Shown here: one piece after another, positions 1 to 64,000 of the stretch
Numbering within the stretch: the stretch's first letter is position 1
Layout of the letters: each line of letters opens with the position of its first letter
NCBI GenBank assembly: GCA_003161615.1
Contig: PMOB01000032.1
Location: 55,577 to 119,576, forward strand
Direction: 5' to 3'
Length of the DNA: 64,000 bases
From: Actinomycetota bacterium
GTDB lineage: Bacteria; Actinomycetota; Thermoleophilia; Gaiellales; Gaiellaceae
Notes under the pieces: generated by a model
The model's database searches: none
Seen by the model: the letters and a program-made list of their open reading frames with translations, nothing else
Told to the model about the DNA's origin: nothing
Program-made: the position numbers and the translations under genes

Positions 1-780
1 TGCTACACGATCTACGCAGAGCTGCAGGGCGACTCGGTGCACGTGGACAAGGAGCTCTGGGGCGACACGTTCCGTGCGGCGCCGCGGCTGACGCCGCTGG
101 AGGCGCGCGCGATCAGGCTCGCGCTCGAGTACGTCGGCCCGATGATCGCCGCCGACGCGCACTCGCCGCTCACACGCGTCCGCAAGAAGCTCGAGGAGAC
201 GTTCGGCCAGTTCGACCTCGAGCGGAGCCCTTCGCCGCACGTCGGCAGCGAGGAGGTCGATCTCGTCTCCAAGTTCGCCCGCGCGATGCGCGAGCACCGG
301 CTCGTGGAGATCGAGTACCAGAAGGAGGCCGACTCGGAGCCGTCGACGCGGCTCGTCGAGCCGTACTCGCTCGAGCGGCAGCTGCCCAACTGGTACGTCC
401 ACACCTGGGACAGGACGAGCGAAGGTGCGCGCTCCTTCCGCCTCGACCGGATGCGCAGCGCGAACGTGACGAAAGAGAAATTCGAGCCCCGCGAGGGATT
501 CGAGCCGACGCGCCTCCGCGACGCGCGGACGGTGAAGCTCCTCTACGACAAGACGATCGCGCGGTACGCCGTCGAACGCGGCGCGCGGCCGCTCGCCGAC
601 GGGACAGCCTTGCGCGAGGTGCCGGTCGGAAGCGACGAGTGGCTCGAGGGCGAGGTGCTCGCGCTCCGCGGCGAAGCCGTCCTCCTCGCGCCGGCAGAGC
701 TACGAAAAGCGGTCGCCGCGCGAGCGAAGGCGCTCGCCAAGGAGCTCGGCGTCGAGCGGCTCCGCGCGCCCGCCGCGTAG
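1..780 (+). CDS. WYL-domain transcriptional regulator (5' truncated by window edge)
   Basis: Frame open from base 1; WYL-type core (RLVEIEYQKE...RLVEPYSLERQLPNWYVHTWD...RSFRLDRMRSA). Confidence 0.85.
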   Translation, partial: CYTIYAELQGDSVHVDKELWGDTFRAAPRLTPLEARAIRLALEYVGPMIAADAHSPLTRVRKKLEETFGQFDLERSPSPHVGSEEVDLVSKFARAMREHRLVEIEYQKEADSEPSTRLVEPYSLERQLPNWYVHTWDRTSEGARSFRLDRMRSANVTKEKFEPREGFEPTRLRDARTVKLLYDKTIARYAVERGARPLADGTALREVPVGSDEWLEGEVLALRGEAVLLAPAELRKAVAARAKALAKELGVERLRAPAA

Positions 781-783
781 GCG

Positions 784-1236
784 CTAGCCGAGCGAGAGGC
801 GAAGGCCCGGGCCGAGCGCACCGGTATCGACGTGTCCGCCGATTCCGAAGTCGAGCCCGCTGAGGGTCTTGCGGTCGAGGACGAAGGTCATGACGCTGCC
901 GCGCGGAGGCGCGTGGCCCGGCGGGCCGCTGCAGGACGAGCAGACAAACCGGCCCTGGACGACAACGAGGTAGACCGGCTGGCTGCCGGGGACCCCGGAA
1001 CCGGCTCCGGCGGCGATGTTCGCCTCGTGCCGCCGGCTCGCATAGACCCAGGCGCTTGACGGTTGAGCGTCGCCATCGGCCCGGGCGTTGCTCTTCACGA
1101 GCGCTTCGATTTTCGCGACCTTCTTCGCGTCGAGTCCGGGCAAGGAACTCGACGACGAGCTCGCGACGTGGCCGCCGCCGCAGCCTGCAGCGATCGTGGC
1201 GAGGACGAAGCCGAGAATGAGTGCGCGCTTCGTCAT
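784..1236 (-). CDS. small putative lipoprotein
   Basis: Signal peptide with lipobox (ATIAAGC), 150 aa, leaderless-type -10 upstream. Confidence 0.7.
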   Translation of the reverse strand: MTKRALILGFVLATIAAGCGGGHVASSSSSSLPGLDAKKVAKIEALVKSNARADGDAQPSSAWVYASRRHEANIAAGAGSGVPGSQPVYLVVVQGRFVCSSCSGPPGHAPPRGSVMTFVLDRKTLSGLDFGIGGHVDTGALGPGLRLSLG

Positions 1237-1243
1237 CTCGCAG

Positions 1244-1249
1244 AGAGTA
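1244..1249 (-). promoter_or_regulatory. leaderless-type -10 (TACTCT, 7 nt to ATG 1236)
   Basis: TACTCT-CTGCGAG-ATG. Confidence 0.6.
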
Positions 1250-1270
1250 CGACGCCGACCCGCCGAATCG

Positions 1271-2992
1271 TCACCCGCCGGCGGGCAGCGTGACGACGAA
1301 GGTCGCTCCCTCCCGCGGGACGGAGTTGACCTCGAGCGTGCCGCCGTGCGCCTCTGCGATCGAGCGCGCGATGAACAGTCCCAGGCCCGACCCCGGCTTC
1401 GAGCCGCCCGGCACCTCCGCCCGGCCGAACTTCTCGAAGATCCGCGTCTGGTGCTCGAGCGGGATCCCTGGCCCGTCGTCGTGCACCGAGATCCGCACCA
1501 CCCCGTCGGATGCCGAGGCGCCGACCTCCACCTCCCCGGCCTCGGGCGAGTACTTCACCGCGTTGTCGATCAGGTTGCCAAGCACCTGCCGGAGCCGGGC
1601 GCGGTCGCCGCGGATCTCCGGCAGCGTCCCGTTCACGGCAGCGACGACCCTCACGTCCTGCTGCGTCAGTCCGGCCAGCTCGACCGCGTCCGCGACCAGC
1701 CGTGCCAGATCGACCTGCTCGAAGCGGTAGCTGAACGTCCCGGCCTCGAGCCGCGAGGTGTCGAGGACGTCTCCGACGAGCGCCGCCAGCCGGTCGGTCT
1801 CGTCGGCGATCAGCGCGAGGAACGACTCCCTCTGCGGCGCCGAAAGCATCCGCCAGCGTTCCTGCAGAGTCCGCGCCGCCCCGATCACCGCCGCCATCGG
1901 GCTCCGCAGCTCGTGGGAGACGAGCGAGACGAAGTCGGCGCGCAGGGCCGAAAGCCGCGCGAGCTCCTCGACGCGCCGCCGCTCGGACTCGTACGAGCGG
2001 ATGTTCTGCACCGCGGTCGCGACGAGGCGGCCGAGCAGCGCGACGAGCTCGATCTCGTCGTCCGTGAACGCGTCGGGAAGGTCGCGCGAGAGGGTCAACA
2101 TCCCGATCGGACGCGCGCCGAGCAGGAGCGGCGCAACGAGCTCGCTGCGCAGGCCTAGCTTGAGCAGCAGATCGTCCTCGGGGTACTCGCGCTGCTCGAG
2201 ATCGCGCCGGACGACGATCCGGCCCTGCAGCACCTGCTCGAGCACCGAGCCCTCGAGCGGGCCGGCATTGCCCGGCGGGAAGATCTCCTCCGCCCCCGCT
2301 CCGGCGGTGGCCATCGTCGTGGCCGTGTCGCCCTCGACGAGGACGATCGCCGTCCGCGCGAACGGGACGAGCCCGCGCAGCTCGCGGATGAAGGCGCCGA
2401 ATGCCTCCGCGAGCTCGAGCGACGAGGCGAGAGCACGTGCGACGCGGTTCGCGGCCTCGAGCACATCGGCACGGTGACCGAGCTCGTCGCGCAGGCGCTC
2501 GGCCTCGGCGGCCCGCGCCATGGCGATCTGCCGCTCGGCGGCCAGGCTGTTGCGGAGCCGGCCGATGACGAGACCGAAGAGGAGCCCGACGAGCACGCGG
2601 GACGGAATCGTGTGCCACGTGAACCCAGGCCCGAGCGCGTCGACGACAAACGTCGCGCCGACCATGCCGATCGCCGCCGAGATCCCGCCGACGATCCCGA
2701 AGCGGAGCGCCGCCTCGGCGATCGGGACGAGGTAGAGGAAGCGGTACGGCTGGCCGACCTGGTACGAGAAGACTGCGACAAAGCCGATCCCAACGAGCGC
2801 GTCGCAGACGATGAGCAGCGCCCGCGCCCGGCCGCGCGCGACACTGTCGAGCATGACCTGCGTCAGCGCCGCCGAGACGACCGTCACGATCGCGAAGAAG
2901 CCGACGACCACCCACGCCCACGGCGTGTAGGACGGCGGGAAGCTCGTCAGCGCGACCGTGATCACCGCGACGACGACGAGCGCGACCCGCAT
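1271..2992 (-). CDS. membrane sensor histidine kinase with GAF-like domain, HisKA and HATPase_c
   Basis: N-terminal TM helices; LVSHELRSPMAAVIGA H-box; DRARLRQVLGNLIDNAVKYS N-box; HDDGPGIP G1; start codon uncertain. Confidence 0.9.
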   Translation of the reverse strand: MRVALVVVAVITVALTSFPPSYTPWAWVVVGFFAIVTVVSAALTQVMLDSVARGRARALLIVCDALVGIGFVAVFSYQVGQPYRFLYLVPIAEAALRFGIVGGISAAIGMVGATFVVDALGPGFTWHTIPSRVLVGLLFGLVIGRLRNSLAAERQIAMARAAEAERLRDELGHRADVLEAANRVARALASSLELAEAFGAFIRELRGLVPFARTAIVLVEGDTATTMATAGAGAEEIFPPGNAGPLEGSVLEQVLQGRIVVRRDLEQREYPEDDLLLKLGLRSELVAPLLLGARPIGMLTLSRDLPDAFTDDEIELVALLGRLVATAVQNIRSYESERRRVEELARLSALRADFVSLVSHELRSPMAAVIGAARTLQERWRMLSAPQRESFLALIADETDRLAALVGDVLDTSRLEAGTFSYRFEQVDLARLVADAVELAGLTQQDVRVVAAVNGTLPEIRGDRARLRQVLGNLIDNAVKYSPEAGEVEVGASASDGVVRISVHDDGPGIPLEHQTRIFEKFGRAEVPGGSKPGSGLGLFIARSIAEAHGGTLEVNSVPREGATFVVTLPAGG

Positions 2993-3050
2993 CAGAACGA
3001 GCCACTCGCCTTGTCTCCTGGGTGTCCAGATCACGCTTCTCCAGCCGTTG

Positions 3051-3965
3051 CTAGGCATCGTTCGCCGCCGCAATCCGCGCATTCCGCTGCAAGAACCGGC
3101 CGTCGTTCCGTGGCACGTAGAGGCGATCGAACTCGCGCCGCAGCTCGTCCGGGTCGCTCCGCAGCCAGTCGACGAGCGAGACGTGCGGGGTCGCGTCCGG
3201 GGGCAGAGGCTCGCCGGCCCGCCGCTTCTCGACGCCGCGATTCCAGGGGCAGACGTCCTGGCAGATGTCGCAGCCGTAGACCTGCACACCCATCCTCGCC
3301 TCGTACTCCTCCGGTATCGCGCGCTCCGACTGCGACCAGTATGAGAGACAGCGCGTCGAGTCGAGCACTCCGGGCTCGTCGAGCGCTCCCGTCGGACAGG
3401 CGTCGATGCAGAGACGGCACTCACCACAGTCGGCAGCGAAGGGCGGCGTCGGCTCGAGCACAACGTCGGTGATGAGCGTCCCGAGCACGACCCAGGAACC
3501 GTGCCGGCGCGTGATCAGCAGCGTGTTCTTGCCGTAGAAGCCGACGCCGCTGCGCGCGGCCCCTTCGCGGTCGACGTGCTGGTTCGCGTCGACGAGGACG
3601 CGGTAGCTCCCGCCCCCCTCTCGATGACATATCCGCCGTCCGAGTTCGTCGAGCTTGTCCCGCAGAACGGCGTACGCATCGAACCACGTGTAGCGCGGCA
3701 GACGGCCGTGTCCGGCCGGACGCTCCGGCTCCGGCAGCCAGTAGCAGAGCCCCGCCGAGACGACGGTGCGCGCGCCAGGCAGGAGCGTCTCCGGATGGCA
3801 CGACTCCTCCGGACGCGCCATCGTGAAGCGCATGTCGGCGAAGAGGCCGCGAGCGCGTCGCTCGCGAATGTGGCGCTCGGTCTCGGCGTACGGCTCGGCC
3901 GGCGCTGCGCCGATCGCGTCGAGCCCGAGCTCGCGGGCGAGCGTCTGGAGTTCCGCACCGGTCAC
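3051..3965 (-). CDS. queG: epoxyqueuosine reductase QueG
   Basis: CGECRLCIDACPTGAL and CDICQDVCPWN 4Fe-4S motifs typical of QueG; GTG start. Confidence 0.94.
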   Translation of the reverse strand: MTGAELQTLARELGLDAIGAAPAEPYAETERHIRERRARGLFADMRFTMARPEESCHPETLLPGARTVVSAGLCYWLPEPERPAGHGRLPRYTWFDAYAVLRDKLDELGRRICHREGGGSYRVLVDANQHVDREGAARSGVGFYGKNTLLITRRHGSWVVLGTLITDVVLEPTPPFAADCGECRLCIDACPTGALDEPGVLDSTRCLSYWSQSERAIPEEYEARMGVQVYGCDICQDVCPWNRGVEKRRAGEPLPPDATPHVSLVDWLRSDPDELRREFDRLYVPRNDGRFLQRNARIAAANDA

Positions 3966-3970
3966 GCCGA

Positions 3971-3976
3971 TAGTCT
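3971..3976 (+). promoter_or_regulatory. leaderless-type -10 (TAGTCT, 6 nt to GTG 3983)
   Basis: TAGTCT-GCCGCG-GTG. Confidence 0.65.
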
Positions 3977-3982
3977 GCCGCG

Positions 3983-4966
3983 GTGCGCGCGGTGCGGATC
4001 CACGAGGACGGCGGCCCCGAGGTGCTCGTGCTCGAAGAGGTTCCCGATCCGGAGCCCGCTGCGGGCGAAGTGCTCGTCCGCCTGAAGGCCTCCGCGCTCA
4101 ATCACCTCGACGTCTGGATCCGTAAAGGGATGCCCTCCGTCCCGAAGCCCCGGATCCTCGGCGCCGACGGAGCAGGCGTCGTTGAGGCGCTCGGTGAGGG
4201 AGTGAGCGGCTTCGAGCTCGGGGAGCGCGTCGTCCTCAACCCCGGCATCGAGACCCCGCGCGGCATCCACGTGATCGGCGAGCACGCGGACGGGACAAAC
4301 GCCGAGCTGATCGCGGTGCCGGCGACGAACGTCCACCCCATCCCCGACGGCCTCAGCTTCGAGGAGGCCGCCGCCTTCCCGCTCGTCTTCGAGACGGCGT
4401 ACCGGATGCTCGTGACGCGGGCGCGGCTGCGGGAGGGCGAGTGGGTGCTCGCGTGGGGAATCGGCAGCGGCGTCTCGACCGCGACGCTCGCGATCGCGAA
4501 GGCGCTCGGCGCGCGCGTCATCGTCACCTCTTCGAGCGACGCGAAGCTCGAGCGCGCGCGCGAGCTCGGCGCCGACGTGACACTCAACCACGCGACCGAC
4601 GACGTGAAGGCGGCCGTCAAGGAGGCAACCGGCGGCCACGGCGTCGACATCGTCGTCGAACATGTCGGCGAGGCGACGTGGCGGACGTCCCTCGACGTCG
4701 CGGCGCAGGGCGGCCGGATCACGGTCTGTGGCGCGACGAGCGGCCCGAACCCGCCGGCACAGCTGCACCGCATCTGGTGGAAGCAGCTCTCGATCCTCGG
4801 CTCGACCATGGGGACGGGCGAGGACTTCGCGGGCGCCTACGAGCTCGTCGCAAGCGGCCGCGCGCTGCCCGTCGTCGACCAGGTCTTCCCGCTCGAGGAG
4901 ATCCGGGCTGCGCACGAGCGCATGGAGGCCGGCGAGCAGCTGGGCAAGATCGTCCTGGCGATCTAG
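3983..4966 (+). CDS. zinc-binding/quinone-type alcohol dehydrogenase (MDR superfamily)
   Basis: GroES-like N-terminus and Rossmann region typical of MDR family; GTG start. Confidence 0.9.
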   Translation: MRAVRIHEDGGPEVLVLEEVPDPEPAAGEVLVRLKASALNHLDVWIRKGMPSVPKPRILGADGAGVVEALGEGVSGFELGERVVLNPGIETPRGIHVIGEHADGTNAELIAVPATNVHPIPDGLSFEEAAAFPLVFETAYRMLVTRARLREGEWVLAWGIGSGVSTATLAIAKALGARVIVTSSSDAKLERARELGADVTLNHATDDVKAAVKEATGGHGVDIVVEHVGEATWRTSLDVAAQGGRITVCGATSGPNPPAQLHRIWWKQLSILGSTMGTGEDFAGAYELVASGRALPVVDQVFPLEEIRAAHERMEAGEQLGKIVLAI

Positions 4967-4968
4967 AT

Positions 4969-6198
4969 CTAGATCTTGCCGCGGGCGAGGTCGATCAGGC
5001 GCCCGAGGACGCGGGTGTCCTGGCGGAGGCCGTTGTGCTCGTACTCGTTCGTCAGCCACGGCCGCAGGCCCTTGATCCGGGCGGCGGTCTCCTCCGAGAA
5101 CTTCCGGTCGACGTACATGTCCTCGGCGTAGATCGCCGCGGCAGCCGGCACCTCGTTCGCCTCGAGGCGCGCACCGTCGTACAGCACCGGCCACTCGTGC
5201 TGTGCGAGGAGCTCGGCGGCTTCGCGGAGCGGCGCGAGCGCGCCGTAGTCGGAGAACATCCACGAGTAGACCATCTCGCCGGTGAAGAGCTCCGGGCTGG
5301 ACGCGAACTCGTCGGGCAGCTCGCGCTCGGCCGCCCAGTTCGTCACGCAGCCGTCGGCGTAGCAGGCCTCGTGGACGATCGCGTACAGCGGGTGGCGCGC
5401 GAAGCCCGTGTCGTCTTCGACCTCGTGGAGGAACACCGGCGAGTCAGGCGGGAAGTCGAGCAAGTAATGGAGGCGCTCGGCGCCGTCGCTCATCCCGAGC
5501 ATCGAGCCGAGCTGCCGGAAGCGCCGCGAGGTCAGTAGGTCGCCCGAAGGGAGACGCAACTCTCCGGCGGCGAGCCGCTCGTGCAGCGCGCGCACCTTGT
5601 CGAGATCCTCCGGATACCGCTCGTAGAAGCAGCGGTTGCGCTCGCGCAGCGTGATGTACGTGGCGCGGTAGACCTCCTCGGTCGGCCGCGCGATCGGCGG
5701 CAGCCCGCCGGTCAGGTACGCCTCGCGCAGGCCGTCTCCGAAGAACGAGAGATACGTGGTCACGCAGAAGCCGCCGAAGCTCTGGCCGAGCACGCTCCAG
5801 CGCTCGACGCCGAGCTCCTGCCGGATCGCCTCGGCGTCGCGCACGATCGAGTCGGCGCGGAAATGGAGGAGGTAGGCGTATTGCTCCTGCGGAGACATTC
5901 CCTCGAGCTGTCCGACGGGAGTCGAGCGTCCGGTGCCGCGCTGGTCGAGGAAGAGGACGCGATAGTCCTCGAGCGCCCGCGACAGCCAGCCCGGCGTGCT
6001 CGGTGTCACCGGGCGCGGCGCGTGCGAGCCCGGCCCGCCCTGGAGGAACACGAGGAACGGCCTGTCCGTGCCCTTCTCTGCCGCGACCTCGCGCGCGAAG
6101 ACGCCGATCGCAGGCCCGGCGGGATTCGCATGGTCGAGCGGCAGTGAGAACTCGTGATCGGTGATCACGAGCCCGTGGATCTCTCGCGTGATGGACAT
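4969..6198 (-). CDS. alpha/beta hydrolase, prolyl aminopeptidase-like (S33)
   Basis: LVFLQGGPGSHAPRP oxyanion motif, LFLDQRGTGRSTPV, GQSFGGFC nucleophile elbow; start set to MSITREIHG. Confidence 0.88.
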   Translation of the reverse strand: MSITREIHGLVITDHEFSLPLDHANPAGPAIGVFAREVAAEKGTDRPFLVFLQGGPGSHAPRPVTPSTPGWLSRALEDYRVLFLDQRGTGRSTPVGQLEGMSPQEQYAYLLHFRADSIVRDAEAIRQELGVERWSVLGQSFGGFCVTTYLSFFGDGLREAYLTGGLPPIARPTEEVYRATYITLRERNRCFYERYPEDLDKVRALHERLAAGELRLPSGDLLTSRRFRQLGSMLGMSDGAERLHYLLDFPPDSPVFLHEVEDDTGFARHPLYAIVHEACYADGCVTNWAAERELPDEFASSPELFTGEMVYSWMFSDYGALAPLREAAELLAQHEWPVLYDGARLEANEVPAAAAIYAEDMYVDRKFSEETAARIKGLRPWLTNEYEHNGLRQDTRVLGRLIDLARGKI

Positions 6199-6209
6199 TC
6201 TCGGGGAGA

Positions 6210-6388
6210 GGCTACTAGCCCGTTCCTGGGGCGCCGCTCGCAAGCGGGGCGAGCGAGCGACGCGAAGGACAGTACGTCGGGTACGGCCGAGCGGAGCGAG
6301 CGACGCACCGCGCAGCGAGCGGCGTCAGGCGGCGGCGGAGCCGGGCTCGGCCCGGCGGGAGCCGACGCCGGCCAGGGACGGGCTAGCC
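6210..6388. repeat. inverted-repeat-bounded GC-rich intergenic element
   Basis: Ends GGCTActaGCCCGTTCCTGG (6210-6229) and CCAGGGACGGGCTAGCC (6372-6388) are inverted repeats. Confidence 0.65.
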
Positions 6389-6682
6389 AAAGCCGAGGAT
6401 GAACTTCGCATCGTCGGACATCTTGTCCGGCGTCCACGGCGGGTCGAACACCAGCTCGAGCTCGACGTTCTCGATCCCCTCGACCTGGCGGATGGCGCTG
6501 TCCATGTCCTGCGCGATGAGTGGCCCGGCCGGGCACCCCATCGAAGTGAGGCTGTACGTCACCCTCGCGGTCGAGTCCACGATCTCCGCCTCGTAGACGA
6601 GACCGAGATCGACGATGTCCATCCCGAGCTCGGGATCCTCGACCGTCCGGAGAATTTCCATGACTTCTTCAGGCGTCGGCAT
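6383..6682 (-). CDS. MIP18/DUF59-family Fe-S (SufT/PaaD-like) assembly factor
   Basis: EILRTVEDPELGMDIVDLGLVYEAEI...TSMGCPAGPLI conserved DUF59 pattern. Confidence 0.92.
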   Translation of the reverse strand: MPTPEEVMEILRTVEDPELGMDIVDLGLVYEAEIVDSTARVTYSLTSMGCPAGPLIAQDMDSAIRQVEGIENVELELVFDPPWTPDKMSDDAKFILGFG

Positions 6683-6688
6683 GGCGCC

Positions 6689-6694
6689 AGTGTA
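6689..6694 (-). promoter_or_regulatory. leaderless-type -10 (TACACT, 6 nt to ATG 6682)
   Basis: TACACT-GGCGCC-ATG. Confidence 0.65.
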
Positions 6695-6965
6695 CGGCCG
6701 CGTACGATTTCGAGGTGCTCCTCGGCGCCGGCACCGCGGTTCTCGACGCGATCATCCTCGCCTCGATCGTCGTGCCGATCGGCGGCTTCCTGGTCTTCGC
6801 CTGGTGGTTCCTGCGTCGTCCGGGCGACTAGTCGTCGGGTGCCATCGAGAGGGCGAGCCAGACCACGCCCGAGAACCCTCGACTGGGCCAGTGCTCGGGA
6901 ATGTCACCCGAGGGTGAGCGCATCCACGCTTGACGTCAGCGGCTGGTCTCGGTGAAAGTTGGGTC

Positions 6966-7727
6966 ATGCGGCGGCCAGTGGCCTCCATCCTCGTCGCACT
7001 CGTCGTGGCGCTAACGGTCGCGGCATGCGGTGGTGGCAGTCGTGCCTCGGTGCCGGTAAAGCTCACCCTGCTCGTTGTGAGTGAAAGCTGGCCCGGCTAC
7101 GAACACTCCCCCCAGAGAGACGGCGGCCGCGCGCTCTTCCATCTCAAGTGCGATCCGGCCAGCGGCAACGTTGCGGATCCCGCCAAGGCCTGCGCGGCTA
7201 TCGCCGCACAGCCCAGCCTCGTGACGAATCCGAAGCCCTACCGGGTCACTGGCGAAATCACCGGCCCCCCAATCACCGGCTACTTCACTTACTTCACGAT
7301 CACCGGCAGCGTGCACGGGAAGGCCGTCCACTTCAGCGGCCCGGGCATCTGGGGGACGGACGTGCCGCTAGTCGCCAAGCTCGGCCTCGCCAGACGGTAC
7401 GGGAAGCCGGTTGTTCGTCTCGAACCGCGCCGCTACGGCTCCGTTGCAATGAACCACACCCGCAGGTTCGCGCCAGGGATGCTGCGGTCAGGCGACCTCG
7501 TTACCTGCCGAACCGACCACAGCTACAAAGGCCCCCCACTGGCGATGAGCGTCCCGGTCGAACGGGGGAACAGGGAGATGATCTCAACTACACCGGGTCT
7601 GATGGCGATCATCATGCGGGCCGACAGCACAGTCCTCGCCTCCTGCCTCGGCCGCGACCGCATGCCACTCGACAAACGAGGCCGGACCACCGACCCGAAG
7701 AACTGGCCGCCGAAGAGCCTCCGGTAG
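6966..7727 (+). CDS. lipoprotein with N-terminal subtilisin-inhibitor-like region
   Basis: Lipobox VAAC; LTLLVVSE...ALFHLKCDPASGNVADPAKACAAI resembles SSI inhibitor core. Confidence 0.6.
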   Translation: MRRPVASILVALVVALTVAACGGGSRASVPVKLTLLVVSESWPGYEHSPQRDGGRALFHLKCDPASGNVADPAKACAAIAAQPSLVTNPKPYRVTGEITGPPITGYFTYFTITGSVHGKAVHFSGPGIWGTDVPLVAKLGLARRYGKPVVRLEPRRYGSVAMNHTRRFAPGMLRSGDLVTCRTDHSYKGPPLAMSVPVERGNREMISTTPGLMAIIMRADSTVLASCLGRDRMPLDKRGRTTDPKNWPPKSLR

Positions 7728-7852
7728 AGAGAGATCCCTCGTCACTCTCGCCTGGGCGAGAGGTTCCTCTCACCCGATGCGGCGTTGGGGCGAAACGCCG
7801 GCGGCTAAGCCTACGGCTTAGCTAAAGGCACGTTTCCCGCCACGAGCTTGCC

Positions 7853-7930
7853 GCACGGAGGCGCGGAAGACCGCGCTCTTCCGCGCCGGAGTTCCTCAAT
7901 TCGCGAGCGAAGCGCCAGCTTCGCGAACGC
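7853..7930 (-). repeat. 3'-end hairpin repeat, copy A (after glpX)
   Basis: Minus-strand hairpin GCGAAGC-(4)-GCTTCGC, TGAGGAACT, 11-bp stem with loop GCGCGG, then TCCGTGC. Confidence 0.8.
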
Positions 7931-7934
7931 AGGA

Positions 7935-8933
7935 CTAGTAGCCGAGCAGGCGCACTTCCTCGCGCCGCTCGCGGGCGAAGAAGTGGACGCCGTCGACAAA
8001 GCGCACCCAGTTGCAGCGGGTGCACATGACGAGGGAATGCGTGCGAGCGCTGTCGGCGAGGAAGCGGACGCCGCGGAGCAGGTCGCCGTTCGAGACGCCC
8101 GTCGCAGCGACGATCACCTCGCCCGGCGCGAGATCCTCGGTGGTGAAGACGCGCTCGTAGTCCTCGATCCCGGCCTCTCGCAGCTCATCGATCTCGCGGC
8201 GGGAGGTCGGCCAGAACTGCGCCTGCAGCTCCCCGCCGAGACAGCGCAGTGCCGCGGCCGAGAGCACGGCCTGCCGCGTCCCGCCGATCCCGATCGCGAG
8301 GTGGTCGTTCGTGCCGCGGATCGAGGCGGAGATCGCGGCCGTGACGTCGCCGTCCTGGATCAGCTTGATTCGGGCGCCGGCGTTACGGATCTCCTCGATC
8401 AGGTCGTGGTGGCGCGGGCGGTCGAGGATGATCGTCGTCACGTCATTGACGCGCCGTCCGAAGGCCGCCGCGATCGCCTCGATATTCTCGCCGATCGGCC
8501 GGAGGAGGTCGATCGAGCCGCGCGCCCGCGGCCCGACGGCCATCTTCCGCATGTAGATGTCGGGGAGCGTCGTGAAGCGGCCCGGCTCGCCGATCGCGAT
8601 CATCGACATCGCTCCGTTGCCGCCGCGCGCGACGACACCGCGGCCCTCGAGCGGATCGAGGGCGAGGTCGACCTCCTTGCCGCCGCTGCCGACGATGGCG
8701 CCCGGCGCCAGCCCACCGGAGTCGTCGACCGAGCCGAAGACGACGCGGCCGCTGATCGGGAGGATGTCCAGCGTCGTGCGCATCGCAGTCGCGGCCGCCT
8801 CCTCGGCGGCGTCCTCGTCGGCCCGCCCGAGCCAGCGCGCAGAGATGAGCGCGGCCCGCTCGGTCGCGCGGAGATAGGCCTGGCACTGGCACGGCTCCTC
8901 CTGCGGGACGATCTGGGACTCCTGCTCGCTCAT
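7935..8933 (-). CDS. glpX: fructose-1,6-bisphosphatase class II
   Basis: GlpX signatures (DPLEGRGVVARGGNGAMSMIA, GIGGTRQAVLSAAALRCLGGELQAQFW, AATGVSNGDLLRGVRF). Confidence 0.95.
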   Translation of the reverse strand: MSEQESQIVPQEEPCQCQAYLRATERAALISARWLGRADEDAAEEAAATAMRTTLDILPISGRVVFGSVDDSGGLAPGAIVGSGGKEVDLALDPLEGRGVVARGGNGAMSMIAIGEPGRFTTLPDIYMRKMAVGPRARGSIDLLRPIGENIEAIAAAFGRRVNDVTTIILDRPRHHDLIEEIRNAGARIKLIQDGDVTAAISASIRGTNDHLAIGIGGTRQAVLSAAALRCLGGELQAQFWPTSRREIDELREAGIEDYERVFTTEDLAPGEVIVAATGVSNGDLLRGVRFLADSARTHSLVMCTRCNWVRFVDGVHFFARERREEVRLLGY

Positions 8934-9811
8934 TTCGCCTCCCTGCTTCGATCCGCGGCGTCGAGTACGAGGTCGGCGACCGTTCGCGCCGCCCGGTCCG
9001 CGTCGTCGTTCTCTATCACCTGGACGCCTGCGAGGTGCGCTCGCTCCACGATCAGCTCCTGCAGGCGCTGGATGTCCTCGAACCGCTCGAGGTAGCGCGA
9101 AACGGGTCGTTCGGAGTCCTCGTCGCGGTAGCGGAAGTGGCGTTCGTGCTCCTCCTCGTCCTCGATCGCGAGCACCACGAAGACGGACACGGCGCGCTCG
9201 GGTGCCGGCAGCTCGACCATGCCCGGCACGAGGTGGACGCCCTCGAGCACGAGCGACCAGCCTTCCTCGAGCGCGCGCTCCGACGAAGCGCGCACGCCGA
9301 CGAGGACGCTCCGCGCCTGGGAGACGAAACCGAACTCGAGCGGATCGTCGGCGTCCGGGAAGGCGTCGCCCGCTTCAAAGCTCGAGTGGTGGACGGACGG
9401 CATGAAGTCGTCGGAGAAGAATGCGCGCATCGTCTGGCGGATGAAGTCCGTCGACGTGACGCGCGTGATCCCGAAGCGGTAGGCGAGCTCGGTGGCCACC
9501 GTCGACTTGCCGGTGCCGGTGGCGCCGCCGATGAAGACGAAGATCGGCAGGTCGAGCTCTCGCAACTCCTGGTAGCGGCGCAGCCGCTTGATGCTCTCGC
9601 TTCCCTCCTTCTCGCCGAGGACATCCACCGCCAACGCCTCCAACCGCTCGAGCTCGATGCTGCGGACGCCGCGTTCCAGCAGCTCGTCACCGACGCGGGT
9701 GGCGAGCGCGTAGGCGCGATGCGCGGCAACCCCGGCGGCCATGAGCGAGCGGGCCATCAGGCCACGCGAATAAGGAAGCCCGAGCTCTCCGCCGCCGAGC
9801 GGGAGCGGCAT
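8930..9811 (-). CDS. 2-phosphoglycerate kinase-like P-loop kinase
   Basis: IFVFIGGATGTGKSTVATELAYRFGITRVTSTDFIRQTMR...PSVHHSSFEAGDAF typical of archaeal 2PGK; TTG at 9835 is an alternative start overlapping the upstream stop. Confidence 0.82.
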   Translation of the reverse strand: MPLPLGGGELGLPYSRGLMARSLMAAGVAAHRAYALATRVGDELLERGVRSIELERLEALAVDVLGEKEGSESIKRLRRYQELRELDLPIFVFIGGATGTGKSTVATELAYRFGITRVTSTDFIRQTMRAFFSDDFMPSVHHSSFEAGDAFPDADDPLEFGFVSQARSVLVGVRASSERALEEGWSLVLEGVHLVPGMVELPAPERAVSVFVVLAIEDEEEHERHFRYRDEDSERPVSRYLERFEDIQRLQELIVERAHLAGVQVIENDDADRAARTVADLVLDAADRSREAK

Positions 9812-9831
9812 GATCCGGCGCGGCTCGCTGC

Positions 9832-11013
9832 TCAAGTCCGGCTCCTCTCCGGCACGAGCGCGAGCAGCCGCTCGTCGAGCTCGTCGGAGACGACGTCGTT
9901 CGCTGCGAGGACGACTTCTGCGCCCCGTGCGAGTGCCGCCTCGGCGACGACGTCGATCGCGGCGGCCTTCAGCTCGACGAGATAGACCTCGGCGTCGACG
10001 GTCTCGAGCTCCTCCCTGAGCGCGTCGCGTCGAGCGAGATTGCGGGAGACGTGCACGACGTCGGCGTCGAGGCCGTCGGTCGGCGCCGGCCCGGTCGTGA
10101 ACACGGCGGTGCGGCGGCCGGCGAGCGGTTCGACAGGCCGTAGCCGGAGCTCCGCGGAGACAACCGGGATGTCGACGATCGCGGCGATCTCCTTCCGGTC
10201 GGCGCCGCCCGTGTCGACGACGAGGTCGGAGATGAGGACCCGGTAGGCGTTGAGGCCGGCACGGACGTCGTGAGCACCGTTCGTGACCAGGATCCGTGCG
10301 TCGGCCGCGATCGGCGGCAACGCGGCGCCACTGCCGTCGAAGACGATGATGTCCGGCTCGAGCTGCGCGGCAAGCCGCGCGCCGTCCAGCACGTTGTCGG
10401 CCAGAGGAGCGCCCGCGAGGCCGCCGCCGGCGCGGCGGCAGCCGACGGTCGGAACGCCCACGAGCGCGGCGGTCTCGAGGTGGTCGGACGCGGCGTGGCG
10501 TCCGGAGCGGGCGAGCGCGAGGAGGTCGTCGAGTGTCGGCGGCGTCTCGATCAGCTCCGGCTCTGCCGGCCCGCCGCGTCCCATCGCGACCACGACGACG
10601 CGGCGGTCCTCCGCGAGCAGCCGCGCGACATGCCCGGCGACCGCGGTCTTGCCGACCCGCTTGCCGAGGCCGATCACCGCGAGCGACGGCGTGTCGACCG
10701 GCTCCAGGGGAGGCGGCTCGAAGCGAAAGTCGGCGCCGACGTAGGGCATGCCGAGCGCGAGCACCCGCGATGCCCAGAGCATCCGCTCGCGCGGCCCGAG
10801 CACCGGCTCGTCGGACAGATCGATGACGACATCCACCTCCACGGCGTCGAGGGAGTCGACGAGCGGCACGCCGTAGTCGTCGCCCCCGCGCAGTTTCTCG
10901 GTGCCCCCGACGAGCAGTGCCCCGACGACCTCGTACGGCAGCACCGCGAGGACGTCCCGCACGACCGGCGCGTAGTGCTCTCCGTCGATCAGCACCAAGG
11001 CCCGGCGCCTCAC
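9832..11013 (-). CDS. cpgS: cyclic 2,3-diphosphoglycerate synthetase-like protein
   Basis: N-terminal ALVLIDGEHYAPVVRD and internal P-loop GLGKRVGKTAVAGHVA as in CpgS; GTG start overlapping upstream stop (GTGA); 393 aa. Confidence 0.78.
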   Translation of the reverse strand: MRRRALVLIDGEHYAPVVRDVLAVLPYEVVGALLVGGTEKLRGGDDYGVPLVDSLDAVEVDVVIDLSDEPVLGPRERMLWASRVLALGMPYVGADFRFEPPPLEPVDTPSLAVIGLGKRVGKTAVAGHVARLLAEDRRVVVVAMGRGGPAEPELIETPPTLDDLLALARSGRHAASDHLETAALVGVPTVGCRRAGGGLAGAPLADNVLDGARLAAQLEPDIIVFDGSGAALPPIAADARILVTNGAHDVRAGLNAYRVLISDLVVDTGGADRKEIAAIVDIPVVSAELRLRPVEPLAGRRTAVFTTGPAPTDGLDADVVHVSRNLARRDALREELETVDAEVYLVELKAAAIDVVAEAALARGAEVVLAANDVVSDELDERLLALVPERSRT

Positions 11014-11792
11014 AAGGAGCGAACCTCGTCCTCGATCTTCGCCGTGTACTTCTCGTACGTCTTCGTGTCGGTCGAGAACTGGATGATCCGCTCCTGCTCG
11101 TGGAACGGGTACCTGCGCCAGACGCTGACATGCGTCCCCTCGACCTCGATCACGTTGTAACAGGGCCGTCCGTTGCCGCGAAGCCGGGAGGACGAGACCG
11201 TGCCGGCATTGACGACGAAGAGGTTCTCGAGCCGCCACGCGTACGGGACGTGCTTGTGCCCGGCGAGGACGAGGTCGACGTTGGCGCGCTGGAGCGTCTC
11301 GAGCGTGTCGCCGGCGTCGTTGACGATGTTGCGCTCGCGGCCGGTTCCCGGCACGGGCAGCAGGTGGTGGTGGAGGACGAAGACGCGCAGGTCGGCCTCC
11401 TCGGCGAACTGCTCCTCGATCCAGCGGTAGCGGCCGCGGCCGATCTGGCCGTTGTCGAGGTCGGGCTCGCTCGAGTCGACGGCGACGATCGTCGCGTTCC
11501 CGACGCGCAGGACCGAGTTCCGCTCGCCGAACAGCTCCTCGAAGTGAACGTAGCCGACGTTCCGCGAGTCGTGGTTGCCCGGGATCACGACCATCGACTT
11601 GCACTCCACCTTGTTGAGGTACTCCCGCGCGAGCGCGTACTCGTCCTTGAAGCCGTGCGAGGTCAGATCGCCGGAGATGACCACGACGTCCGGCTCCATC
11701 TCGTTCACCTCCGCGATGGCGCGCTCGAGGTGTTGCGGGAGGAAGTACTGCTGCCCGCAATGGAGATCCGAGAGCTGGACGATGCGGAACAT
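11010..11792 (-). CDS. calcineurin-like metallophosphoesterase
   Basis: QLSDLHCG, VVISGDLT, GNHDSR, HHHLLPV, GHKH metal-binding motifs. Confidence 0.93.
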   Translation of the reverse strand: MFRIVQLSDLHCGQQYFLPQHLERAIAEVNEMEPDVVVISGDLTSHGFKDEYALAREYLNKVECKSMVVIPGNHDSRNVGYVHFEELFGERNSVLRVGNATIVAVDSSEPDLDNGQIGRGRYRWIEEQFAEEADLRVFVLHHHLLPVPGTGRERNIVNDAGDTLETLQRANVDLVLAGHKHVPYAWRLENLFVVNAGTVSSSRLRGNGRPCYNVIEVEGTHVSVWRRYPFHEQERIIQFSTDTKTYEKYTAKIEDEVRSL

Positions 11793-11798
11793 CGGCGA

Positions 11799-11804
11799 AG
11801 GCTA
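11799..11804 (-). promoter_or_regulatory. leaderless-type -10 of the metallophosphoesterase-cpgS operon (TAGCCT, 6 nt to ATG 11792)
   Basis: TAGCCT-TCGCCG-ATG. Confidence 0.65.
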
Positions 11805-11814
11805 AGCGATAGGC

Positions 11815-12798
11815 CTAGAGAAGCCAGCGCACCGGGTAATAGAGCGCCGCTGCGACGAGCCCGGCCGCGGGCAGCGTCAGCAGCCAAGCGAACACGATGT
11901 TCCCGGCCACGCCCCAGCGAACGGCCGAGAGCCGCCGCGTCGCCCCCGCGCCCATCACCGAGCCGGTGACGACGTGCGTCGTCGAGATCGGGAAGCCGTA
12001 GTGGGTACCCGTCCAGAGGGTCGCCCCGGCCGCGATCTGCGCTGCGAAGCCGTGCTCCGGCTGCAACCCGTAGATCCGCTGGCCGAGCGTCCGGATGATC
12101 CGCCAGCCGCCCGCGTACGTCCCCATGGCGATCGTCAGGCCAGCCGCGATCTTCACCCAGGTCGGGATGTAGAAGCTCGAGATGGAGCCGTGCGTGTACA
12201 GCGCGAGCGCGATCACACCCATCGTCTTCTGTGCATCGTTCGCTCCGTGCGTGAACGCGACCCATGTTCCGGAGAGGAGCTGTCCCAGACGGAAGCCCCG
12301 GTGCGCGGTGCCGGGTGTCAGACGGTGGAAGAGCCGGTAGATGAGGACGAGCAGGAGGAACGCTCCGACAAACCCGATCACCGGCGAGGCGAGTCCGGGG
12401 AGGAGCACTTTCTGCCAGATGCCCGTCCACTCGACGCCCTTCGAGCCCGACTGCACAAGGGCAGCGCCGATCAAGCCGCCGACGAGGGCATGGGTGGAGC
12501 TCGACGGGAGCCCCGCCCACCACGTCAGCAGGTTCCAGACAATCGCGCCGAAGAGCGCCGCGAGGAGGGTCTTCTCCGTCGCAAGGCCTGTGTCGATGAG
12601 CCCGCTGCCGACGGTTTTCGCGACCGCGGTCGTGACGAAGGCGCCGGCGAGGTTCGCGGCGGCCGAGACGAGCACCGCCAGTCGCGGCGAGAGCGCGCGC
12701 GTGCCGACCCAGGTGGCGACGTAGTTCGCCGTGTCGTGGAAGCCGTTCGTGAAGTCGAACGCCAGCCCGACCGCGACGACGAGGACGACCAGGAACAC
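11815..12798 (-). CDS. pitA: PiT family inorganic phosphate transporter
   Basis: DFTNGFHDTAN and GANDAQKTMG signature repeats; GTG start at 12798. Confidence 0.95.
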   Translation of the reverse strand: MFLVVLVVAVGLAFDFTNGFHDTANYVATWVGTRALSPRLAVLVSAAANLAGAFVTTAVAKTVGSGLIDTGLATEKTLLAALFGAIVWNLLTWWAGLPSSSTHALVGGLIGAALVQSGSKGVEWTGIWQKVLLPGLASPVIGFVGAFLLLVLIYRLFHRLTPGTAHRGFRLGQLLSGTWVAFTHGANDAQKTMGVIALALYTHGSISSFYIPTWVKIAAGLTIAMGTYAGGWRIIRTLGQRIYGLQPEHGFAAQIAAGATLWTGTHYGFPISTTHVVTGSVMGAGATRRLSAVRWGVAGNIVFAWLLTLPAAGLVAAALYYPVRWLL

Positions 12799-12800
12799 AG

Positions 12801-13424
12801 CTACTTGTTCTTGACGAGGATCGCCTCGAGAACGTCTGCGGCGTTCTCGCATGCGTCGACCGCCTCTTCCAGGCTCTCGTGGATGTCCTTCCAGCGGATC
12901 ACCACAAGCGGGTCGGCGCCGTCGGCGAAGAGCGAGGAGACGGCCTCGTGAGTCAAGCGGTCGCCCTCGTCCTCGAGCTCGCGCAGCTCGATCAGCACCC
13001 GCTTCGAGACCTTGAAGCCTTCGAGCCGGCTCATCGCCTCGGCGAGCTTGACGGCGGCGCGGCCGATCACCTGCGCCTGGCCGGGGGCCGGATGGCGAAT
13101 CTCGCGAACGCCATAGGAGACGATCTTCCCGGCCGCCTCGTCGATGTAGTCGCAGATGTCGTCGAGCGCGCCCGCTAGGCGGTACATGTCGTCGCGGTCG
13201 AATGGCGTGACGAAGGTGCGGTTGATGAGATCCACGAGCTCGTGCGTGAGGCGGTCGCCCTCGTGCTCGAGCTCCTTCACCTCTCGCGCGAGATCGTCGA
13301 CGCCGTCCGGGAACCGCTCGAGGAGGTCGACGAGGAGCCGGGCGATCTCCACGATGTTCGCGGCGGCAGCGTTGTAGAGCTCGAAGAACTCGCGTTTCTG
13401 GGGGATCAGATTGAACGGCGCCAC
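12801..13424 (-). CDS. DUF47/PhoU-like Pit accessory protein
   Basis: Repeated LEHEGDRLTHE / LEDEGDRLTHEA motifs typical of DUF47; located upstream of PiT. Confidence 0.93.
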   Translation of the reverse strand: MAPFNLIPQKREFFELYNAAAANIVEIARLLVDLLERFPDGVDDLAREVKELEHEGDRLTHELVDLINRTFVTPFDRDDMYRLAGALDDICDYIDEAAGKIVSYGVREIRHPAPGQAQVIGRAAVKLAEAMSRLEGFKVSKRVLIELRELEDEGDRLTHEAVSSLFADGADPLVVIRWKDIHESLEEAVDACENAADVLEAILVKNK

Positions 13425-13521
13425 GCCAGAGCGTTGTCTATCACGCCTGCTGCGAAAACCACACGCACCCCGCTTGTGCGGATTGTTTCGGCGTCCGACG
13501 CGCTGACTACCGTGCCGAGGG

Positions 13522-13890
13522 ATGGAGCTCCAGCTCCCCGCCTTCCAGGCGTATCGCGGCTCCGAGCCGCCGCGGTTCGCAAGCCCCGCGGAGCTCGAAT
13601 GCGCGAAGGTCCTCGACTATTACGGCGTCCCGTGGGCATATGAACCACGAACGTTCGTGCTCGAGCAGGACGAGGCGGGCCGTGTGCTGGAGGCCTTCAC
13701 GCCCGACTTCTACCTCCCCGAGCAAGACCTCTACGTCGAGATCACCGCCATGAAGCAGTCACTCGTCACCAGGAAGAACCGCAAGATGCGCAAGCTGCGG
13801 GAGCGGTATCCCGGCGTCCGGATCAAGCTCTTCTACCGGCGCGACCTTGAGCGCCTCGCCCAGCATTTCCACCTCGATATCGCCAGCTGA
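13522..13890 (+). CDS. small PD-(D/E)xK-nuclease-like protein
   Basis: AELECAKVLDYYGVPWAYEP ... FTPDFYLPEQDLYVEITAMKQ resembles the E/PD/ExK core with T replacing K. Confidence 0.55.
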   Translation: MELQLPAFQAYRGSEPPRFASPAELECAKVLDYYGVPWAYEPRTFVLEQDEAGRVLEAFTPDFYLPEQDLYVEITAMKQSLVTRKNRKMRKLRERYPGVRIKLFYRRDLERLAQHFHLDIAS

Positions 13891-14431
13891 GTCCGCTCAC
13901 GCGGACAACCGGATCGGAGAGATTCATCTCTCCGCGGCGGAGCTGGGCGCGCGTGTCCGCGAGCTCGGCGAGGAGATAGCGCACGACTACGCAGGGCGCG
14001 AGCCGGTGCTCGTCTCCTCGCTGAAGGCGAGCCTCGTCTTCGCCGCCGATCTCTCGCGCGCGATCCGGATCCTCCATGCCATCGACTTCGTCGAGCTCGC
14101 CGGCTACGGCAGCGCCCGGATGGGCGGACACGGGCAGATCCGCTTGCTCAAGGATCTCGACCTCGACGTGCGCGGCCGAGACATCCTCATTGTCGAGGAC
14201 GTCGTCGACACCGGCCTGACCCTCAACTACCTCGTGCGGACGCTCGAGCTGCGCGGCCCCGCCTCGGTCGCGGCGGTGACGCTCCTCGACCGGCCGTTCC
14301 GCCGCCTCGTCGACGACCTTCCCGTCCGCTACGTCGGCTTCACCGTTCCCGACGAGCTGTACGTCGGCTACGGCTTCGACATCGAAGAGCGCTACCGCGA
14401 GCTACCCGACCTACGGCTCCTCCACCTGTAG
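13847..14431 (+). CDS. hpt: hypoxanthine phosphoribosyltransferase
   Basis: ILIVEDVVDTGLTLNYL PRPP motif, VSSLKASLVFAADL; start may lie downstream of 13847. Confidence 0.92.
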   Translation: MSASPSISTSISPAESAHADNRIGEIHLSAAELGARVRELGEEIAHDYAGREPVLVSSLKASLVFAADLSRAIRILHAIDFVELAGYGSARMGGHGQIRLLKDLDLDVRGRDILIVEDVVDTGLTLNYLVRTLELRGPASVAAVTLLDRPFRRLVDDLPVRYVGFTVPDELYVGYGFDIEERYRELPDLRLLHL

Positions 14432-14510
14432 CTCGCGAAGCCTGCGGCTTCGCTCGCTCCTGAAGGAACTGCGCCAACGGGAGAGCGCGGTCTCCCGTTG
14501 GCTCCGTGCT
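14432..14510 (+). repeat. 3'-end hairpin repeat, copy C (after hpt)
   Basis: GCGAAGCC-TGC-GGCTTCGC; TGAAGGAACT; 12-bp stem GCCAACGGGAGA/TCTCCCGTTGGC with loop GCGCGG; TCCGTGC. Confidence 0.85.
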
Positions 14511-14798
14511 GAGAGCACATTGGGGCTGACGCGAGGGTCTGAGCGCTTCTCCGTCGCGAGCGTGCAGGCCTTCGGCGTGCCCGCTCGCTACTCCGCGGCG
14601 GCGTAACGCGGCGTTACGCCGCCGCCTGAACCGCATGAGGCTTCTGACCGCTCAAACAAAGAGCGGCCCTTGGCCGGAGGCTAAGACGACCGCGCCAGCG
14701 GCGACTTAGCCGAAGGCCGGACTGCGCTCGCGCCGGCCTCAGCCGCGCGCGAGCGCACAGGATCGGCATCTCATCCAGAGCATCGAAGACCAGAAACA

Positions 14799-14876
14799 GC
14801 ACGGAGCGGGACGGAAACCACGCTTTCCGGCCCGCGGAGTTCCGTCACCCAGCGAGCGAAGCGCAGCTTCGCGAGC
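14799..14876 (-). repeat. 3'-end hairpin repeat, copy B (after M23 peptidase)
   Basis: Minus strand: GCGAAGCTGCGCTTCGC; TGACGGAACT; 12-bp stem GCGGGCCGGAAA/TTTCCGTCCCGC (one mismatch) with loop GCGTGG; TCCGTGC. Confidence 0.85.
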
Positions 14877-16082
14877 TCATCCGAGGTAGGCGAGCGGGTC
14901 GACCGGGGTGCCGTCGACGCGGACTTCGAAGTGGACGTGCGGACCGGTGCAGAAGCCCGTGCAGCCGGAGAGCGAGACGACCTGGCCTTGCCGGACGTCC
15001 TCGCCACAGTGGACGAGAATTTTGCTGTTGTGGCCATACGCGGTCGCGTAGCCGCCGCCGTGATCGATGACGACGAAGTTCCCGTAGCCCGACATCCAGC
15101 CGCACCAGACCACCTGACCCGCAGCGGCGGCGTGCACCGGCGTGCCCGTAGGGACCCCGATATCGATGCCCGGATGGAGCACGCCCCAGCGCATCCCGAA
15201 CGGGCTCGTGATCGGGCCGTTCACCGGCCAGATGAAGTGAGGCGCGTGCCCGTGGTCGCCGGAGCCGCTCGTCGTGGTCGTCGTTCCCGAGCCGCTTCCC
15301 CCGGCGCGGAGCTTGGCTGCCAGCTCTGCGCTCGCCGAGGCAAGCGACTCCGACTCGCGGATCTCCTGCTGGATCGCGTTGCGCGTCGCGAGCAGCGCCT
15401 GCCGCTTCGCGCCGCGCAGGCTCGAGATCTTCCCCTGGCTCGTGAGGAGCTGGGCGCGCAGGATCGCCACCTGCTGCGCACGGCCGCGGATCACCTGCGT
15501 CTCCGTTGCCACCGTCTTCCGCACCCCCCGCGTGTGCTTCCGCGCGGCAGCGGCCTGCCGCTTGGACGTCCTCACCTGCTGCGCTATCCGCTGGTCCTGG
15601 CGCGCGAGGGCGCCGAGGAGGTTCTCCTCGTCGCGGAATTGCTGGAGGCTCTTCGACGCGAGGAGTACCTCGACGGTCGAGGGCTGCGGATCCTCGTAGA
15701 TGCGGGCGAGCCGCTGGTCGAGCCGGCGCACATCGTCGCGGTACTGGCGGCGGAGGACGCGATAGCGGTGCGTCTGCACACGGAGAAGCTCGCCGAGCTT
15801 CGCGAGGCGCTCGCGGTGGAGATCGATGTCGCGGTTCAGGACGGATAGTCGCTGCGACACGCCGCCGACCTGGCGCTCGATCCCGTGAATGCTCGTCGTC
15901 AGGCCGCCGACCTGGTGGGTGAGCGCGATCTCGCGTTGCTTCGACGCGACGAGCTGCTGCTGCACCTGCGAGAGCTTCGCGTCGACGCGCTTCTTCTTCT
16001 TGCCGATGTTGTCAGCGGTCGCAGAGCCCGCCACAGCGAGCGCGAGCGCAACGGCAAGCAGAGGCAGAAGCCGGCGGGCCAT
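14877..16082 (-). CDS. M23 family peptidase with N-terminal coiled coil (EnvC/NlpD-like)
   Basis: HPGIDIGVPTGTPVHAAAAGQV...GPHVHFEVRVDGTPVDPLAYL LytM domain; signal peptide; long coiled coil. Confidence 0.92.
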   Translation of the reverse strand: MARRLLPLLAVALALAVAGSATADNIGKKKKRVDAKLSQVQQQLVASKQREIALTHQVGGLTTSIHGIERQVGGVSQRLSVLNRDIDLHRERLAKLGELLRVQTHRYRVLRRQYRDDVRRLDQRLARIYEDPQPSTVEVLLASKSLQQFRDEENLLGALARQDQRIAQQVRTSKRQAAAARKHTRGVRKTVATETQVIRGRAQQVAILRAQLLTSQGKISSLRGAKRQALLATRNAIQQEIRESESLASASAELAAKLRAGGSGSGTTTTTSGSGDHGHAPHFIWPVNGPITSPFGMRWGVLHPGIDIGVPTGTPVHAAAAGQVVWCGWMSGYGNFVVIDHGGGYATAYGHNSKILVHCGEDVRQGQVVSLSGCTGFCTGPHVHFEVRVDGTPVDPLAYLG

Positions 16083-16115
16083 GCCCCGGAAGGTTCGGCA
16101 AGCGGCGCCGCTCTC

Positions 16116-16757
16116 CTACTCGGTTGGCGGTTCAGCGGGATCGGCCACCGGCGGCACCAACAGCGTCTTCTGCCCAGGTAGGCGCGCGAGCCGAATCCTC
16201 TCCTCCGCCCCGCTCAGCCGCTCGTCGCGTTCCGCCTCGACGCGCATGCGCTGCGCGTCGAGCTCGTCCACCTGCCGCCGCGCCTCGGTTTCGGCGGGCT
16301 TGTCGCCGCGGTGGACGGCGTCGCCGAGCGTCTGGAGGAGCCGCGGGCGCTCGAGCTCGAGCTGGTCGAGCTGCGATTGCGTCCGCCAGCGCGTCAGCGA
16401 GGACTCGAGGCGCGTGCGCCACACCTCGGCCGCCGTTGCAGCCTGCGCGCGACCGTCGGCGGCGAGGCGTCCCGACTGCTCGGGCCAGAAGCCTCCGCCC
16501 TGTCGCGCCGCCTCGCCGAGAGCCGACAGGAAGATCAGCGCGAGCAGGAGAGTGACGATCCCCCAAGTCCAGCTGCCGGTCGCGAAAAGGCCGATCGTCG
16601 CGCCGAGCGCCGCGCAGCCCAGGCAGAGGAGGACGTAGCGTGCGGGCAGGCCGAGGAAGCGCCTCTCGACGCGTTGCCTCGCTCCGGGGCCGGGAATCGG
16701 CTCGAGCGGCGGCGGCTCATCGGCCTGCGTGCTCTTCGGGAGCCGGGATGCGTTCAT
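16116..16757 (-). CDS. hypothetical membrane protein
   Basis: Two adjacent TM helices followed by charged coiled coil; overlaps start of neighbouring Ccm-type gene. Confidence 0.6.
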   Translation of the reverse strand: MNASRLPKSTQADEPPPLEPIPGPGARQRVERRFLGLPARYVLLCLGCAALGATIGLFATGSWTWGIVTLLLALIFLSALGEAARQGGGFWPEQSGRLAADGRAQAATAAEVWRTRLESSLTRWRTQSQLDQLELERPRLLQTLGDAVHRGDKPAETEARRQVDELDAQRMRVEAERDERLSGAEERIRLARLPGQKTLLVPPVADPAEPPTE

Positions 16758-17058
16758 GCCCGGTCTCTTCCCGCGACTCGAGCGCGCGTAACGCCTCGGC
16801 GGCCCGGCGCCGCAACGGCCCTACCTGAGCGCGGTAGTCGTCGTCCGAGACCTTGCCGGTGCGGTGGTCGAACTCGAGCTCCTTCAAGGCCGCGAGAGCC
16901 TGATCGCGCGTCTCGGCGAGCGCGAGCCGCTGCCGCGCTTCCGGCGCGAGCTCGTCGAGCCGGTCGCTCGCGGGATTCGGATCGCGGAGAAACGGGCGCG
17001 CGACGAAGAAGACGGCCGCGAGCGCCAGCACCGCCGCGAGAGCGAGCGCCCACGCCAT
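16717..17058 (-). CDS. CcmI-like c-type cytochrome biogenesis protein (short)
   Basis: N-terminal TM, ALKELEFDHRTGKVSDDDYRAQVGPLRRRAAEALRAL typical of CcmI N-domain; follows ccmF. Confidence 0.7.
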   Translation of the reverse strand: MAWALALAAVLALAAVFFVARPFLRDPNPASDRLDELAPEARQRLALAETRDQALAALKELEFDHRTGKVSDDDYRAQVGPLRRRAAEALRALESREETGHERIPAPEEHAGR

Positions 17059-17061
17059 CGC

Positions 17062-19029
17062 CTAGATGCCGGCGGGAGCAGCGCCCGCCGCGTACCGCGC
17101 TGCGAGACGCCGCTGCTCGACCGCGTCCGGCCACATCGCGATCAGCGCGCCGAAGACGAAGAGGAAACCGCCCGCCCAGATCAGGTTGATCAGCGGTTTG
17201 ACGAGGACAGTGAGGTCGATCGCTGTGCCATGCTCGCCCGGCGGGATAGACGCGGTCGTGAAGACGTCGCCGAGCGTGCGCGGGTCGTGGTAGATGGACG
17301 CCTCGTTCGCCGAGTTGTCCCCTGTGTAGACGCTCTGGCCGGGGTTGAGGGTGAACCGCTCCCCGTGCCCCGAGACGGTCAGGAGCGTGCGGTAGCCGGT
17401 GTAGTCCGGGCCCTTCACCCCGCTGATCGACCGGTACGTCAGCGTGTAGCCGGCCGCCTCGATGGACTGGCCGATCCGGAGGTGCGCGTTCTCGCGGATC
17501 GTCTGGTACGCGCTCGAACCGGCGATCCCGATCGCGAGGAGGACGATCGCGGCGTGGACGACGTAGCCGCCGTAACGGCGCCGGTTGCGGGAGACGAGCC
17601 GCAAGATCCCTCCCGCCGCCGCTCGGCCGCGCACGAACTCGAGCACGATCGAGGCGATGACGAAAGCAGAGAACGTGTAGGCGAGTAGGCCGGCCCACGA
17701 GCTGCCGAAGCCGAGCCCGAGCAGCACTCCTCCCGTCACGACCGACACCGCGAACGGAATGGCGAACGTCTTCCCGAGCGAGCGCAGCGACGCCCGTCGC
17801 CACGCAACGAGCGGCCCGAGCCCCATCAGGAAGAGGAGCGGCAAGCCGAACGTGTGGAGGAAGAAGTCGTAGTACGGCTTCGATACGGACCTCGTTTGGC
17901 CGCGCACCGCCTCCGAGAAGACCGGGTAGAGGACGCCCCAGAGGATCGTCAGCGCGAGCGCGACGAGCAGGAGGTTGTTGTAGAGGAAGGTCGCCTCGCG
18001 CGAAACGAGCGACTCGAGCTTCGTCTTCGTCCGCAGCAGCGGCAGCCGCAGATAGATGAGCCCGACCGAGAAGACGACCATCAGCGCGAGAAAGCCGAGG
18101 AACCAGGCACCGATCGGGCTCTGCGAGAACGAGTGGATCGAGTCGATGACGCCCGAGCGCGTGAGGAACGTGCCGAACAGCGACAGGTTGAAGGCGAGCG
18201 CGACGAGCACCATGTTCCAGACCTTCAGCATCCCGCGTTTCTCCTGGATCATCACCGAGTGGAGGAAGGCGGTCGCCACGAGCCACGGCATGAGCGCGGC
18301 GTTCTCCACGGGATCCCACGCGTAGTAGCCACCCCAGCCGATCTCCGTGTACGCCCAGTGCGAGCCGAGGAGCTGGCCGACGCCGAGGAAGAGCCAGGCC
18401 GCGAGCGTCCAGCGACGGGTGGCGACGATCCAGCGCTCGTCCGTGCGGCCGGAGAGGAGCGCTCCCATCCCGAACGCGAACGGCACCGCGAGCCCGACGT
18501 AGCCGAGGTAGAGGATCGGCGGGTGCGCGAGCATGTACGGGTTCTGGAGGCTCGGCACCATCCCAGCGCCGTCCAAGGGCGCGGGCTGGGTGTGGAACGG
18601 GCTCGAGACGAAGCAGAGCATGAAGCTGAAGAAGACGGCGATGAGCCCGAAGACCGGTACGACCCACGCCATCAGCTCGTGTGAGCGGCGGTTGAGCCAG
18701 ACGGCGAGCGCCGCGTAGCCGGTGAGGACGGTCAGCCAGAGGAGGAGTGAGCCCTCCTGTCCGCCCCAGAAGGCCGAGAGCGCGTACGGGAGCGGCAGGT
18801 TGTGGCTCGTGTGCTCCGCGACGTATTTGAACCTGAGGTCGCGGCGAGCGAGCGCGACGAGGAGGACGGCACCGGCGGCGAGGGTCGCCGGGAAGGCGGC
18901 GAGCAGCGCGTTCTGGGCGGAGAGAGCGAGGCGGCGCCGCTTTCGCCAGGCTGCGTACGAGCCGGCGAGCAGCGCGTAGACGATGAGGCCGAAGGCGAGA
19001 AGGAGTGCGGCGCGCCCGAGCGGCGCCAT
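17062..19029 (-). CDS. ccmF: heme lyase CcmF/NrfE family
   Basis: FWGGQEGSLLLW, WAYTEIGWGGYYAWDPVENA (WWD domain), many TM helices; start overlaps ccmE stop (TAATG). Confidence 0.95.
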   Translation of the reverse strand: MAPLGRAALLLAFGLIVYALLAGSYAAWRKRRRLALSAQNALLAAFPATLAAGAVLLVALARRDLRFKYVAEHTSHNLPLPYALSAFWGGQEGSLLLWLTVLTGYAALAVWLNRRSHELMAWVVPVFGLIAVFFSFMLCFVSSPFHTQPAPLDGAGMVPSLQNPYMLAHPPILYLGYVGLAVPFAFGMGALLSGRTDERWIVATRRWTLAAWLFLGVGQLLGSHWAYTEIGWGGYYAWDPVENAALMPWLVATAFLHSVMIQEKRGMLKVWNMVLVALAFNLSLFGTFLTRSGVIDSIHSFSQSPIGAWFLGFLALMVVFSVGLIYLRLPLLRTKTKLESLVSREATFLYNNLLLVALALTILWGVLYPVFSEAVRGQTRSVSKPYYDFFLHTFGLPLLFLMGLGPLVAWRRASLRSLGKTFAIPFAVSVVTGGVLLGLGFGSSWAGLLAYTFSAFVIASIVLEFVRGRAAAGGILRLVSRNRRRYGGYVVHAAIVLLAIGIAGSSAYQTIRENAHLRIGQSIEAAGYTLTYRSISGVKGPDYTGYRTLLTVSGHGERFTLNPGQSVYTGDNSANEASIYHDPRTLGDVFTTASIPPGEHGTAIDLTVLVKPLINLIWAGGFLFVFGALIAMWPDAVEQRRLAARYAAGAAPAGI

Positions 19030-19427
19030 TAGGTCTTCGAGGAGTTCTTCGGCGCGTAGTGATCCGGGCACTTCGTGATGAGCGAGTTGCGCGTCGCAAC
19101 GAAGACACCGTTGCGCAGCGTTCCGTCGACGACGATGTCCCGTCCGGTCCTGAACAGGCTCGGGACGCTGCCGCGGTAGGCGACGAGCACGCGCGCCGGC
19201 TTTCCGTCGCCGATGTCCTTGACGTGGAACCGGAGGCTGCCCTTGCTCGCGGGTATCACCGGGCCGACGACCTTGCCGACGAGAGAGACATGACCCTTCG
19301 CGGTTGCGATGGTGCTCGGCGTCAGTTGCGCGACGCCGTTGCCGGCGAGCGCCGTGTAGACGACGAAGATCGCGAGAGCCGCCGCAACGGACAAGGCAAT
19401 CACGAGCCGCGCAGGACTGGCACCCAC
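19029..19427 (-). CDS. ccmE: cytochrome c maturation protein CcmE
   Basis: N-terminal TM, OB-fold, C-terminal heme-site-like TKCPDHYAPK; GTG start. Confidence 0.85.
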   Translation of the reverse strand: MGASPARLVIALSVAAALAIFVVYTALAGNGVAQLTPSTIATAKGHVSLVGKVVGPVIPASKGSLRFHVKDIGDGKPARVLVAYRGSVPSLFRTGRDIVVDGTLRNGVFVATRNSLITKCPDHYAPKNSSKT

Positions 19428-19433
19428 GGCGGA

Positions 19434-19439
19434 ATCGTA
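19434..19439 (-). promoter_or_regulatory. leaderless-type -10 of ccmE (TACGAT, 6 nt to GTG 19427)
   Basis: TACGAT-TCCGCC-GTG. Confidence 0.65.
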
Positions 19440-19471
19440 GCCCCGGCAGCGGCGCGGGAGCGGCAGTGCTG

Positions 19472-19711
19472 TTAGGCCGCGCGTCTCTCGGGCTTGCGAT
19501 CCGGGATCCGGTAGCCGTGCTCGTGGCAGAGCGAACCGGGCGCGTCCTCGGTCAGCGCGTCGCAGTAGCCCTTGCCGTACGCGGCACGGATGAAGGCCGC
19601 GACGACCTCGAGGTTCCACTCGCTGACGTCGGAGGCCTCGCGCCAGAGATCGGCAAGACGGAGGTCGATATCGAGCTCGAGCAGGTCGATCCGGGAAGGG
19701 CGCTTGGACAT
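19472..19711 (-). CDS. small conserved-looking hypothetical protein
   Basis: 79 aa ORF with leaderless-type -10 (TAGCTT) 7 nt upstream of ATG. Confidence 0.55.
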   Translation of the reverse strand: MSKRPSRIDLLELDIDLRLADLWREASDVSEWNLEVVAAFIRAAYGKGYCDALTEDAPGSLCHEHGYRIPDRKPERRAA

Positions 19712-19718
19712 GGCCAAC

Positions 19719-19724
19719 AAGCTA
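19719..19724 (-). promoter_or_regulatory. leaderless-type -10 (TAGCTT, 7 nt to ATG 19711)
   Basis: TAGCTT-GTTGGCC-ATG. Confidence 0.6.
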
Positions 19725-19811
19725 GAAAAAGGGTCGGACGGCATCCGTGCGACGGGCACTCGGGATGAGCTGGCGGCATTGCCCAGCTCTCGTCACACAG
19801 CCGCGAACCGG

Positions 19812-19870
19812 ACGTCACGGTTTCCACGGCATGCTTTCTTCCCCGCGGGTGGGTGGGAGTTTGGGATGGA
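19812..19870 (+). repeat. G-tract element copy 1
   Basis: ACGTCAC-N8-CGGCA ... TCCCC ... GGGTGGGTGGGAGTTTGGGATGGA. Confidence 0.65.
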
Positions 19871-19891
19871 ACAGGGGACGCACCGTCCTCA

Positions 19892-19897
19892 TAAGCT
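19892..19897 (+). promoter_or_regulatory. leaderless-type -10 (TAAGCT, 6 nt to GTG 19904)
   Basis: TAAGCT-GGCGCT-GTG. Confidence 0.65.
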
Positions 19898-19903
19898 GGC
19901 GCT

Positions 19904-20722
19904 GTGGGAGAGCTCCGTTTCGGCCCGTCCGGCCTGCCCGAGGCGGCGAGCTACGAAGCCGCGTTCGCCGGGCTTACTGCTGACGGATACCGCGCCTGCG
20001 AGTTCGGCTTCGCGGGCGGCTTCTGGCTCGACTACGAGACCGCGCCGCAGCTCGGCGCGGCTGCCGCGGCGGCCGATGTTGCGCTCTCGGTGCACGCGCC
20101 GCTCGCCGCCTTCATGGGTCACGTCGACCGCGGCAAGAAATTCAAGATGGCGCTCGGGATGCTCGACCACACGGCCGGGCTCGCGAAGGCATGCGGCGCG
20201 CAGCTGATCGTCTTCCACCCCGGCTTCCTGCTCGGCCGCGAGCGGGAGAAGGCGATCGCGGACGTCGTCGACCAGCTCGGCGACCTCCGCGCGCGGCTCG
20301 AGGCGAAAGACAGGCTCGTCCCGTTCGGCGTCGAGGTGATGGGACGCGTCCGGGATCTCGGCACCGTGGACGACGTCGTTGCAATCGCCGCCGCAGTCGA
20401 CTTCGTCCGCCCCGTGCTCGACTTCGCCCATATGCACGCGACCAGCGACGGTGCCTTCCTCGAGACCGGCGCATTCGCGGCAGCGCTCACGGCGACCGAC
20501 GCCGTGCTCGAGCCGGGCGCGCCGTTCCACATCCACTTCAGCGACATCCAATACGCCAACCGCAACGAGACGAAGCACCTGCCGTACGGCGAAGGGACGC
20601 TCCGCGCGGAGCCTCTGCGGGAAGCGCTCGCCGGCTTCGAGCGGCCGGCGACGGTGATCAGCGAATCGCCCGACGCCGCATCGACACGGTTGATCGGAGA
20701 CGTGCTCCTCGCGGGTGCGTAG
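19904..20722 (+). CDS. TIM-barrel sugar phosphate isomerase / endonuclease IV-like protein
   Basis: LSVHAPL, LIVFHPGF, FGVEVMG, DFAHMHA, IHFSDIQ metal-ligand pattern; GTG start. Confidence 0.85.
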   Translation: MGELRFGPSGLPEAASYEAAFAGLTADGYRACEFGFAGGFWLDYETAPQLGAAAAAADVALSVHAPLAAFMGHVDRGKKFKMALGMLDHTAGLAKACGAQLIVFHPGFLLGREREKAIADVVDQLGDLRARLEAKDRLVPFGVEVMGRVRDLGTVDDVVAIAAAVDFVRPVLDFAHMHATSDGAFLETGAFAAALTATDAVLEPGAPFHIHFSDIQYANRNETKHLPYGEGTLRAEPLREALAGFERPATVISESPDAASTRLIGDVLLAGA

Positions 20723-20725
20723 CAT
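20720..20725 (+). promoter_or_regulatory. leaderless-type -10 of manB (TAGCAT, 7 nt to GTG 20733)
   Basis: TAGCAT-CGCTTCC-GTG. Confidence 0.65.
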
Positions 20726-20732
20726 CGCTTCC

Positions 20733-22076
20733 GTGCTCGATCCGAAGATCTTCAAGGCCTACGACGTGCGCGGGATCTATCCCGGCGAGCTCGACGAAGC
20801 GGGCGCCGAGGAGATCGGGCGCGGCTACGTCGAGCAGTTCGAGCCACGCAGGATCGCCGTCGGACGCGACATGCGCCTGTCCTCGCCGACCATCGCCGAG
20901 GCCGTGATGCGTGGCGCGGCCGGCGCCGGCGCCGACGTCCTCGACATCGGCCTCGTCGGGACCGAGATGGTCTATTTCGCAGTCGGCTCGCTCGGCCTCG
21001 AAGGCGGGATCATGGTCACCGCCTCGCACAACCCCAAGGAGTACACCGGGATGAAGCTCGTCCGGCGTGGCGCGCTGCCGGTCGGAGGCGAGTCGGGCCT
21101 TCTGGACGTGCGCGACCGCGCAATGTCAGACGCCCGTGTAGCGCCGACTCGCGTGGCAAGCGTCCAGCCGTACGACATCTGGCCGGAATACGTCGACCGG
21201 GTGCTGTCGTTCGTGGACGTGTCGGCCATCCGGCCACTCCGCGTCGTGATCGACGCTGCGAACGGGATGGCGGGGACGATGCTCCCACCCGTGCTCGAGC
21301 GGCTGCCGATCGACGCGGTCCCGTGCTATTTCGAGCCCGACGGCTCCTTCCCGAACCACGAGCCGAACCCACTGCTGCCGGAGAACCGCGAGTTCATCGT
21401 CCGCAAGACACTCGAGGAAGGCGCCGACCTCGGCGTCGCATTCGACGGCGATGGCGACCGCTGCTTCTTTGTCGACGACAGCGGCGAGTTCGTCCCGGGC
21501 GACTTCGTCACCGCTCTCTTCGCCGAGATCCTCCTTGCCAAGGAGCCGGGCGCAAAGGTGATCTACGACGTACGCGCAAGCCGTGCGGTGCCGGAGACGA
21601 TCGAGCGGAACGGCGGTACCGCGCTGATCAACCGCGTCGGTCACGCCTTCATCAAGGCGCGGATGCGCAAGGACGACGCCGCGTTCGCCGGTGAGGTCTC
21701 CGGCCACTACTACTTCCGCGACTTCAGCCAGGCCGACTCGGGCGTCATCCCGTTCCTCCTCATGCTCGAGCTGATCTCGCGGAGGGAACGGAAGCTTTCC
21801 GAGATCCTCGCGCCGCTGCGCGAGCGCTACTTCATCACCGGCGAGCTCAACACCCCCGTCGCCGACGTCGCGCTCAAGCTGCAGGAGCTGAAGGAGCGCT
21901 ACGGCGGCGAGGGTCGCGTTTCCCACCTCGACGGCCTCTCGGTCGACGCCGACGACTGGCACTTCAACGTCCGCCCGTCGAACACGGAGCCGCTGCTGCG
22001 GCTCAACCTCGAGGCGACCTCGGAGGAGCTGATGGAACGGAAACGCGACGAAATACTGGCGGTGATCCGGTCGTGA
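20733..22076 (+). CDS. manB: phosphomannomutase/phosphoglucomutase
   Basis: KIFKAYDVRGIYPGEL, MVTASHNPKEYTGMKL, AFDGDGDRC, RPSNTEPLLRL. Confidence 0.94.
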   Translation: MLDPKIFKAYDVRGIYPGELDEAGAEEIGRGYVEQFEPRRIAVGRDMRLSSPTIAEAVMRGAAGAGADVLDIGLVGTEMVYFAVGSLGLEGGIMVTASHNPKEYTGMKLVRRGALPVGGESGLLDVRDRAMSDARVAPTRVASVQPYDIWPEYVDRVLSFVDVSAIRPLRVVIDAANGMAGTMLPPVLERLPIDAVPCYFEPDGSFPNHEPNPLLPENREFIVRKTLEEGADLGVAFDGDGDRCFFVDDSGEFVPGDFVTALFAEILLAKEPGAKVIYDVRASRAVPETIERNGGTALINRVGHAFIKARMRKDDAAFAGEVSGHYYFRDFSQADSGVIPFLLMLELISRRERKLSEILAPLRERYFITGELNTPVADVALKLQELKERYGGEGRVSHLDGLSVDADDWHFNVRPSNTEPLLRLNLEATSEELMERKRDEILAVIRS

Positions 22077-22474
22077 ACAGCGAGTACGCATTCTCAACGC
22101 GGACTCGCGTCGGCTTCTCGGACACGGACGCCCAGGGCGTCGTCTACTACGGGCGCTACAACCCCTACTTCGACCTCGCCCGGGCGGAATACCTCCGGTC
22201 GCTCGGGCTCCTCCACCGCAGCGGCGTCGGCGAGTTCGTGATGCGCGCGAACGACGTCGAGTACTTCGCGCCGGCGCGCTTCGACGACGAGCTCGACATC
22301 CACGTCCGCGTCGCCCGGATCGGGCGGACGAGCATGACCTTCGAGTTCGCCGCCTTCAAGGTGCCGGAGGAAACGCTGCTCGTCACCGCCCATCAGACGC
22401 TTGTCTTCATCGACCCGCAGGCGCGCCGGCCGATCGAGATCCCCGCCGACTATCGCGAGCCGTTCGATGCCTGA
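22073..22474 (+). CDS. hotdog-fold acyl-CoA thioesterase (YbgC/FadM-like)
   Basis: VGFSDTDAQGVVYYGRYNPYFDLARAEYL motif; GTGA overlap with manB. Confidence 0.92.
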   Translation: MNSEYAFSTRTRVGFSDTDAQGVVYYGRYNPYFDLARAEYLRSLGLLHRSGVGEFVMRANDVEYFAPARFDDELDIHVRVARIGRTSMTFEFAAFKVPEETLLVTAHQTLVFIDPQARRPIEIPADYREPFDA

Positions 22475-22763
22475 CGCGGACGAGCAACTGCGGACGACCG
22501 TCGCGGAGCTCGCGGCACGCACGGGGTGCACGTGGGCAGGCGTGTTCTTCGTCGAGGGCGAGGAACTCGTCCTCGGCCCGGAGGCGGGGACGCCCGACCC
22601 CGAGCGCCGCGCGACCGTCCCCGTCGTCTGGCGAGACACCCGGGTCGCAGAGCTCGCCGCCGACGGCGACGTCGAGCCCGCTCAGCTCGAGAGCATCGCC
22701 GCCGAGATCGCGGAGCTCTGCCTCGTCGGCTGGGACACCGGAGGCGAAGAGTGGGAGCCCTAG
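22467..22763 (+). CDS. small GAF-like domain protein
   Basis: 98 aa; overlaps upstream thioesterase end and convergent rsh stop; GAF-like RTGCTWAGVFFVEGEELVL. Confidence 0.55.
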   Translation: MPDADEQLRTTVAELAARTGCTWAGVFFVEGEELVLGPEAGTPDPERRATVPVVWRDTRVAELAADGDVEPAQLESIAAEIAELCLVGWDTGGEEWEP

Positions 22764-24994
22764 GAGGGCGTGACGCGGCGGGCGTCGAAAACGCCGTCGA
22801 TGTTGCGCAGTGAGGTCAGCAGGCTGCGGAGTGCCTTGACGTCGCCGACCTCGGCGACGTACCAGTTCCGCGCCATCTGATCCTCGACGGTGCCGCCGTA
22901 GCCGACGATGTTCGCGCCGTGCTCGGCGAACGTCCGCGCGACGTCCTCGAGCAGGCGTGGGCGGTCCCAGGAGTCGACGGCGATCTGGACGCGGAAGCTC
23001 TGCGTGCCGCCGCCCTCCCACTCGACCGGCGTGAACCGCTCCGGATTGCGACGCAGCGAGCGAACGTTCGGGCAGTCGCCGCGGTGGATCGTGATCCCCT
23101 TGCCGAGCGAGATGTAGCCGACGATGTCGTCGCCGGGAACAGGCGTGCAGCACTTGGCAAGCCGCACGAGGACATCCTCGACGCCGATCACGTTGATCCC
23201 GTACGTCTCGCTGCCGGCCGCGTCGCGGGCACGTGGCTTCTTGACCGGGACGGTCTCGTGCGCGACCTCGCTCACCTTGAGCTGCTGCAGAACCTTGTCG
23301 ACGATCTTCGCGGCGGTGAGCTTCCCCGAGCCGAGCGCGATGTAGAAGTCCTCGGCCTTCTTGAAGCCGGACTCACGAATCACGCCGGCGAGCACCGCGG
23401 AGCCTGCGAGCTTCTTGTACGGGAGGTTCTGGCCCTTGAGCGCGTTCTCGAGCAGTTCGCGGCCCTTCGCCTCGAGATCCTCCTTCTGCTCGCGCGAGAA
23501 GAACTGGCGGATCTTGTTGCGCGCGCGGGAGGAGGCGACGAGAGAAAGCCAATCGCGGGACGGGCCGCGCGCGGCGGACTTGCCGGTGAGGATCTCGACC
23601 CGGTCGCCACTGTGCAAGTGGTAGTGGAGCGGCACGATCCGGCCGTTCACCTTCGCGCCGACCGTGCGGTGGCCGACGTCGGTGTGGACGGCGTACGCAA
23701 AGTCGATCGGGGTCGCGCCGGCCGGCAGCGTCTTCACCTCGCCCTTCGGCGTGAAGACGAACACCTCCTCGTCGAAGAGGTCGGTGCGAAAGCTCTTGAC
23801 GAACTCGCCCGCGTCGGACTCGTCAGCGTGGATGTCCATGAGCGAGCGGACCCAGGCGTTCCACTCCTCGTCGGCCCGCTTCTTCGAGCGGCGTCCGTCG
23901 CGCGTGTACGCCCAGTGCGCGGCGACGCCGAGATCGGCGGTCTCGTGCATCTCCCGGGTGCGCACCTGGATCTCGAGCGGCCGGCCCTCCGGCCCGATCA
24001 CGGTCGTGTGGAGCGAGCGGTAGCCGTTGAACTTCGGCATCGCGACGTAGTCCTTGAAGCGGCCCGGCATCGGCTTCCAGAGCGAGTGGATCAAGCCGAG
24101 GGCGCCGTAGCAGTCGCGGGTTCCCTCCTCCCCGTTGCGCTCGACGATCACGCGCATCGCGGTGAGGTCGTAGATCTCGTTGAACTCGCGGCCCTTGCGG
24201 GCCATCTTGTCGTAGATGGAATAGAAGTGCTTCGCGCGGCCGGAGATGTCGACCGGGATGTCGACTTTCTCTAGCTCGCGCAGCAGGACGTCGGCGGCCT
24301 CTGCGACGTGACCCTCACGGTCGGCCCGGCGCTCGGCGACCATCGTCTTGATCTCGGAGTACTTGCGCGGGTGGAGCGTCTGGAAGGCGAGGTCTTCGAG
24401 CTCCCACTTGAGCGCGTGGATGCCGAGCCGGTGCGCGAGCGGTGCGTAGACCTCGAGCGCCTCTTTCGACTTCTGGATCTGCTTCTGCTTGCCGAGGTAC
24501 TCGATCGTGCGGAGGTTGTGGAGACGGTCGGCGAGCTTGATCAGGATGACCCGGACGTCCTCCGCCATCGCCACGACCATCTTCCGGTAGTTCTCGGCCT
24601 CCGCCTGCTCGCGGGTCTGGAACTGGACGCGCGTCAACTTCGTGACGCCGTCGACGAGAGTCGCGACCTCGTCGCCGAACTCCTCGCGCACGGCGTCGAG
24701 GCCGACCTCCGTGTCCTCGACGACGTCGTGGAGGAGCGCCGCGGCGATCGTCTGCTCGTCGAGGCGCAGTTCGGCGCAGATCGTGGCGACCCCGACCGGG
24801 TGTGTGATGAACGGCTCGCCGGAGCGGCGCTGCTGGCCCTCGTGCGCCGCGGCGGCGAAGCGGAAGGCCCGCGTGACGAGCTCGATGTCGGCGTCACTGC
24901 GCTGTGCGGACAGCTCGGCGAGCAGGCCCTCGAGGAGCTCCTCGTGCCTCTCTCCTGAAGCCACCGACGTCACTTCTCCAGTGTACTTCGGCAC
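22760..24994 (-). CDS. relA: bifunctional (p)ppGpp synthetase/hydrolase (RelA/SpoT homologue)
   Basis: HD domain (HPVGVATICAELRLDEQTIAAALLHDVVEDT), synthetase, TGS and ACT domains. Confidence 0.96.
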   Translation of the reverse strand: MPKYTGEVTSVASGERHEELLEGLLAELSAQRSDADIELVTRAFRFAAAAHEGQQRRSGEPFITHPVGVATICAELRLDEQTIAAALLHDVVEDTEVGLDAVREEFGDEVATLVDGVTKLTRVQFQTREQAEAENYRKMVVAMAEDVRVILIKLADRLHNLRTIEYLGKQKQIQKSKEALEVYAPLAHRLGIHALKWELEDLAFQTLHPRKYSEIKTMVAERRADREGHVAEAADVLLRELEKVDIPVDISGRAKHFYSIYDKMARKGREFNEIYDLTAMRVIVERNGEEGTRDCYGALGLIHSLWKPMPGRFKDYVAMPKFNGYRSLHTTVIGPEGRPLEIQVRTREMHETADLGVAAHWAYTRDGRRSKKRADEEWNAWVRSLMDIHADESDAGEFVKSFRTDLFDEEVFVFTPKGEVKTLPAGATPIDFAYAVHTDVGHRTVGAKVNGRIVPLHYHLHSGDRVEILTGKSAARGPSRDWLSLVASSRARNKIRQFFSREQKEDLEAKGRELLENALKGQNLPYKKLAGSAVLAGVIRESGFKKAEDFYIALGSGKLTAAKIVDKVLQQLKVSEVAHETVPVKKPRARDAAGSETYGINVIGVEDVLVRLAKCCTPVPGDDIVGYISLGKGITIHRGDCPNVRSLRRNPERFTPVEWEGGGTQSFRVQIAVDSWDRPRLLEDVARTFAEHGANIVGYGGTVEDQMARNWYVAEVGDVKALRSLLTSLRNIDGVFDARRVTPS

Positions 24995-25132
24995 TTTCTT
25001 CGCGAAACTTTGCGGCAGGAACGGCCGTTACAGAAGCGAAATGACGCTTTCCATGCCCTCGCTCCGCCGCTTTCGCTCGCGCCGCGCCGCCCTTCGGTTG
25101 GCGCGTGCTCTCGCGCTCACGCTGCAGCCCCG

Positions 25133-25630
25133 CTAGGCGGGAAAGGCGTCGCTGAAGACGACGCGACCCTGCGGCAGATCTGCCTCCGGGCTGAGCACCG
25201 CGACCTGGAACGGGCGGGACGGCCACCCTGACGGCGGCAGGATCCCGAGCGGCTCCGAGTGGACGAAACCGAACCTCTCGTAGAGCGCGGGGTCGCCGAT
25301 CAAAGCGACGCAAGAGGCGCCGGCCTCGCGCGCGCCGGCGAGCGCCGCCTCGACGAGAGCGCGGCCGATTCCCTCGCCCTGCCGTTCGGGCAGGACGCCG
25401 ATCGGGCCGAGCAGGAGGATCGTGTCGCCGCTCGGCTCGACGTGGCCGCGGCTGACGAGAACGTGACCGACGATGCGAGTGCCGTCGTCGGCGACGAGCG
25501 ACAGCGCCGGGATGTAGGCGTCGGTTGGACGGAGGTCGTCGACGATCTGTGGCTCGAGCTCCTTGCCGAAGGCCGCGAGGTGGACGGCGTGGATGGCCTC
25601 CTCGTCGCCGGGGCGTTCGGGCCGGATCAC
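25133..25630 (-). CDS. GNAT family N-acetyltransferase
   Basis: LLLGPIGVLPERQGEGIGRALVEAAL acetyl-CoA motif; GTG start overlapping recJ stop. Confidence 0.9.
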   Translation of the reverse strand: MIRPERPGDEEAIHAVHLAAFGKELEPQIVDDLRPTDAYIPALSLVADDGTRIVGHVLVSRGHVEPSGDTILLLGPIGVLPERQGEGIGRALVEAALAGAREAGASCVALIGDPALYERFGFVHSEPLGILPPSGWPSRPFQVAVLSPEADLPQGRVVFSDAFPA

Positions 25631-27504
25631 GCGGCGCGCGCGAGCGGCTGCTCCGTGGCGAGAAGCGCGCGGAAGCGAGCCGACTCGAGAAGCTCGCGGC
25701 GGGCACCGTCCTCGAGGCCGAGCTCGGCGAAGATCGCGGTCGCTTCGGGATCGCGCGCCGCCGCCGGCTTGCGCCACTCGCCTGCGAGCCAGTCCCGCAG
25801 CTCGAGATAGCGCGGCGGGGTTGGGAAGACACGCCGGACGACGAGCTGAGGCGCGACGGTGCCGTTCCAGCGGTTCTCCTCGAGCCGGAACGCGACGTCG
25901 TAGCGATCCTCCGGCCGGAAGGAGTCGAGACGAGAGCCCTGGCCGAAGGCGATAGCGCTGCCGCCGTCGCGGCCGTCGCGGCGGATCCGGAAACGGAGGT
26001 GCTTCCCCTCCCCGACGGTCGCGAGCTCGGCGATGCCGACACCGGGCGCGAGGAGCGTCGGCGCCGGGTTGCCCAGCCCGAACGGCGCGAGCCGCCCGAG
26101 CTCGGTGCAGAGCTCGAGGGAAAGTTGCGCGTCGCGCGAGACGACCGCATCCACGTGCGTGACGGGCGCGAGGTCGCCGTCCTCGAGGGCGCCGGCGGAG
26201 TGCGTGGCGAACGCCTCGGCGAACGCCTCGACGTTCTCGGGGTTGATGGAGAGCCCGGCGGCCGCGCGATGGCCTCCCCAGCGGCCGAGGAGGCTGGCGC
26301 AGGCGCCGAGCGCCGCGTGCAGGTCGAAGGCGGGGATCGAGCGCCCAGAGCCCTTCCAATCGCCGTCACCGCCGGCGATCAGGACGACCGGCCGGTGGTA
26401 GCGATCGACGAGCCGGGAGGCGACGATGCCAATCACGCCTTCGTGCCAGTCGGCGCCGGCGACGACGTAGGCGTGGCGGCTGCGGAACTCGGGCGGCCAT
26501 TCCTCGACCTGGGCGATCGCCTCGCGGAGGATGCGCCCTTCCACGGCCTGCCGCTCGCGGTTCAGCTCCTCGAGCGAGTCTGCGAGCCGGCGCGCCTCGT
26601 TCTCGTCCTCCGTTAGCAGCAGCTCGAGAGCCGCCCGCGGATGACCGAGCCGGCCGGCGGCGTTGAGGCGGGGCGCGAGCCGGAAGCCGACGGCCCCCGC
26701 ATCGACCGCGGCGGGATCGACCCCCGCGGCCTGCATGAGCGCGCGCAGGCCGGGCTTCGAGGTGCGCGAAAGAGCGCGGAGCCCGGCGATCGCAAGCGAG
26801 CGGTTCTCATCGACGAGCGGGACGACGTCGGCGATCGTCGCGAGCGCGACGAGGTCGAGATGTCGCTTCGGGATCTCGGAGTCGACCCCGAACAACGCTT
26901 GGCCGAGCTTGTAGACGACGCCGGTGCCGCAGAGCTCGGGGAACGGGTAGTCGGACGGTCGCGTCGCGACGATGGGGCACTGCGGGAGCGTCTCGCCGGG
27001 ACGATGGTGGTCGGTGACGATGACCTCGAGGCCGCGCGCCGTTGCCTCCGCGACCTCCTCGACGGCCGTGATGCCGCAGTCGACGGTGAGGACGAGGCCG
27101 CAGCCCGCGTCGGCGAGCCGCGCGAGCGTCTCGCTGCGGACGCCATAGCCTTCGTCGAAGCGGCTGGGGAGATGCCAGTCGACGTCGGCGCCTAACTCCC
27201 GGAGGAGGAGGACAGCGAGGGTCGTCGCGGCGATGCCGTCGACGTCGTAGTCGCCATGAACGCAGATGCGGCGTCCCGCGGCGACTGCGGCGCGCAGCCG
27301 GGCGCAGGCCGTCTCCATGTCGCCGAGCAGGAACGGGTCGTGCGGTGGCTGTTCTCCTTCGAGGAAGCGGCGGGCGGCTTCGGGCTCGTCGTGGCCGCGC
27401 CGGATGAGGACGGCCGCGGTCAGCTCGGAGATTCCGAGCGCGCGCGAGAGTTCCGCCTGCGTCGTGGGCGGGCAGTCGGCGAGGGTCCAGGTGCCGTCGT
27501 ACAT
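25627..27504 (-). CDS. recJ: single-stranded-DNA-specific exonuclease RecJ
   Basis: VHGDYDVDGIAATT, DCGITAVEEV, VTDHHRPGE DHH motifs; GGHRAAAG DHHA1 motif. Confidence 0.95.
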   Translation of the reverse strand: MYDGTWTLADCPPTTQAELSRALGISELTAAVLIRRGHDEPEAARRFLEGEQPPHDPFLLGDMETACARLRAAVAAGRRICVHGDYDVDGIAATTLAVLLLRELGADVDWHLPSRFDEGYGVRSETLARLADAGCGLVLTVDCGITAVEEVAEATARGLEVIVTDHHRPGETLPQCPIVATRPSDYPFPELCGTGVVYKLGQALFGVDSEIPKRHLDLVALATIADVVPLVDENRSLAIAGLRALSRTSKPGLRALMQAAGVDPAAVDAGAVGFRLAPRLNAAGRLGHPRAALELLLTEDENEARRLADSLEELNRERQAVEGRILREAIAQVEEWPPEFRSRHAYVVAGADWHEGVIGIVASRLVDRYHRPVVLIAGGDGDWKGSGRSIPAFDLHAALGACASLLGRWGGHRAAAGLSINPENVEAFAEAFATHSAGALEDGDLAPVTHVDAVVSRDAQLSLELCTELGRLAPFGLGNPAPTLLAPGVGIAELATVGEGKHLRFRIRRDGRDGGSAIAFGQGSRLDSFRPEDRYDVAFRLEENRWNGTVAPQLVVRRVFPTPPRYLELRDWLAGEWRKPAAARDPEATAIFAELGLEDGARRELLESARFRALLATEQPLARAA

Positions 27505-27601
27505 CGTGCGATCCACGCTACGGAGAGGTGCGGACGGAACTCCCTGCAAAACCGGCACGCCACGCGAATTGCCAGCCTTCCGCCACAGAGTTCTGACTCA
27601 C

Positions 27602-27664
27602 ACGTCACCGCTGGAGCGGCACACTCCCGGCGGTCCCCTTGGGTGGGTGGGGGCTTGGGATGGA
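27602..27664 (+). repeat. G-tract element copy 2
   Basis: ACGTCAC-N8-CGGCA ... TCCCC ... GGGTGGGTGGGGGCTTGGGATGGA. Confidence 0.65.
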
Positions 27665-27681
27665 GTAAAAGAACGTCTGCC

Positions 27682-28845
27682 ATGACCCCCACCCCCGATC
27701 CTGCCGAGCTGCGCAGCGAGTTCCTGCTCGACCCGGACGTCGCCTTCCTCAACCACGGCTCGTTCGGCGCCTGCCCGCGGCCCGTCTTCGAGCGCTACCA
27801 GGCGTACCAGCGCGAGCTCGAGCGCGAGCCCGTCGACTTCCTCTCGCGCCGGCTCCCCGACCTCCTCGCCCACGCCCGCGCCGAGCTGGCGCGTTACCTC
27901 AACGCCGCGCCTCAGGACCTCGCCTTCGTCCCGAATGCGACGACCGGCGTCAACCTCGCGGCGCGGTCGCTCTCGCTCCAGCCCGGCGACGAGATCCTTG
28001 CCACCGACCTCGAGTACGGCGCCTGCGACCTCGCCTGGGAGTGGCTCTGCCGCCGCACCGGCGCGAGCTACGTCCGCGCGCCGATCCCGCTCCCGCTCGA
28101 CAGCCCCGACACCCTCGTCGAGATCCTCTTCGCGCACGCGACCGAGCACACGCGCGTCGTCTCCGTCAGCCACATCACGTCGTCGACGGCCCTCGTCCTG
28201 CCCGTGGAGGAGATCGTTGCCCGCGCCCGCGGGCTCGGCCTCGTCACCATCGTCGATGGCGCGCACGCACCCGCGCACGTCCCTGTCGACCTCGAGGCGC
28301 TCGGCGCCGACTTCTACTCCGGGAACACGCACAAATGGCTCTGCGCTCCCAAAGGCGCCGGCTTCCTCCACGTCCGCCCCGGGCTGCAGGAGCCGGTCGA
28401 CGCGGCGATCGTCAGTTGGGGCTACGTCGACGGAAACAGCTTCCAGGAGCGGATCGAGAAGCAGGGGACGCGCGATCCGGCCGCCTGGCTTGCAGTCCCC
28501 GAGGCGATCGCGTTCCAGGAGGAGCGCAACTGGGACGCCGTCCGCGAGCGCTGCCGCGCCCTAACCCGCGCGACACGCGAAGAGCTCTGCGCCCTCCTCG
28601 GCAGCAAGCCGCTCGCTCCCGCGGAGATGCTCGGCCAGATGGCGAGCGTCCGCCTCCCCCGCCCCGATGCCAGCCTCTCCAGCCGGCTCTTCGCGAACCA
28701 CCGGGTCGAGATTCCGGTCGCCGGGCCGGATGACGACCTCCTCCGCATCTCGGTCGCCGCCTATACGACGCGCGACGAAATCGAGAGGCTCCTAGCCGCC
28801 CTCGTTCGGGAGCTTGACGCCGAGGATCGTCAACACGACGAGTAG
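27682..28845 (+). CDS. class V aminotransferase (isopenicillin-N-epimerase-like)
   Basis: FLNHGSFGACPRPV, VDGAHAPAHVPVDLEALGADFYSGNTHKWLCAPKGAGFL PLP-lysine region. Confidence 0.9.
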   Translation: MTPTPDPAELRSEFLLDPDVAFLNHGSFGACPRPVFERYQAYQRELEREPVDFLSRRLPDLLAHARAELARYLNAAPQDLAFVPNATTGVNLAARSLSLQPGDEILATDLEYGACDLAWEWLCRRTGASYVRAPIPLPLDSPDTLVEILFAHATEHTRVVSVSHITSSTALVLPVEEIVARARGLGLVTIVDGAHAPAHVPVDLEALGADFYSGNTHKWLCAPKGAGFLHVRPGLQEPVDAAIVSWGYVDGNSFQERIEKQGTRDPAAWLAVPEAIAFQEERNWDAVRERCRALTRATREELCALLGSKPLAPAEMLGQMASVRLPRPDASLSSRLFANHRVEIPVAGPDDDLLRISVAAYTTRDEIERLLAALVRELDAEDRQHDE

Positions 28846-29079
28846 CCCGAGTCCGAACAGCCAGTAGGCGAGTACGCGCCGCGGGTGGCGCGACTCTTGC
28901 AACGAGGTGAACGCGACCTTCCCCCAGAGCAGGACGAGGCCGACCACCGCGGCCCCGCCGACCACGATCACGGGCGCGAGGGTGACCGCTTTCGACAACG
29001 GCCACGAAAGCAGCCACGCGGCCAGCGCGACGAGCCCGACCACCGCCACGAGGGCGACGGGATAGCGGAGTACGCGCAT
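28792..29079 (-). CDS. small membrane protein
   Basis: Three predicted TM helices; leaderless-type promoter; overlaps aminotransferase 3' end by 54 bp. Confidence 0.6.
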   Translation of the reverse strand: MRVLRYPVALVAVVGLVALAAWLLSWPLSKAVTLAPVIVVGGAAVVGLVLLWGKVAFTSLQESRHPRRVLAYWLFGLGLLVVLTILGVKLPNEGG

Positions 29080-29085
29080 GATCGG

Positions 29086-29095
29086 AGGGTACGCT
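29086..29095. promoter_or_regulatory. overlapping divergent leaderless -10 boxes
   Basis: Minus: TACCCT-CCGATC-ATG(29079); plus: TACGCT-CCACCC-GTG(29102); both share TA at 29090-29091. Confidence 0.7.
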
Positions 29096-29101
29096 CCACC
29101 C

Positions 29102-29560
29102 GTGGAAGCGGCCGGCAACTACCAGTCGGGCGACGACTACGTCGTCGAGTTTCTCGGCTACCACTTCTCCTTCAGCAGCCTCGATTTCGAGGAGCGCGTC
29201 ACCGCCGCGGCCGTGCGCCTCGGCCTCGTTCCCTCGCCGGAGCTCGACCCCGACGAGACCGCGGATCTCGTGGAGCTCGTGGAGCGCGATGCGATCGGCG
29301 AGCCGCGCAGCGCGCTCGGGGAGTACCTCGTCGAGCACTGGGACGCCCTCGCGCTCGTCCGCGGCGAGTCGCTCGTCTACTGGCTGAAGAAGCTCGTCTT
29401 CCGCGGCGCCTGGCTCGACCACCGCGTCAAGGAAGGACTGCTCGAGGTCGGCTGGGACGAGAACGAGCAGGACTTCACGTACGCAGACACGAACGGCGGC
29501 CGCGCCCTGCTCGAGCTCCTCCCCACGCCGAGCTGGCACGAGCTCCAGTACCGCCCGTGA
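29102..29560 (+). CDS. hypothetical protein
   Basis: GTG start after TACGCT -10; stop overlaps the next gene start (GTGA). Confidence 0.6.
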   Translation: MEAAGNYQSGDDYVVEFLGYHFSFSSLDFEERVTAAAVRLGLVPSPELDPDETADLVELVERDAIGEPRSALGEYLVEHWDALALVRGESLVYWLKKLVFRGAWLDHRVKEGLLEVGWDENEQDFTYADTNGGRALLELLPTPSWHELQYRP

Positions 29561-30336
29561 CACCGCCGCGCTGGTACGCAGTGGCGCTGCCGCTGTACGG
29601 CGTGGCCCTGCTCGCGGTCGACACGCAGGTCGGCTGGGACGGCCAGCTCGCGCTCGGGGCTGTGACGTGGGCCGTCCTGATTCTCGCCCTGCGCCCGCTC
29701 TCCCCATTCGCTCGCGCGCAGACACTTGCCGTCATCGCCTTCGCCACCCTCGGGGAGGTGACGGGATCGCTCGTCTGGGGCGTCTACCACTACCGCCTCC
29801 ACAACCTGCCGCTCTTCATCCCGCCGGCCCACGGGCTCGTCTACCTGAGCGGCCTGGCCCTCGCGCGCGCGCTCCCGCAGCGGCCCCTCGTCTGGGCAGC
29901 CGCAGCGATCGCCGCCGGCTGGGGAATCGCCGGGCTGACGGTGCTGCCGCGCCTCGACGTCGCCGGTGCGTTCGGCGTCCCGCTGCTGCTCGTCTTCCTC
30001 TGGCGCTCGCGCTGGCGCGCGACGTACGCAGGCGTCTTCCTCGTGGTCGCGGCGCTCGAGCTCTACGGGACGTCGATCGGGACGTGGCGCTGGGCGACGA
30101 CGCTGCCCACCCTCGGAATTCCGGACGGAAACCCGCCGAGCGGCGTGGCAAGCGGCTACGTCTGGTTCGACGTGATGGCGCTGCTCGTAGCGCCGTGGCT
30201 CATCTACGCCGCCGGCGGGACGGTGAAGCCGAAGCTGTCGGGCTTCTCCGGCGCCTTCCGCAACTCGATCCGCCGCACCGAGCCAATCGGGACGATCAGC
30301 GCATCGGGCGCGTCGTCGCGCGCGTCCGTCACGTAG
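29557..30336 (+). CDS. multi-pass membrane protein
   Basis: Approx. 7 TM helices; GTGA coupling with upstream gene; C-terminus overlaps convergent ORF. Confidence 0.65.
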   Translation: MTPPRWYAVALPLYGVALLAVDTQVGWDGQLALGAVTWAVLILALRPLSPFARAQTLAVIAFATLGEVTGSLVWGVYHYRLHNLPLFIPPAHGLVYLSGLALARALPQRPLVWAAAAIAAGWGIAGLTVLPRLDVAGAFGVPLLLVFLWRSRWRATYAGVFLVVAALELYGTSIGTWRWATTLPTLGIPDGNPPSGVASGYVWFDVMALLVAPWLIYAAGGTVKPKLSGFSGAFRNSIRRTEPIGTISASGASSRASVT

Positions 30337-30527
30337 AGCGTCACCATCCCGTAGCCGGGCTCGGGCTCGATCCGCTCGAGCGTGAAGTGGGACGTGTCGG
30401 CGAGCTCGACCTCGACGAGCGGCTTCTCCACACCGGTCGTCTCGGCGAAGGCGGCGATCGCCCGGTGGAGCCGTTCGACGAACACCTCGTGCGGCGGCTC
30501 GTTCACGGGAACCCAGAACTCGGGCAT
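30204..30527 (-). CDS. hypothetical protein downstream of ruvB
   Basis: 107 aa ORF, start overlaps ruvB stop; overlaps the convergent membrane protein gene by 133 bp. Confidence 0.55.
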   Translation of the reverse strand: MPEFWVPVNEPPHEVFVERLHRAIAAFAETTGVEKPLVEVELADTSHFTLERIEPEPGYGMVTLYVTDARDDAPDALIVPIGSVRRIELRKAPEKPDSFGFTVPPAA

Positions 30528-31549
30528 CAGAACAGCCGCTCCTCGCCCGCGGGCTCGGGAACCGCTCCGCCGACATGCGCCCGCCCGAGCGTGGTGACCG
30601 TGCGCCCGCGCGGCGTGCGCGCGATGAAGCCGAGCTGGAGGAGGTACGGCTCGTAGACGAACTCGATCGTGTCGGGCTCCTCACCGAGCGACGCGGCGAG
30701 CGTGTTGACGCCGACCGGGCCGCCGTCGTACTTCTCGACGATCGTGCGGAGGAGATCGCGGTCGAGCCGCTCGAGCCCCGCCTCGTCCACCTCGAGCAGC
30801 TCGAGCGCCTCTCGCGCAATCGCGGTCGAGATCGAGCCCTCGTGACGCACCTCGGCGACGTCGCGGACGCGCCGGAGGATCCGGTTGGCGACGCGCGGCG
30901 TTCCGCGCGCGCGGCCGGCAATCTCCGCCGCCGCCTCGGGAGCGATCTCGACGCCGAGGATCCGCGCCGAGCGGCCGACGATCGAGGTGAGCTCGTGGTC
31001 CTCGTAGTAGTCGAGTCTGAAGGTCATGCCAAAGCGGTCACGCAGTGGCGACGTCAGCAACCCGGTGCGCGTCGTCGCGCCGACGAGCGTGAACGGAGGC
31101 AGGTCGAGCGTCAGCGTGCGCGCCGCGGTTCCCTGTCCCATGACGATGTCGAGCCGGAAGTCCTCGAGCGCCGGGTAGAGGATCTCCTCGGCGGCGCGGC
31201 TGAGCCGGTGGATCTCGTCGACGAAGACGACGTCGCGCGCCTCGACCGCCGTGAGGATCGCGGCGATGTCCTTCCGCTCGAGTGCAGGACCGGCGACGGC
31301 GCGGATGCCGACACCGAGCTCCTCGCGGATGATGTGGGCGAGGCTCGTCTTACCGAGGCCGGGCGGCCCGACGAGGAGGACGTGGTCGAGCGCCTCGCCT
31401 CTCCCCTTCGCCGCCTCGAGCGCGATCGCGAGCTGCTCCTTGATGCGCGCCTGGCCGACGAACTCGTCGAGCCGGCGCGGCCGGAGGGTCTGCTCGAGCT
31501 CCTCCTCGTCCTCGCGAATCTCGGGCGTCAGCAACGGCGCTGAGCTCAT
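30527..31549 (-). CDS. ruvB: Holliday junction branch migration helicase RuvB
   Basis: [41 protein letters not shown], winged-helix C-terminus. Confidence 0.97.
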
Positions 31550-32112
31550 GCCGCTTTCTTCAACGCGAGCCGGACGCGTTCCTCCGGCGACAGCTCGGAG
31601 TCGACGTCGGCGAGCGCGCGTTCGGCGTCGAGGAGCGACCAGCCGAGCTCGACGAGCGCATCGCGGGCGACGACGTGGTCGTCACCGGAACCGCCGGCCG
31701 GTGCGAGCCCCGGATCGCCGAGCTTCTCCTTCAGCTCGAGCACGATCCGGTCGGCGGTCTTCTTCCCGACGCCGGGAATCGCCTGGAACCGTGCGGCGTC
31801 GTCGCGGACGATCGCTCTCCGCAGGTCGGCCGCAGGCGAGCCGGAAACGATCGCGAGCGCGACCTTCGGGCCGACCCCGCTGACGCTGAGGAGGTGGACG
31901 AAGAGCTCGCGCTCCTCGCGGTCGGCGAAGCCATAGAGCTGCATCGCGTCCTCGCGGACGTGGAGGTAGGTCTCCACCGTGATCTCGTCGGCTGCGTCGC
32001 CTTTCCGCACGGCGGCGGGAGTCGCGTGGACGAGGTAGCCGACTCCGCCGACGTCGAGGATGAGGCCTTCCGGGGTGTTCGCGACGGGCTTGCCGCGGAG
32101 GCGCGCGATCAT
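31546..32112 (-). CDS. ruvA: Holliday junction branch migration protein RuvA
   Basis: MIARLRGK start, [36 protein letters not shown] HhH motifs. Confidence 0.96.
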
Positions 32113-32603
32113 CGAGCGGACGCCATTCGCAGGAGCGGCGGCGAGAGCGCGTGGCAGATCGCCACCGCAAGCGCGTCGGCCGCGTGGTTCGGCGTCGGGA
32201 TGTCCGTGAGGCCGAGGATCATCTTCACCATCCGCTGCATCTGCGCCTTCTCGGCGCGCCCGTAGCCGCAGATCGCCTGCTTGACGCGAGCGGGCGCGTA
32301 CTCACAGGTGGCTACTCCCGCGTTGGCGGCCGCGACGAGCACGACGCCGCGCGCCTGTCCGACGGAGAGCGCGATGCGGGCGTCGGCGCCGACGAACGAC
32401 TCCTCGAGAGCCACCGCATCCGGCGCGTGCTCCGCGATGAGGCCCGCCACGCCGTCGTAGATCGTCTTCAGCCGGAGTGCCACGTCTTCTCCGGCCGGCG
32501 TCGACCAGCAGCCGTGGCTGATGCCCTTGAGGCGCCCTCCGCTTTCGTGGACGATCCCGTACCCGCATGCAGCCGTCCCCGGGTCGATGCCTATGACTTT
32601 CAC
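32109..32603 (-). CDS. ruvC: Holliday junction endodeoxyribonuclease RuvC
   Basis: IGIDPGTAACGYGI, ALEESFVGADARIALSVGQARGV, NHAADALAVAICH. Confidence 0.96.
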   Translation of the reverse strand: MKVIGIDPGTAACGYGIVHESGGRLKGISHGCWSTPAGEDVALRLKTIYDGVAGLIAEHAPDAVALEESFVGADARIALSVGQARGVVLVAAANAGVATCEYAPARVKQAICGYGRAEKAQMQRMVKMILGLTDIPTPNHAADALAVAICHALSPPLLRMASAR

Positions 32604-32609
32604 GGGTAG

Positions 32610-32615
32610 AGGTTA
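32610..32615 (-). promoter_or_regulatory. leaderless-type -10 of ruvCAB (TAACCT, 6 nt to GTG 32603)
   Basis: TAACCT-CTACCC-GTG. Confidence 0.65.
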
Positions 32616-32692
32616 GGGAGCAGGCCGGATGTTCCTCGCTTTCAGAAAAGCCGAAATCCGATCCGGCGAGGCGTGCGTAGGTATCGATTGGA

Positions 32693-33547
32693 ATGCGGAA
32701 GCTTCTCGTTGCCCTGCTGCTGTTCGGCCTTGGAATCGGCGGCGCCGTGATCGTGGCGCAGCCTGCCGGCGCGCACACACTGACCAACACAGTCCTCACC
32801 GGCTCAGTCGCAACGTCGGGCTCACCCACCAGCCAAACAATGACGCTCACGCTGAACGGAGTCCCGGTAACGAACATCCCAGCGGGGACGTACGACTTCG
32901 ACGTCACGGACTGGGCGACGACGCACAACTTCCACCTCTGCGCCGGCACGAGCTCGACGCGCTGCAACGTCAGCACTACCGGCCTGTTCAAGACATCGAT
33001 CGGCGGCACCGGCGAGCAGACGTTTTCCAACATCACGCTCACCGACGGGACATACACGTACCAGTGCGACGCGCACAGCAACATGACGCATCACTTCACC
33101 GTCGGGACGGTGACGACCACGACCGGAACGACGTCGACGACCACGCACACGACGACCACGACGCCGACCACCACGCACTCCACGACCACGTCGGCCACCA
33201 CCACCACGACGACGCCGACCACGACCACCACGCACACGACGACCACGACGCCGACGACGACCACGTCCGGCGGCGGCGGCGGCGGCGGTTCGCTGACGAT
33301 TCACATCGTCTCGGCGAAAGGGACGGCGCACTCCGTCGTCGTGAAGATCTCCTCGAACAAGCACGGCAAGGCCGTCGCGCAGCTCTTCAAGGGAACGAAG
33401 CGGCTCGCGAAGGCCTCCCACACCGTGCCGGGGAAGGTCACGCTGAAGCCGTCGAGCGCGCTGAAGCCGGGCCGCTACACGGTCAAGGTGAAGGTCACCG
33501 CCGGCGGCAAGACCGCCACGGCGAAGAAGACCGTCAAGGTCTCCTAG
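32693..33547 (+). CDS. secreted cupredoxin-like protein with Thr-rich linker and C-terminal Ig-like domain
   Basis: Signal peptide; TTHNFHLC and YTYQCDAHSNMTHHFTV (C-x2-H-x2-M copper ligand loop); (TTTTPTTTT)n low-complexity linker. Confidence 0.75.
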   Translation: MRKLLVALLLFGLGIGGAVIVAQPAGAHTLTNTVLTGSVATSGSPTSQTMTLTLNGVPVTNIPAGTYDFDVTDWATTHNFHLCAGTSSTRCNVSTTGLFKTSIGGTGEQTFSNITLTDGTYTYQCDAHSNMTHHFTVGTVTTTTGTTSTTTHTTTTTPTTTHSTTTSATTTTTTPTTTTTHTTTTTPTTTTSGGGGGGGSLTIHIVSAKGTAHSVVVKISSNKHGKAVAQLFKGTKRLAKASHTVPGKVTLKPSSALKPGRYTVKVKVTAGGKTATAKKTVKVS

Positions 33548-34303
33548 CTAGCCCGCGACAAGCTCGAGCACGCGCTCGGGGATGTCGAAGTTCGCGAAGA
33601 CCTCCTGCACGTCGTCGTCGTCCTCCAGCTCGTCGATCAGCCGCAGGATCTTCTTCGCCTCGTTCTCGTCGGAGACCGCGACAGTCGTCTTCGGGAGCAT
33701 CGTCAGCTCGGCGGACTCGATCTCGAAGCCGGCGTCCGCCACCGCCTGGCGCACCGAGGCGAACTGCTCGGCGGCGGTGAGCACCTGGAAGCTGGAGCCG
33801 TCGAGCGTGACGTCGTCCGCCCCGCCCTCCGCGGCGGCGAGCATCAGCTCGTCCTCATCCGTCCCGGCGGCGGGAACGAGGATGACGCCGCGCCGCTCGA
33901 AGAGCCACGCGACGGCACCGGAGCCGCCGAGGTTGCCGTCGTTCTTCGCGAAGGTGTGGCGCACCTCGCTGGCGGTGCGGTTGCGGTTGTCGGTGAGCGC
34001 CTCGACGATCACGGCGACGCCGGCGGGGCCGTAGCCCTCGTAGACGATGGACTCGTACGCACCTGCGTCGTCGCCCGTGCCCGCGCCCTTCGCGATCGCA
34101 CGGTCGATGTTGTCCTTCGGCATCGAGTAGGAGCGCGCCTTCTCGATCGCGTTCTGCAGCGCGAGGTTCGCGGCGGGATCGGCGCCGCCCTCCTTCGCCG
34201 CGACGATGATCGCGCGCGTCAGTTTCGAGAAGAGCTTGCCGCGCTTCGCGTCGGCGGCGCCCTTCTTGTGCTTGATCGACGACCACTTGCTATGCCCGGA
34301 CAT
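33548..34303 (-). CDS. yebC: YebC/PmpR family protein
   Basis: [32 protein letters not shown]. Confidence 0.97.
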
Positions 34304-34862
34304 GCGCCTCCTTCTCCTGCCGCACGATGTTCAGGAACCGCTCGTGCACGCGCGTGTCGTCGGTCAGCTCGGGGTGGAAGGCCGCGACGAGGAGCCGTCC
34401 CTCGCGCGCCAGCACTGCATGGCCGTCGACCTCGGCGAGCACCTCGACGTCCGGGCCTGGATCCTCGAGCCACGGAGCGCGGATGAAGACCGCCCGGATC
34501 GGCTCGTCTCCGTCGTCGATCTCGAGATCCGCCTCGAAGCTGTGCACCTGGCGGCCGAACGCGTTCCGCTCGGTGCGGTAGTCGCCGAGGCCGAGGTGGT
34601 CGCGGTCGAGGACAATCATCCCGGCGCATGTCCCGAAGATCGGGCCGTCGAACTCGCGCACCGCGTCGTCGAGGCCATAGAGCTTCATCAGCCGTCCGAT
34701 CGCCGTGGACTCGCCGCCCGGCAGGATCAGCCCGTCGAGGCCGGCGAGCTCCCCGGGGAGCCGCACCTCCACGGGCTCGGCGCCGAGCCGGCGCAGGACG
34801 GCCGCGTGCTCGCGGAAGTTCCCCTGCACGGCGAGAACGCCGATCCTGAGCGGCTTCTCCAT
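34290..34862 (-). CDS. pdxT: pyridoxal 5'-phosphate synthase glutaminase subunit
   Basis: [44 protein letters not shown]. Confidence 0.96.
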
Positions 34863-34868
34863 GCCTCG

Positions 34869-34874
34869 ATGGTA
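34869..34874 (-). promoter_or_regulatory. leaderless-type -10 of pdxT (TACCAT, 6 nt to ATG 34862)
   Basis: TACCAT-CGAGGC-ATG. Confidence 0.65.
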
Positions 34875-34881
34875 ACGAGCG

Positions 34882-35889
34882 TTATTCGGCGGGCGGAGGC
34901 GGCTCGGCGGGCGGCGCCGGAGTCTCGACGACCACCGTCCTCTCGACGACCACGGCGGCATGCCGCTTGCGCCGGCCGACCATGCCGAGGAAGACGAGCC
35001 AGAAGCCGAGGAGACCGAAGGCGAGCGGGAACGACCAACCACTGATGTGAGGCCCGACCGACGTGCAGGTCGGCGCCAATCCCGTCGATCCACTGCACAC
35101 CTGGCTGGTCCCGAAGATCCCTTGGGCGATCCCCGTCGGCGAGCCGACGAGGTAGTGGATGCTCGCGATGAAGAAGCCGATCGTGCCGTAGACAGCCCAG
35201 ATCGACCGCCTCGTCCAGTACGCCCAGACGACGAAGACGAGCGACATGAACGAGACGACGGCGAAGTCGAAATCGGTGGTGTGACACCAGTAGAGAATCG
35301 CCCCGCCGATGAGGCCGCCTCCGACCACGTGGAGCCAGAACGCCGAAGGCTTGTCCGTGACGTTGCCAACCGCGAGATAGAAGAGCCCGACGAACAAGGC
35401 CCAGAAGGCCGACCAGTTTCCGCCGGCCGGCATGAGCTGGAGGACCAGCGCGAAGAACATGACCGCCGAGATCGCGCGGATGAACGGGAAGCGGAAACGA
35501 CGCCTCGCGTCCCAGGCAGCGAGGAGGATGAGCACGATCGCGGCGAGCGCCGACCAAGACCATTGCGTCTCGGAAGCGTTGACGCCGTTCCATCCCCACC
35601 ACTCGAAGGTGAGGATCACGAGAGCAGCCCAGGCGATCACGCTGCTGAACGCGAAGATCCCGGCGGCTATCGGGCGGTCGGCACGCCGTAGCGCGTAGGC
35701 GACGAGGAAAAGCACCACGTAGATGAGGAGCGCCCACGCGGTCTCCTGCCCGTGCCCGCGGAACTGCGCCGAGAGATAAGCCAGCGCGCCAAGGCCGCCG
35801 CCGAGGACGGTCAGCCCGCCCGTGTAGACGAGGAAGGTCGAGGTCGTCCAGATGGGCTTGGTCTCGCGCGCAGCCACGGGCGGGATCAT
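34882..35889 (-). CDS. multi-pass membrane protein between pdxT and pdxS
   Basis: About 10 hydrophobic helices, Pro-rich C-terminus; GGAGGG ribosome binding site. Confidence 0.7.
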
Positions 35890-35916
35890 CCCTCCCCCGC
35901 CGGACGGAGTAAAGGC

Positions 35917-36801
35917 CTACCAGCCGCGCGTCTCGAGCAGCTCGCTCGGATCGAGCGTCTGCGTCGAGATGCCGACCATCGGCTCGCCGAGGCCGGCTGA
36001 GACGCGAGCGAGGATCTCGGCGTCGTTGAAGTGCGTCGTCGCCTCGACGATCGCCTTCGCGCGCCGCTCCGGATCGCCCGACTTGAAGATGCCCGAGCCG
36101 ACGAAGACGCCGTCCGCTCCGAGCTGCATGCAGAGCGCCGCGTCGGCGGGAGTCGCGATGCCGCCCGCGGTGAATGTCACGACCGGAAGCTTCCCGTTCT
36201 CCGCCACCCACTTGACGAGCTCGTACGGCGCGCGGAGCTCCTTCGCCTCGGCGTACAGCTCCTCCTCGCGGAGCGCGCCAAGCTTGCGGATGTGACCGAA
36301 GACCGAGCGCATGTGCGTGACGGCGTTGACGATGTCGCCGGTGCCGGCCTCGCCCTTCGTCCGGATCATCGCGGCGCCCTCGGAGATGCGCCGGAGCGCC
36401 TCGCCGAGGTTCGTGCAGCCGCAGACGAACGGGACGGTGTACTGCCACTTGTCGACGTGGTGCTCGAGGTCGGCGGGCGTCAGCACCTCGGACTCGTCGA
36501 TGTAGTCGATCTCGAGCGCCTGGAGGATCTGCGCCTCGGCGAAATGGCCGATCCGGCACTTCGCCATGACGGGGATCGACACGGCCTCCTGGATCTCCCG
36601 GATCATCTCCGGGTCGGACATCCTCGCGACGCCGCCGTCGCGGCGGATGTCGGCCGGGACGCGCTCGAGCGCCATCACGGCGACTGCGCCTGCCGACTCG
36701 GCGATCTTCGCCTGCTCGGCGTCGACGACGTCCATGATCACGCCGCCCTTGAGCATCTCGGCAAGCCCGCTCTTGACCCGCATCGTCCCGTACTCGGCCA
36801 T
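35917..36801 (-). CDS. pdxS: pyridoxal 5'-phosphate synthase lyase subunit
   Basis: [22 protein letters not shown]..., [43 protein letters not shown]; start at 36801 favoured by leaderless -10 TACACT (alternative 36807). Confidence 0.97.
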
Positions 36802-36808
36802 CGGCATG

Positions 36809-36814
36809 AGTGTA
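36809..36814 (-). promoter_or_regulatory. leaderless-type -10 of pdxS (TACACT, 7 nt to ATG 36801)
   Basis: TACACT-CATGCCG-ATG. Confidence 0.6.
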
Positions 36815-36846
36815 GCCAGCGGCCGGCAAGCTGATAGAAGGCACGC

Positions 36847-37866
36847 ATGGAACCGTGGTCGCGGGAGCGGTTGGGACAGCTGGACGAGCTCGAGATCGAG
36901 AGCGAGCTGCTGCGCGGAAACCCGCTCGGCGACCCGCACATCCGGCCTCTCTGGGTCTATCTGCCGCCGGCCTACGAGGCCGAGCCGGAGCGCCGCTTCC
37001 CCTCGATCTACCTGATCCAGGGGATGACCGGGCAGCTCGACATGTGGACGAACCGGAGTGCCTTCCGGCCCAACGTGACGGAGCTCGTCGACCGCCTGTT
37101 CGGCGAGGAGGGCTGCCCGCCGGCGATCGTCGTCTTCGTCGACTGTTGGACGTCGTTCGGCGGCTCGCAGTTCATCGATTCGCCCGGCACGGGCCGCTAT
37201 CTCGGCCATCTCTGCGACGAGGTCGTCCCGTTCGTCGATTCCCGCTACCGCACGCTCGGCGAGCCGGCGCACCGCGGCCTGACCGGGAAGTCGAGCGGTG
37301 GCTACGGCGCGATGGTCGTCCCGATGCTGCGGCCGGACATCTTCGGCGGCCTCGCGACCCACTCCGGCGACGCGCTCTTCGAGCTCTGTTACATCGAGGA
37401 TTTCCGCGCGGCGGCGCGGACCTTGCGCGACGAGTACGACGGCTCGTACGAGAAGTTCTGGGAGAACTTCCGCTCACGGCCGGCGTTCACGAAGCAGTCC
37501 GACTATCCGGTGCTCAACGCCTACGCGATGGCCGCCTGCTACTCGGCGAACGAGGACGCGTCGATCGACCTGCCCTTCGAGCCGGAGACCGGCCGGCTAC
37601 GGGACGACGTCTGGCAGCGCTGGCTCGCCTGGGATCCGGTGCGGATGGCGCGCCGCCATGCGGAGGCGCTGCAGGGCATGCGCGCGATCTACATCGACGC
37701 GGGCAAGCGGGACGAGTTCTTCCTCGACCTCGGCGCCGACGCATTCCGGCGGGAGCTCGAGGCGCTCGGGATCACCGACGTGTTCTTCGAGCTCTTCGAC
37801 GCCGGCCACGGCGGCATCGAGTACCGCTACCCGCTCGCAATCCGCTACCTCGCCGAGCGACTCTAG
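36847..37866 (+). CDS. esterase family (enterochelin-esterase-like alpha/beta hydrolase)
   Basis: [37 protein letters not shown] nucleophile region, [11 protein letters not shown]. Confidence 0.85.
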
Positions 37867-37873
37867 TAGCCGG

Positions 37874-38131
37874 CTACCCCGCGAAGTACATGACCAGCAC
37901 GAGGACGGTCATGCCGAGCGAGACGATCCCGAGCGCCGCCAGCCCGAGCGAGAAGCGGTCGAACCGGACAAGGAGCGGCGCCGGCCCTGGATCGGCGACC
38001 GTCTTGCCGCAGACCGGGCATTTGCCTTCGCTATAGAGCGGCCGGAACCAGAAGCCGTCCTCGGGACAGAAGACGAACTGGTCGCGGTGGCTCCGGAGCG
38101 GCCCGCGCAGGCGGGTGGCGACGCTGCTCAT
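37874..38131 (-). CDS. small membrane protein with zinc-ribbon-like motif
   Basis: FCPEDGFWFRPLYSEGKCPVCGK followed by one TM helix; ATGA coupling. Confidence 0.65.
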   Translation of the reverse strand: MSSVATRLRGPLRSHRDQFVFCPEDGFWFRPLYSEGKCPVCGKTVADPGPAPLLVRFDRFSLGLAALGIVSLGMTVLVLVMYFAG

Positions 38132-39711
38132 GTCGCCCCTGCCGCGCGCCAGCGCCACAGGCTCGCGCCGGTGCCGATCGCGAGCACCTGCCAAACGAGG
38201 AACGCAGCCAGCAGCCACATCGGCTTGTGCAGGACCGACGTGAACGACGCCGGGGAGTTCTGCGAGACGGCCGTGCTGCCCGTCGATCCGGACGTCGGCG
38301 TCGACGAGTAGCTCGAGGATGTCCCTCCGCCGCCGGAGGAGAAGCCGGTGGAACCGCCACCGACGCCGCCCGTCGACGACGACGAGGTTCCGCTCACCGG
38401 CGTACCGATGAGTTTGCCGAGCTTGAGCTTCGGGACCGGCCCCGCCGGCGCGGCCAGCGAGTCCACGTACACCTCTCCGAGAATGTGCTCCAGGTACTGG
38501 GCCGGAACGCCCGACTGATCCACGGGCTGCGTGAACTTCACGTGCACGCCGGTGGCCGTGATCGTCTCCTGGTTCGTCGCCTTCGCGACCTCGGGCAGGA
38601 CGGTGAACAGCTCGACTCCCGCCTGCTTCAGCGCGGTGTTCAGGGCGTCGTCGGCCTGCTGGTACGGCAGGGCCTGGCCCTGGCCCTGAACCGCCACGCC
38701 GTTCTGGTCGATCGTGACCGGGACGCCGCCGACCGAGGCGGCCCCGATGTCGACGGAGACCTTGTCGGTCGGCTTGCCGCCGTTCGTGATCTCGGCGGAG
38801 ACGTCGATCTTCTTGATCACGATCTGGCCGCCGATGTTCACGGCGGCGAGGCTCGACTCGCCGCTCGTCACGACGGCGCCGCTGCCCGGATCAACGGCGG
38901 CGAGGCTCGACGATGCGAGAAGCGAGTTGTCGGGCGATGACGATGGCGTCGTCGATGTGGTGGACGTCGGGGTCGTCGACGTCTTCGTGGTGGAGGTGGA
39001 CGTGGTGGAGGTCTTGGTGGTGGACGACTTGGACGCCAGCGGCAGCGTGACGACCGGCGTGGTCACTATGGGCGTGGTGATCGTCGGCGGCTTCGGGGTC
39101 TTGATGCCGAGACGCGGCAACCACTTCGCCTTCCAGGCCGCGAGCGCCAGACGGAGACGGCTGTTGAAGCCCTTCGGGGCTGCAACGCTCTTCGAGCTGC
39201 CCGATGCGCCGGAACCGCTGGCCGAGGCCTCCTCGCTGTTCGCCACCGCGTTGAAGGGCGTCGCGGCCGAGACCCCGTACGGCCCGCCCTGGTTGCCGAA
39301 CGTCGCCTTGCCGGAGTTGCCTGGCCAGCGCGCGTCCGCGTACTGCGGTTGCGAGAAGTTGCCGGCGGCGGCCGTCTGCCCGAGCGGGCCGGTGTCGACA
39401 GGGCTCGCTGTCCCCTCGGCGAACGGGGAATTGTCCACGTGCGAGTGCGCCCACGAGTAGTAGTTGTCGACCGCCCCGTTCGTGTAGTTGGGGAAGGCCG
39501 AGCTGCCGAGAATCTCGTGATCGGTCGCGGCATCCACGGTTGCGTTGATGACGCCGTAGTTCTCGGCCGCCGTCGTCGCCGATTTCGTCGACTTGGACGC
39601 CGACGCAGGCGCGACGAACAGCAGCACCGTCAGCGAGAGCGAGCCCGCCACGAGCAAGCTCAGCCCTGTGGTCGCGACGGTGTTGCGCCTATGAGCGGGG
39701 ATGTTCTTCAC
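38128..39711 (-). CDS. secreted, membrane-anchored protein (choice-of-anchor-type) of the liv operon
   Basis: Signal peptide, Ser/Thr-rich linkers, C-terminal TM anchor (HKPMWLLAAFLVWQVLAIG); ATGA coupled to livF. Confidence 0.7.
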   Translation of the reverse strand: MKNIPAHRRNTVATTGLSLLVAGSLSLTVLLFVAPASASKSTKSATTAAENYGVINATVDAATDHEILGSSAFPNYTNGAVDNYYSWAHSHVDNSPFAEGTASPVDTGPLGQTAAAGNFSQPQYADARWPGNSGKATFGNQGGPYGVSAATPFNAVANSEEASASGSGASGSSKSVAAPKGFNSRLRLALAAWKAKWLPRLGIKTPKPPTITTPIVTTPVVTLPLASKSSTTKTSTTSTSTTKTSTTPTSTTSTTPSSSPDNSLLASSSLAAVDPGSGAVVTSGESSLAAVNIGGQIVIKKIDVSAEITNGGKPTDKVSVDIGAASVGGVPVTIDQNGVAVQGQGQALPYQQADDALNTALKQAGVELFTVLPEVAKATNQETITATGVHVKFTQPVDQSGVPAQYLEHILGEVYVDSLAAPAGPVPKLKLGKLIGTPVSGTSSSSTGGVGGGSTGFSSGGGGTSSSYSSTPTSGSTGSTAVSQNSPASFTSVLHKPMWLLAAFLVWQVLAIGTGASLWRWRAAGAT

Positions 39712-40640
39712 GAGGTTCCTCCCTTGCCATTGCCCTGTCCGGTCGGACTTGACACCGCTTCCCGCAGCAGATCGAGGACGACGTCTGCGGAGTTGCGCCC
39801 TTCCCGCGCCGCCCGTTCCTCGATCGTCCGCAGCAGATCGGGCGGGAGCGACGTCTCGTCCTCGTCCTCGTCCTCGAAGTGCAGATCGGCCGAGCCGTTT
39901 GTGGCCGCCACGGCAGTGCCGCCCTCGCCGAGGTAGCTGCCCTTGACGAAGTCCTCGTCCTTCGCGAGCTCAGCCGCGTCGCCGCTGAACGCCACCTCGC
40001 CCTTCTCGAGCACGTAGGCGCGCGACGCCACTTCGAGCGCATGCGTGACGAACTGCTCGACGATCAGGACGGAGACGCCTTGCTCCGGCAGCGAGCGGAC
40101 GACGCCGAACAATCCCTGCACGATCGCCGGCGCGAGGCCCTGCGACATCTCGTCGATCATCAGGACGCGCGGCCGCATGATCAGGCCGCGGGCGATGGCG
40201 AGCATCTGCTGCTCGCCTCCCGAGAGTGTCCCCGCGAGCTGCGTCCGGCGCTCGTGGAGGCGCCCGAAGAGCGCGTACATGTCGTCGACCCGCTCGGCGA
40301 CCTTCAGCCGCGGGATCCCTGCCATGGCGCACGCGAGACGCAGCGTCTCCTCCACCTTCAGGTTCGGGAAGATCCCACGCCCCTGCGGGACGTGCACGAT
40401 CCCGGCGCGCGCGATCTTGTCCGGGGAGGCGCCGTTCAGCGGTGCCCCGTAGAGACGAACCTCGCCTCCCATGAGCGGCAGCAGCCCCGAGAGGGCGCGC
40501 AGCGTGGTCGTCTTCCCCGCCCCGTTCGCGCCGAGCAGGGCGACGATCTCGCCCTCTCCGACCTCGAGGTCGATGTTGAAGACGACGGGCAGGCGGCCGT
40601 ATCCCGTGCGGAGCCCGCGGGCCTCGAGCAGCGCGGTCAT
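39708..40640 (-). CDS. livF: branched-chain amino acid-type ABC transporter ATPase (LivF) with extra C-terminal tail
   Basis: LLGANGAGKTTTLRALSGL, LSGGEQQMLAIARGL; tail LPPDLLRTIEERAAREGRNSADVVLDLLREAV. Confidence 0.92.
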   Translation of the reverse strand: MTALLEARGLRTGYGRLPVVFNIDLEVGEGEIVALLGANGAGKTTTLRALSGLLPLMGGEVRLYGAPLNGASPDKIARAGIVHVPQGRGIFPNLKVEETLRLACAMAGIPRLKVAERVDDMYALFGRLHERRTQLAGTLSGGEQQMLAIARGLIMRPRVLMIDEMSQGLAPAIVQGLFGVVRSLPEQGVSVLIVEQFVTHALEVASRAYVLEKGEVAFSGDAAELAKDEDFVKGSYLGEGGTAVAATNGSADLHFEDEDEDETSLPPDLLRTIEERAAREGRNSADVVLDLLREAVSSPTGQGNGKGGTS

Positions 40641-41413
40641 GCCGCCACCGCCGCGTCGCCGAGATACGCCCGCGCCACCGTCGGGTCGTCGCGGATTTCG
40701 GCCGGCGTCCCCTCGGCGATCATCTGCCCGTAGTCGAGGACGTAGATGCGGTTGCAGATCCGCATGATCAGCGCCATGTCGTGGTCGACCACGAGCATCG
40801 TGACCTTGAAGCGCTCCCGCACCGTCGCGAGGAGCCGCGCGAGCTCCGCGGTCTCCCGCGCGTCGAGCCCGGCTCCCGGCTCGTCCAGGAGCAGCAGCCG
40901 TGGCTCGAGCGCCAGCGCGCGGCCGATCTCGAGGCGCCGCTGCAGGCCGACCGGCAGGTCTCCAGCCGGCGTGTCGGCATGGTCGCCCAGGTCGAGGAAG
41001 TGGAGGATCGAGCGGGCCTTGTCCTGTGTCTTCCGCTCGTCGAAGACGGTCATCGGCAGCCGCAGGAGATCGCCGATGACGCCGCGCGGCGCGAAGGCGT
41101 CGAGCGGCAGCAGGAGGTTGTCGAGCGCGCTGAGCTCGTCGAACAGCTCGAGGTTCTGGAACGTCCGTGCGATCTTGAGCCGCGCCCGGTGATGCGGCTT
41201 GAGGTTTCTGAGGTCCTCGCCGTCGTAGCGGATGTGGCCCTTGTAGCCCGGCACGACGCCCGTGATGCAGTTGAACATCGTCGTCTTGCCGGCGCCGTTA
41301 GGGCCGATCAAGCCAAGGATCTCGCCGCGGTGGAGGTCGAAGGAGACGTCCGACAGCGCCTTGACGCCGCCGAAGCTCATCGAGACCTTGTCCGCCTCCA
41401 GCAACGGGGCCAT
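40637..41413 (-). CDS. livG: branched-chain amino acid-type ABC transporter ATPase (LivG)
   Basis: MSFGGVKALSDVSFDLHRGEILGLIGPNGAGKTTMFNCITG...GLQRRLEIGRALALEPRLLLLDEPGAGLD. Confidence 0.94.
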   Translation of the reverse strand: MAPLLEADKVSMSFGGVKALSDVSFDLHRGEILGLIGPNGAGKTTMFNCITGVVPGYKGHIRYDGEDLRNLKPHHRARLKIARTFQNLELFDELSALDNLLLPLDAFAPRGVIGDLLRLPMTVFDERKTQDKARSILHFLDLGDHADTPAGDLPVGLQRRLEIGRALALEPRLLLLDEPGAGLDARETAELARLLATVRERFKVTMLVVDHDMALIMRICNRIYVLDYGQMIAEGTPAEIRDDPTVARAYLGDAAVAA

Positions 41414-43383
41414 CAGACGTTCACCACCTCGCGCTCGGGCAACTCGATCTCGAGCACCCGCGTCGGCGCCTCCGACCCGCCGGGGAAGCGCGGGCCGGGC
41501 GGGAAGCGCTTGCGAAGGCGCTCCTGCCAGTCGACGACGACGCCCTGCGGCGTGAGGATCACCTGCACGATCAGGATCGCTCCGACGATCAGCGGGAACC
41601 AAAGCGTCGAGACTGGCGTGTGGGTGAGGAGCTCCGGCCCGAAGATGAGGAAGATCCCGCCGACGGCGGCCGCGGCTACCGACCGGACGCCGACGACGAT
41701 CGCGATCGCCACCACCGTCAGCGACTGCTGGAACGAGTACGCGCCTGCGCTGACCGAGCCGATCAGGGGAGCAAGCAGGCCTCCCGCCAGACCCGCGAGC
41801 CCCGCGGAGATGCCGAAAGCGACAAGCTTCCACGCGGTGACGTTCACGCCGCTCGTCGCGGCGGCGATCTCGGAGTTCCGGATCGCTCGCAGGACGCGGC
41901 CGGTCTTCGACCGGCTGAGGTTCCAGACCGCGAGCACCGCGACTCCGAATACGCCGAGCGCGAAAAGGTAGAAGGCGTAGCCGCCGTTGAGCGAGACGCC
42001 GAGGAAGCTCGGACGTCCCACCGTCCACGACGAGATCCCGCCGGAGAAGGAATCCCACGTTCCCGGCGCCAGCAGGAAGTTGTCGAAGAAGAGCGCGACC
42101 GCGATGGTGAGGATCCCGAGGAAGAGGCCTGAGAGCCGCAGCGCGGGGATGCCGACGAGCACGCCGACGCCGATCGAGGCGACGACGCCCAGCGCAAGCG
42201 CGGGCCAGAAGTTCCAGTGATGCCCCCCAACGAGCGACCCGACGGTGAAAGCTCCGATCGCAGCGAAGGAGTACTGGCAGAAGGAGATCTGACCGACGAG
42301 CCCCGTCAGCACGACGAGCGAAAGGACGATCAGCCCGACGATCAGGGCGTCCGCGGCGAGGTACTGGTAGTAGCCCGAGAGAAGGAGCGGCACCAAGATC
42401 CCAAGCCCGAGAGCAGTGCCCACGACGAGGCGCCGCAGCGGCGCGTTGCCAGTGGCGGGAACGGGCATGTAGTCCCTCCCCGCCGTGATGCGCTGCCGGA
42501 GACGCGCGCCGGGCCGGAAGAGGATCGCGAGCGTAAGCAGGACGAGCGCGAAGGTCACCGCGTGGCCGGCACCTGCGTTCGACGAGAAGATGCGGGGATA
42601 GGTCTCGGCCAGGCCGAGGAAGAACGCGCCCACAACCGTCCACGGCAGGCTCGTGAGGCGGCCGATCAGGGCCGCGGTAAAGGCGTCGATCACGACGATC
42701 GTGAGCGAGATCGGGTCGAAGTTGATGCTCGGCGTGATGAGCACGCCGGCGATCGCGCCCATCGCAGAGCCGGCGATCCACGACACCGCCATGACGCGGT
42801 TGACGTTGATCCCCCACAGCCGCGCCGCGTCCGGGTCGTCGGCGACCGCTCGCATCGACGTGCCGAAGGTCGTCCACCGCAGCACCGCGGCGGTGCCGAA
42901 CGCGAGGCCGAGTGCGACGACGACTGTCGTCAGCTGATCCCAGCCGACGACGACGGAGGTGCCGGGGAACGTGAAGCCGGAAGGCCGAACGAGCCTGACC
43001 GCTGCGTGATACGCGGTGTCCTTCCAGATCAGTCCGGCAGCCGTCTGGAGGACGAGCAGCCAGCCGATGGTCACGACCATCTTGTTCAGCGCCGAGCGTC
43101 CGGCGAGCGGGCGGATCGTGAAGCGCTCGATGATGTAGCCGAGCGCGCCGCCGGTTCCGATCGCAGCGAGCAGGCCGACGAGCGCCGGAGCCCCCATGAC
43201 GATCGAGACCTGGTACGCGACGAAGGCGCTGAACATCGACACCGCGCCCTGGGCGAAGTTCAGCACTCCCGAGACGCGGTAGATGAGGACGAGCCCGATC
43301 GCCGCCAGGGCATAGATCCCTCCGAGCGCAATCCCGATAACGGTGAAGCCGGGGAGCAGCCCCCATTGCACCGATGCGAGCAC
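41413..43383 (-). CDS. fused LivH-LivM ABC permease
   Basis: 656 aa; LivH half (GLVLIYRVSGVLNFAQGAVSM) followed by LivM half (GLVGQISFCQYSFAAIGAF). Confidence 0.92.
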   Translation of the reverse strand: MLASVQWGLLPGFTVIGIALGGIYALAAIGLVLIYRVSGVLNFAQGAVSMFSAFVAYQVSIVMGAPALVGLLAAIGTGGALGYIIERFTIRPLAGRSALNKMVVTIGWLLVLQTAAGLIWKDTAYHAAVRLVRPSGFTFPGTSVVVGWDQLTTVVVALGLAFGTAAVLRWTTFGTSMRAVADDPDAARLWGINVNRVMAVSWIAGSAMGAIAGVLITPSINFDPISLTIVVIDAFTAALIGRLTSLPWTVVGAFFLGLAETYPRIFSSNAGAGHAVTFALVLLTLAILFRPGARLRQRITAGRDYMPVPATGNAPLRRLVVGTALGLGILVPLLLSGYYQYLAADALIVGLIVLSLVVLTGLVGQISFCQYSFAAIGAFTVGSLVGGHHWNFWPALALGVVASIGVGVLVGIPALRLSGLFLGILTIAVALFFDNFLLAPGTWDSFSGGISSWTVGRPSFLGVSLNGGYAFYLFALGVFGVAVLAVWNLSRSKTGRVLRAIRNSEIAAATSGVNVTAWKLVAFGISAGLAGLAGGLLAPLIGSVSAGAYSFQQSLTVVAIAIVVGVRSVAAAAVGGIFLIFGPELLTHTPVSTLWFPLIVGAILIVQVILTPQGVVVDWQERLRKRFPPGPRFPGGSEAPTRVLEIELPEREVVNV

Positions 43384-43395
43384 GCTAGGCCCCCA

Positions 43396-44868
43396 TCAGA
43401 AGCAGTTCCACCCGGACGTGGTCTTCCAGCGCCCGTTGTAGTTATGGATCCACTGCAGACAGTGCAACGGGTCGTGGTTCCCCGATCCGTAGGTGATCGG
43501 CTGGGTGAGGCCGCCGTCGCTGTAGGCCTTGATCCCGTCGAGCGCGGTGACGAGGGTCTGGCGGTTGACGGGACCGTTGCCGATGTCCTCGATCGCCTTC
43601 ACGAAGACCTCGGCTGCCAGCCACTGGTACGTCGTGTAGGTGTCGAGCGCGCCGTACTGGCCCGGATAGAACTTGTGCACGGCCGCGAGATACTGCGCGA
43701 CCGCCGGCGTGCTCGAGTGGTCGAGGTACTCGAGCACCGGTGTCGCGGAATCGGCGCCGAACACCGCACAGGTCGAGCCGCAGCCCGAGGCGTATTGCGC
43801 GTTCGCCGAGGCCTTGTCCAGTCCGCCGCCGAGGACGGGCGGATGGAAATTCTGCCGCTCCATCGCCTGGAACAGGCGCGCATACGAGAACGGATCCACG
43901 AACGCCGCGACCGACTGCGCGCCGTCAGCCTGGAACTTGAGAACGACGTCGGTGTAGTCGGCCTTCGTGGCGTCGACCGTTTCGACGTCGACAGGCGAGA
44001 TGCCGCACTTCTTCATCGCATTCAGGAACGACTGCTCGACCGGAGCGATGAAGTTGGCGTTGAGGAAGATGACGCCAGGGCTCTTGAGCTTGAGCTCGCA
44101 AGCCCGGGTGCCGAGCGCCGTCCCCTCGGTGACGAGACTCGGCGTCGTGGGGAACGACAGCGGCGACGCGTACTCGGCCGGAACGCCGAGGCCGCCGATA
44201 ATCGGCACGCCTTGGCCGGTCAGGTACGGCGTCTCGGTCTGCTCGCCGGAGAGGGACAGCCAGCCGACGATCGCTAGGACGCCTTCGCTGATCAGCTTCT
44301 GGGCGCACTGGTGCGCGGCCGAGGGGTCGTACTTCGAGTCGCAGTCGATCAGTTGGAGCTTGTAGCCGTTGACTCCGCCCTGCGCGTTGACGAGGTCGAA
44401 GTAGGAGCGGACGGTGTCGCGCTCGACTGTCGCATCGACCGGTCCGGTCTCGTCAAAGATCCCGCCGACCGTGATGACGCCGTTGGACACTCCCTGCTGC
44501 GGATCCGACGTTCTTGCCCCCGAGCTCGTCTTGCCCGAGCTCGTCTTGCCCGAGCTCGTCTTGCCGGAGCTGGTCTTACCCGTGCTCGCCGGCTTCGAAG
44601 AGCCGGAGCTCGTCTGGCTGCTGCCGCCGCCGCCGCCGCCTGCCGTCACTACCGGGGCAGAAGTGCCGCCCGAGGAGGAGTGAACCTGGCCGGCGACTCC
44701 GCCCGCCGTCGGCTGCGACGTCGCGGGAGTCGTCTGCACCGTCGCGCCGGCCGACTGCGTAGCTGTGGCGTGCCCCGGATGCGCGAACTCGTACGCGATC
44801 GCTCCACCGATGGCGAGCGTCGCCACGACGTTCAGCGTCATGAACACGATCGCAACCCGTTCCCTCAT
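43396..44868 (-). CDS. ABC transporter substrate-binding protein (periplasmic-binding-protein type 1) with N-terminal TM and GKTSS linker
   Basis: GVITVGGIFDETGPVDATVERDTVRSYFDLVNAQGGVNGYKLQLIDCDS; N-terminal TM; (TSSGK)n linker. Confidence 0.9.
   Translation of the reverse strand: MRERVAIVFMTLNVVATLAIGGAIAYEFAHPGHATATQSAGATVQTTPATSQPTAGGVAGQVHSSSGGTSAPVVTAGGGGGGSSQTSSGSSKPASTGKTSSGKTSSGKTSSGKTSSGARTSDPQQGVSNGVITVGGIFDETGPVDATVERDTVRSYFDLVNAQGGVNGYKLQLIDCDSKYDPSAAHQCAQKLISEGVLAIVGWLSLSGEQTETPYLTGQGVPIIGGLGVPAEYASPLSFPTTPSLVTEGTALGTRACELKLKSPGVIFLNANFIAPVEQSFLNAMKKCGISPVDVETVDATKADYTDVVLKFQADGAQSVAAFVDPFSYARLFQAMERQNFHPPVLGGGLDKASANAQYASGCGSTCAVFGADSATPVLEYLDHSSTPAVAQYLAAVHKFYPGQYGALDTYTTYQWLAAEVFVKAIEDIGNGPVNRQTLVTALDGIKAYSDGGLTQPITYGSGNHDPLHCLQWIHNYNGRWKTTSGWNCF
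44521..44580 (-). repeat. 4 x 15-bp tandem repeat encoding the SSGKT linker
   Basis: cgagctcgtcttgcc x3 exact plus one diverged unit (ggagctggtcttacc). Confidence 0.95.
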
Positions 44869-45109
44869 GGGTCGTCTCCCTTTGGGGGTTACCGGAGTGG
44901 GCATCGCCGCAGCGATCCAGAAAACGTCTTCCGTTTCCCCGCCGGGCAATTCCGCAACCTCCCTGGAGGAGATTCTGTGTACGGGCTGTGTAAATCCGGC
45001 CGCAGGCGGTTGGCGCAGCCCTGATTTTGCGCCGCTTTTACCTCGCCCGGGCCGGGTCTTTGCGCGGGTCGGGGAGGATCGGAGGGACAGGACCAACCAG
45101 GGGGTAGAA

Positions 45110-45901
45110 ATGAAACGGTTGATCGTTCTTCTCGTCGCGGCGGCGGTTCTTGCGCCGGTTGCGGCGTCCGCGGGCGCAACAGCGAACACAACGAGCGCTC
45201 GCCTCGACTGTACGAAGCTGCGGGCCGCAATCGGCGCCACCGCATTCGGCCAGGCGTACTCGAGCTTCGGCGCTTGCGTCTCACGCTACGCGCCGGTCGA
45301 GCAGCAGGTGACCGTGAGCGCGCAGGCGACGTGCACGGCGCAGCAGGCGGATCCGAACTTCGCCACCACGCACGGCGGCAAGACGTTCGCCCAGTACTAC
45401 GGCAGCGGCAAGAAAGAGCGCAACGCGTTCGGCAACTGCGTCTCGACGGTCGCTAAGGCGAATAGCAAGAGCGAGCAGCAGGGGCGCGTGAATCCGGCCC
45501 GGACGTGCCGCTCGGAGCGCACGCAGCTCGGCACCTCGACGTTCAACGCGACGTACGGGAAGAACTCGAACGACCGCAACGCGTTCGGTAAGTGCGTCTC
45601 GGCGACCGCGAAGGCGCAGGTTCAGGACGAGGTCTCGGCCTCGAGTTCCTGCAAGTCGTCGCAGCAGACCGACCCGAACTTCGCGCAGACCTATGGGACG
45701 AACGCGGATCTCACCAACGCGTTCGGCAAGTGCGTCTCGACCACGGCCAGCGCTAAGTCCAACGCGCAGGAGCACGCGGTCGTCAACGCGGCGCGCACGT
45801 GCAAGGGCGCGAAGAAGTCCGACCCGTCGGGCTTCAACGCCAAGTACGGCAGCTTCGGGAAGTGCGTCTCGGCGCAGGTCTCGAAGTCCTCGCAGGCCTA
45901 G
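45110..45901 (+). CDS. secreted protein of five two-cysteine repeats
   Basis: Signal peptide; repeated C...F...YG...NAFGKCVS units, 10 Cys. Confidence 0.75.
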   Translation: MKRLIVLLVAAAVLAPVAASAGATANTTSARLDCTKLRAAIGATAFGQAYSSFGACVSRYAPVEQQVTVSAQATCTAQQADPNFATTHGGKTFAQYYGSGKKERNAFGNCVSTVAKANSKSEQQGRVNPARTCRSERTQLGTSTFNATYGKNSNDRNAFGKCVSATAKAQVQDEVSASSSCKSSQQTDPNFAQTYGTNADLTNAFGKCVSTTASAKSNAQEHAVVNAARTCKGAKKSDPSGFNAKYGSFGKCVSAQVSKSSQA

Positions 45902-45955
45902 CTCGACGGACGGAAGGGCCGGCCACGCGTCGGCCCTTCTGTCATTCGCGTCCAG

Positions 45956-46606
45956 CTACGCGGTCTTGAGCCCGACGGGGCAGGCGACGCCGGTACCGCC
46001 GAGGCCGCAGTAGCCGTTCGGGTTCTTGGCGAGGTACTGCTGGTGGTAGTCCTCGGCGTAGTAGAACGGGCCGGCGGCCGCGATCTCCGTCGAGATCGTC
46101 CCGTAGCCGGCCTGCGTGAGCTCGGCCTGGAACATGTCGCGCGTCGACTCCACTGTTTCCCGCTGCGCGTCGTCGGCCCAATAAATCGCCGAGCGGTACT
46201 GCGTGCCTACGTCGTTGCCTTGCCGGTTGCCCTGGGTCGGGTCGTGGCCTTCCCAGAACAGACGCAGGACGCCTTCGAGCGGCAGGACAGCCGGATCGAA
46301 CACGACGAGCACCGCCTCGGTGTGGCCGGTTTTCCCGGAGCAGACCTCCTTGTACGTCGGGTTCGGCGTGTAGCCGCCCGCGTAGCCGACGGCCGTCGTA
46401 TAGACGCCGTCCGCCTGCCAGAAGACCCGCTCCGCGCCCCAGAAACACCCCATTCCGACGACGAGCTGCTCCATCCCATCCGGGAACGGAGGCACGAGCG
46501 GCGTCCCGAGCACCTCGTGCCGCTCGGGAACGGGCATCGCCTCGGCGCGGCCGGGGAGCGCGTGCTCGGCGGAAACCTGCTTGGTCATCTTCTCGAAGAG
46601 GAACAT
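45956..46606 (-). CDS. msrA: peptide-methionine (S)-S-oxide reductase
   Basis: [54 protein letters not shown]. Confidence 0.96.
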
Positions 46607-46609
46607 GGC

Positions 46610-47059
46610 TCAAGGGTACGCAAGTGACCCAAGTGACTGACAGCTGACGCCGATCTGCGCTTCGGGAGGGTTGAGTCGCGAGAGCGCGGACCGCACACGA
46701 GCGGCCTGCTGCCGGCACGACCTGTGAGTCGTCCAGTTCACAACGACGTTGCCGCGGAAGCCATAGGCATACGTCATGGCCGACTGGTTGGAGTCGGATG
46801 TCACTGCGATGAGGAATGCGCCGGAGGACTTCCCCGTGATCACGCTGACACCGAGCTTCGTGCTCGGTGCGAGCACACCGATCAGATCAACGGTGGCCAC
46901 CTGAGAGTCGTGAGCCAACGTCAGCGGGATCCCTTCTGCTGCGAACGCGTGCTTCACCTGCGCGACGGTGTACGGAGGAAGCAGCGTGGCGCCCCCACCG
47001 AGCACGGCGGTCGGGACGATCGCGGCCGCCACAACGACAAGGGCGAAAAGGCGCGCCAT
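46610..47059 (-). CDS. hypothetical exported protein
   Basis: N-terminal signal-like segment, 149 aa, two C-terminal Cys. Confidence 0.6.
   Translation of the reverse strand: MARLFALVVVAAAIVPTAVLGGGATLLPPYTVAQVKHAFAAEGIPLTLAHDSQVATVDLIGVLAPSTKLGVSVITGKSSGAFLIAVTSDSNQSAMTYAYGFRGNVVVNWTTHRSCRQQAARVRSALSRLNPPEAQIGVSCQSLGSLAYP
46613..46618 (-). promoter_or_regulatory. leaderless-type -10 of msrA (TACCCT, 6 nt to ATG 46606)
   Basis: TACCCT-TGAGCC-ATG, inside the 3' end of the upstream gene. Confidence 0.6.
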
Positions 47060-47111
47060 TCGTCCGCTTGTATTGCAACCCGATCCTCACGTCAAGCTCA
47101 CGGAGGCCGGT

Positions 47112-47117
47112 TACCGT
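47112..47117 (+). promoter_or_regulatory. leaderless-type -10 (TACCGT, 6 nt to GTG 47124)
   Basis: TACCGT-GGAGGC-GTG; GGAGG could alternatively act as SD. Confidence 0.5.
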
Positions 47118-47123
47118 GGAGGC

Positions 47124-48044
47124 GTGATCGAGGCCAGCAACCTCACGAAGGACTACGGGGACAAGCGCGCCGTCGACGGGCTGACCTTCACCGTTCAGCC
47201 CGGCGTCGTGACCGGCTTCCTCGGCCCGAACGGTTCCGGCAAGTCGACGACGATGCGCCTGATCCTCGGCCTCGACGCGCCGAAGAGCGGCGACGCCACC
47301 GTCAACGGCCGCCACTACCGCGACCACCCCGCCCCACTCCATGAGGTCGGCGCGCTGCTCGAGGCGCGCTCCGTCCACACCGGGCGCTCAGCGTACAACC
47401 ACCTCCTCGCGCTCGCGCAGACACACGGGATCCCGAAGCGGCGCGTCAACGAGATGATCGACCTCGTCGGCCTCCACGACGTCGCGCACAAGCGCTCGGG
47501 CCAGTTCTCGCTCGGGATGGGGCAGCGGCTCGGAATCGCGGCCGCGCTGATCGGCGATCCGAAGACGGTGCTGCTCGACGAGCCGGTGAACGGCCTCGAT
47601 CCGGAGGGGATCCACTGGATCCGTAACCTCCTCAAGGGCCTCGCCGCCGACGGCAAGACGGTCTTCGTCTCCTCCCACCTGATGAGCGAGATGGCGCTCA
47701 CCGCCGACCACCTGATCGTGATCGGCCGCGGCAAGCTGATCGCGGACACGAGCGTCGAGGACTTCGTCGCGCACGCCTCTCAGAAGGTCGTGCTCGTCCG
47801 TTCGCCCGATCTCGCGCGACTGCAGGAAACGCTCGCCGGTCCAGGAGTCTCGTTCGAGACCGCCGAGCGTGGCGCGCTCGAGGTGCTCGGCCTGACGCCG
47901 GAGCAGGTCGGCGACGCAGCCGCGGCAGCCGGAATCGCGCTCCACGAGCTGACGCCGCAGCAGGCCTCGCTCGAGGAGGCGTTCATGCATTTGACGAAGG
48001 ACGAGCTCGAGTTCGGCGCGCAGCTCGAGGAGGTGGTCGCGTGA
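47124..48044 (+). CDS. ABC transporter ATP-binding protein (ABC-2 type)
   Basis: GFLGPNGSGKSTTMRLILGL, FSLGMGQRLGIAAALIGDPKTVLLDEPVNGLDPEG; GTG start. Confidence 0.94.
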   Translation: MIEASNLTKDYGDKRAVDGLTFTVQPGVVTGFLGPNGSGKSTTMRLILGLDAPKSGDATVNGRHYRDHPAPLHEVGALLEARSVHTGRSAYNHLLALAQTHGIPKRRVNEMIDLVGLHDVAHKRSGQFSLGMGQRLGIAAALIGDPKTVLLDEPVNGLDPEGIHWIRNLLKGLAADGKTVFVSSHLMSEMALTADHLIVIGRGKLIADTSVEDFVAHASQKVVLVRSPDLARLQETLAGPGVSFETAERGALEVLGLTPEQVGDAAAAAGIALHELTPQQASLEEAFMHLTKDELEFGAQLEEVVA

Positions 48045-48874
48045 CCGCCGCAACCCCTGCCGCCTCTCGCGTCCCGCAACTCGAGCACACCGGCCGCGTC
48101 ACGTTCCCGCGCGTCCTCCTCTCGGAGTGGACGAAGTTCCGCAGCGTCCGCTCGACCGCCTGGACGCTCGCGGTCGGGATCCTGCTCACGGTCCTCTTCC
48201 CGGTGCTCTTCGCGACCGTCACCTCGTCGCACTGGGGACAGATGTCGCCACAGGATCGCGCCAACCGGTCGCCGCTCGACATCGCGCTCGCCGGCGTCAA
48301 CGTCGCGCAGCTCGCGATCGCCGTCCTCGGCGTGCTCGTGATCACGGCGGAGTACTCGACCGGCTCGATCCGCTCGACATTCACCGCGGTGCCCAAGCGG
48401 CTGCCCGTCCTCTGGGCGAAGCTCCTCGACTACGCCGTCGTCTCCTTCGTCGTGATGGTGCCTGCCGTCCTGATCAGCTTCTTCGCGAGCCAGGCGATCC
48501 TCTCGCGCCACGACATCCTCCAGGTCTCGTTCACCGCGCCGGGCATCGCGCGCTGCGTGATCGGCGGCGCGCTCTACACGACGATGGTCGGGATCTTCGC
48601 GCTCGCGCTGGGCGCGATCGTCCGGAACACGGCAGGAGGAATCGCGGTCTTCGCCGGCATCTTCTTCGTCCTGCCGCCGCTTATGTTCACCCTGCCGCAG
48701 AGCTGGAACAACGCGATCAGCCAGTACCTGCCGAGCGACGCCGGACGGCAGATCTTCGCGCTCCAGCACGGCCAGCACACGCTGACGCCACTGGCCGGCG
48801 GGCTCGTGTTCGCGGGCTACTGCGCCGCCGCGATCGTCGTCGCCGCGTATCTCCTGCACCGCCGCGACGTCTAG
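48041..48874 (+). CDS. ABC-2 type transporter permease
   Basis: Six TM helices, LLSEWTKFRSVRSTAWTL N-terminus; GTGA coupling. Confidence 0.88.
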   Translation: MTAATPAASRVPQLEHTGRVTFPRVLLSEWTKFRSVRSTAWTLAVGILLTVLFPVLFATVTSSHWGQMSPQDRANRSPLDIALAGVNVAQLAIAVLGVLVITAEYSTGSIRSTFTAVPKRLPVLWAKLLDYAVVSFVVMVPAVLISFFASQAILSRHDILQVSFTAPGIARCVIGGALYTTMVGIFALALGAIVRNTAGGIAVFAGIFFVLPPLMFTLPQSWNNAISQYLPSDAGRQIFALQHGQHTLTPLAGGLVFAGYCAAAIVVAAYLLHRRDV

Positions 48875-48878
48875 CTCG

Positions 48879-48884
48879 TAGAGT
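48879..48884 (+). promoter_or_regulatory. leaderless-type -10 (TAGAGT, 6 nt to GTG 48891)
   Basis: TAGAGT-CAGCCC-GTG. Confidence 0.65.
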
Positions 48885-48890
48885 CAGCCC

Positions 48891-50177
48891 GTGGACGTCT
48901 TCGAGGCGGTTCAGGCCGCGCGCGAGGAGCACGGCGTACCGGGAGTCGCGGTCGGCGTGCTCGAGGACGGCGTCGAGCGTCACGAGAGCTACGGCGTGAC
49001 GAGCATCGAGAACCCGCTCGAGGTGACACCGGAGACGCTCTTCCAGGTCGGCTCGATCACGAAGACCTTCACCGGCACCGCAATCTGCCGGCTCGTCGCG
49101 CGGGGCGATCTCGACCTCGACCGGCCGGTGCGCGAGTACCTGCCGGAGCTCGCCCTCGCCGACCCCGAGGCGACGGAGCGCGTGACGCTGCGGCATCTCC
49201 TCTCCCACACGAGCGGTTGGTTCGGCGACTACTTCGACGACACCGGCTGGGGAGACGACGCGACCGCGGTCTACGTCGAACGGATGCGCGAGCTGCCGCA
49301 GCAGACCCCGGTCGGCGAGCTGTGGGCGTACAACAACTCCGGCTTCGTTCTCGCGGGCAGGGTCGTCGAGGCCGTCACCGGCAAGCCCTTCGAGGAGGCG
49401 TCCAAGGAGCTCGTCCTCGATCCGCTCGAGCTCGCCTCGACGACGTTCTGGCCGTGGGAGGTGATGACCGAACGCTTCGTCGTCGGCCATCTCGGCTTCG
49501 GGGACGACCTTCAGGTGGCGCGTCCGTGGCCGGTTGGCCGCTACGCCGCAGCGGCGGGCGGGATCTCCTCCACCACGCCGGACCTCCTGCGCTACGCGCG
49601 TCTCCATCTCGATCCACCGCCGGCGCTCGCCGTAATGCAAGCGCCGCAGGCTCCCGCCGCGGACGAGGGCGAGTGGGTCGGGCTGACCTGGTACGGCGAG
49701 GACCGCCACGGCACGATCCGCCACGGTGGCGGCACGAACGGCCAGATCGCGATGCTCCTCCTCGTCCCGGCGCGTTCCTTCGCGGTGGCGCTGCTCACCA
49801 ACCACTCGCCCGGCGGCCTGCAGGTGCTAGACGCGATGTTCCGGGCGGCCGGAGTTGCGGCGGACAAGCCGGAGCCGATCGACGACGCACCGGTCGACGA
49901 GTACGCCGGCGTCTACGAGACGGCCATGAACCGGGTCAAGCTCACACCCCTCGAGGGCGGCCGGATGCGCCTGGACAACGAGGATCTCGGTGGCTTTCCA
50001 AAGAAGGACTCGCCGCCCGGTCCGCAGCTGCCGCCCGCGGAGGCGATCTTCTACACACCGGAGCGCTGGTACATCGGGGAAGGGCCGCTGGTCGGGTCGC
50101 GTGGCCACTTCATTCGGGGCCAGGACGGCAACGTCCGCTGGCTCCGTTCCGGCGGCCGCCTCTACCGCCGCGTCTAG
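48891..50177 (+). CDS. serine hydrolase, beta-lactamase (class C/PBP4*) family
   Basis: FQVGSITKTFTG (SxxK), YNNSGFVLAG (YxN), HGGGTNGQIA; GTG start. Confidence 0.92.
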   Translation: MDVFEAVQAAREEHGVPGVAVGVLEDGVERHESYGVTSIENPLEVTPETLFQVGSITKTFTGTAICRLVARGDLDLDRPVREYLPELALADPEATERVTLRHLLSHTSGWFGDYFDDTGWGDDATAVYVERMRELPQQTPVGELWAYNNSGFVLAGRVVEAVTGKPFEEASKELVLDPLELASTTFWPWEVMTERFVVGHLGFGDDLQVARPWPVGRYAAAAGGISSTTPDLLRYARLHLDPPPALAVMQAPQAPAADEGEWVGLTWYGEDRHGTIRHGGGTNGQIAMLLLVPARSFAVALLTNHSPGGLQVLDAMFRAAGVAADKPEPIDDAPVDEYAGVYETAMNRVKLTPLEGGRMRLDNEDLGGFPKKDSPPGPQLPPAEAIFYTPERWYIGEGPLVGSRGHFIRGQDGNVRWLRSGGRLYRRV

Positions 50178-50204
50178 CGCCGCCGCGCCTGCGACGATGC
50201 AGGC

Positions 50205-51701
50205 GTGACGGAGGAGTCCCGGACAACGCGCGCCCTGATCGACGCGTACGCGCTCGGGTCGACCGCCGCGAGCTCGTTCGTGCGGGGGCTGACGCATCTC
50301 CTCGGCGGCGAGGAACGGACGCGCGTCATCGTCCTCCTCGCCTGCGTGCTCGGCCTCGCCGGAGCCGATGCAGCGACCGTCGGCGCCTCCGCCACCGAGC
50401 TCCGCCACGGCCTCCACATCACGAACACCGACATCGGCCTGCTCGTCACCGTGACCTCGCTCGTCGGCGCGGTCGCGACGCTGCCGTTCGGCGTCCTCGC
50501 CGATCGCATTCGGAGGACGACGACGCTCGGGCTCGTGATCTTCCTCTGGGCCGGCGCGATGCTCTGGAGCGCGTCCGTCGCGAACTTCCACGAGCTGCTC
50601 CTCGCGCGGCTCTTGCTCGGAGCCGTCGTCGCTGCTGCCGGCCCGCTCGCCGCCTCACTGATCGGCGACTGGTTCGCGGCGTCCGAGCGCGGCCGGATCT
50701 ACGGCTTCGTCCTCGCCGGGGAGTTGCTCGGCGCCGGCTTCGGCTTCGCGGTGACAGGAGACATCGCAGCCCTCTCCTGGATCGGCGGCTGGCGTGCTGC
50801 GTTCGTCGTCCTCGCCATCCCTGCGTTCGTGCTCGGCTGGCTCGTCCTGCGGCTGCGCGAGCCGGTGCGCGGCGGCCGCGGCGTCCTTGCCCACGCCACG
50901 CAGCCGCTGCCGGCCGAAGCGGACGAGACGCGCGAGACCGAGGCGCAGCGGCTTGCCCGGGCGCGCGGGATCCAGCCCGATCCCGCGCTCGTGACTGGCC
51001 GCGACATGCGCCGGGCGACTCTCCCGCAGGCGGCGCGCTACGTGCTGCGGGTGCGGACGAACGTGCTCCTGATCGGCGCCACCGCCTGCGGCTACTACTT
51101 CCTCGCCGGCATCCAGACGTTCGGCTCGGAGTTCGCGAAGCAGCAGTACGGGATCGGCCAGCCGCTCGCGAACCTCCTCCTGCTCGGCATCGGCGGCGGC
51201 GCGGTCGCGGGCGTTCTCTTCGGCGGCGCGATCGGCGACTGGCTGCTCCGGCACGGTCGGTTGAGCGGACGAATCTCGACCGCGGTCGTCGGCGCCGTGG
51301 GCACGGTGATCCTCTTCATTCCGGCGCTACTGACGCGGAGCGCGTTCACGGCGCTGCCCTACCTCGTGGTGGCCGTGCTGTTCCTGACGCTGCAGAACCC
51401 GACCATCGCCGCGTCGCAGCTCGACATCATGCCGCCGTCCCTCTGGGGCCGAGCCGAGGCGGTACGGACGATGCTCCGCTCCCTCGCGATGGCGCTCGCG
51501 CCGCTCCTCTTCGGTGCGGTCTCGGACAACGTCTTCGGGGGAGGACGCGCCGGCCTGCAGTGGACGTTCGTCGTAATGCTCGTCCCACTCGCCGCTAGCG
51601 CGTGGCTGCTTATGAAGGCTCGCCGGACGTATCCGCAGGACGTCGCCACTGCTGCCGCGGTCGCACGAGCCGGTGGCTACCCTCGACCGAGTCGCGCATG
51701 A
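50205..51701 (+). CDS. MFS transporter
   Basis: 12 hydrophobic segments; FGVLADRIRRTTTLGL MFS motif A-like. Confidence 0.9.
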   Translation: MTEESRTTRALIDAYALGSTAASSFVRGLTHLLGGEERTRVIVLLACVLGLAGADAATVGASATELRHGLHITNTDIGLLVTVTSLVGAVATLPFGVLADRIRRTTTLGLVIFLWAGAMLWSASVANFHELLLARLLLGAVVAAAGPLAASLIGDWFAASERGRIYGFVLAGELLGAGFGFAVTGDIAALSWIGGWRAAFVVLAIPAFVLGWLVLRLREPVRGGRGVLAHATQPLPAEADETRETEAQRLARARGIQPDPALVTGRDMRRATLPQAARYVLRVRTNVLLIGATACGYYFLAGIQTFGSEFAKQQYGIGQPLANLLLLGIGGGAVAGVLFGGAIGDWLLRHGRLSGRISTAVVGAVGTVILFIPALLTRSAFTALPYLVVAVLFLTLQNPTIAASQLDIMPPSLWGRAEAVRTMLRSLAMALAPLLFGAVSDNVFGGGRAGLQWTFVVMLVPLAASAWLLMKARRTYPQDVATAAAVARAGGYPRPSRA

Positions 51702-52444
51702 GTACCGGTAACACCTTCCTCATCCTCTCCGCGTTCCTCGCGAGCGCGGTCGAGATGGTCGAGGCACTGACGATCGTCCTCGCCTCGGGACTCGCGCGCG
51801 GCTGGAAGTCGTCGCTCGCGGGGCTCGGCGCGGCGACCGTCGTGCTCGCGGTCCTGGTCGCGGCGCTCGGGCCGGCGCTGACCGCGATCCCGCTCAACGC
51901 GCTGCGACTCGCCGTCGGCGCGCTCCTGCTCGTCTTCGGACTGCAGTGGCTCAGGAAGGCGATCCTGCGCGCGAGCGGCTACAAGGAGCTACACGACGAG
52001 GACGCGATCTTCGCGCGCGAGCTCGCGGAGGCGCAGGGCGCAGAGCACCTCGAGCGCGCCGGCCTCGACTGGTACGGCTTCGTCCTCTCGTTCAAGGGCG
52101 TGCTGCTCGAAGGGCTCGAGGTCGTGTTCATCGTCCTGACCTTCGGGAGCGCGCAGGGCTCGATCCCGCTGGCAGCGGTCGGCGCGGCGGGCGCACTCGT
52201 CCTCGTCGCCGGCGTCGGCATCGCGGTGCGCGCGCCTCTCGCGCGGGTGCCCGAGAACCTCATGAAGTTCTCCGTCGGCGTGATGCTCACGACGTTCGGG
52301 ATCTTCTGGTCGACGGAGGGAGCCGGCGCGCACTGGCCCGGTTCGGACGCCTCGCTCCTCGGCGTGCTCGGCTTCGTCATCGCGGTCTCCGTTCTGCTGG
52401 TACGCCTGCTGCGGCGGGAGCGGATGGAAGCAGTGCCGGCGTGA
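51698..52444 (+). CDS. COG4280-type multi-pass membrane protein
   Basis: SAFLASAVEMVEALTIVLASG ... FKGVLLEGLEVVFIVLTFG internal repeat; ATGA coupling with MFS gene. Confidence 0.75.
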   Translation: MSTGNTFLILSAFLASAVEMVEALTIVLASGLARGWKSSLAGLGAATVVLAVLVAALGPALTAIPLNALRLAVGALLLVFGLQWLRKAILRASGYKELHDEDAIFARELAEAQGAEHLERAGLDWYGFVLSFKGVLLEGLEVVFIVLTFGSAQGSIPLAAVGAAGALVLVAGVGIAVRAPLARVPENLMKFSVGVMLTTFGIFWSTEGAGAHWPGSDASLLGVLGFVIAVSVLLVRLLRRERMEAVPA

Positions 52445-52641
52445 GGTGGATCAAGGGCTTCGGGCGCTTCTGGTGGGACTTCGTGATCGGCGACGACTGG
52501 CTCGCCGCCGTCCTCGTAGCGGTCGCGATCGGCGTCACTGCGGCGATCGCCCACTCGCACATCACGGCGTGGTGGCTGATGCCGGTCGCCGTCCTCGGAG
52601 TTCTCTGGCTCTCGCTGCGGCGCGCTATACGCTCGGCATAG
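52441..52641 (+). CDS. small membrane protein
   Basis: GTGA-coupled 66 aa ORF with two TM helices. Confidence 0.65.
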   Translation: MRWIKGFGRFWWDFVIGDDWLAAVLVAVAIGVTAAIAHSHITAWWLMPVAVLGVLWLSLRRAIRSA

Positions 52642-52650
52642 CTACGGCGC

Positions 52651-52724
<74 letters not shown>

Positions 52725-52794
52725 TCGATTCCACCTGCAGGATCCGCTGAGGGATAGCGGTTCTCCTTCCGGACGGAGTGCCGCTTCCCTCAGA

Positions 52795-53259
52795 ATGGCG
52801 ACGGCGATGAAGGTCTTCCAGCACGAGACGCAGCTCCGCACCGCAGGTGGGCTCACCGTCACCGACATCACCGAGGACGTCCAGTCCGCCGTTCGCGAGA
52901 GCGGCGTCGCCGACGGGATCGCCTGCATCTACTCCCCGCACACGACCTGCTGTGTGCGCGTCAATGAGATGGAGCAGGGATTCCTCGACGACTTCACGAG
53001 CCTTCTCCGCCAGCTCGTCCCGCACGACACGTACTACGCGCACGACGACTGGGACAGGCGCACCGAGAACATCTGCCCCGAGGACATGGATCAGGGCAAC
53101 GGCCACTCGCACTGCATGGCGATGCTGCTCGGGACGGCAGGGGAGTCGGTGCCGGTGCGCGAGGGTGAGCTGCAGCTCGGGACGTGGCAGCGCGTCCTCT
53201 TCATCGAGCTTGACCGCGAACGGGATCGGCGCTGGCTCGTCCAGGTCGTCGGCAGCTAG
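52795..53259 (+). CDS. YjbQ/UPF0047 family protein
   Basis: IYSPHTTCCVRVNEME...GNGHSHCMAMLLGTAGESVPVREGELQLGTWQRVLFIELD. Confidence 0.93.
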   Translation: MATAMKVFQHETQLRTAGGLTVTDITEDVQSAVRESGVADGIACIYSPHTTCCVRVNEMEQGFLDDFTSLLRQLVPHDTYYAHDDWDRRTENICPEDMDQGNGHSHCMAMLLGTAGESVPVREGELQLGTWQRVLFIELDRERDRRWLVQVVGS

Positions 53260-53262
53260 CGC

Positions 53263-54027
53263 TTACTCAGGCGTCACGTAGGCGGCCGTAAGACCGCCGT
53301 CGACGACGAACGTCGCCGCGTTCACGTAGCTCGACTCGTCGCTCGCGAGGAAGAGCGCGGCGTTGACGATCTCCCGCGGCTTCGCCATCCGCCCCATCGG
53401 CACATGCACGAGCCGCCGCTCGGCAGCGCCGGGTGTCTCGCTCCAGATCCGCAGCAGCAGCGGCGTCTCGACCGGCCCCGGGCAGAGCGCGTTGACGCGG
53501 ACGCCCTGGCGCGCGAACTGGACGCCGAGCTCCTTGCTCAGTGACAGGACGGCGCCCTTCGAGGCCGTGTACGAGATCTGGGAGGTCGCCGCGCCGACGA
53601 GCGCGACGAACGAGGCGACGTTGATCACCGAGCCGCCGCCGCGCTCGAGCAGGTGCGGGATGCCGTGCTTGCAGCAGAGGAAGACGCCGCGCGTGTTCAC
53701 GGCCTGCACGCGCTCCCACGCCTCGAGATCCGTCTCGAGGATCGAGGCGTCGTCGGCCGGCGAGATGCCCGCGTTGTTGTAGAGGACGTCGATGCCGCCG
53801 AAATGCTCTTTCGCGGCCGCGTACATCGCCTCGACGGAGGACTCGTCCGCGACGTCGACCTGAACGCCGAGGCCGCCGACCTCGCCCGCGACCTTCTCCG
53901 CCGCCGCCCCGTCGACGTCGGCGGCGACGATCCGCGCGCCCTCCTCCGTGAAGCGCACCGCGGCGTCGGCGCCCATCCCGCCGCCGGCGCCGGTGATCAC
54001 GCAGACCTTTCCCTCGAGACGCTTCAT
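53263..54027 (-). CDS. short-chain dehydrogenase/reductase
   Basis: CVITGAGGGMGADAA, LYNNAG, YTASKGAV; ATGA coupled to ALDH. Confidence 0.94.
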   Translation of the reverse strand: MKRLEGKVCVITGAGGGMGADAAVRFTEEGARIVAADVDGAAAEKVAGEVGGLGVQVDVADESSVEAMYAAAKEHFGGIDVLYNNAGISPADDASILETDLEAWERVQAVNTRGVFLCCKHGIPHLLERGGGSVINVASFVALVGAATSQISYTASKGAVLSLSKELGVQFARQGVRVNALCPGPVETPLLLRIWSETPGAAERRLVHVPMGRMAKPREIVNAALFLASDESSYVNAATFVVDGGLTAAYVTPE

Positions 54028-55370
54028 TCCGTCGAGTAGAACACGTTCTTGACCTCGCTGTAGCCGGCGAGGCCGTGCATACCCAACTCGCGGCCGAAGC
54101 CGCTCCGCTTGAAGCCGCCGAACGGGGTCGAGGGGCGCACCGAGGAGTTCGAGTTGATGGAGAGGACGCCGGTGTCGATCGCGCGCGCGACGCGCAGGGC
54201 GCGGCCGCCGTTCTCCGTCCAGATCGAGCCCGAGAGGCCGTACTCGGAGTCGTTCGCGATCCGAATGGCGTCGGCTTCGTCCGCGAACGGGATCAGCGCG
54301 GCGACCGGGCCGAACACCTCCTCGCGCGCGACCCGGTCCTCCGGCCGCGCCTCGATCAGCGTCGCCGGGTACCAGAAGCCCTTGCCGTCCGGCGTGTCGC
54401 CGCGGTAGAGCGGCTCGGCCTCGACGAACGACGCCACCGTCTCGCGGTGAGCGGCGGAGACGAGCGGCCCCATCTCTGTCGCGTCGTCCTCCGGGTCGCC
54501 CACGCGCAGCCCTCGCGTCGCCTCGACGAGCAGCTCGGCGAAACGGTCGTAGGCGCTCGCCTCGACGAGGATCCGCGAGCGCGCGCAGCAGTCCTGGCCG
54601 GCGTTGTCGAAGACCGCGTACGGCGCAGCGGCGGCGGCCTTCTCGAGATCCGCGTCCGCGAAGACGACGTTGGCGGACTTGCCGCCGAGCTCGAGCGTGA
54701 CGCGCTTGATCGTCGCCGCGGCGCCGCGCATGACGCTCTCCCCCACCTCCGTCGAGCCGGTGAAGCCGATCTTCGCGACATCGGGATGCTCGATCAGCCG
54801 CTGCCCGACGACCGAGCCCTTGCCCGGCAGAACGTTGAGGACGCCCTCGGGGATGCCCGCCTCGAGCGCGAGCTCGGCGAGCCGCAGGGCCGAAAGCGGA
54901 GTCAGCTCGGCCGGCTTGAGGACAACCGTGTTACCGCACGCGAGCGCCGGCCCGAGCTTCCAGGACGCGATGTTGAGCGGGAAGTTCCAGGGAACGATCA
55001 GCCCGACGACGCCGAGCGGCTCGCGGAAGGTCATGTCGATCCCACCCGCGACCGGGATCGTCTCGCCGAAGTTCTTGTCGACGGCGCCCGCGTAGTAGTG
55101 GAAGACCTGCGCGACCATCCCGACCTCGCCGCGCGCACCCGCGATCGGCTTGCCGACGTTGCGGGACTCGATCCGCGCGAGCTCCTCGAGGTTCTCCTCG
55201 ACGAGCGTGGCGAGCCGCCGCAGGAGCCGGGCGCGGTCAGCCGGCGAGACCGCGCGCCAGGCCGGGAACGCCTCTTTCGCCCGCGCGACGGCGGCGTCCG
55301 TCTCCTCCACTCCGGCCGCCTCGATCTCGGCGATGACCTCTTCCGTCGCCGGGTTGAGGATGGTGCTCAC
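54024..55370 (-). CDS. aldehyde dehydrogenase
   Basis: VTLELGGKSANVVF, DNAGQDCCARSRILV, IVPWNFPLNIASWKLGPALACGNTVVLKPAE; GTG start. Confidence 0.95.
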   Translation of the reverse strand: MSTILNPATEEVIAEIEAAGVEETDAAVARAKEAFPAWRAVSPADRARLLRRLATLVEENLEELARIESRNVGKPIAGARGEVGMVAQVFHYYAGAVDKNFGETIPVAGGIDMTFREPLGVVGLIVPWNFPLNIASWKLGPALACGNTVVLKPAELTPLSALRLAELALEAGIPEGVLNVLPGKGSVVGQRLIEHPDVAKIGFTGSTEVGESVMRGAAATIKRVTLELGGKSANVVFADADLEKAAAAAPYAVFDNAGQDCCARSRILVEASAYDRFAELLVEATRGLRVGDPEDDATEMGPLVSAAHRETVASFVEAEPLYRGDTPDGKGFWYPATLIEARPEDRVAREEVFGPVAALIPFADEADAIRIANDSEYGLSGSIWTENGGRALRVARAIDTGVLSINSNSSVRPSTPFGGFKRSGFGRELGMHGLAGYSEVKNVFYSTE

Positions 55371-56056
55371 TTGCGGGCCGCCTCGACGAGCTGCTCGAAC
55401 AGGCGCTGATCCTCTCCGGCTTCCGGATGCCAGAGGACGCCGACGACGAACGGCTTGCCGGGATCCTCGATTGCCTCGACGATCCCGTCCTCCGCCCAGG
55501 CCACCTCGCGCAGGCCGTCGCCGAGCCGGCCGATCCCCTGGTGGTGGTGCGACATGACCTCGCCGCGCACCTCGCCGAGCCGTGAGTCGGGATCTACGCG
55601 CACGGGATGCTGCGAGAACTCGCCGACGACGGCCCGATGCACTTCGCTGCCGATGACGTCGGGAAGGTGCTGGACGAGATCGCCGCCACGCGCGACATTC
55701 AGCACCTCGACGCCGCGGCAGATTGCGAGCACGGGAAGGTCGCGCTCGAGCGCCGCCGTCAGCAGCGCGAGCTCGCCGCGGTCGCGCGCCGGATTGACGC
55801 CGTTCGTCGCGGGATCCGCCGCGGCGCCATATGTCTCCGCCCCCATGTCGTTGCCGCCGGAGAAGATCAGCCCGTCGAGGACGGCGAGAATCTCGGCGCT
55901 CCCGTCCTCGTCCGGCGGGATCAGCACCGCCCGCCCGCCGGCGCGTTCGACCGCGCGGACGTAGTCGTAGGGGACGAGCGCCGCTTCGAGCTGCCACGCG
56001 CCCCACGCGGCCGGCTCGACGTACGTCGTGATCCCGATCAGCGGGCGCTTAGCCAC
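55367..56056 (-). CDS. class I glutamine amidotransferase-like gamma-glutamyl hydrolase (PuuD-like)
   Basis: LIFSGGNDMG, LAICRGVEVLNVARGGDLVQHLP, VLWHPEA. Confidence 0.92.
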   Translation of the reverse strand: MAKRPLIGITTYVEPAAWGAWQLEAALVPYDYVRAVERAGGRAVLIPPDEDGSAEILAVLDGLIFSGGNDMGAETYGAAADPATNGVNPARDRGELALLTAALERDLPVLAICRGVEVLNVARGGDLVQHLPDVIGSEVHRAVVGEFSQHPVRVDPDSRLGEVRGEVMSHHHQGIGRLGDGLREVAWAEDGIVEAIEDPGKPFVVGVLWHPEAGEDQRLFEQLVEAARK

Positions 56057-57383
56057 GTTCGAACATGCGCTCGCGCTCGTAGCCGGTGACCGTCTTGTCG
56101 AACAGCTCCTGCTCCGTGCGCGCGTAGTTGAGGTAGTGGTCGATGACCTCGTCGCCGAGCAGGCGCCGGGCGACGGTGCTCGACTCGAGCCGCCCGATCG
56201 CCTCGCGCAGCGCGTGCGGGAAGCGCTCGGCGTCGGAGATGTAGGCGTTCCCCTCCAAAGCCGGCGCGAGCTCGAGCTTCTCCTCGATCCCGTACAGCCC
56301 CGCCGCGAGCAGCGCTGCGAACGCGAGATATGGGTTCGCGTCGGCGCCGGGAATGCGCGTCTCGGGCCGGCAGGAGGAACCGTGCCCGACGACGCGGAAG
56401 CCGCACGTGCGGTTGTCGTAGCCCCACGCGAGCGTCGTCGGCGCCCACGATCCCACGGCGAAGCGCTTGTACGAGTTGATCGTCGGCGCGACGAAGATCG
56501 CGAGGTCGGCGAGGCAGGCGATCTGGCCGGCGAGATAGTGCTTGAACTCCTCCGACTCGTCCGCGAATGCGTTCTTCCCGTCGCGCCAGAGCGAGGAGTG
56601 GATGTGACAGGAGGAGCCGACCCAGTCGTGGTGCGGCTTCGCCATGAAGGTCAGCGACTGGCCGTGCTGGAAGGCGATCTCCTTGGCGCCGGTCTTGTAG
56701 ACGACGTGATCGTCGGCGGCGCGCAGCGCGTCCTGGAAGCGGAAGTTGATCTCGTGCTGCCCCGCCCATGCTTCGCCCTTCGAGGACTCGACCTGCATCC
56801 CCGCGCCCTTCATGGCCATGCGGATCGCGCGGAGGAACGGCTCGTCGAAGCTCGCGGCGAGGATGTGGTAGTCGAGGATGTACGGCACCGACGGCGTCAG
56901 GTCGTGGTAGTGCTTGGCGTGCGCCTCGAGGTAGCTCTCGCGGAAGAGGAAGAACTCGAGCTCGGAGCCGAACATCGGCTCGAAGCCGAGCGCCCGCGCC
57001 TTCTCCACCTGCGCCTTGAGCACCTGGCGCGGCGACGGCGCGACCGGCGTCCCGTCGTGCCACTCGACGTCGCACTGCACCATCACGGTCGCCTCGTGCC
57101 ACGGGATACGGCGCAACGTCTCGAGGTCGGCCCGCAACCCGAAATCCCCGTAGCCGCGCTCCCAGCTCGCGATCGCGTAGCCGGGCATCGGATCCATCTC
57201 CATCTCGAGCGCGAGGAGGTAGTTGCAGCCTTCGCCGGTGTGCCCGGCCTCGGACTCCGAGAGGAAGAATTCGGCGTCCAGCCGTTTCCCCATCAGGCGT
57301 CCCTGCATGTCGGTGAAGCAGGCAATAACCGTGTCAACGGCGCCCGACTCGACGTCAGCCCTCAGCTCATCGACCGTGAGCAC
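56049..57383 (-). CDS. glutamine synthetase family protein (gamma-glutamyl-amine ligase type)
   Basis: GSELEFFLF, GQHEINFRF, HDWVGSSCHIHSSLW, RPETRIPGADANPYLAFAALLAAG; GTG start. Confidence 0.92.
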   Translation of the reverse strand: MLTVDELRADVESGAVDTVIACFTDMQGRLMGKRLDAEFFLSESEAGHTGEGCNYLLALEMEMDPMPGYAIASWERGYGDFGLRADLETLRRIPWHEATVMVQCDVEWHDGTPVAPSPRQVLKAQVEKARALGFEPMFGSELEFFLFRESYLEAHAKHYHDLTPSVPYILDYHILAASFDEPFLRAIRMAMKGAGMQVESSKGEAWAGQHEINFRFQDALRAADDHVVYKTGAKEIAFQHGQSLTFMAKPHHDWVGSSCHIHSSLWRDGKNAFADESEEFKHYLAGQIACLADLAIFVAPTINSYKRFAVGSWAPTTLAWGYDNRTCGFRVVGHGSSCRPETRIPGADANPYLAFAALLAAGLYGIEEKLELAPALEGNAYISDAERFPHALREAIGRLESSTVARRLLGDEVIDHYLNYARTEQELFDKTVTGYERERMFERG

Positions 57384-57390
57384 GGAAGCG

Positions 57391-57396
57391 ACCCTA
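57391..57396 (-). promoter_or_regulatory. leaderless-type -10 of GlnA-like cluster (TAGGGT, 7 nt to GTG 57383)
   Basis: TAGGGT-CGCTTCC-GTG. Confidence 0.65.
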
Positions 57397-57459
57397 CCGC
57401 GCAGCGGGTTGTGAGGGTTGCAACGTCCGCCCGATGGCGTTAGCTTCGCTCATCCACAA

Positions 57460-57504
57460 GGGCCGGTTGGGGGCCTCGGCCCGTCAGCAAACGACGGGGA
57501 GGGA
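57460..57504 (+). promoter_or_regulatory. possible RBS-sequestering leader of the APC permease
   Basis: GGGCCG(57460-65)/CGGCCC(57477-82) competes with CCCGTC(57480-85)/GACGGG(57493-98), which abuts the SD GGGGAGGGA. Confidence 0.4.
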
Positions 57505-57508
57505 ACGA

Positions 57509-59119
57509 ATGAGCAGTTCGGCACCGCCGATCCACCTCACGGACGACGAGAGGATGCTGCACCGCCTGGGCTACAAGCAGGAGCTGTTCCGGGCGATGAG
57601 CGCCTTCCGGAACTTCTCCATCAGCTTCACGATCATTTCGGTCCTGGCGGGCTGCCTGACCTCGTACTACCTCGCGTTCCAGTGGGGCGGTCCGGTCGCC
57701 GTGACCTGGGGCTGGGTCGGCGTCGGTATCGGTACGACGTTCGTCGCACTCTCGATGGCGGAGATCGCGTCGACGTACCCGACCGCGGGCGGCCTCTACT
57801 ACTGGTCGTCGAAGCTCGGCAGTGCCGGCTGGGGATGGTTCACCGGCTGGTTCAACCTGATCGGGCTGATCGGGATCATCGGAGCCGTCGGATACGGCCT
57901 AGCGATCTACGCGACGGCCCTCTTCAACCTGCTCTGGCAGTACCCGAACGACATCCACCACATCTTCTATCTCTTCGCCGCCTTCATGGTCGCGGCGACG
58001 GCGATGAACGTCTTCGACGTGCGCATCACGTCGCTGATCAATTCGATCTCGTCGTTCTGGCACGTGGCCGGCGTCCTGATCATCGTCTTCGCCTGCATCA
58101 TCGTCCCCGACCATCACCAGTCGGTCAGCTATGTCTTCGGGCAGACGATCAACAACTCCGGCTTCAGCGGCCACTCGTTCGGGCATTGGCCGTTCTTCGC
58201 GGTCTTCCTGATCGGCTCGATCGGGATGGCGCAGTACACGCTGACCGGCTATGACGCCTCGGCCCACATGTCCGAGGAGACGCACAAGGCGTCGCGCGCT
58301 GCGGCGACCGGTCTGCTCTGGTCGGTGATCGTCTCTGTCATCGCCGGCTTCGTCCTGCTCGTTGCGATCACGTTCGCGATCCCGAGCCAGACCGGCGTGC
58401 AGGCGCAGTTCACCTACATCACGACCTACATCTGGCAAACCTCGATGGGAACGCACTGGGCCGAGGTACTGCTCTTCATCGTCGTCGCGGCCCAGTTCTA
58501 TTGCCTGACCGCGTGCATCACCTCCGGCTCGCGGATGTCGTTCGCGTTCGCGCGCGACCGCGCGGTACCGGGCTGGCGGTTGGCGCGCCACGTGTCGAAG
58601 CACCGCGTGCCCGTCAACTCGGCGATCGGCGTCGGGCTGCTCGGCTTCATCCTCCTGATCCCGACCTGGTGGAACAACCTCGCGGGCTACTACGTCGGTA
58701 CGTCGGTCGGGACGACCGGCCTCTACATCGCTTTCATCCTCCCGGTGATCCTGCGTTTGCGGGCCGGCGCGAGCTTCGAGAAGGGCGCCTGGAGCCTCGG
58801 GCGCCACTACAAGTGGATCAATGTGATCGCCATCCTCTGGGTCACGTTCATCACGGTGATCTTCATGCTCCCGACCTCCCCGGCCGGGATGCCGTGGCAG
58901 TCCAGTTGGACTTGGAACGCGATCAACTACGCGCCGGTGACGATCGTCGGGGCCTTCGTGTTGTTCGGTGGCTGGTGGGTCCTCTCGGCCAAGAACTGGT
59001 TCAAGGGCCCGGTGCGGATGGGCACCGACGAGGAACTCGCTGCGCTCGAGGCGCAGGAGGAGAAGGAGTTCCTGGTTCCGGCCGACACCGAGCTCGGCTC
59101 CGCGCCGGACGCCACATAG
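57509..59119 (+). CDS. APC family amino acid/amine permease
   Basis: LGYKQELFRAMSAFRNFSISFTIISVLAG, EIASTYPTAGGLYYW; strong SD GGGGAGGGA before ATG 57509. Confidence 0.93.
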   Translation: MSSSAPPIHLTDDERMLHRLGYKQELFRAMSAFRNFSISFTIISVLAGCLTSYYLAFQWGGPVAVTWGWVGVGIGTTFVALSMAEIASTYPTAGGLYYWSSKLGSAGWGWFTGWFNLIGLIGIIGAVGYGLAIYATALFNLLWQYPNDIHHIFYLFAAFMVAATAMNVFDVRITSLINSISSFWHVAGVLIIVFACIIVPDHHQSVSYVFGQTINNSGFSGHSFGHWPFFAVFLIGSIGMAQYTLTGYDASAHMSEETHKASRAAATGLLWSVIVSVIAGFVLLVAITFAIPSQTGVQAQFTYITTYIWQTSMGTHWAEVLLFIVVAAQFYCLTACITSGSRMSFAFARDRAVPGWRLARHVSKHRVPVNSAIGVGLLGFILLIPTWWNNLAGYYVGTSVGTTGLYIAFILPVILRLRAGASFEKGAWSLGRHYKWINVIAILWVTFITVIFMLPTSPAGMPWQSSWTWNAINYAPVTIVGAFVLFGGWWVLSAKNWFKGPVRMGTDEELAALEAQEEKEFLVPADTELGSAPDAT

Positions 59120-59181
59120 CAGCAACGGTTCTAGCGGCGGGCGGCCCCCCGAAAGCCGCCCGCCGCATTTCCCCCGCCGGG

Positions 59182-59826
59182 CTAATGCCCGTTGATGGAG
59201 AAATGCATGTAGTCCTTGGTCGATCCGTACCAGGATCCGCCCCAGCCCCAGCCGATCGAGGCGAAGACGTGCACGATCGGCTCGTTCATCCCGGGCCGCT
59301 GGTTCTTGCGGTTCAGGTACGAGAGCGCGGTCTTGTCCCTCGTCATCCCGCAGCCGACGTAGGGGTTCTCGCGCGGATCGACGTCGACCGCCTCGCCGTA
59401 CGCGTGCATCGACCAGTTCGTCCCCTTCGCGTTGCCGCTGCACGGTGACGGGACGGCGTCGCGGCACTCGAAGGAGGCGGTGACGTCGCCGTTCTGGTTC
59501 GGGTGCGGGCCGTACATCGCGGCGAAGGACATCTCCCGAATCGGAAAGCGCAGCCGGTAGAGCGCGCGAAAGACCTTCAAGAGCGGATGCGCGACAGCCT
59601 CGTTGACGACGATCTGGCCGACGTGCGTCCGGTTGTCGAAGCCGTGGTAGAGCGTCGTCAGGACGCGCAGCCGGCCGAGCCCGACGGGGCAGCCTGCGTG
59701 CCACTCACCGGAGGCCTTGACCTCCTGCTTCTGCGCCCAGGTGAGCGGGCGGCTGGTCCCGGCGTGCGCGGTCGCGGCGACGACGGCGCAGAACGTGACG
59801 GCGAGGAGGAGCGCGACGGCCTTCAT
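59182..59826 (-). CDS. M15-type D-Ala-D-Ala carboxypeptidase-like exported protein
   Basis: Signal peptide; WSMHAYGEAVDVDPRENPY and DYMHFSINGH zinc-ligand pattern. Confidence 0.85.
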   Translation of the reverse strand: MKAVALLLAVTFCAVVAATAHAGTSRPLTWAQKQEVKASGEWHAGCPVGLGRLRVLTTLYHGFDNRTHVGQIVVNEAVAHPLLKVFRALYRLRFPIREMSFAAMYGPHPNQNGDVTASFECRDAVPSPCSGNAKGTNWSMHAYGEAVDVDPRENPYVGCGMTRDKTALSYLNRKNQRPGMNEPIVHVFASIGWGWGGSWYGSTKDYMHFSINGH

Positions 59827-59844
59827 CGGCCCGGATGGTGCCAG

Positions 59845-60816
59845 CTATTCCTCGAGGCCGCGCATGCGCCGCGCCTGGGTGACGCGCCAGCCGAGCGGCA
59901 TCGGGTTCGGGGGCTCCGGATAGGCGGGCAGGTGCTCCCAGGGGTCGCGGAACTCCGCGCGCATGAGCGCGATCGCGAGCCCGGCAAGCTCCCGAGCGAC
60001 GAAGCCGCGCTCGCGCTGCAGCCGGCGACTGTAGAGCTCCTGCTCGTCACTCGGCTTGAGGACGTAGCTGCCGCGGCGAAGGAAGGACGGGAACTTGACG
60101 ACCGTCATCGCCTGCGAAGCGGCGAAGGTGGCGCCGTGCGTTCGGGCGCGCTCGAGAAGCTCGTCGTCGGGCGCGAGCGCGATCGTCCGGTAGTCCTTCC
60201 ACGGGCCGATCTCGTCGATGAGGCCGCGGCGATGGACGACCGCGGACGGCGGCGGATTCCCCCACTCCCCCAGGCCGATGCCGCGGAGCCGGCGGAAGCC
60301 GCTTCCGGGCGGGCCGATCAGCTCCGTGACTGCGTAGCCGACGTCGGCGCCACTCGCAAGGACGGCGTTCATCACGAGCGAGAGGTGGCTCGGCAGCCAG
60401 ACGTCGTCGTGGCCGAGATAGGCGATCCACTCGCCGCGCGCAAGCTCGATCCCGACGTTGTTCGGCGTCGACTGGCTGCCGGAGTTCTCCGGCAGGTTGT
60501 GCCAGCGGACGCGCTCGTCCCCGAAGGACGCGACGACCTCCTCGGAGTCGTCGGTGCACCCGTCGCCCACGACGACGAGCTCGAGCCGCGGGTACGTCTG
60601 CGCGAGAACCGACGCGATCGCGCAGCGCAGGACGCTGCTCCAGTTGTACGTGGCGATCACGACGGAGACGAGCGGCGCCTCCCCGCTCCCTTCGAAGCCC
60701 GCCCGCAAGCGGGTCGCGCGCGCCACGCCGGGCAGGGGCGCGAGCGCCAGAACACCGCGCCTCGCCTTCTTCAGCGGCGCAGGCATCAGCGCGGCGAGCG
60801 CGCGCCGCGCGCGCAT
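59845..60816 (-). CDS. family 2 glycosyltransferase
   Basis: VSVVIATYNWSSVLRCAIASVLAQTYPRLELVVVGDGCTDDS. Confidence 0.93.
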   Translation of the reverse strand: MRARRALAALMPAPLKKARRGVLALAPLPGVARATRLRAGFEGSGEAPLVSVVIATYNWSSVLRCAIASVLAQTYPRLELVVVGDGCTDDSEEVVASFGDERVRWHNLPENSGSQSTPNNVGIELARGEWIAYLGHDDVWLPSHLSLVMNAVLASGADVGYAVTELIGPPGSGFRRLRGIGLGEWGNPPPSAVVHRRGLIDEIGPWKDYRTIALAPDDELLERARTHGATFAASQAMTVVKFPSFLRRGSYVLKPSDEQELYSRRLQRERGFVARELAGLAIALMRAEFRDPWEHLPAYPEPPNPMPLGWRVTQARRMRGLEE

Positions 60817-61352
60817 CAGAGCCGGTACGGGATCTCGGGCGTGTCGAGCGGCAGGCGGTATTTGTCCGGATCCTCGTGCCGGTACGGCTTCGTCGGCAGG
60901 TTGACGAAGAGCGCGTCCTCCCGACCGACGTTCTGGAGCGCGTGATACACGCCCGCGGGAATGCGGAGGAGCGCGCGGTGCGCCTCGCCGAACGTGTGGA
61001 CGTTGAGCCGTCCGAAGGTTGGGGAGTCGGGCCGCGCGTCGTAGAGGACGACCTTTACGTCTCCGGTGGAGAAGAAGAGCCGGTCGTCCTGCTCGAGATG
61101 GAGCACCCAGCCCTTGATCTGGCCGGGACGAATCGTCGCCTGGTAGATCCAGACCACGGGCTCGTCGGTGAAGTCCCAGTCGGGGCTGTAGATCTCGCAG
61201 ACGCTGCCGCGCTCGTCGAGCTGCGTCGTGGCGGCGCGGATGCGAACACCGTCCAGCAGCTCCTGGACGAGCTCGCCCTCCTGCGTGACGGTCTGTGCGT
61301 CGCGCGTCGTCGCCTCCAGCCCGGCGACCGTTTCCTCGGGAATCGTCTCCAC
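60816..61352 (-). CDS. dTDP-4-dehydrorhamnose 3,5-epimerase-like (RmlC) cupin
   Basis: DERGSVCEIYSPDWDF, RPGQIKGWVLHLEQDDRLFFSTGDVKVVLYDARPDSPTFG. Confidence 0.85.
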   Translation of the reverse strand: METIPEETVAGLEATTRDAQTVTQEGELVQELLDGVRIRAATTQLDERGSVCEIYSPDWDFTDEPVVWIYQATIRPGQIKGWVLHLEQDDRLFFSTGDVKVVLYDARPDSPTFGRLNVHTFGEAHRALLRIPAGVYHALQNVGREDALFVNLPTKPYRHEDPDKYRLPLDTPEIPYRL

Positions 61353-61422
61353 GTCGGGATTCTCGCATTCCCTGCCTAGATGCCGGGACGCAGCTCGCGC
61401 ATCCCGGCATCCGAGCGAGGCG

Positions 61423-61870
61423 CTACTGCGTGATCGTGAGGTGGGAAGCGGCGTGCGCCTTCATCACGCTGCCCAAGGTGATGTACGCGCAGATCCCGTA
61501 CGTGCCCGGCGTGCTGATCGTGATCTTGGCGTGGACGTTCTCCTTGAAGTTCCCCTTTGACGTATTTCGGCGCGACCGGCTTGCCCTTCGCGTTGGCGAT
61601 GCCGGAGAGCGATGCGAAGCCGGCGGAGTAGTCCGTCGGGCAGCTGCCCGGCGCGGAGGTCATGGAGAGAGCGAGCTCCTCACCCGTCGTGCCCGCTTTC
61701 CCCTTGACGTTGACGTTGTACTTCGTGCCGTACTTGCCGGTCGTCGGCGCGACCGTGATGTCGACGGTGTCCTTCTTCTTGGCCGCGAGCGCCGAGCCGG
61801 CGACGACGCCGGCGGAGACGAGCGTGAGCGCGAGGAACAGCCCAACCATGCGCCTCGAAACCCTCGCCAT
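61423..61870 (-). pseudogene. secreted protein gene with apparent single-base frameshift at 61552-61555
   Basis: Frame 1 gives signal peptide + ...SLSGIANAKGKPVAPKYVKG; +1 frame continues NFKENVHAKITISTPGTYGICAYITLGSVMKAHAASHLTITQ*. Confidence 0.7.
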
Positions 61871-62006
61871 TCGTTGCGACCTCCTTTGTCCCCCCGAACC
61901 GAAAGTCGCCGCAGCGCGCGGAAGCCTAAAGAGCGACCACGCGAATCTCAATCACTCGAACGAGGCGAAGCGGGCGGCGCGAGTGAAACGACGGATTCGG
62001 CGGGAG

Positions 62007-62012
62007 TAGAGT
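62007..62012 (+). promoter_or_regulatory. leaderless-type -10 (TAGAGT, 6 nt to ATG 62019)
   Basis: TAGAGT-CGCCGC-ATG. Confidence 0.65.
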
Positions 62013-62018
62013 CGCCGC

Positions 62019-62843
62019 ATGCCGCAGCGCAACGGTTCGTTGAAATGGCGGGCAAGCGCCACCGTCGCGACAATCGTTGTGCTCTTGGTCTCTGCCGGCT
62101 GCGGTTCGAGCCGTCCGGGTAAGGCGGCAGGGACGACCACGACGGCAAAGACAACGCTCGTGCGGCCCGGCATCGGCAGACGGTCATCCCCGCCTGGGGG
62201 GTTGCTCTACGTCATCGAAGCCCGGTCCGGGCGCCTCTCACAGCTGCCCGGGAGGTCACGATTGCGCCTCGAGCTGCACGGCTTGCTCGGCCACGTCAGT
62301 GCGTTCGCCGATCGTCCATCACGTCTGACCCTGCTCGTTCGCACAGCCCAGTTCTTCCGCGGTTGGAAGCCGCAGTTCGGGACGGACCCTCCCAACGCAG
62401 CTCTGGATGTCCTCGACGACAACAAGCTCGGGGACGTCGTCCTCGAGCTCTCCAACCCGCGCTACGCGAACGGCTCGGTCGTCTTCGACGCACACCGGAT
62501 AGGACGCTGGGTCGGCGGATTAGGCAGGCACCGCTCCAGGCCACTGACAGGCTCCTTCACGGAGGCCAGTCTCTTCGTCGACGCCGGATGCTTTGCCCAG
62601 AACAACGGCGCAGCGCTCGTCGGCCTCACCAACCTTTCGTGCGACGACGCGCAGGCGGTGGTCGCACTGTGGCCCGTGCCGCTCAACCCGCTCGGAGCGA
62701 CCTGGAACAACCCGTTCACGGAGACGCTCGGGCAAGGCTGGTCTCTCACCGAGATCTGCCAACCGGAGGGAGACTACGTCTACCAGTACGTCAACGGGGA
62801 CGAGTCGTTCTGGGGCCTGTTGGGGAACCCCTGCGGGACATAG
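62019..62843 (+). CDS. putative lipoprotein, unknown function
   Basis: Lipobox LVSAGC; leaderless TAGAGT -10. Confidence 0.65.
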   Translation: MPQRNGSLKWRASATVATIVVLLVSAGCGSSRPGKAAGTTTTAKTTLVRPGIGRRSSPPGGLLYVIEARSGRLSQLPGRSRLRLELHGLLGHVSAFADRPSRLTLLVRTAQFFRGWKPQFGTDPPNAALDVLDDNKLGDVVLELSNPRYANGSVVFDAHRIGRWVGGLGRHRSRPLTGSFTEASLFVDAGCFAQNNGAALVGLTNLSCDDAQAVVALWPVPLNPLGATWNNPFTETLGQGWSLTEICQPEGDYVYQYVNGDESFWGLLGNPCGT

Positions 62844-62864
62844 TCCCGCCTTCGAATGATGGAG

Positions 62865-62944
62865 GTAAGCGGAGCACTTTGGAACCCCGCCTTCGACGCC
62901 GGGAGGCTCCTGAGGGTCGCCACCCTCCACCGTCGGCTGCTTAC
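62865..62944 (+). other. possible structured RNA / three-way-junction leader upstream of esterase
   Basis: GTAAGC..AGC (62865-62875) pairs GCT..GCTTAC (62936-62944); internal hairpin GAGGGT-CGCC-ACCCTC and CCCcGC/GCcGGG. Confidence 0.4.
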
Positions 62945-62998
62945 GACCACCAGGGTGTAGGTTCCTCCGCGACACTGCGGCGGCTACGCGGGAGCATC

Positions 62999-63973
62999 GT
63001 GATCGTTCACTCGCGCATCGAGGGCACACAACTTGCGGGCAACCTGCTCGGAGATCCGACCGAGCGCGATCTGTTCGTGTATCTGCCGCCGGGCTACGAG
63101 GAGTCGGAGACTCGCTATCCGACCGCCTACCTGTTGCACGCACTCGGCAGCAGCGCGCAGTTGGAGGTGACCCCGGAGACGGACGGGCAGCGCTGGCATC
63201 CAGCGGTGGAGGACGTGCTCGAGCCGGTGTTCGGCCGGCTGGGAGCCGCGCCGATGATCGTCGTCATCCCCGACTGCGTCTGCCGGTATGGCTGCGGCCA
63301 GTGGGTCGACTCACCAGTCAGCGGTAACTTCGAGCAATACGTGCTGCACGACGTGATCCCGCACGTCGACACCGCCTACCGGACAATCCCGGACGTCTCA
63401 AGCCGTGGCGTGTTCGGTTTCTCCTCGGGCGGGTTCGGCTCGTGGAACCTCGCCTCCCGTAACCCGGAAGCGTTCGGCGCGATGGCCGTGCTGTCGGCCG
63501 ACTCGTGGCTCGACATGACCCACAAAGTCATGCTCTACAAGTACCTCGACAGCATCTCGCCGGAAGCCCCGGACGGCCCGGTCGAGGGCAATTTCTGGGC
63601 GGAGATCGTCTACAACTACTCCGCCACCTACTCACCGAATCCCGACAATCCGCCCTATTACGTCGACCTGCCGGTGGCCTTCCCGAGCGGCGAGCTGATC
63701 CAGGAGGTCTGGGATCGCTGGCTCAGCTTCGATCCGGTCGTCAACGTTCATGAGCGCCTCGACAACCTCCGCAAGCTCCACGGGATCATGCTCGACGCCG
63801 GATCAAACGACGACTACAACCTCCATTGGGGCCACCGGCTACTTAGCCACTACCTGACAGAGGCAGGTATCGCCCACGAGCACCTGGAGAACACCGGCAA
63901 CCACGGCGGGCGCTACGCCGAGCGCTACCAGGTCGCACTCGAGTGGCTCTCGGAAATCCTCGAGCGCGAATAG
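62999..63973 (+). CDS. esterase family alpha/beta hydrolase
   Basis: VYLPPGYEESETRYPTAYLLHALG, RGVFGFSSGGFGSW; similar layout to 36847..37866; GTG start. Confidence 0.85.
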   Translation: MIVHSRIEGTQLAGNLLGDPTERDLFVYLPPGYEESETRYPTAYLLHALGSSAQLEVTPETDGQRWHPAVEDVLEPVFGRLGAAPMIVVIPDCVCRYGCGQWVDSPVSGNFEQYVLHDVIPHVDTAYRTIPDVSSRGVFGFSSGGFGSWNLASRNPEAFGAMAVLSADSWLDMTHKVMLYKYLDSISPEAPDGPVEGNFWAEIVYNYSATYSPNPDNPPYYVDLPVAFPSGELIQEVWDRWLSFDPVVNVHERLDNLRKLHGIMLDAGSNDDYNLHWGHRLLSHYLTEAGIAHEHLENTGNHGGRYAERYQVALEWLSEILERE

Positions 63974-64000
63974 GCCGGCCCTCGGCGACCAGCTCCTCCC

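Follow-up and report, generated by a model that had tools for sequence, protein, structure and literature searches.

A putative operon for synthesis and breakdown of cyclic 2,3-diphosphoglycerate in Actinomycetota and its association with one metallophosphoesterase subfamily

Introduction

Cyclic 2,3-diphosphoglycerate (cDPG) has been described, in papers of 2023 and 2025, as exclusive to hyperthermophilic methanogens. The closest described enzyme is the cDPG synthetase of Methanothermus fervidus, for which two structures are available (8ORK and 8ORU, the latter being the substrate-bound form with 2,3-DPG/ADP) and the residues contacting 2,3-DPG, Mg, phosphate, and adenosine have been assigned (PMC10690619). 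In Pyrococcus yayanosii, two adjacent genes (PYCH_14390-400) are assigned to cDPG synthesis in the passage of PMC4890121 that deals with them. 2-Phosphoglycerate kinase (2PGK) is also present in Thermus and Deinococcus (PMC1274311), and therefore this kinase alone is not diagnostic of a cDPG pathway. Regarding breakdown, the cDPG hydrolase activity of Methanobacterium thermoautotrophicum is membrane-bound according to van Alebeek (1994), as cited in PMC1224877, and the literature searched yielded no gene for a cDPG hydrolase. Searches of open-licence papers turned up no account of cDPG genes in Actinobacteria; bacterial cpgS genes could well be annotated in databases.

Here we analyze a 64,000-nucleotide stretch of DNA (the window) from an Actinomycetota bacterium of the Gaiellaceae. 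It contains an operon that probably represents a complete module for cDPG synthesis and breakdown, in bacteria not known as thermophilic. The synthesis half, formed by 2PGK and a cDPG synthetase homologue (cDPGS), is the firmer part of this proposal, and we consider it probable.

Results

Organization of the Locus

The operon comprises four genes transcribed in the same direction, coding for a metallophosphoesterase (MPE), cDPGS, the 2PGK homologue, and a GlpX fructose-1,6-bisphosphatase (Table 1). The positions assigned to them in a previous sequence-only reading were confirmed, as were the 4-base overlaps (GTGA, TTGA, and ATGA) that join consecutive genes, and the GTG and TTG starts of cpgS and the 2PGK gene are consistent with the N-termini of relatives. 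A TAGCCT motif ahead of MPE had been interpreted as a leaderless-type -10 element. The motif is real, but its strict -12 to -7 spacing is a feature of the window only: in close relatives with an ATG start, TAGC(C/T)TT is also found shortly before the MPE start codon, displaced by a few bases. A promoter at this position is plausible from the sequence.

Table 1. Features of the putative cDPG locus and its upstream neighbors in the window.
Feature	Coordinates	Strand	Characteristics
GlpX class II fructose-1,6-bisphosphatase	7935..8933	-	ATG start; PF03320 7.2e-105; TIGR00330 262.6 bits, above cut-off
2-Phosphoglycerate kinase (2PGK) homologue	8930..9835	-	TTG start; NF003259 8.1e-75
cDPG synthetase homologue (cDPGS, cpgS)	9832..11013	-	GTG start; matches to PDB 8oru/8ork and 9sxb
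Metallophosphoesterase (MPE)	11010..11792	-	ATG start; calcineurin-like, GpdQ/Rv0805-type fold; PF00149 3.1e-21
TAGCCT, -10-like, -12 to -7 of the MPE ATG	11799..11804	-	possible leaderless promoter, from sequence
Pit-family phosphate transporter	11815..12852	-	PF01384 1.4e-92; ends 22 bases before MPE
PhoU-like protein (PhoU_div/DUF47)	12801..13424	-	overlaps Pit; PF01865 3e-22

The sequence-only reading had overlooked the Pit gene directly upstream of MPE and the PhoU-like gene upstream of Pit. Since Pit ends so close to MPE and is itself preceded by the PhoU-like gene, the transcription unit may be longer than four genes, and read-through from Pit into the MPE operon may take place. Pit is located near MPE in several relatives as well. 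At the other end of the operon, GlpX had been proposed to link the cDPG pool to gluconeogenesis. Its adjacency in the operon was verified, but the proposed link is weakened by the distribution of this arrangement: among the loci of relatives, most cases of an adjacent GlpX come from the order to which the window belongs, and a few from elsewhere.

The cDPG Synthetase Homologue

Pfam and NCBIfam searches gave no model above threshold for cDPGS. The protein matched the M. fervidus structures 8oru/8ork at 1.3e-62 and a second cDPG synthetase structure (9sxb) at 4e-66, the 8oru match extending over nearly the whole length (residues 3-378 of 393) with about 40% identity. Its AF2 model (pLDDT 93) reproduced the two-domain fold of 8ORU, including the unique N-terminal domain, with a query-normalized TM of 0.90 over 450 columns, while the next-best fold was that of LpxK, with a TM of only 0.43-0.45. 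Based on the low score of this next fold and on the lack of any Pfam or NCBIfam family above cut-off, a generic P-loop/GTPase identity was rejected.

Of the 12 residues reported to contact the ligands, ten are retained in the window protein, as mapped on an M. fervidus sequence taken from a printed alignment, for which small numbering errors are possible. Eight of these ten (E45, K46, K145, R146, K149, T150, E404, and K406) were invariant across 32 cDPGS sequences including that of the window, and D208 was kept in 31 of the 32, the window protein being among the keepers. On the adenosine/ribose side T353 is kept, E305 corresponds to a position lost in a deletion, and no clean mapping was obtained for P335. 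The window protein thus resembles the M. fervidus enzyme in its near full-length homology, fold, P-loop (GKRxGKT), and 2,3-DPG and Mg ligands, and it differs in its length, which is about 65 residues less than that of the solved chain, in having lost one ATP-contact position, and in belonging to bacterial lineages that are mostly not known as thermophilic. The hallmarks of cDPG synthetase previously noticed in the sequence were borne out by a best sequence match and a best fold match by a wide margin, with the substrate and Mg residues conserved; neither best hits to generic GTPases or kinases nor an absence of active-site residues was found by computation.

The loss of the segment around the adenosine-contacting E305, together with the lack of any report of bacterial cDPG in the literature searched, would fit a divergence of the bacterial enzymes to another ATP-dependent substrate, such as a different vicinal bisphosphate or a related acid phosphate. 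We regard this as improbable, since the substrate residues E45, K46, K145, R146, and K406 are invariant, the gene for 2PGK, whose product would be the known substrate, is next door, and in a quick, midpoint-rooted tree the sequences from archaea, M. fervidus among them, fall within the actinobacterial ones, in addition to the close structural agreement mentioned above.

The 2-Phosphoglycerate Kinase Homologue

The window kinase scored 252 bits against the 2PGK model NF003259, below its 343-bit trusted cut-off, which is a curated NCBIfam annotation threshold. We consequently refer to it as a 2PGK-family homologue and not as a certified equivalog. The curated 2PGK models were nevertheless its best curated match, in agreement with the earlier assignment, and both of them (NF003259 and NF008994) matched all 26 kinases of the family that were tested. 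Scores against other kinases were much lower: 77 bits for mevalonate-3-phosphate 5-kinase, an identity that was rejected on this basis, and 20 bits for adenylate kinase. In comparison with the M. fervidus-type 2PGK, the window kinase shares the family, about 279 aligned residues, and the P-loop GGATGTGKST, and differs in its score under the trusted cut-off and in the location of its gene beside cDPGS in an operon.

Since 2PGK exists outside cDPG pathways, as in the Thermus and Deinococcus cases cited above, and one actinobacterial genome (G071) contains 2PGK without cDPGS, the kinase might chiefly supply 2,3-DPG as cofactor to a dPGM-type phosphoglycerate mutase, cDPGS being incidental. However, the mutase encoded in the genome is cofactor-independent (iPGM; TIGR01307, 600 bits), and a search of the genome, about 5% of which is missing, gave no histidine phosphatase that exceeded a cut-off for the 2,3-BPG-dependent mutase (dPGM). 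With an iPGM present and no clear dPGM, 2,3-DPG is not obviously required as a mutase cofactor. As cDPGS and 2PGK also occur together in 86 of 87 cases (see below), a role confined to cofactor supply is very hard to sustain.

The Metallophosphoesterase

MPE scored 77.1 bits against PF00149 (cut-off 21.5), and its metal-ligand motifs DxH, GD, GNHD, HH, and GHxH were invariant in 21 aligned sequences of the subfamily, an alignment in which a GRER loop is also present. The closest PDB structures to its AF2 model (pLDDT 85) were those of Rv0805 and GpdQ, and weak profile matches to SpdA and CpdA were obtained. MPE has in common with the GpdQ/Rv0805 class III phosphodiesterases the calcineurin-like fold and the binuclear metal motifs. 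It is distinguished from them by an identity of no more than 20% in structural alignment, by an RLRG motif and its own HHHxxPxPxTGRERN loop, and by its linkage to cDPGS. The loop, in the form HHHxxPxPx(T/A)GRERN, was common to the bacterial and archaeal MPE sequences inspected. No membrane segment was apparent in MPE by inspection of the sequence, and the protein looks soluble. In this it departs from the M. thermoautotrophicum cDPG hydrolase, which is known as an activity only and is membrane-bound in the account cited above, although the reaction that we propose for MPE is the same.

Distribution and Co-occurrence of the Genes

When 84,980 species genomes were scanned with no more than two short peptide patterns, 237 relatives were identified, of which 80 were kept. 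The kept relatives were mostly Actinomycetota (Thermoleophilia, Rubrobacter, Acidimicrobiia, Coriobacteriia, Aquicultor, and Geothermocultor), the others being a few Calditrichota, Neomarinimicrobiota, and Acetothermia, plus archaea. Fen, palsa, and groundwater samples appear in the record titles of relatives.

Among 149 Actinomycetota genomes, 87 contained cDPGS. Both cDPGS and MPE were present in 86 genomes, one had only cDPGS, one only MPE, and 61 neither, and the same four figures were obtained for cDPGS and 2PGK (Fisher 9e-40 for the co-occurrence in Actinomycetota, in counts that ignore shared ancestry). The gene immediately upstream of cDPGS is MPE in 72 of the 87 genomes, the one immediately downstream is 2PGK in 72 of the 87, and every one of the 87 cDPGS genes adjoins MPE, 2PGK, or both. 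Within the window's relatives, cDPGS was found in 33 of 41 genomes. Of the eight without a match, all from the window's order and several of them incomplete, six also lacked MPE and 2PGK; another (G019) had no 2PGK and a phosphoesterase match of only 78 bits, and the last (G018) kept a second MPE subtype. This subtype, scoring about 300 bits, is present in genomes without cDPGS (G107 and G018).

In archaea, the same MPE subfamily is represented in Thermococcales and a Thermoplasmata archaeon by a form with two domains in tandem, which adjoins cDPGS-2PGK. The adjacent synthesis genes of P. yayanosii, as described in the passage cited above, resemble those of the window, the host there being an archaeal hyperthermophile; that passage makes no mention of a neighboring phosphoesterase. 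Methanogens, in the phylum sample, have a single-domain MPE that is usually distant from cDPGS. Both genes were found in 95 methanogens, only cDPGS in 10, only MPE in seven, and neither in eight (p 2e-4, shared ancestry ignored), so that some methanogens have one of them without the other.

The suggestion that the metallophosphoesterase may hydrolyze cDPG was strengthened by this co-occurrence and adjacency in Actinomycetota and archaea, which constitute an association and give MPE a candidate role. On balance, we favor MPE as a candidate cDPG hydrolase or 2,3-DPG phosphatase. Alternatively, the cDPGS homologue could make cDPG and MPE be linked to it otherwise, for instance through cyclic-nucleotide or glycerophosphodiester hydrolysis, as its nearest structures and weak profile matches and the persistence of the second subtype in some genomes without cDPGS would allow. 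This appears unlikely, though it deserves some weight: the occurrence of the cDPGS-adjacent subtype follows that of cDPGS throughout Actinomycetota, and in Thermococcales and methanogens the family is again found next to cDPGS or together with it. In addition, the occurrence of the GRER loop in both domains suggests one conserved polyanionic substrate for MPE.

Discussion

According to the pathway that we propose, 2PGK would phosphorylate 2-phosphoglycerate to 2,3-DPG, which the cDPGS homologue would cyclize to cDPG at the expense of ATP. MPE would convert cDPG back to 2,3-DPG and/or dephosphorylate 2,3-DPG, returning the pool to glycolytic intermediates. The pool could serve as a reversible store of phosphate or energy, or as a protectant, a role of which the neighboring Pit transporter and fructose-1,6-bisphosphatase give no more than a hint. 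Sequence and structure show the family identities, the conserved catalytic residues, the gene order, and the lineage-wide co-occurrence, and from these we infer the activities and the direction of flux. As far as these analyses indicate, the sequence-only reading was right in substance. What they add is how widely the module occurs in bacteria and how strongly it is linked to one MPE subfamily across two domains; the module entails no new biochemical principle.

If lineages sampled in soil, fen, palsa, groundwater, and gut do possess intact synthesis genes, the presumed purpose of cDPG would change. A broader interpretation, which we advance tentatively and would place somewhat below even chances, is that cDPG is an old, widespread phosphate/energy store of ordinary-temperature Actinomycetota and not an archaeal heat protectant, and that the cDPG hydrolase is the MPE subfamily common to bacteria, Thermococcales, and methanogens. 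The availability of MPE as a gene candidate makes cDPG breakdown, a question since the early 1990s, directly testable, and bacterial cDPG genes would be a new source of enzymes for the production of an industrial extremolyte.

Regarding the origin of these genes, the archaeal cDPGS sequences nested inside the more diverse actinobacterial set in a quick, midpoint-rooted tree. The archaeal genes may derive from the actinobacterial set or share an ancient origin with it. A recent single transfer from an archaeon to this genome was unsupported, since in this tree the archaeal sequences lie within actinobacterial diversity.

Genomic context of the metallophosphoesterase and cDPG synthetase genes

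A phosphate transporter gene of the Pit type and a PhoU-like gene precede the metallophosphoesterase gene in the window and are found near it in several close relatives, an association that fits a role in phosphate storage. Gut Methanobrevibacter (L077, L080, and other loci) retain a full-length cyclic 2,3-diphosphoglycerate (cDPG) synthetase, a finding at odds with a role confined to thermoprotection. In deep-branching Actinomycetota (L039, L042, L044, L045, L048, and others), the trio of metallophosphoesterase, cDPG synthetase, and 2-phosphoglycerate kinase genes is enclosed on both flanks by a long conserved array, whose genes we identify by eye as those for homoserine/threonine synthesis on the upstream side and as transaldolase, rho, rpmE, prfA, and prmC on the downstream side.

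The metallophosphoesterase family

In Thermococcales and Thermoplasmata loci, the metallophosphoesterase is a fused tandem of two domains in which we found just one GRERN loop (the end of the HHHxxPxPxxGRERN motif) per protein, and therefore its two domains may differ in role. Of the curated NCBIfam models, DS9_1, an anti-phage phosphoesterase, comes nearest to the family, with a score far below its cut-off; the likeness is probably only that of a common catalytic domain. A second subtype (about 300-bit) is located away from the cDPG synthetase gene. Many genomes carry it as an additional copy, and a few have it alone; it is present in G107 and G018, which lack the synthetase.

Coordinates of the metallophosphoesterase genes and of the adjacent phosphate genes
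Feature	Sequence	Position	Remark
Metallophosphoesterase	window	11010-11792 (-)	
Pit phosphate transporter and PhoU-like gene	window	11815-13424	immediately upstream of metallophosphoesterase
Fused tandem metallophosphoesterase	L079	9153-10652	
Fused tandem metallophosphoesterase	L094	4649-6169	
Fused tandem metallophosphoesterase	L096	9165-10676	
Fused tandem metallophosphoesterase	L090	9654-11147
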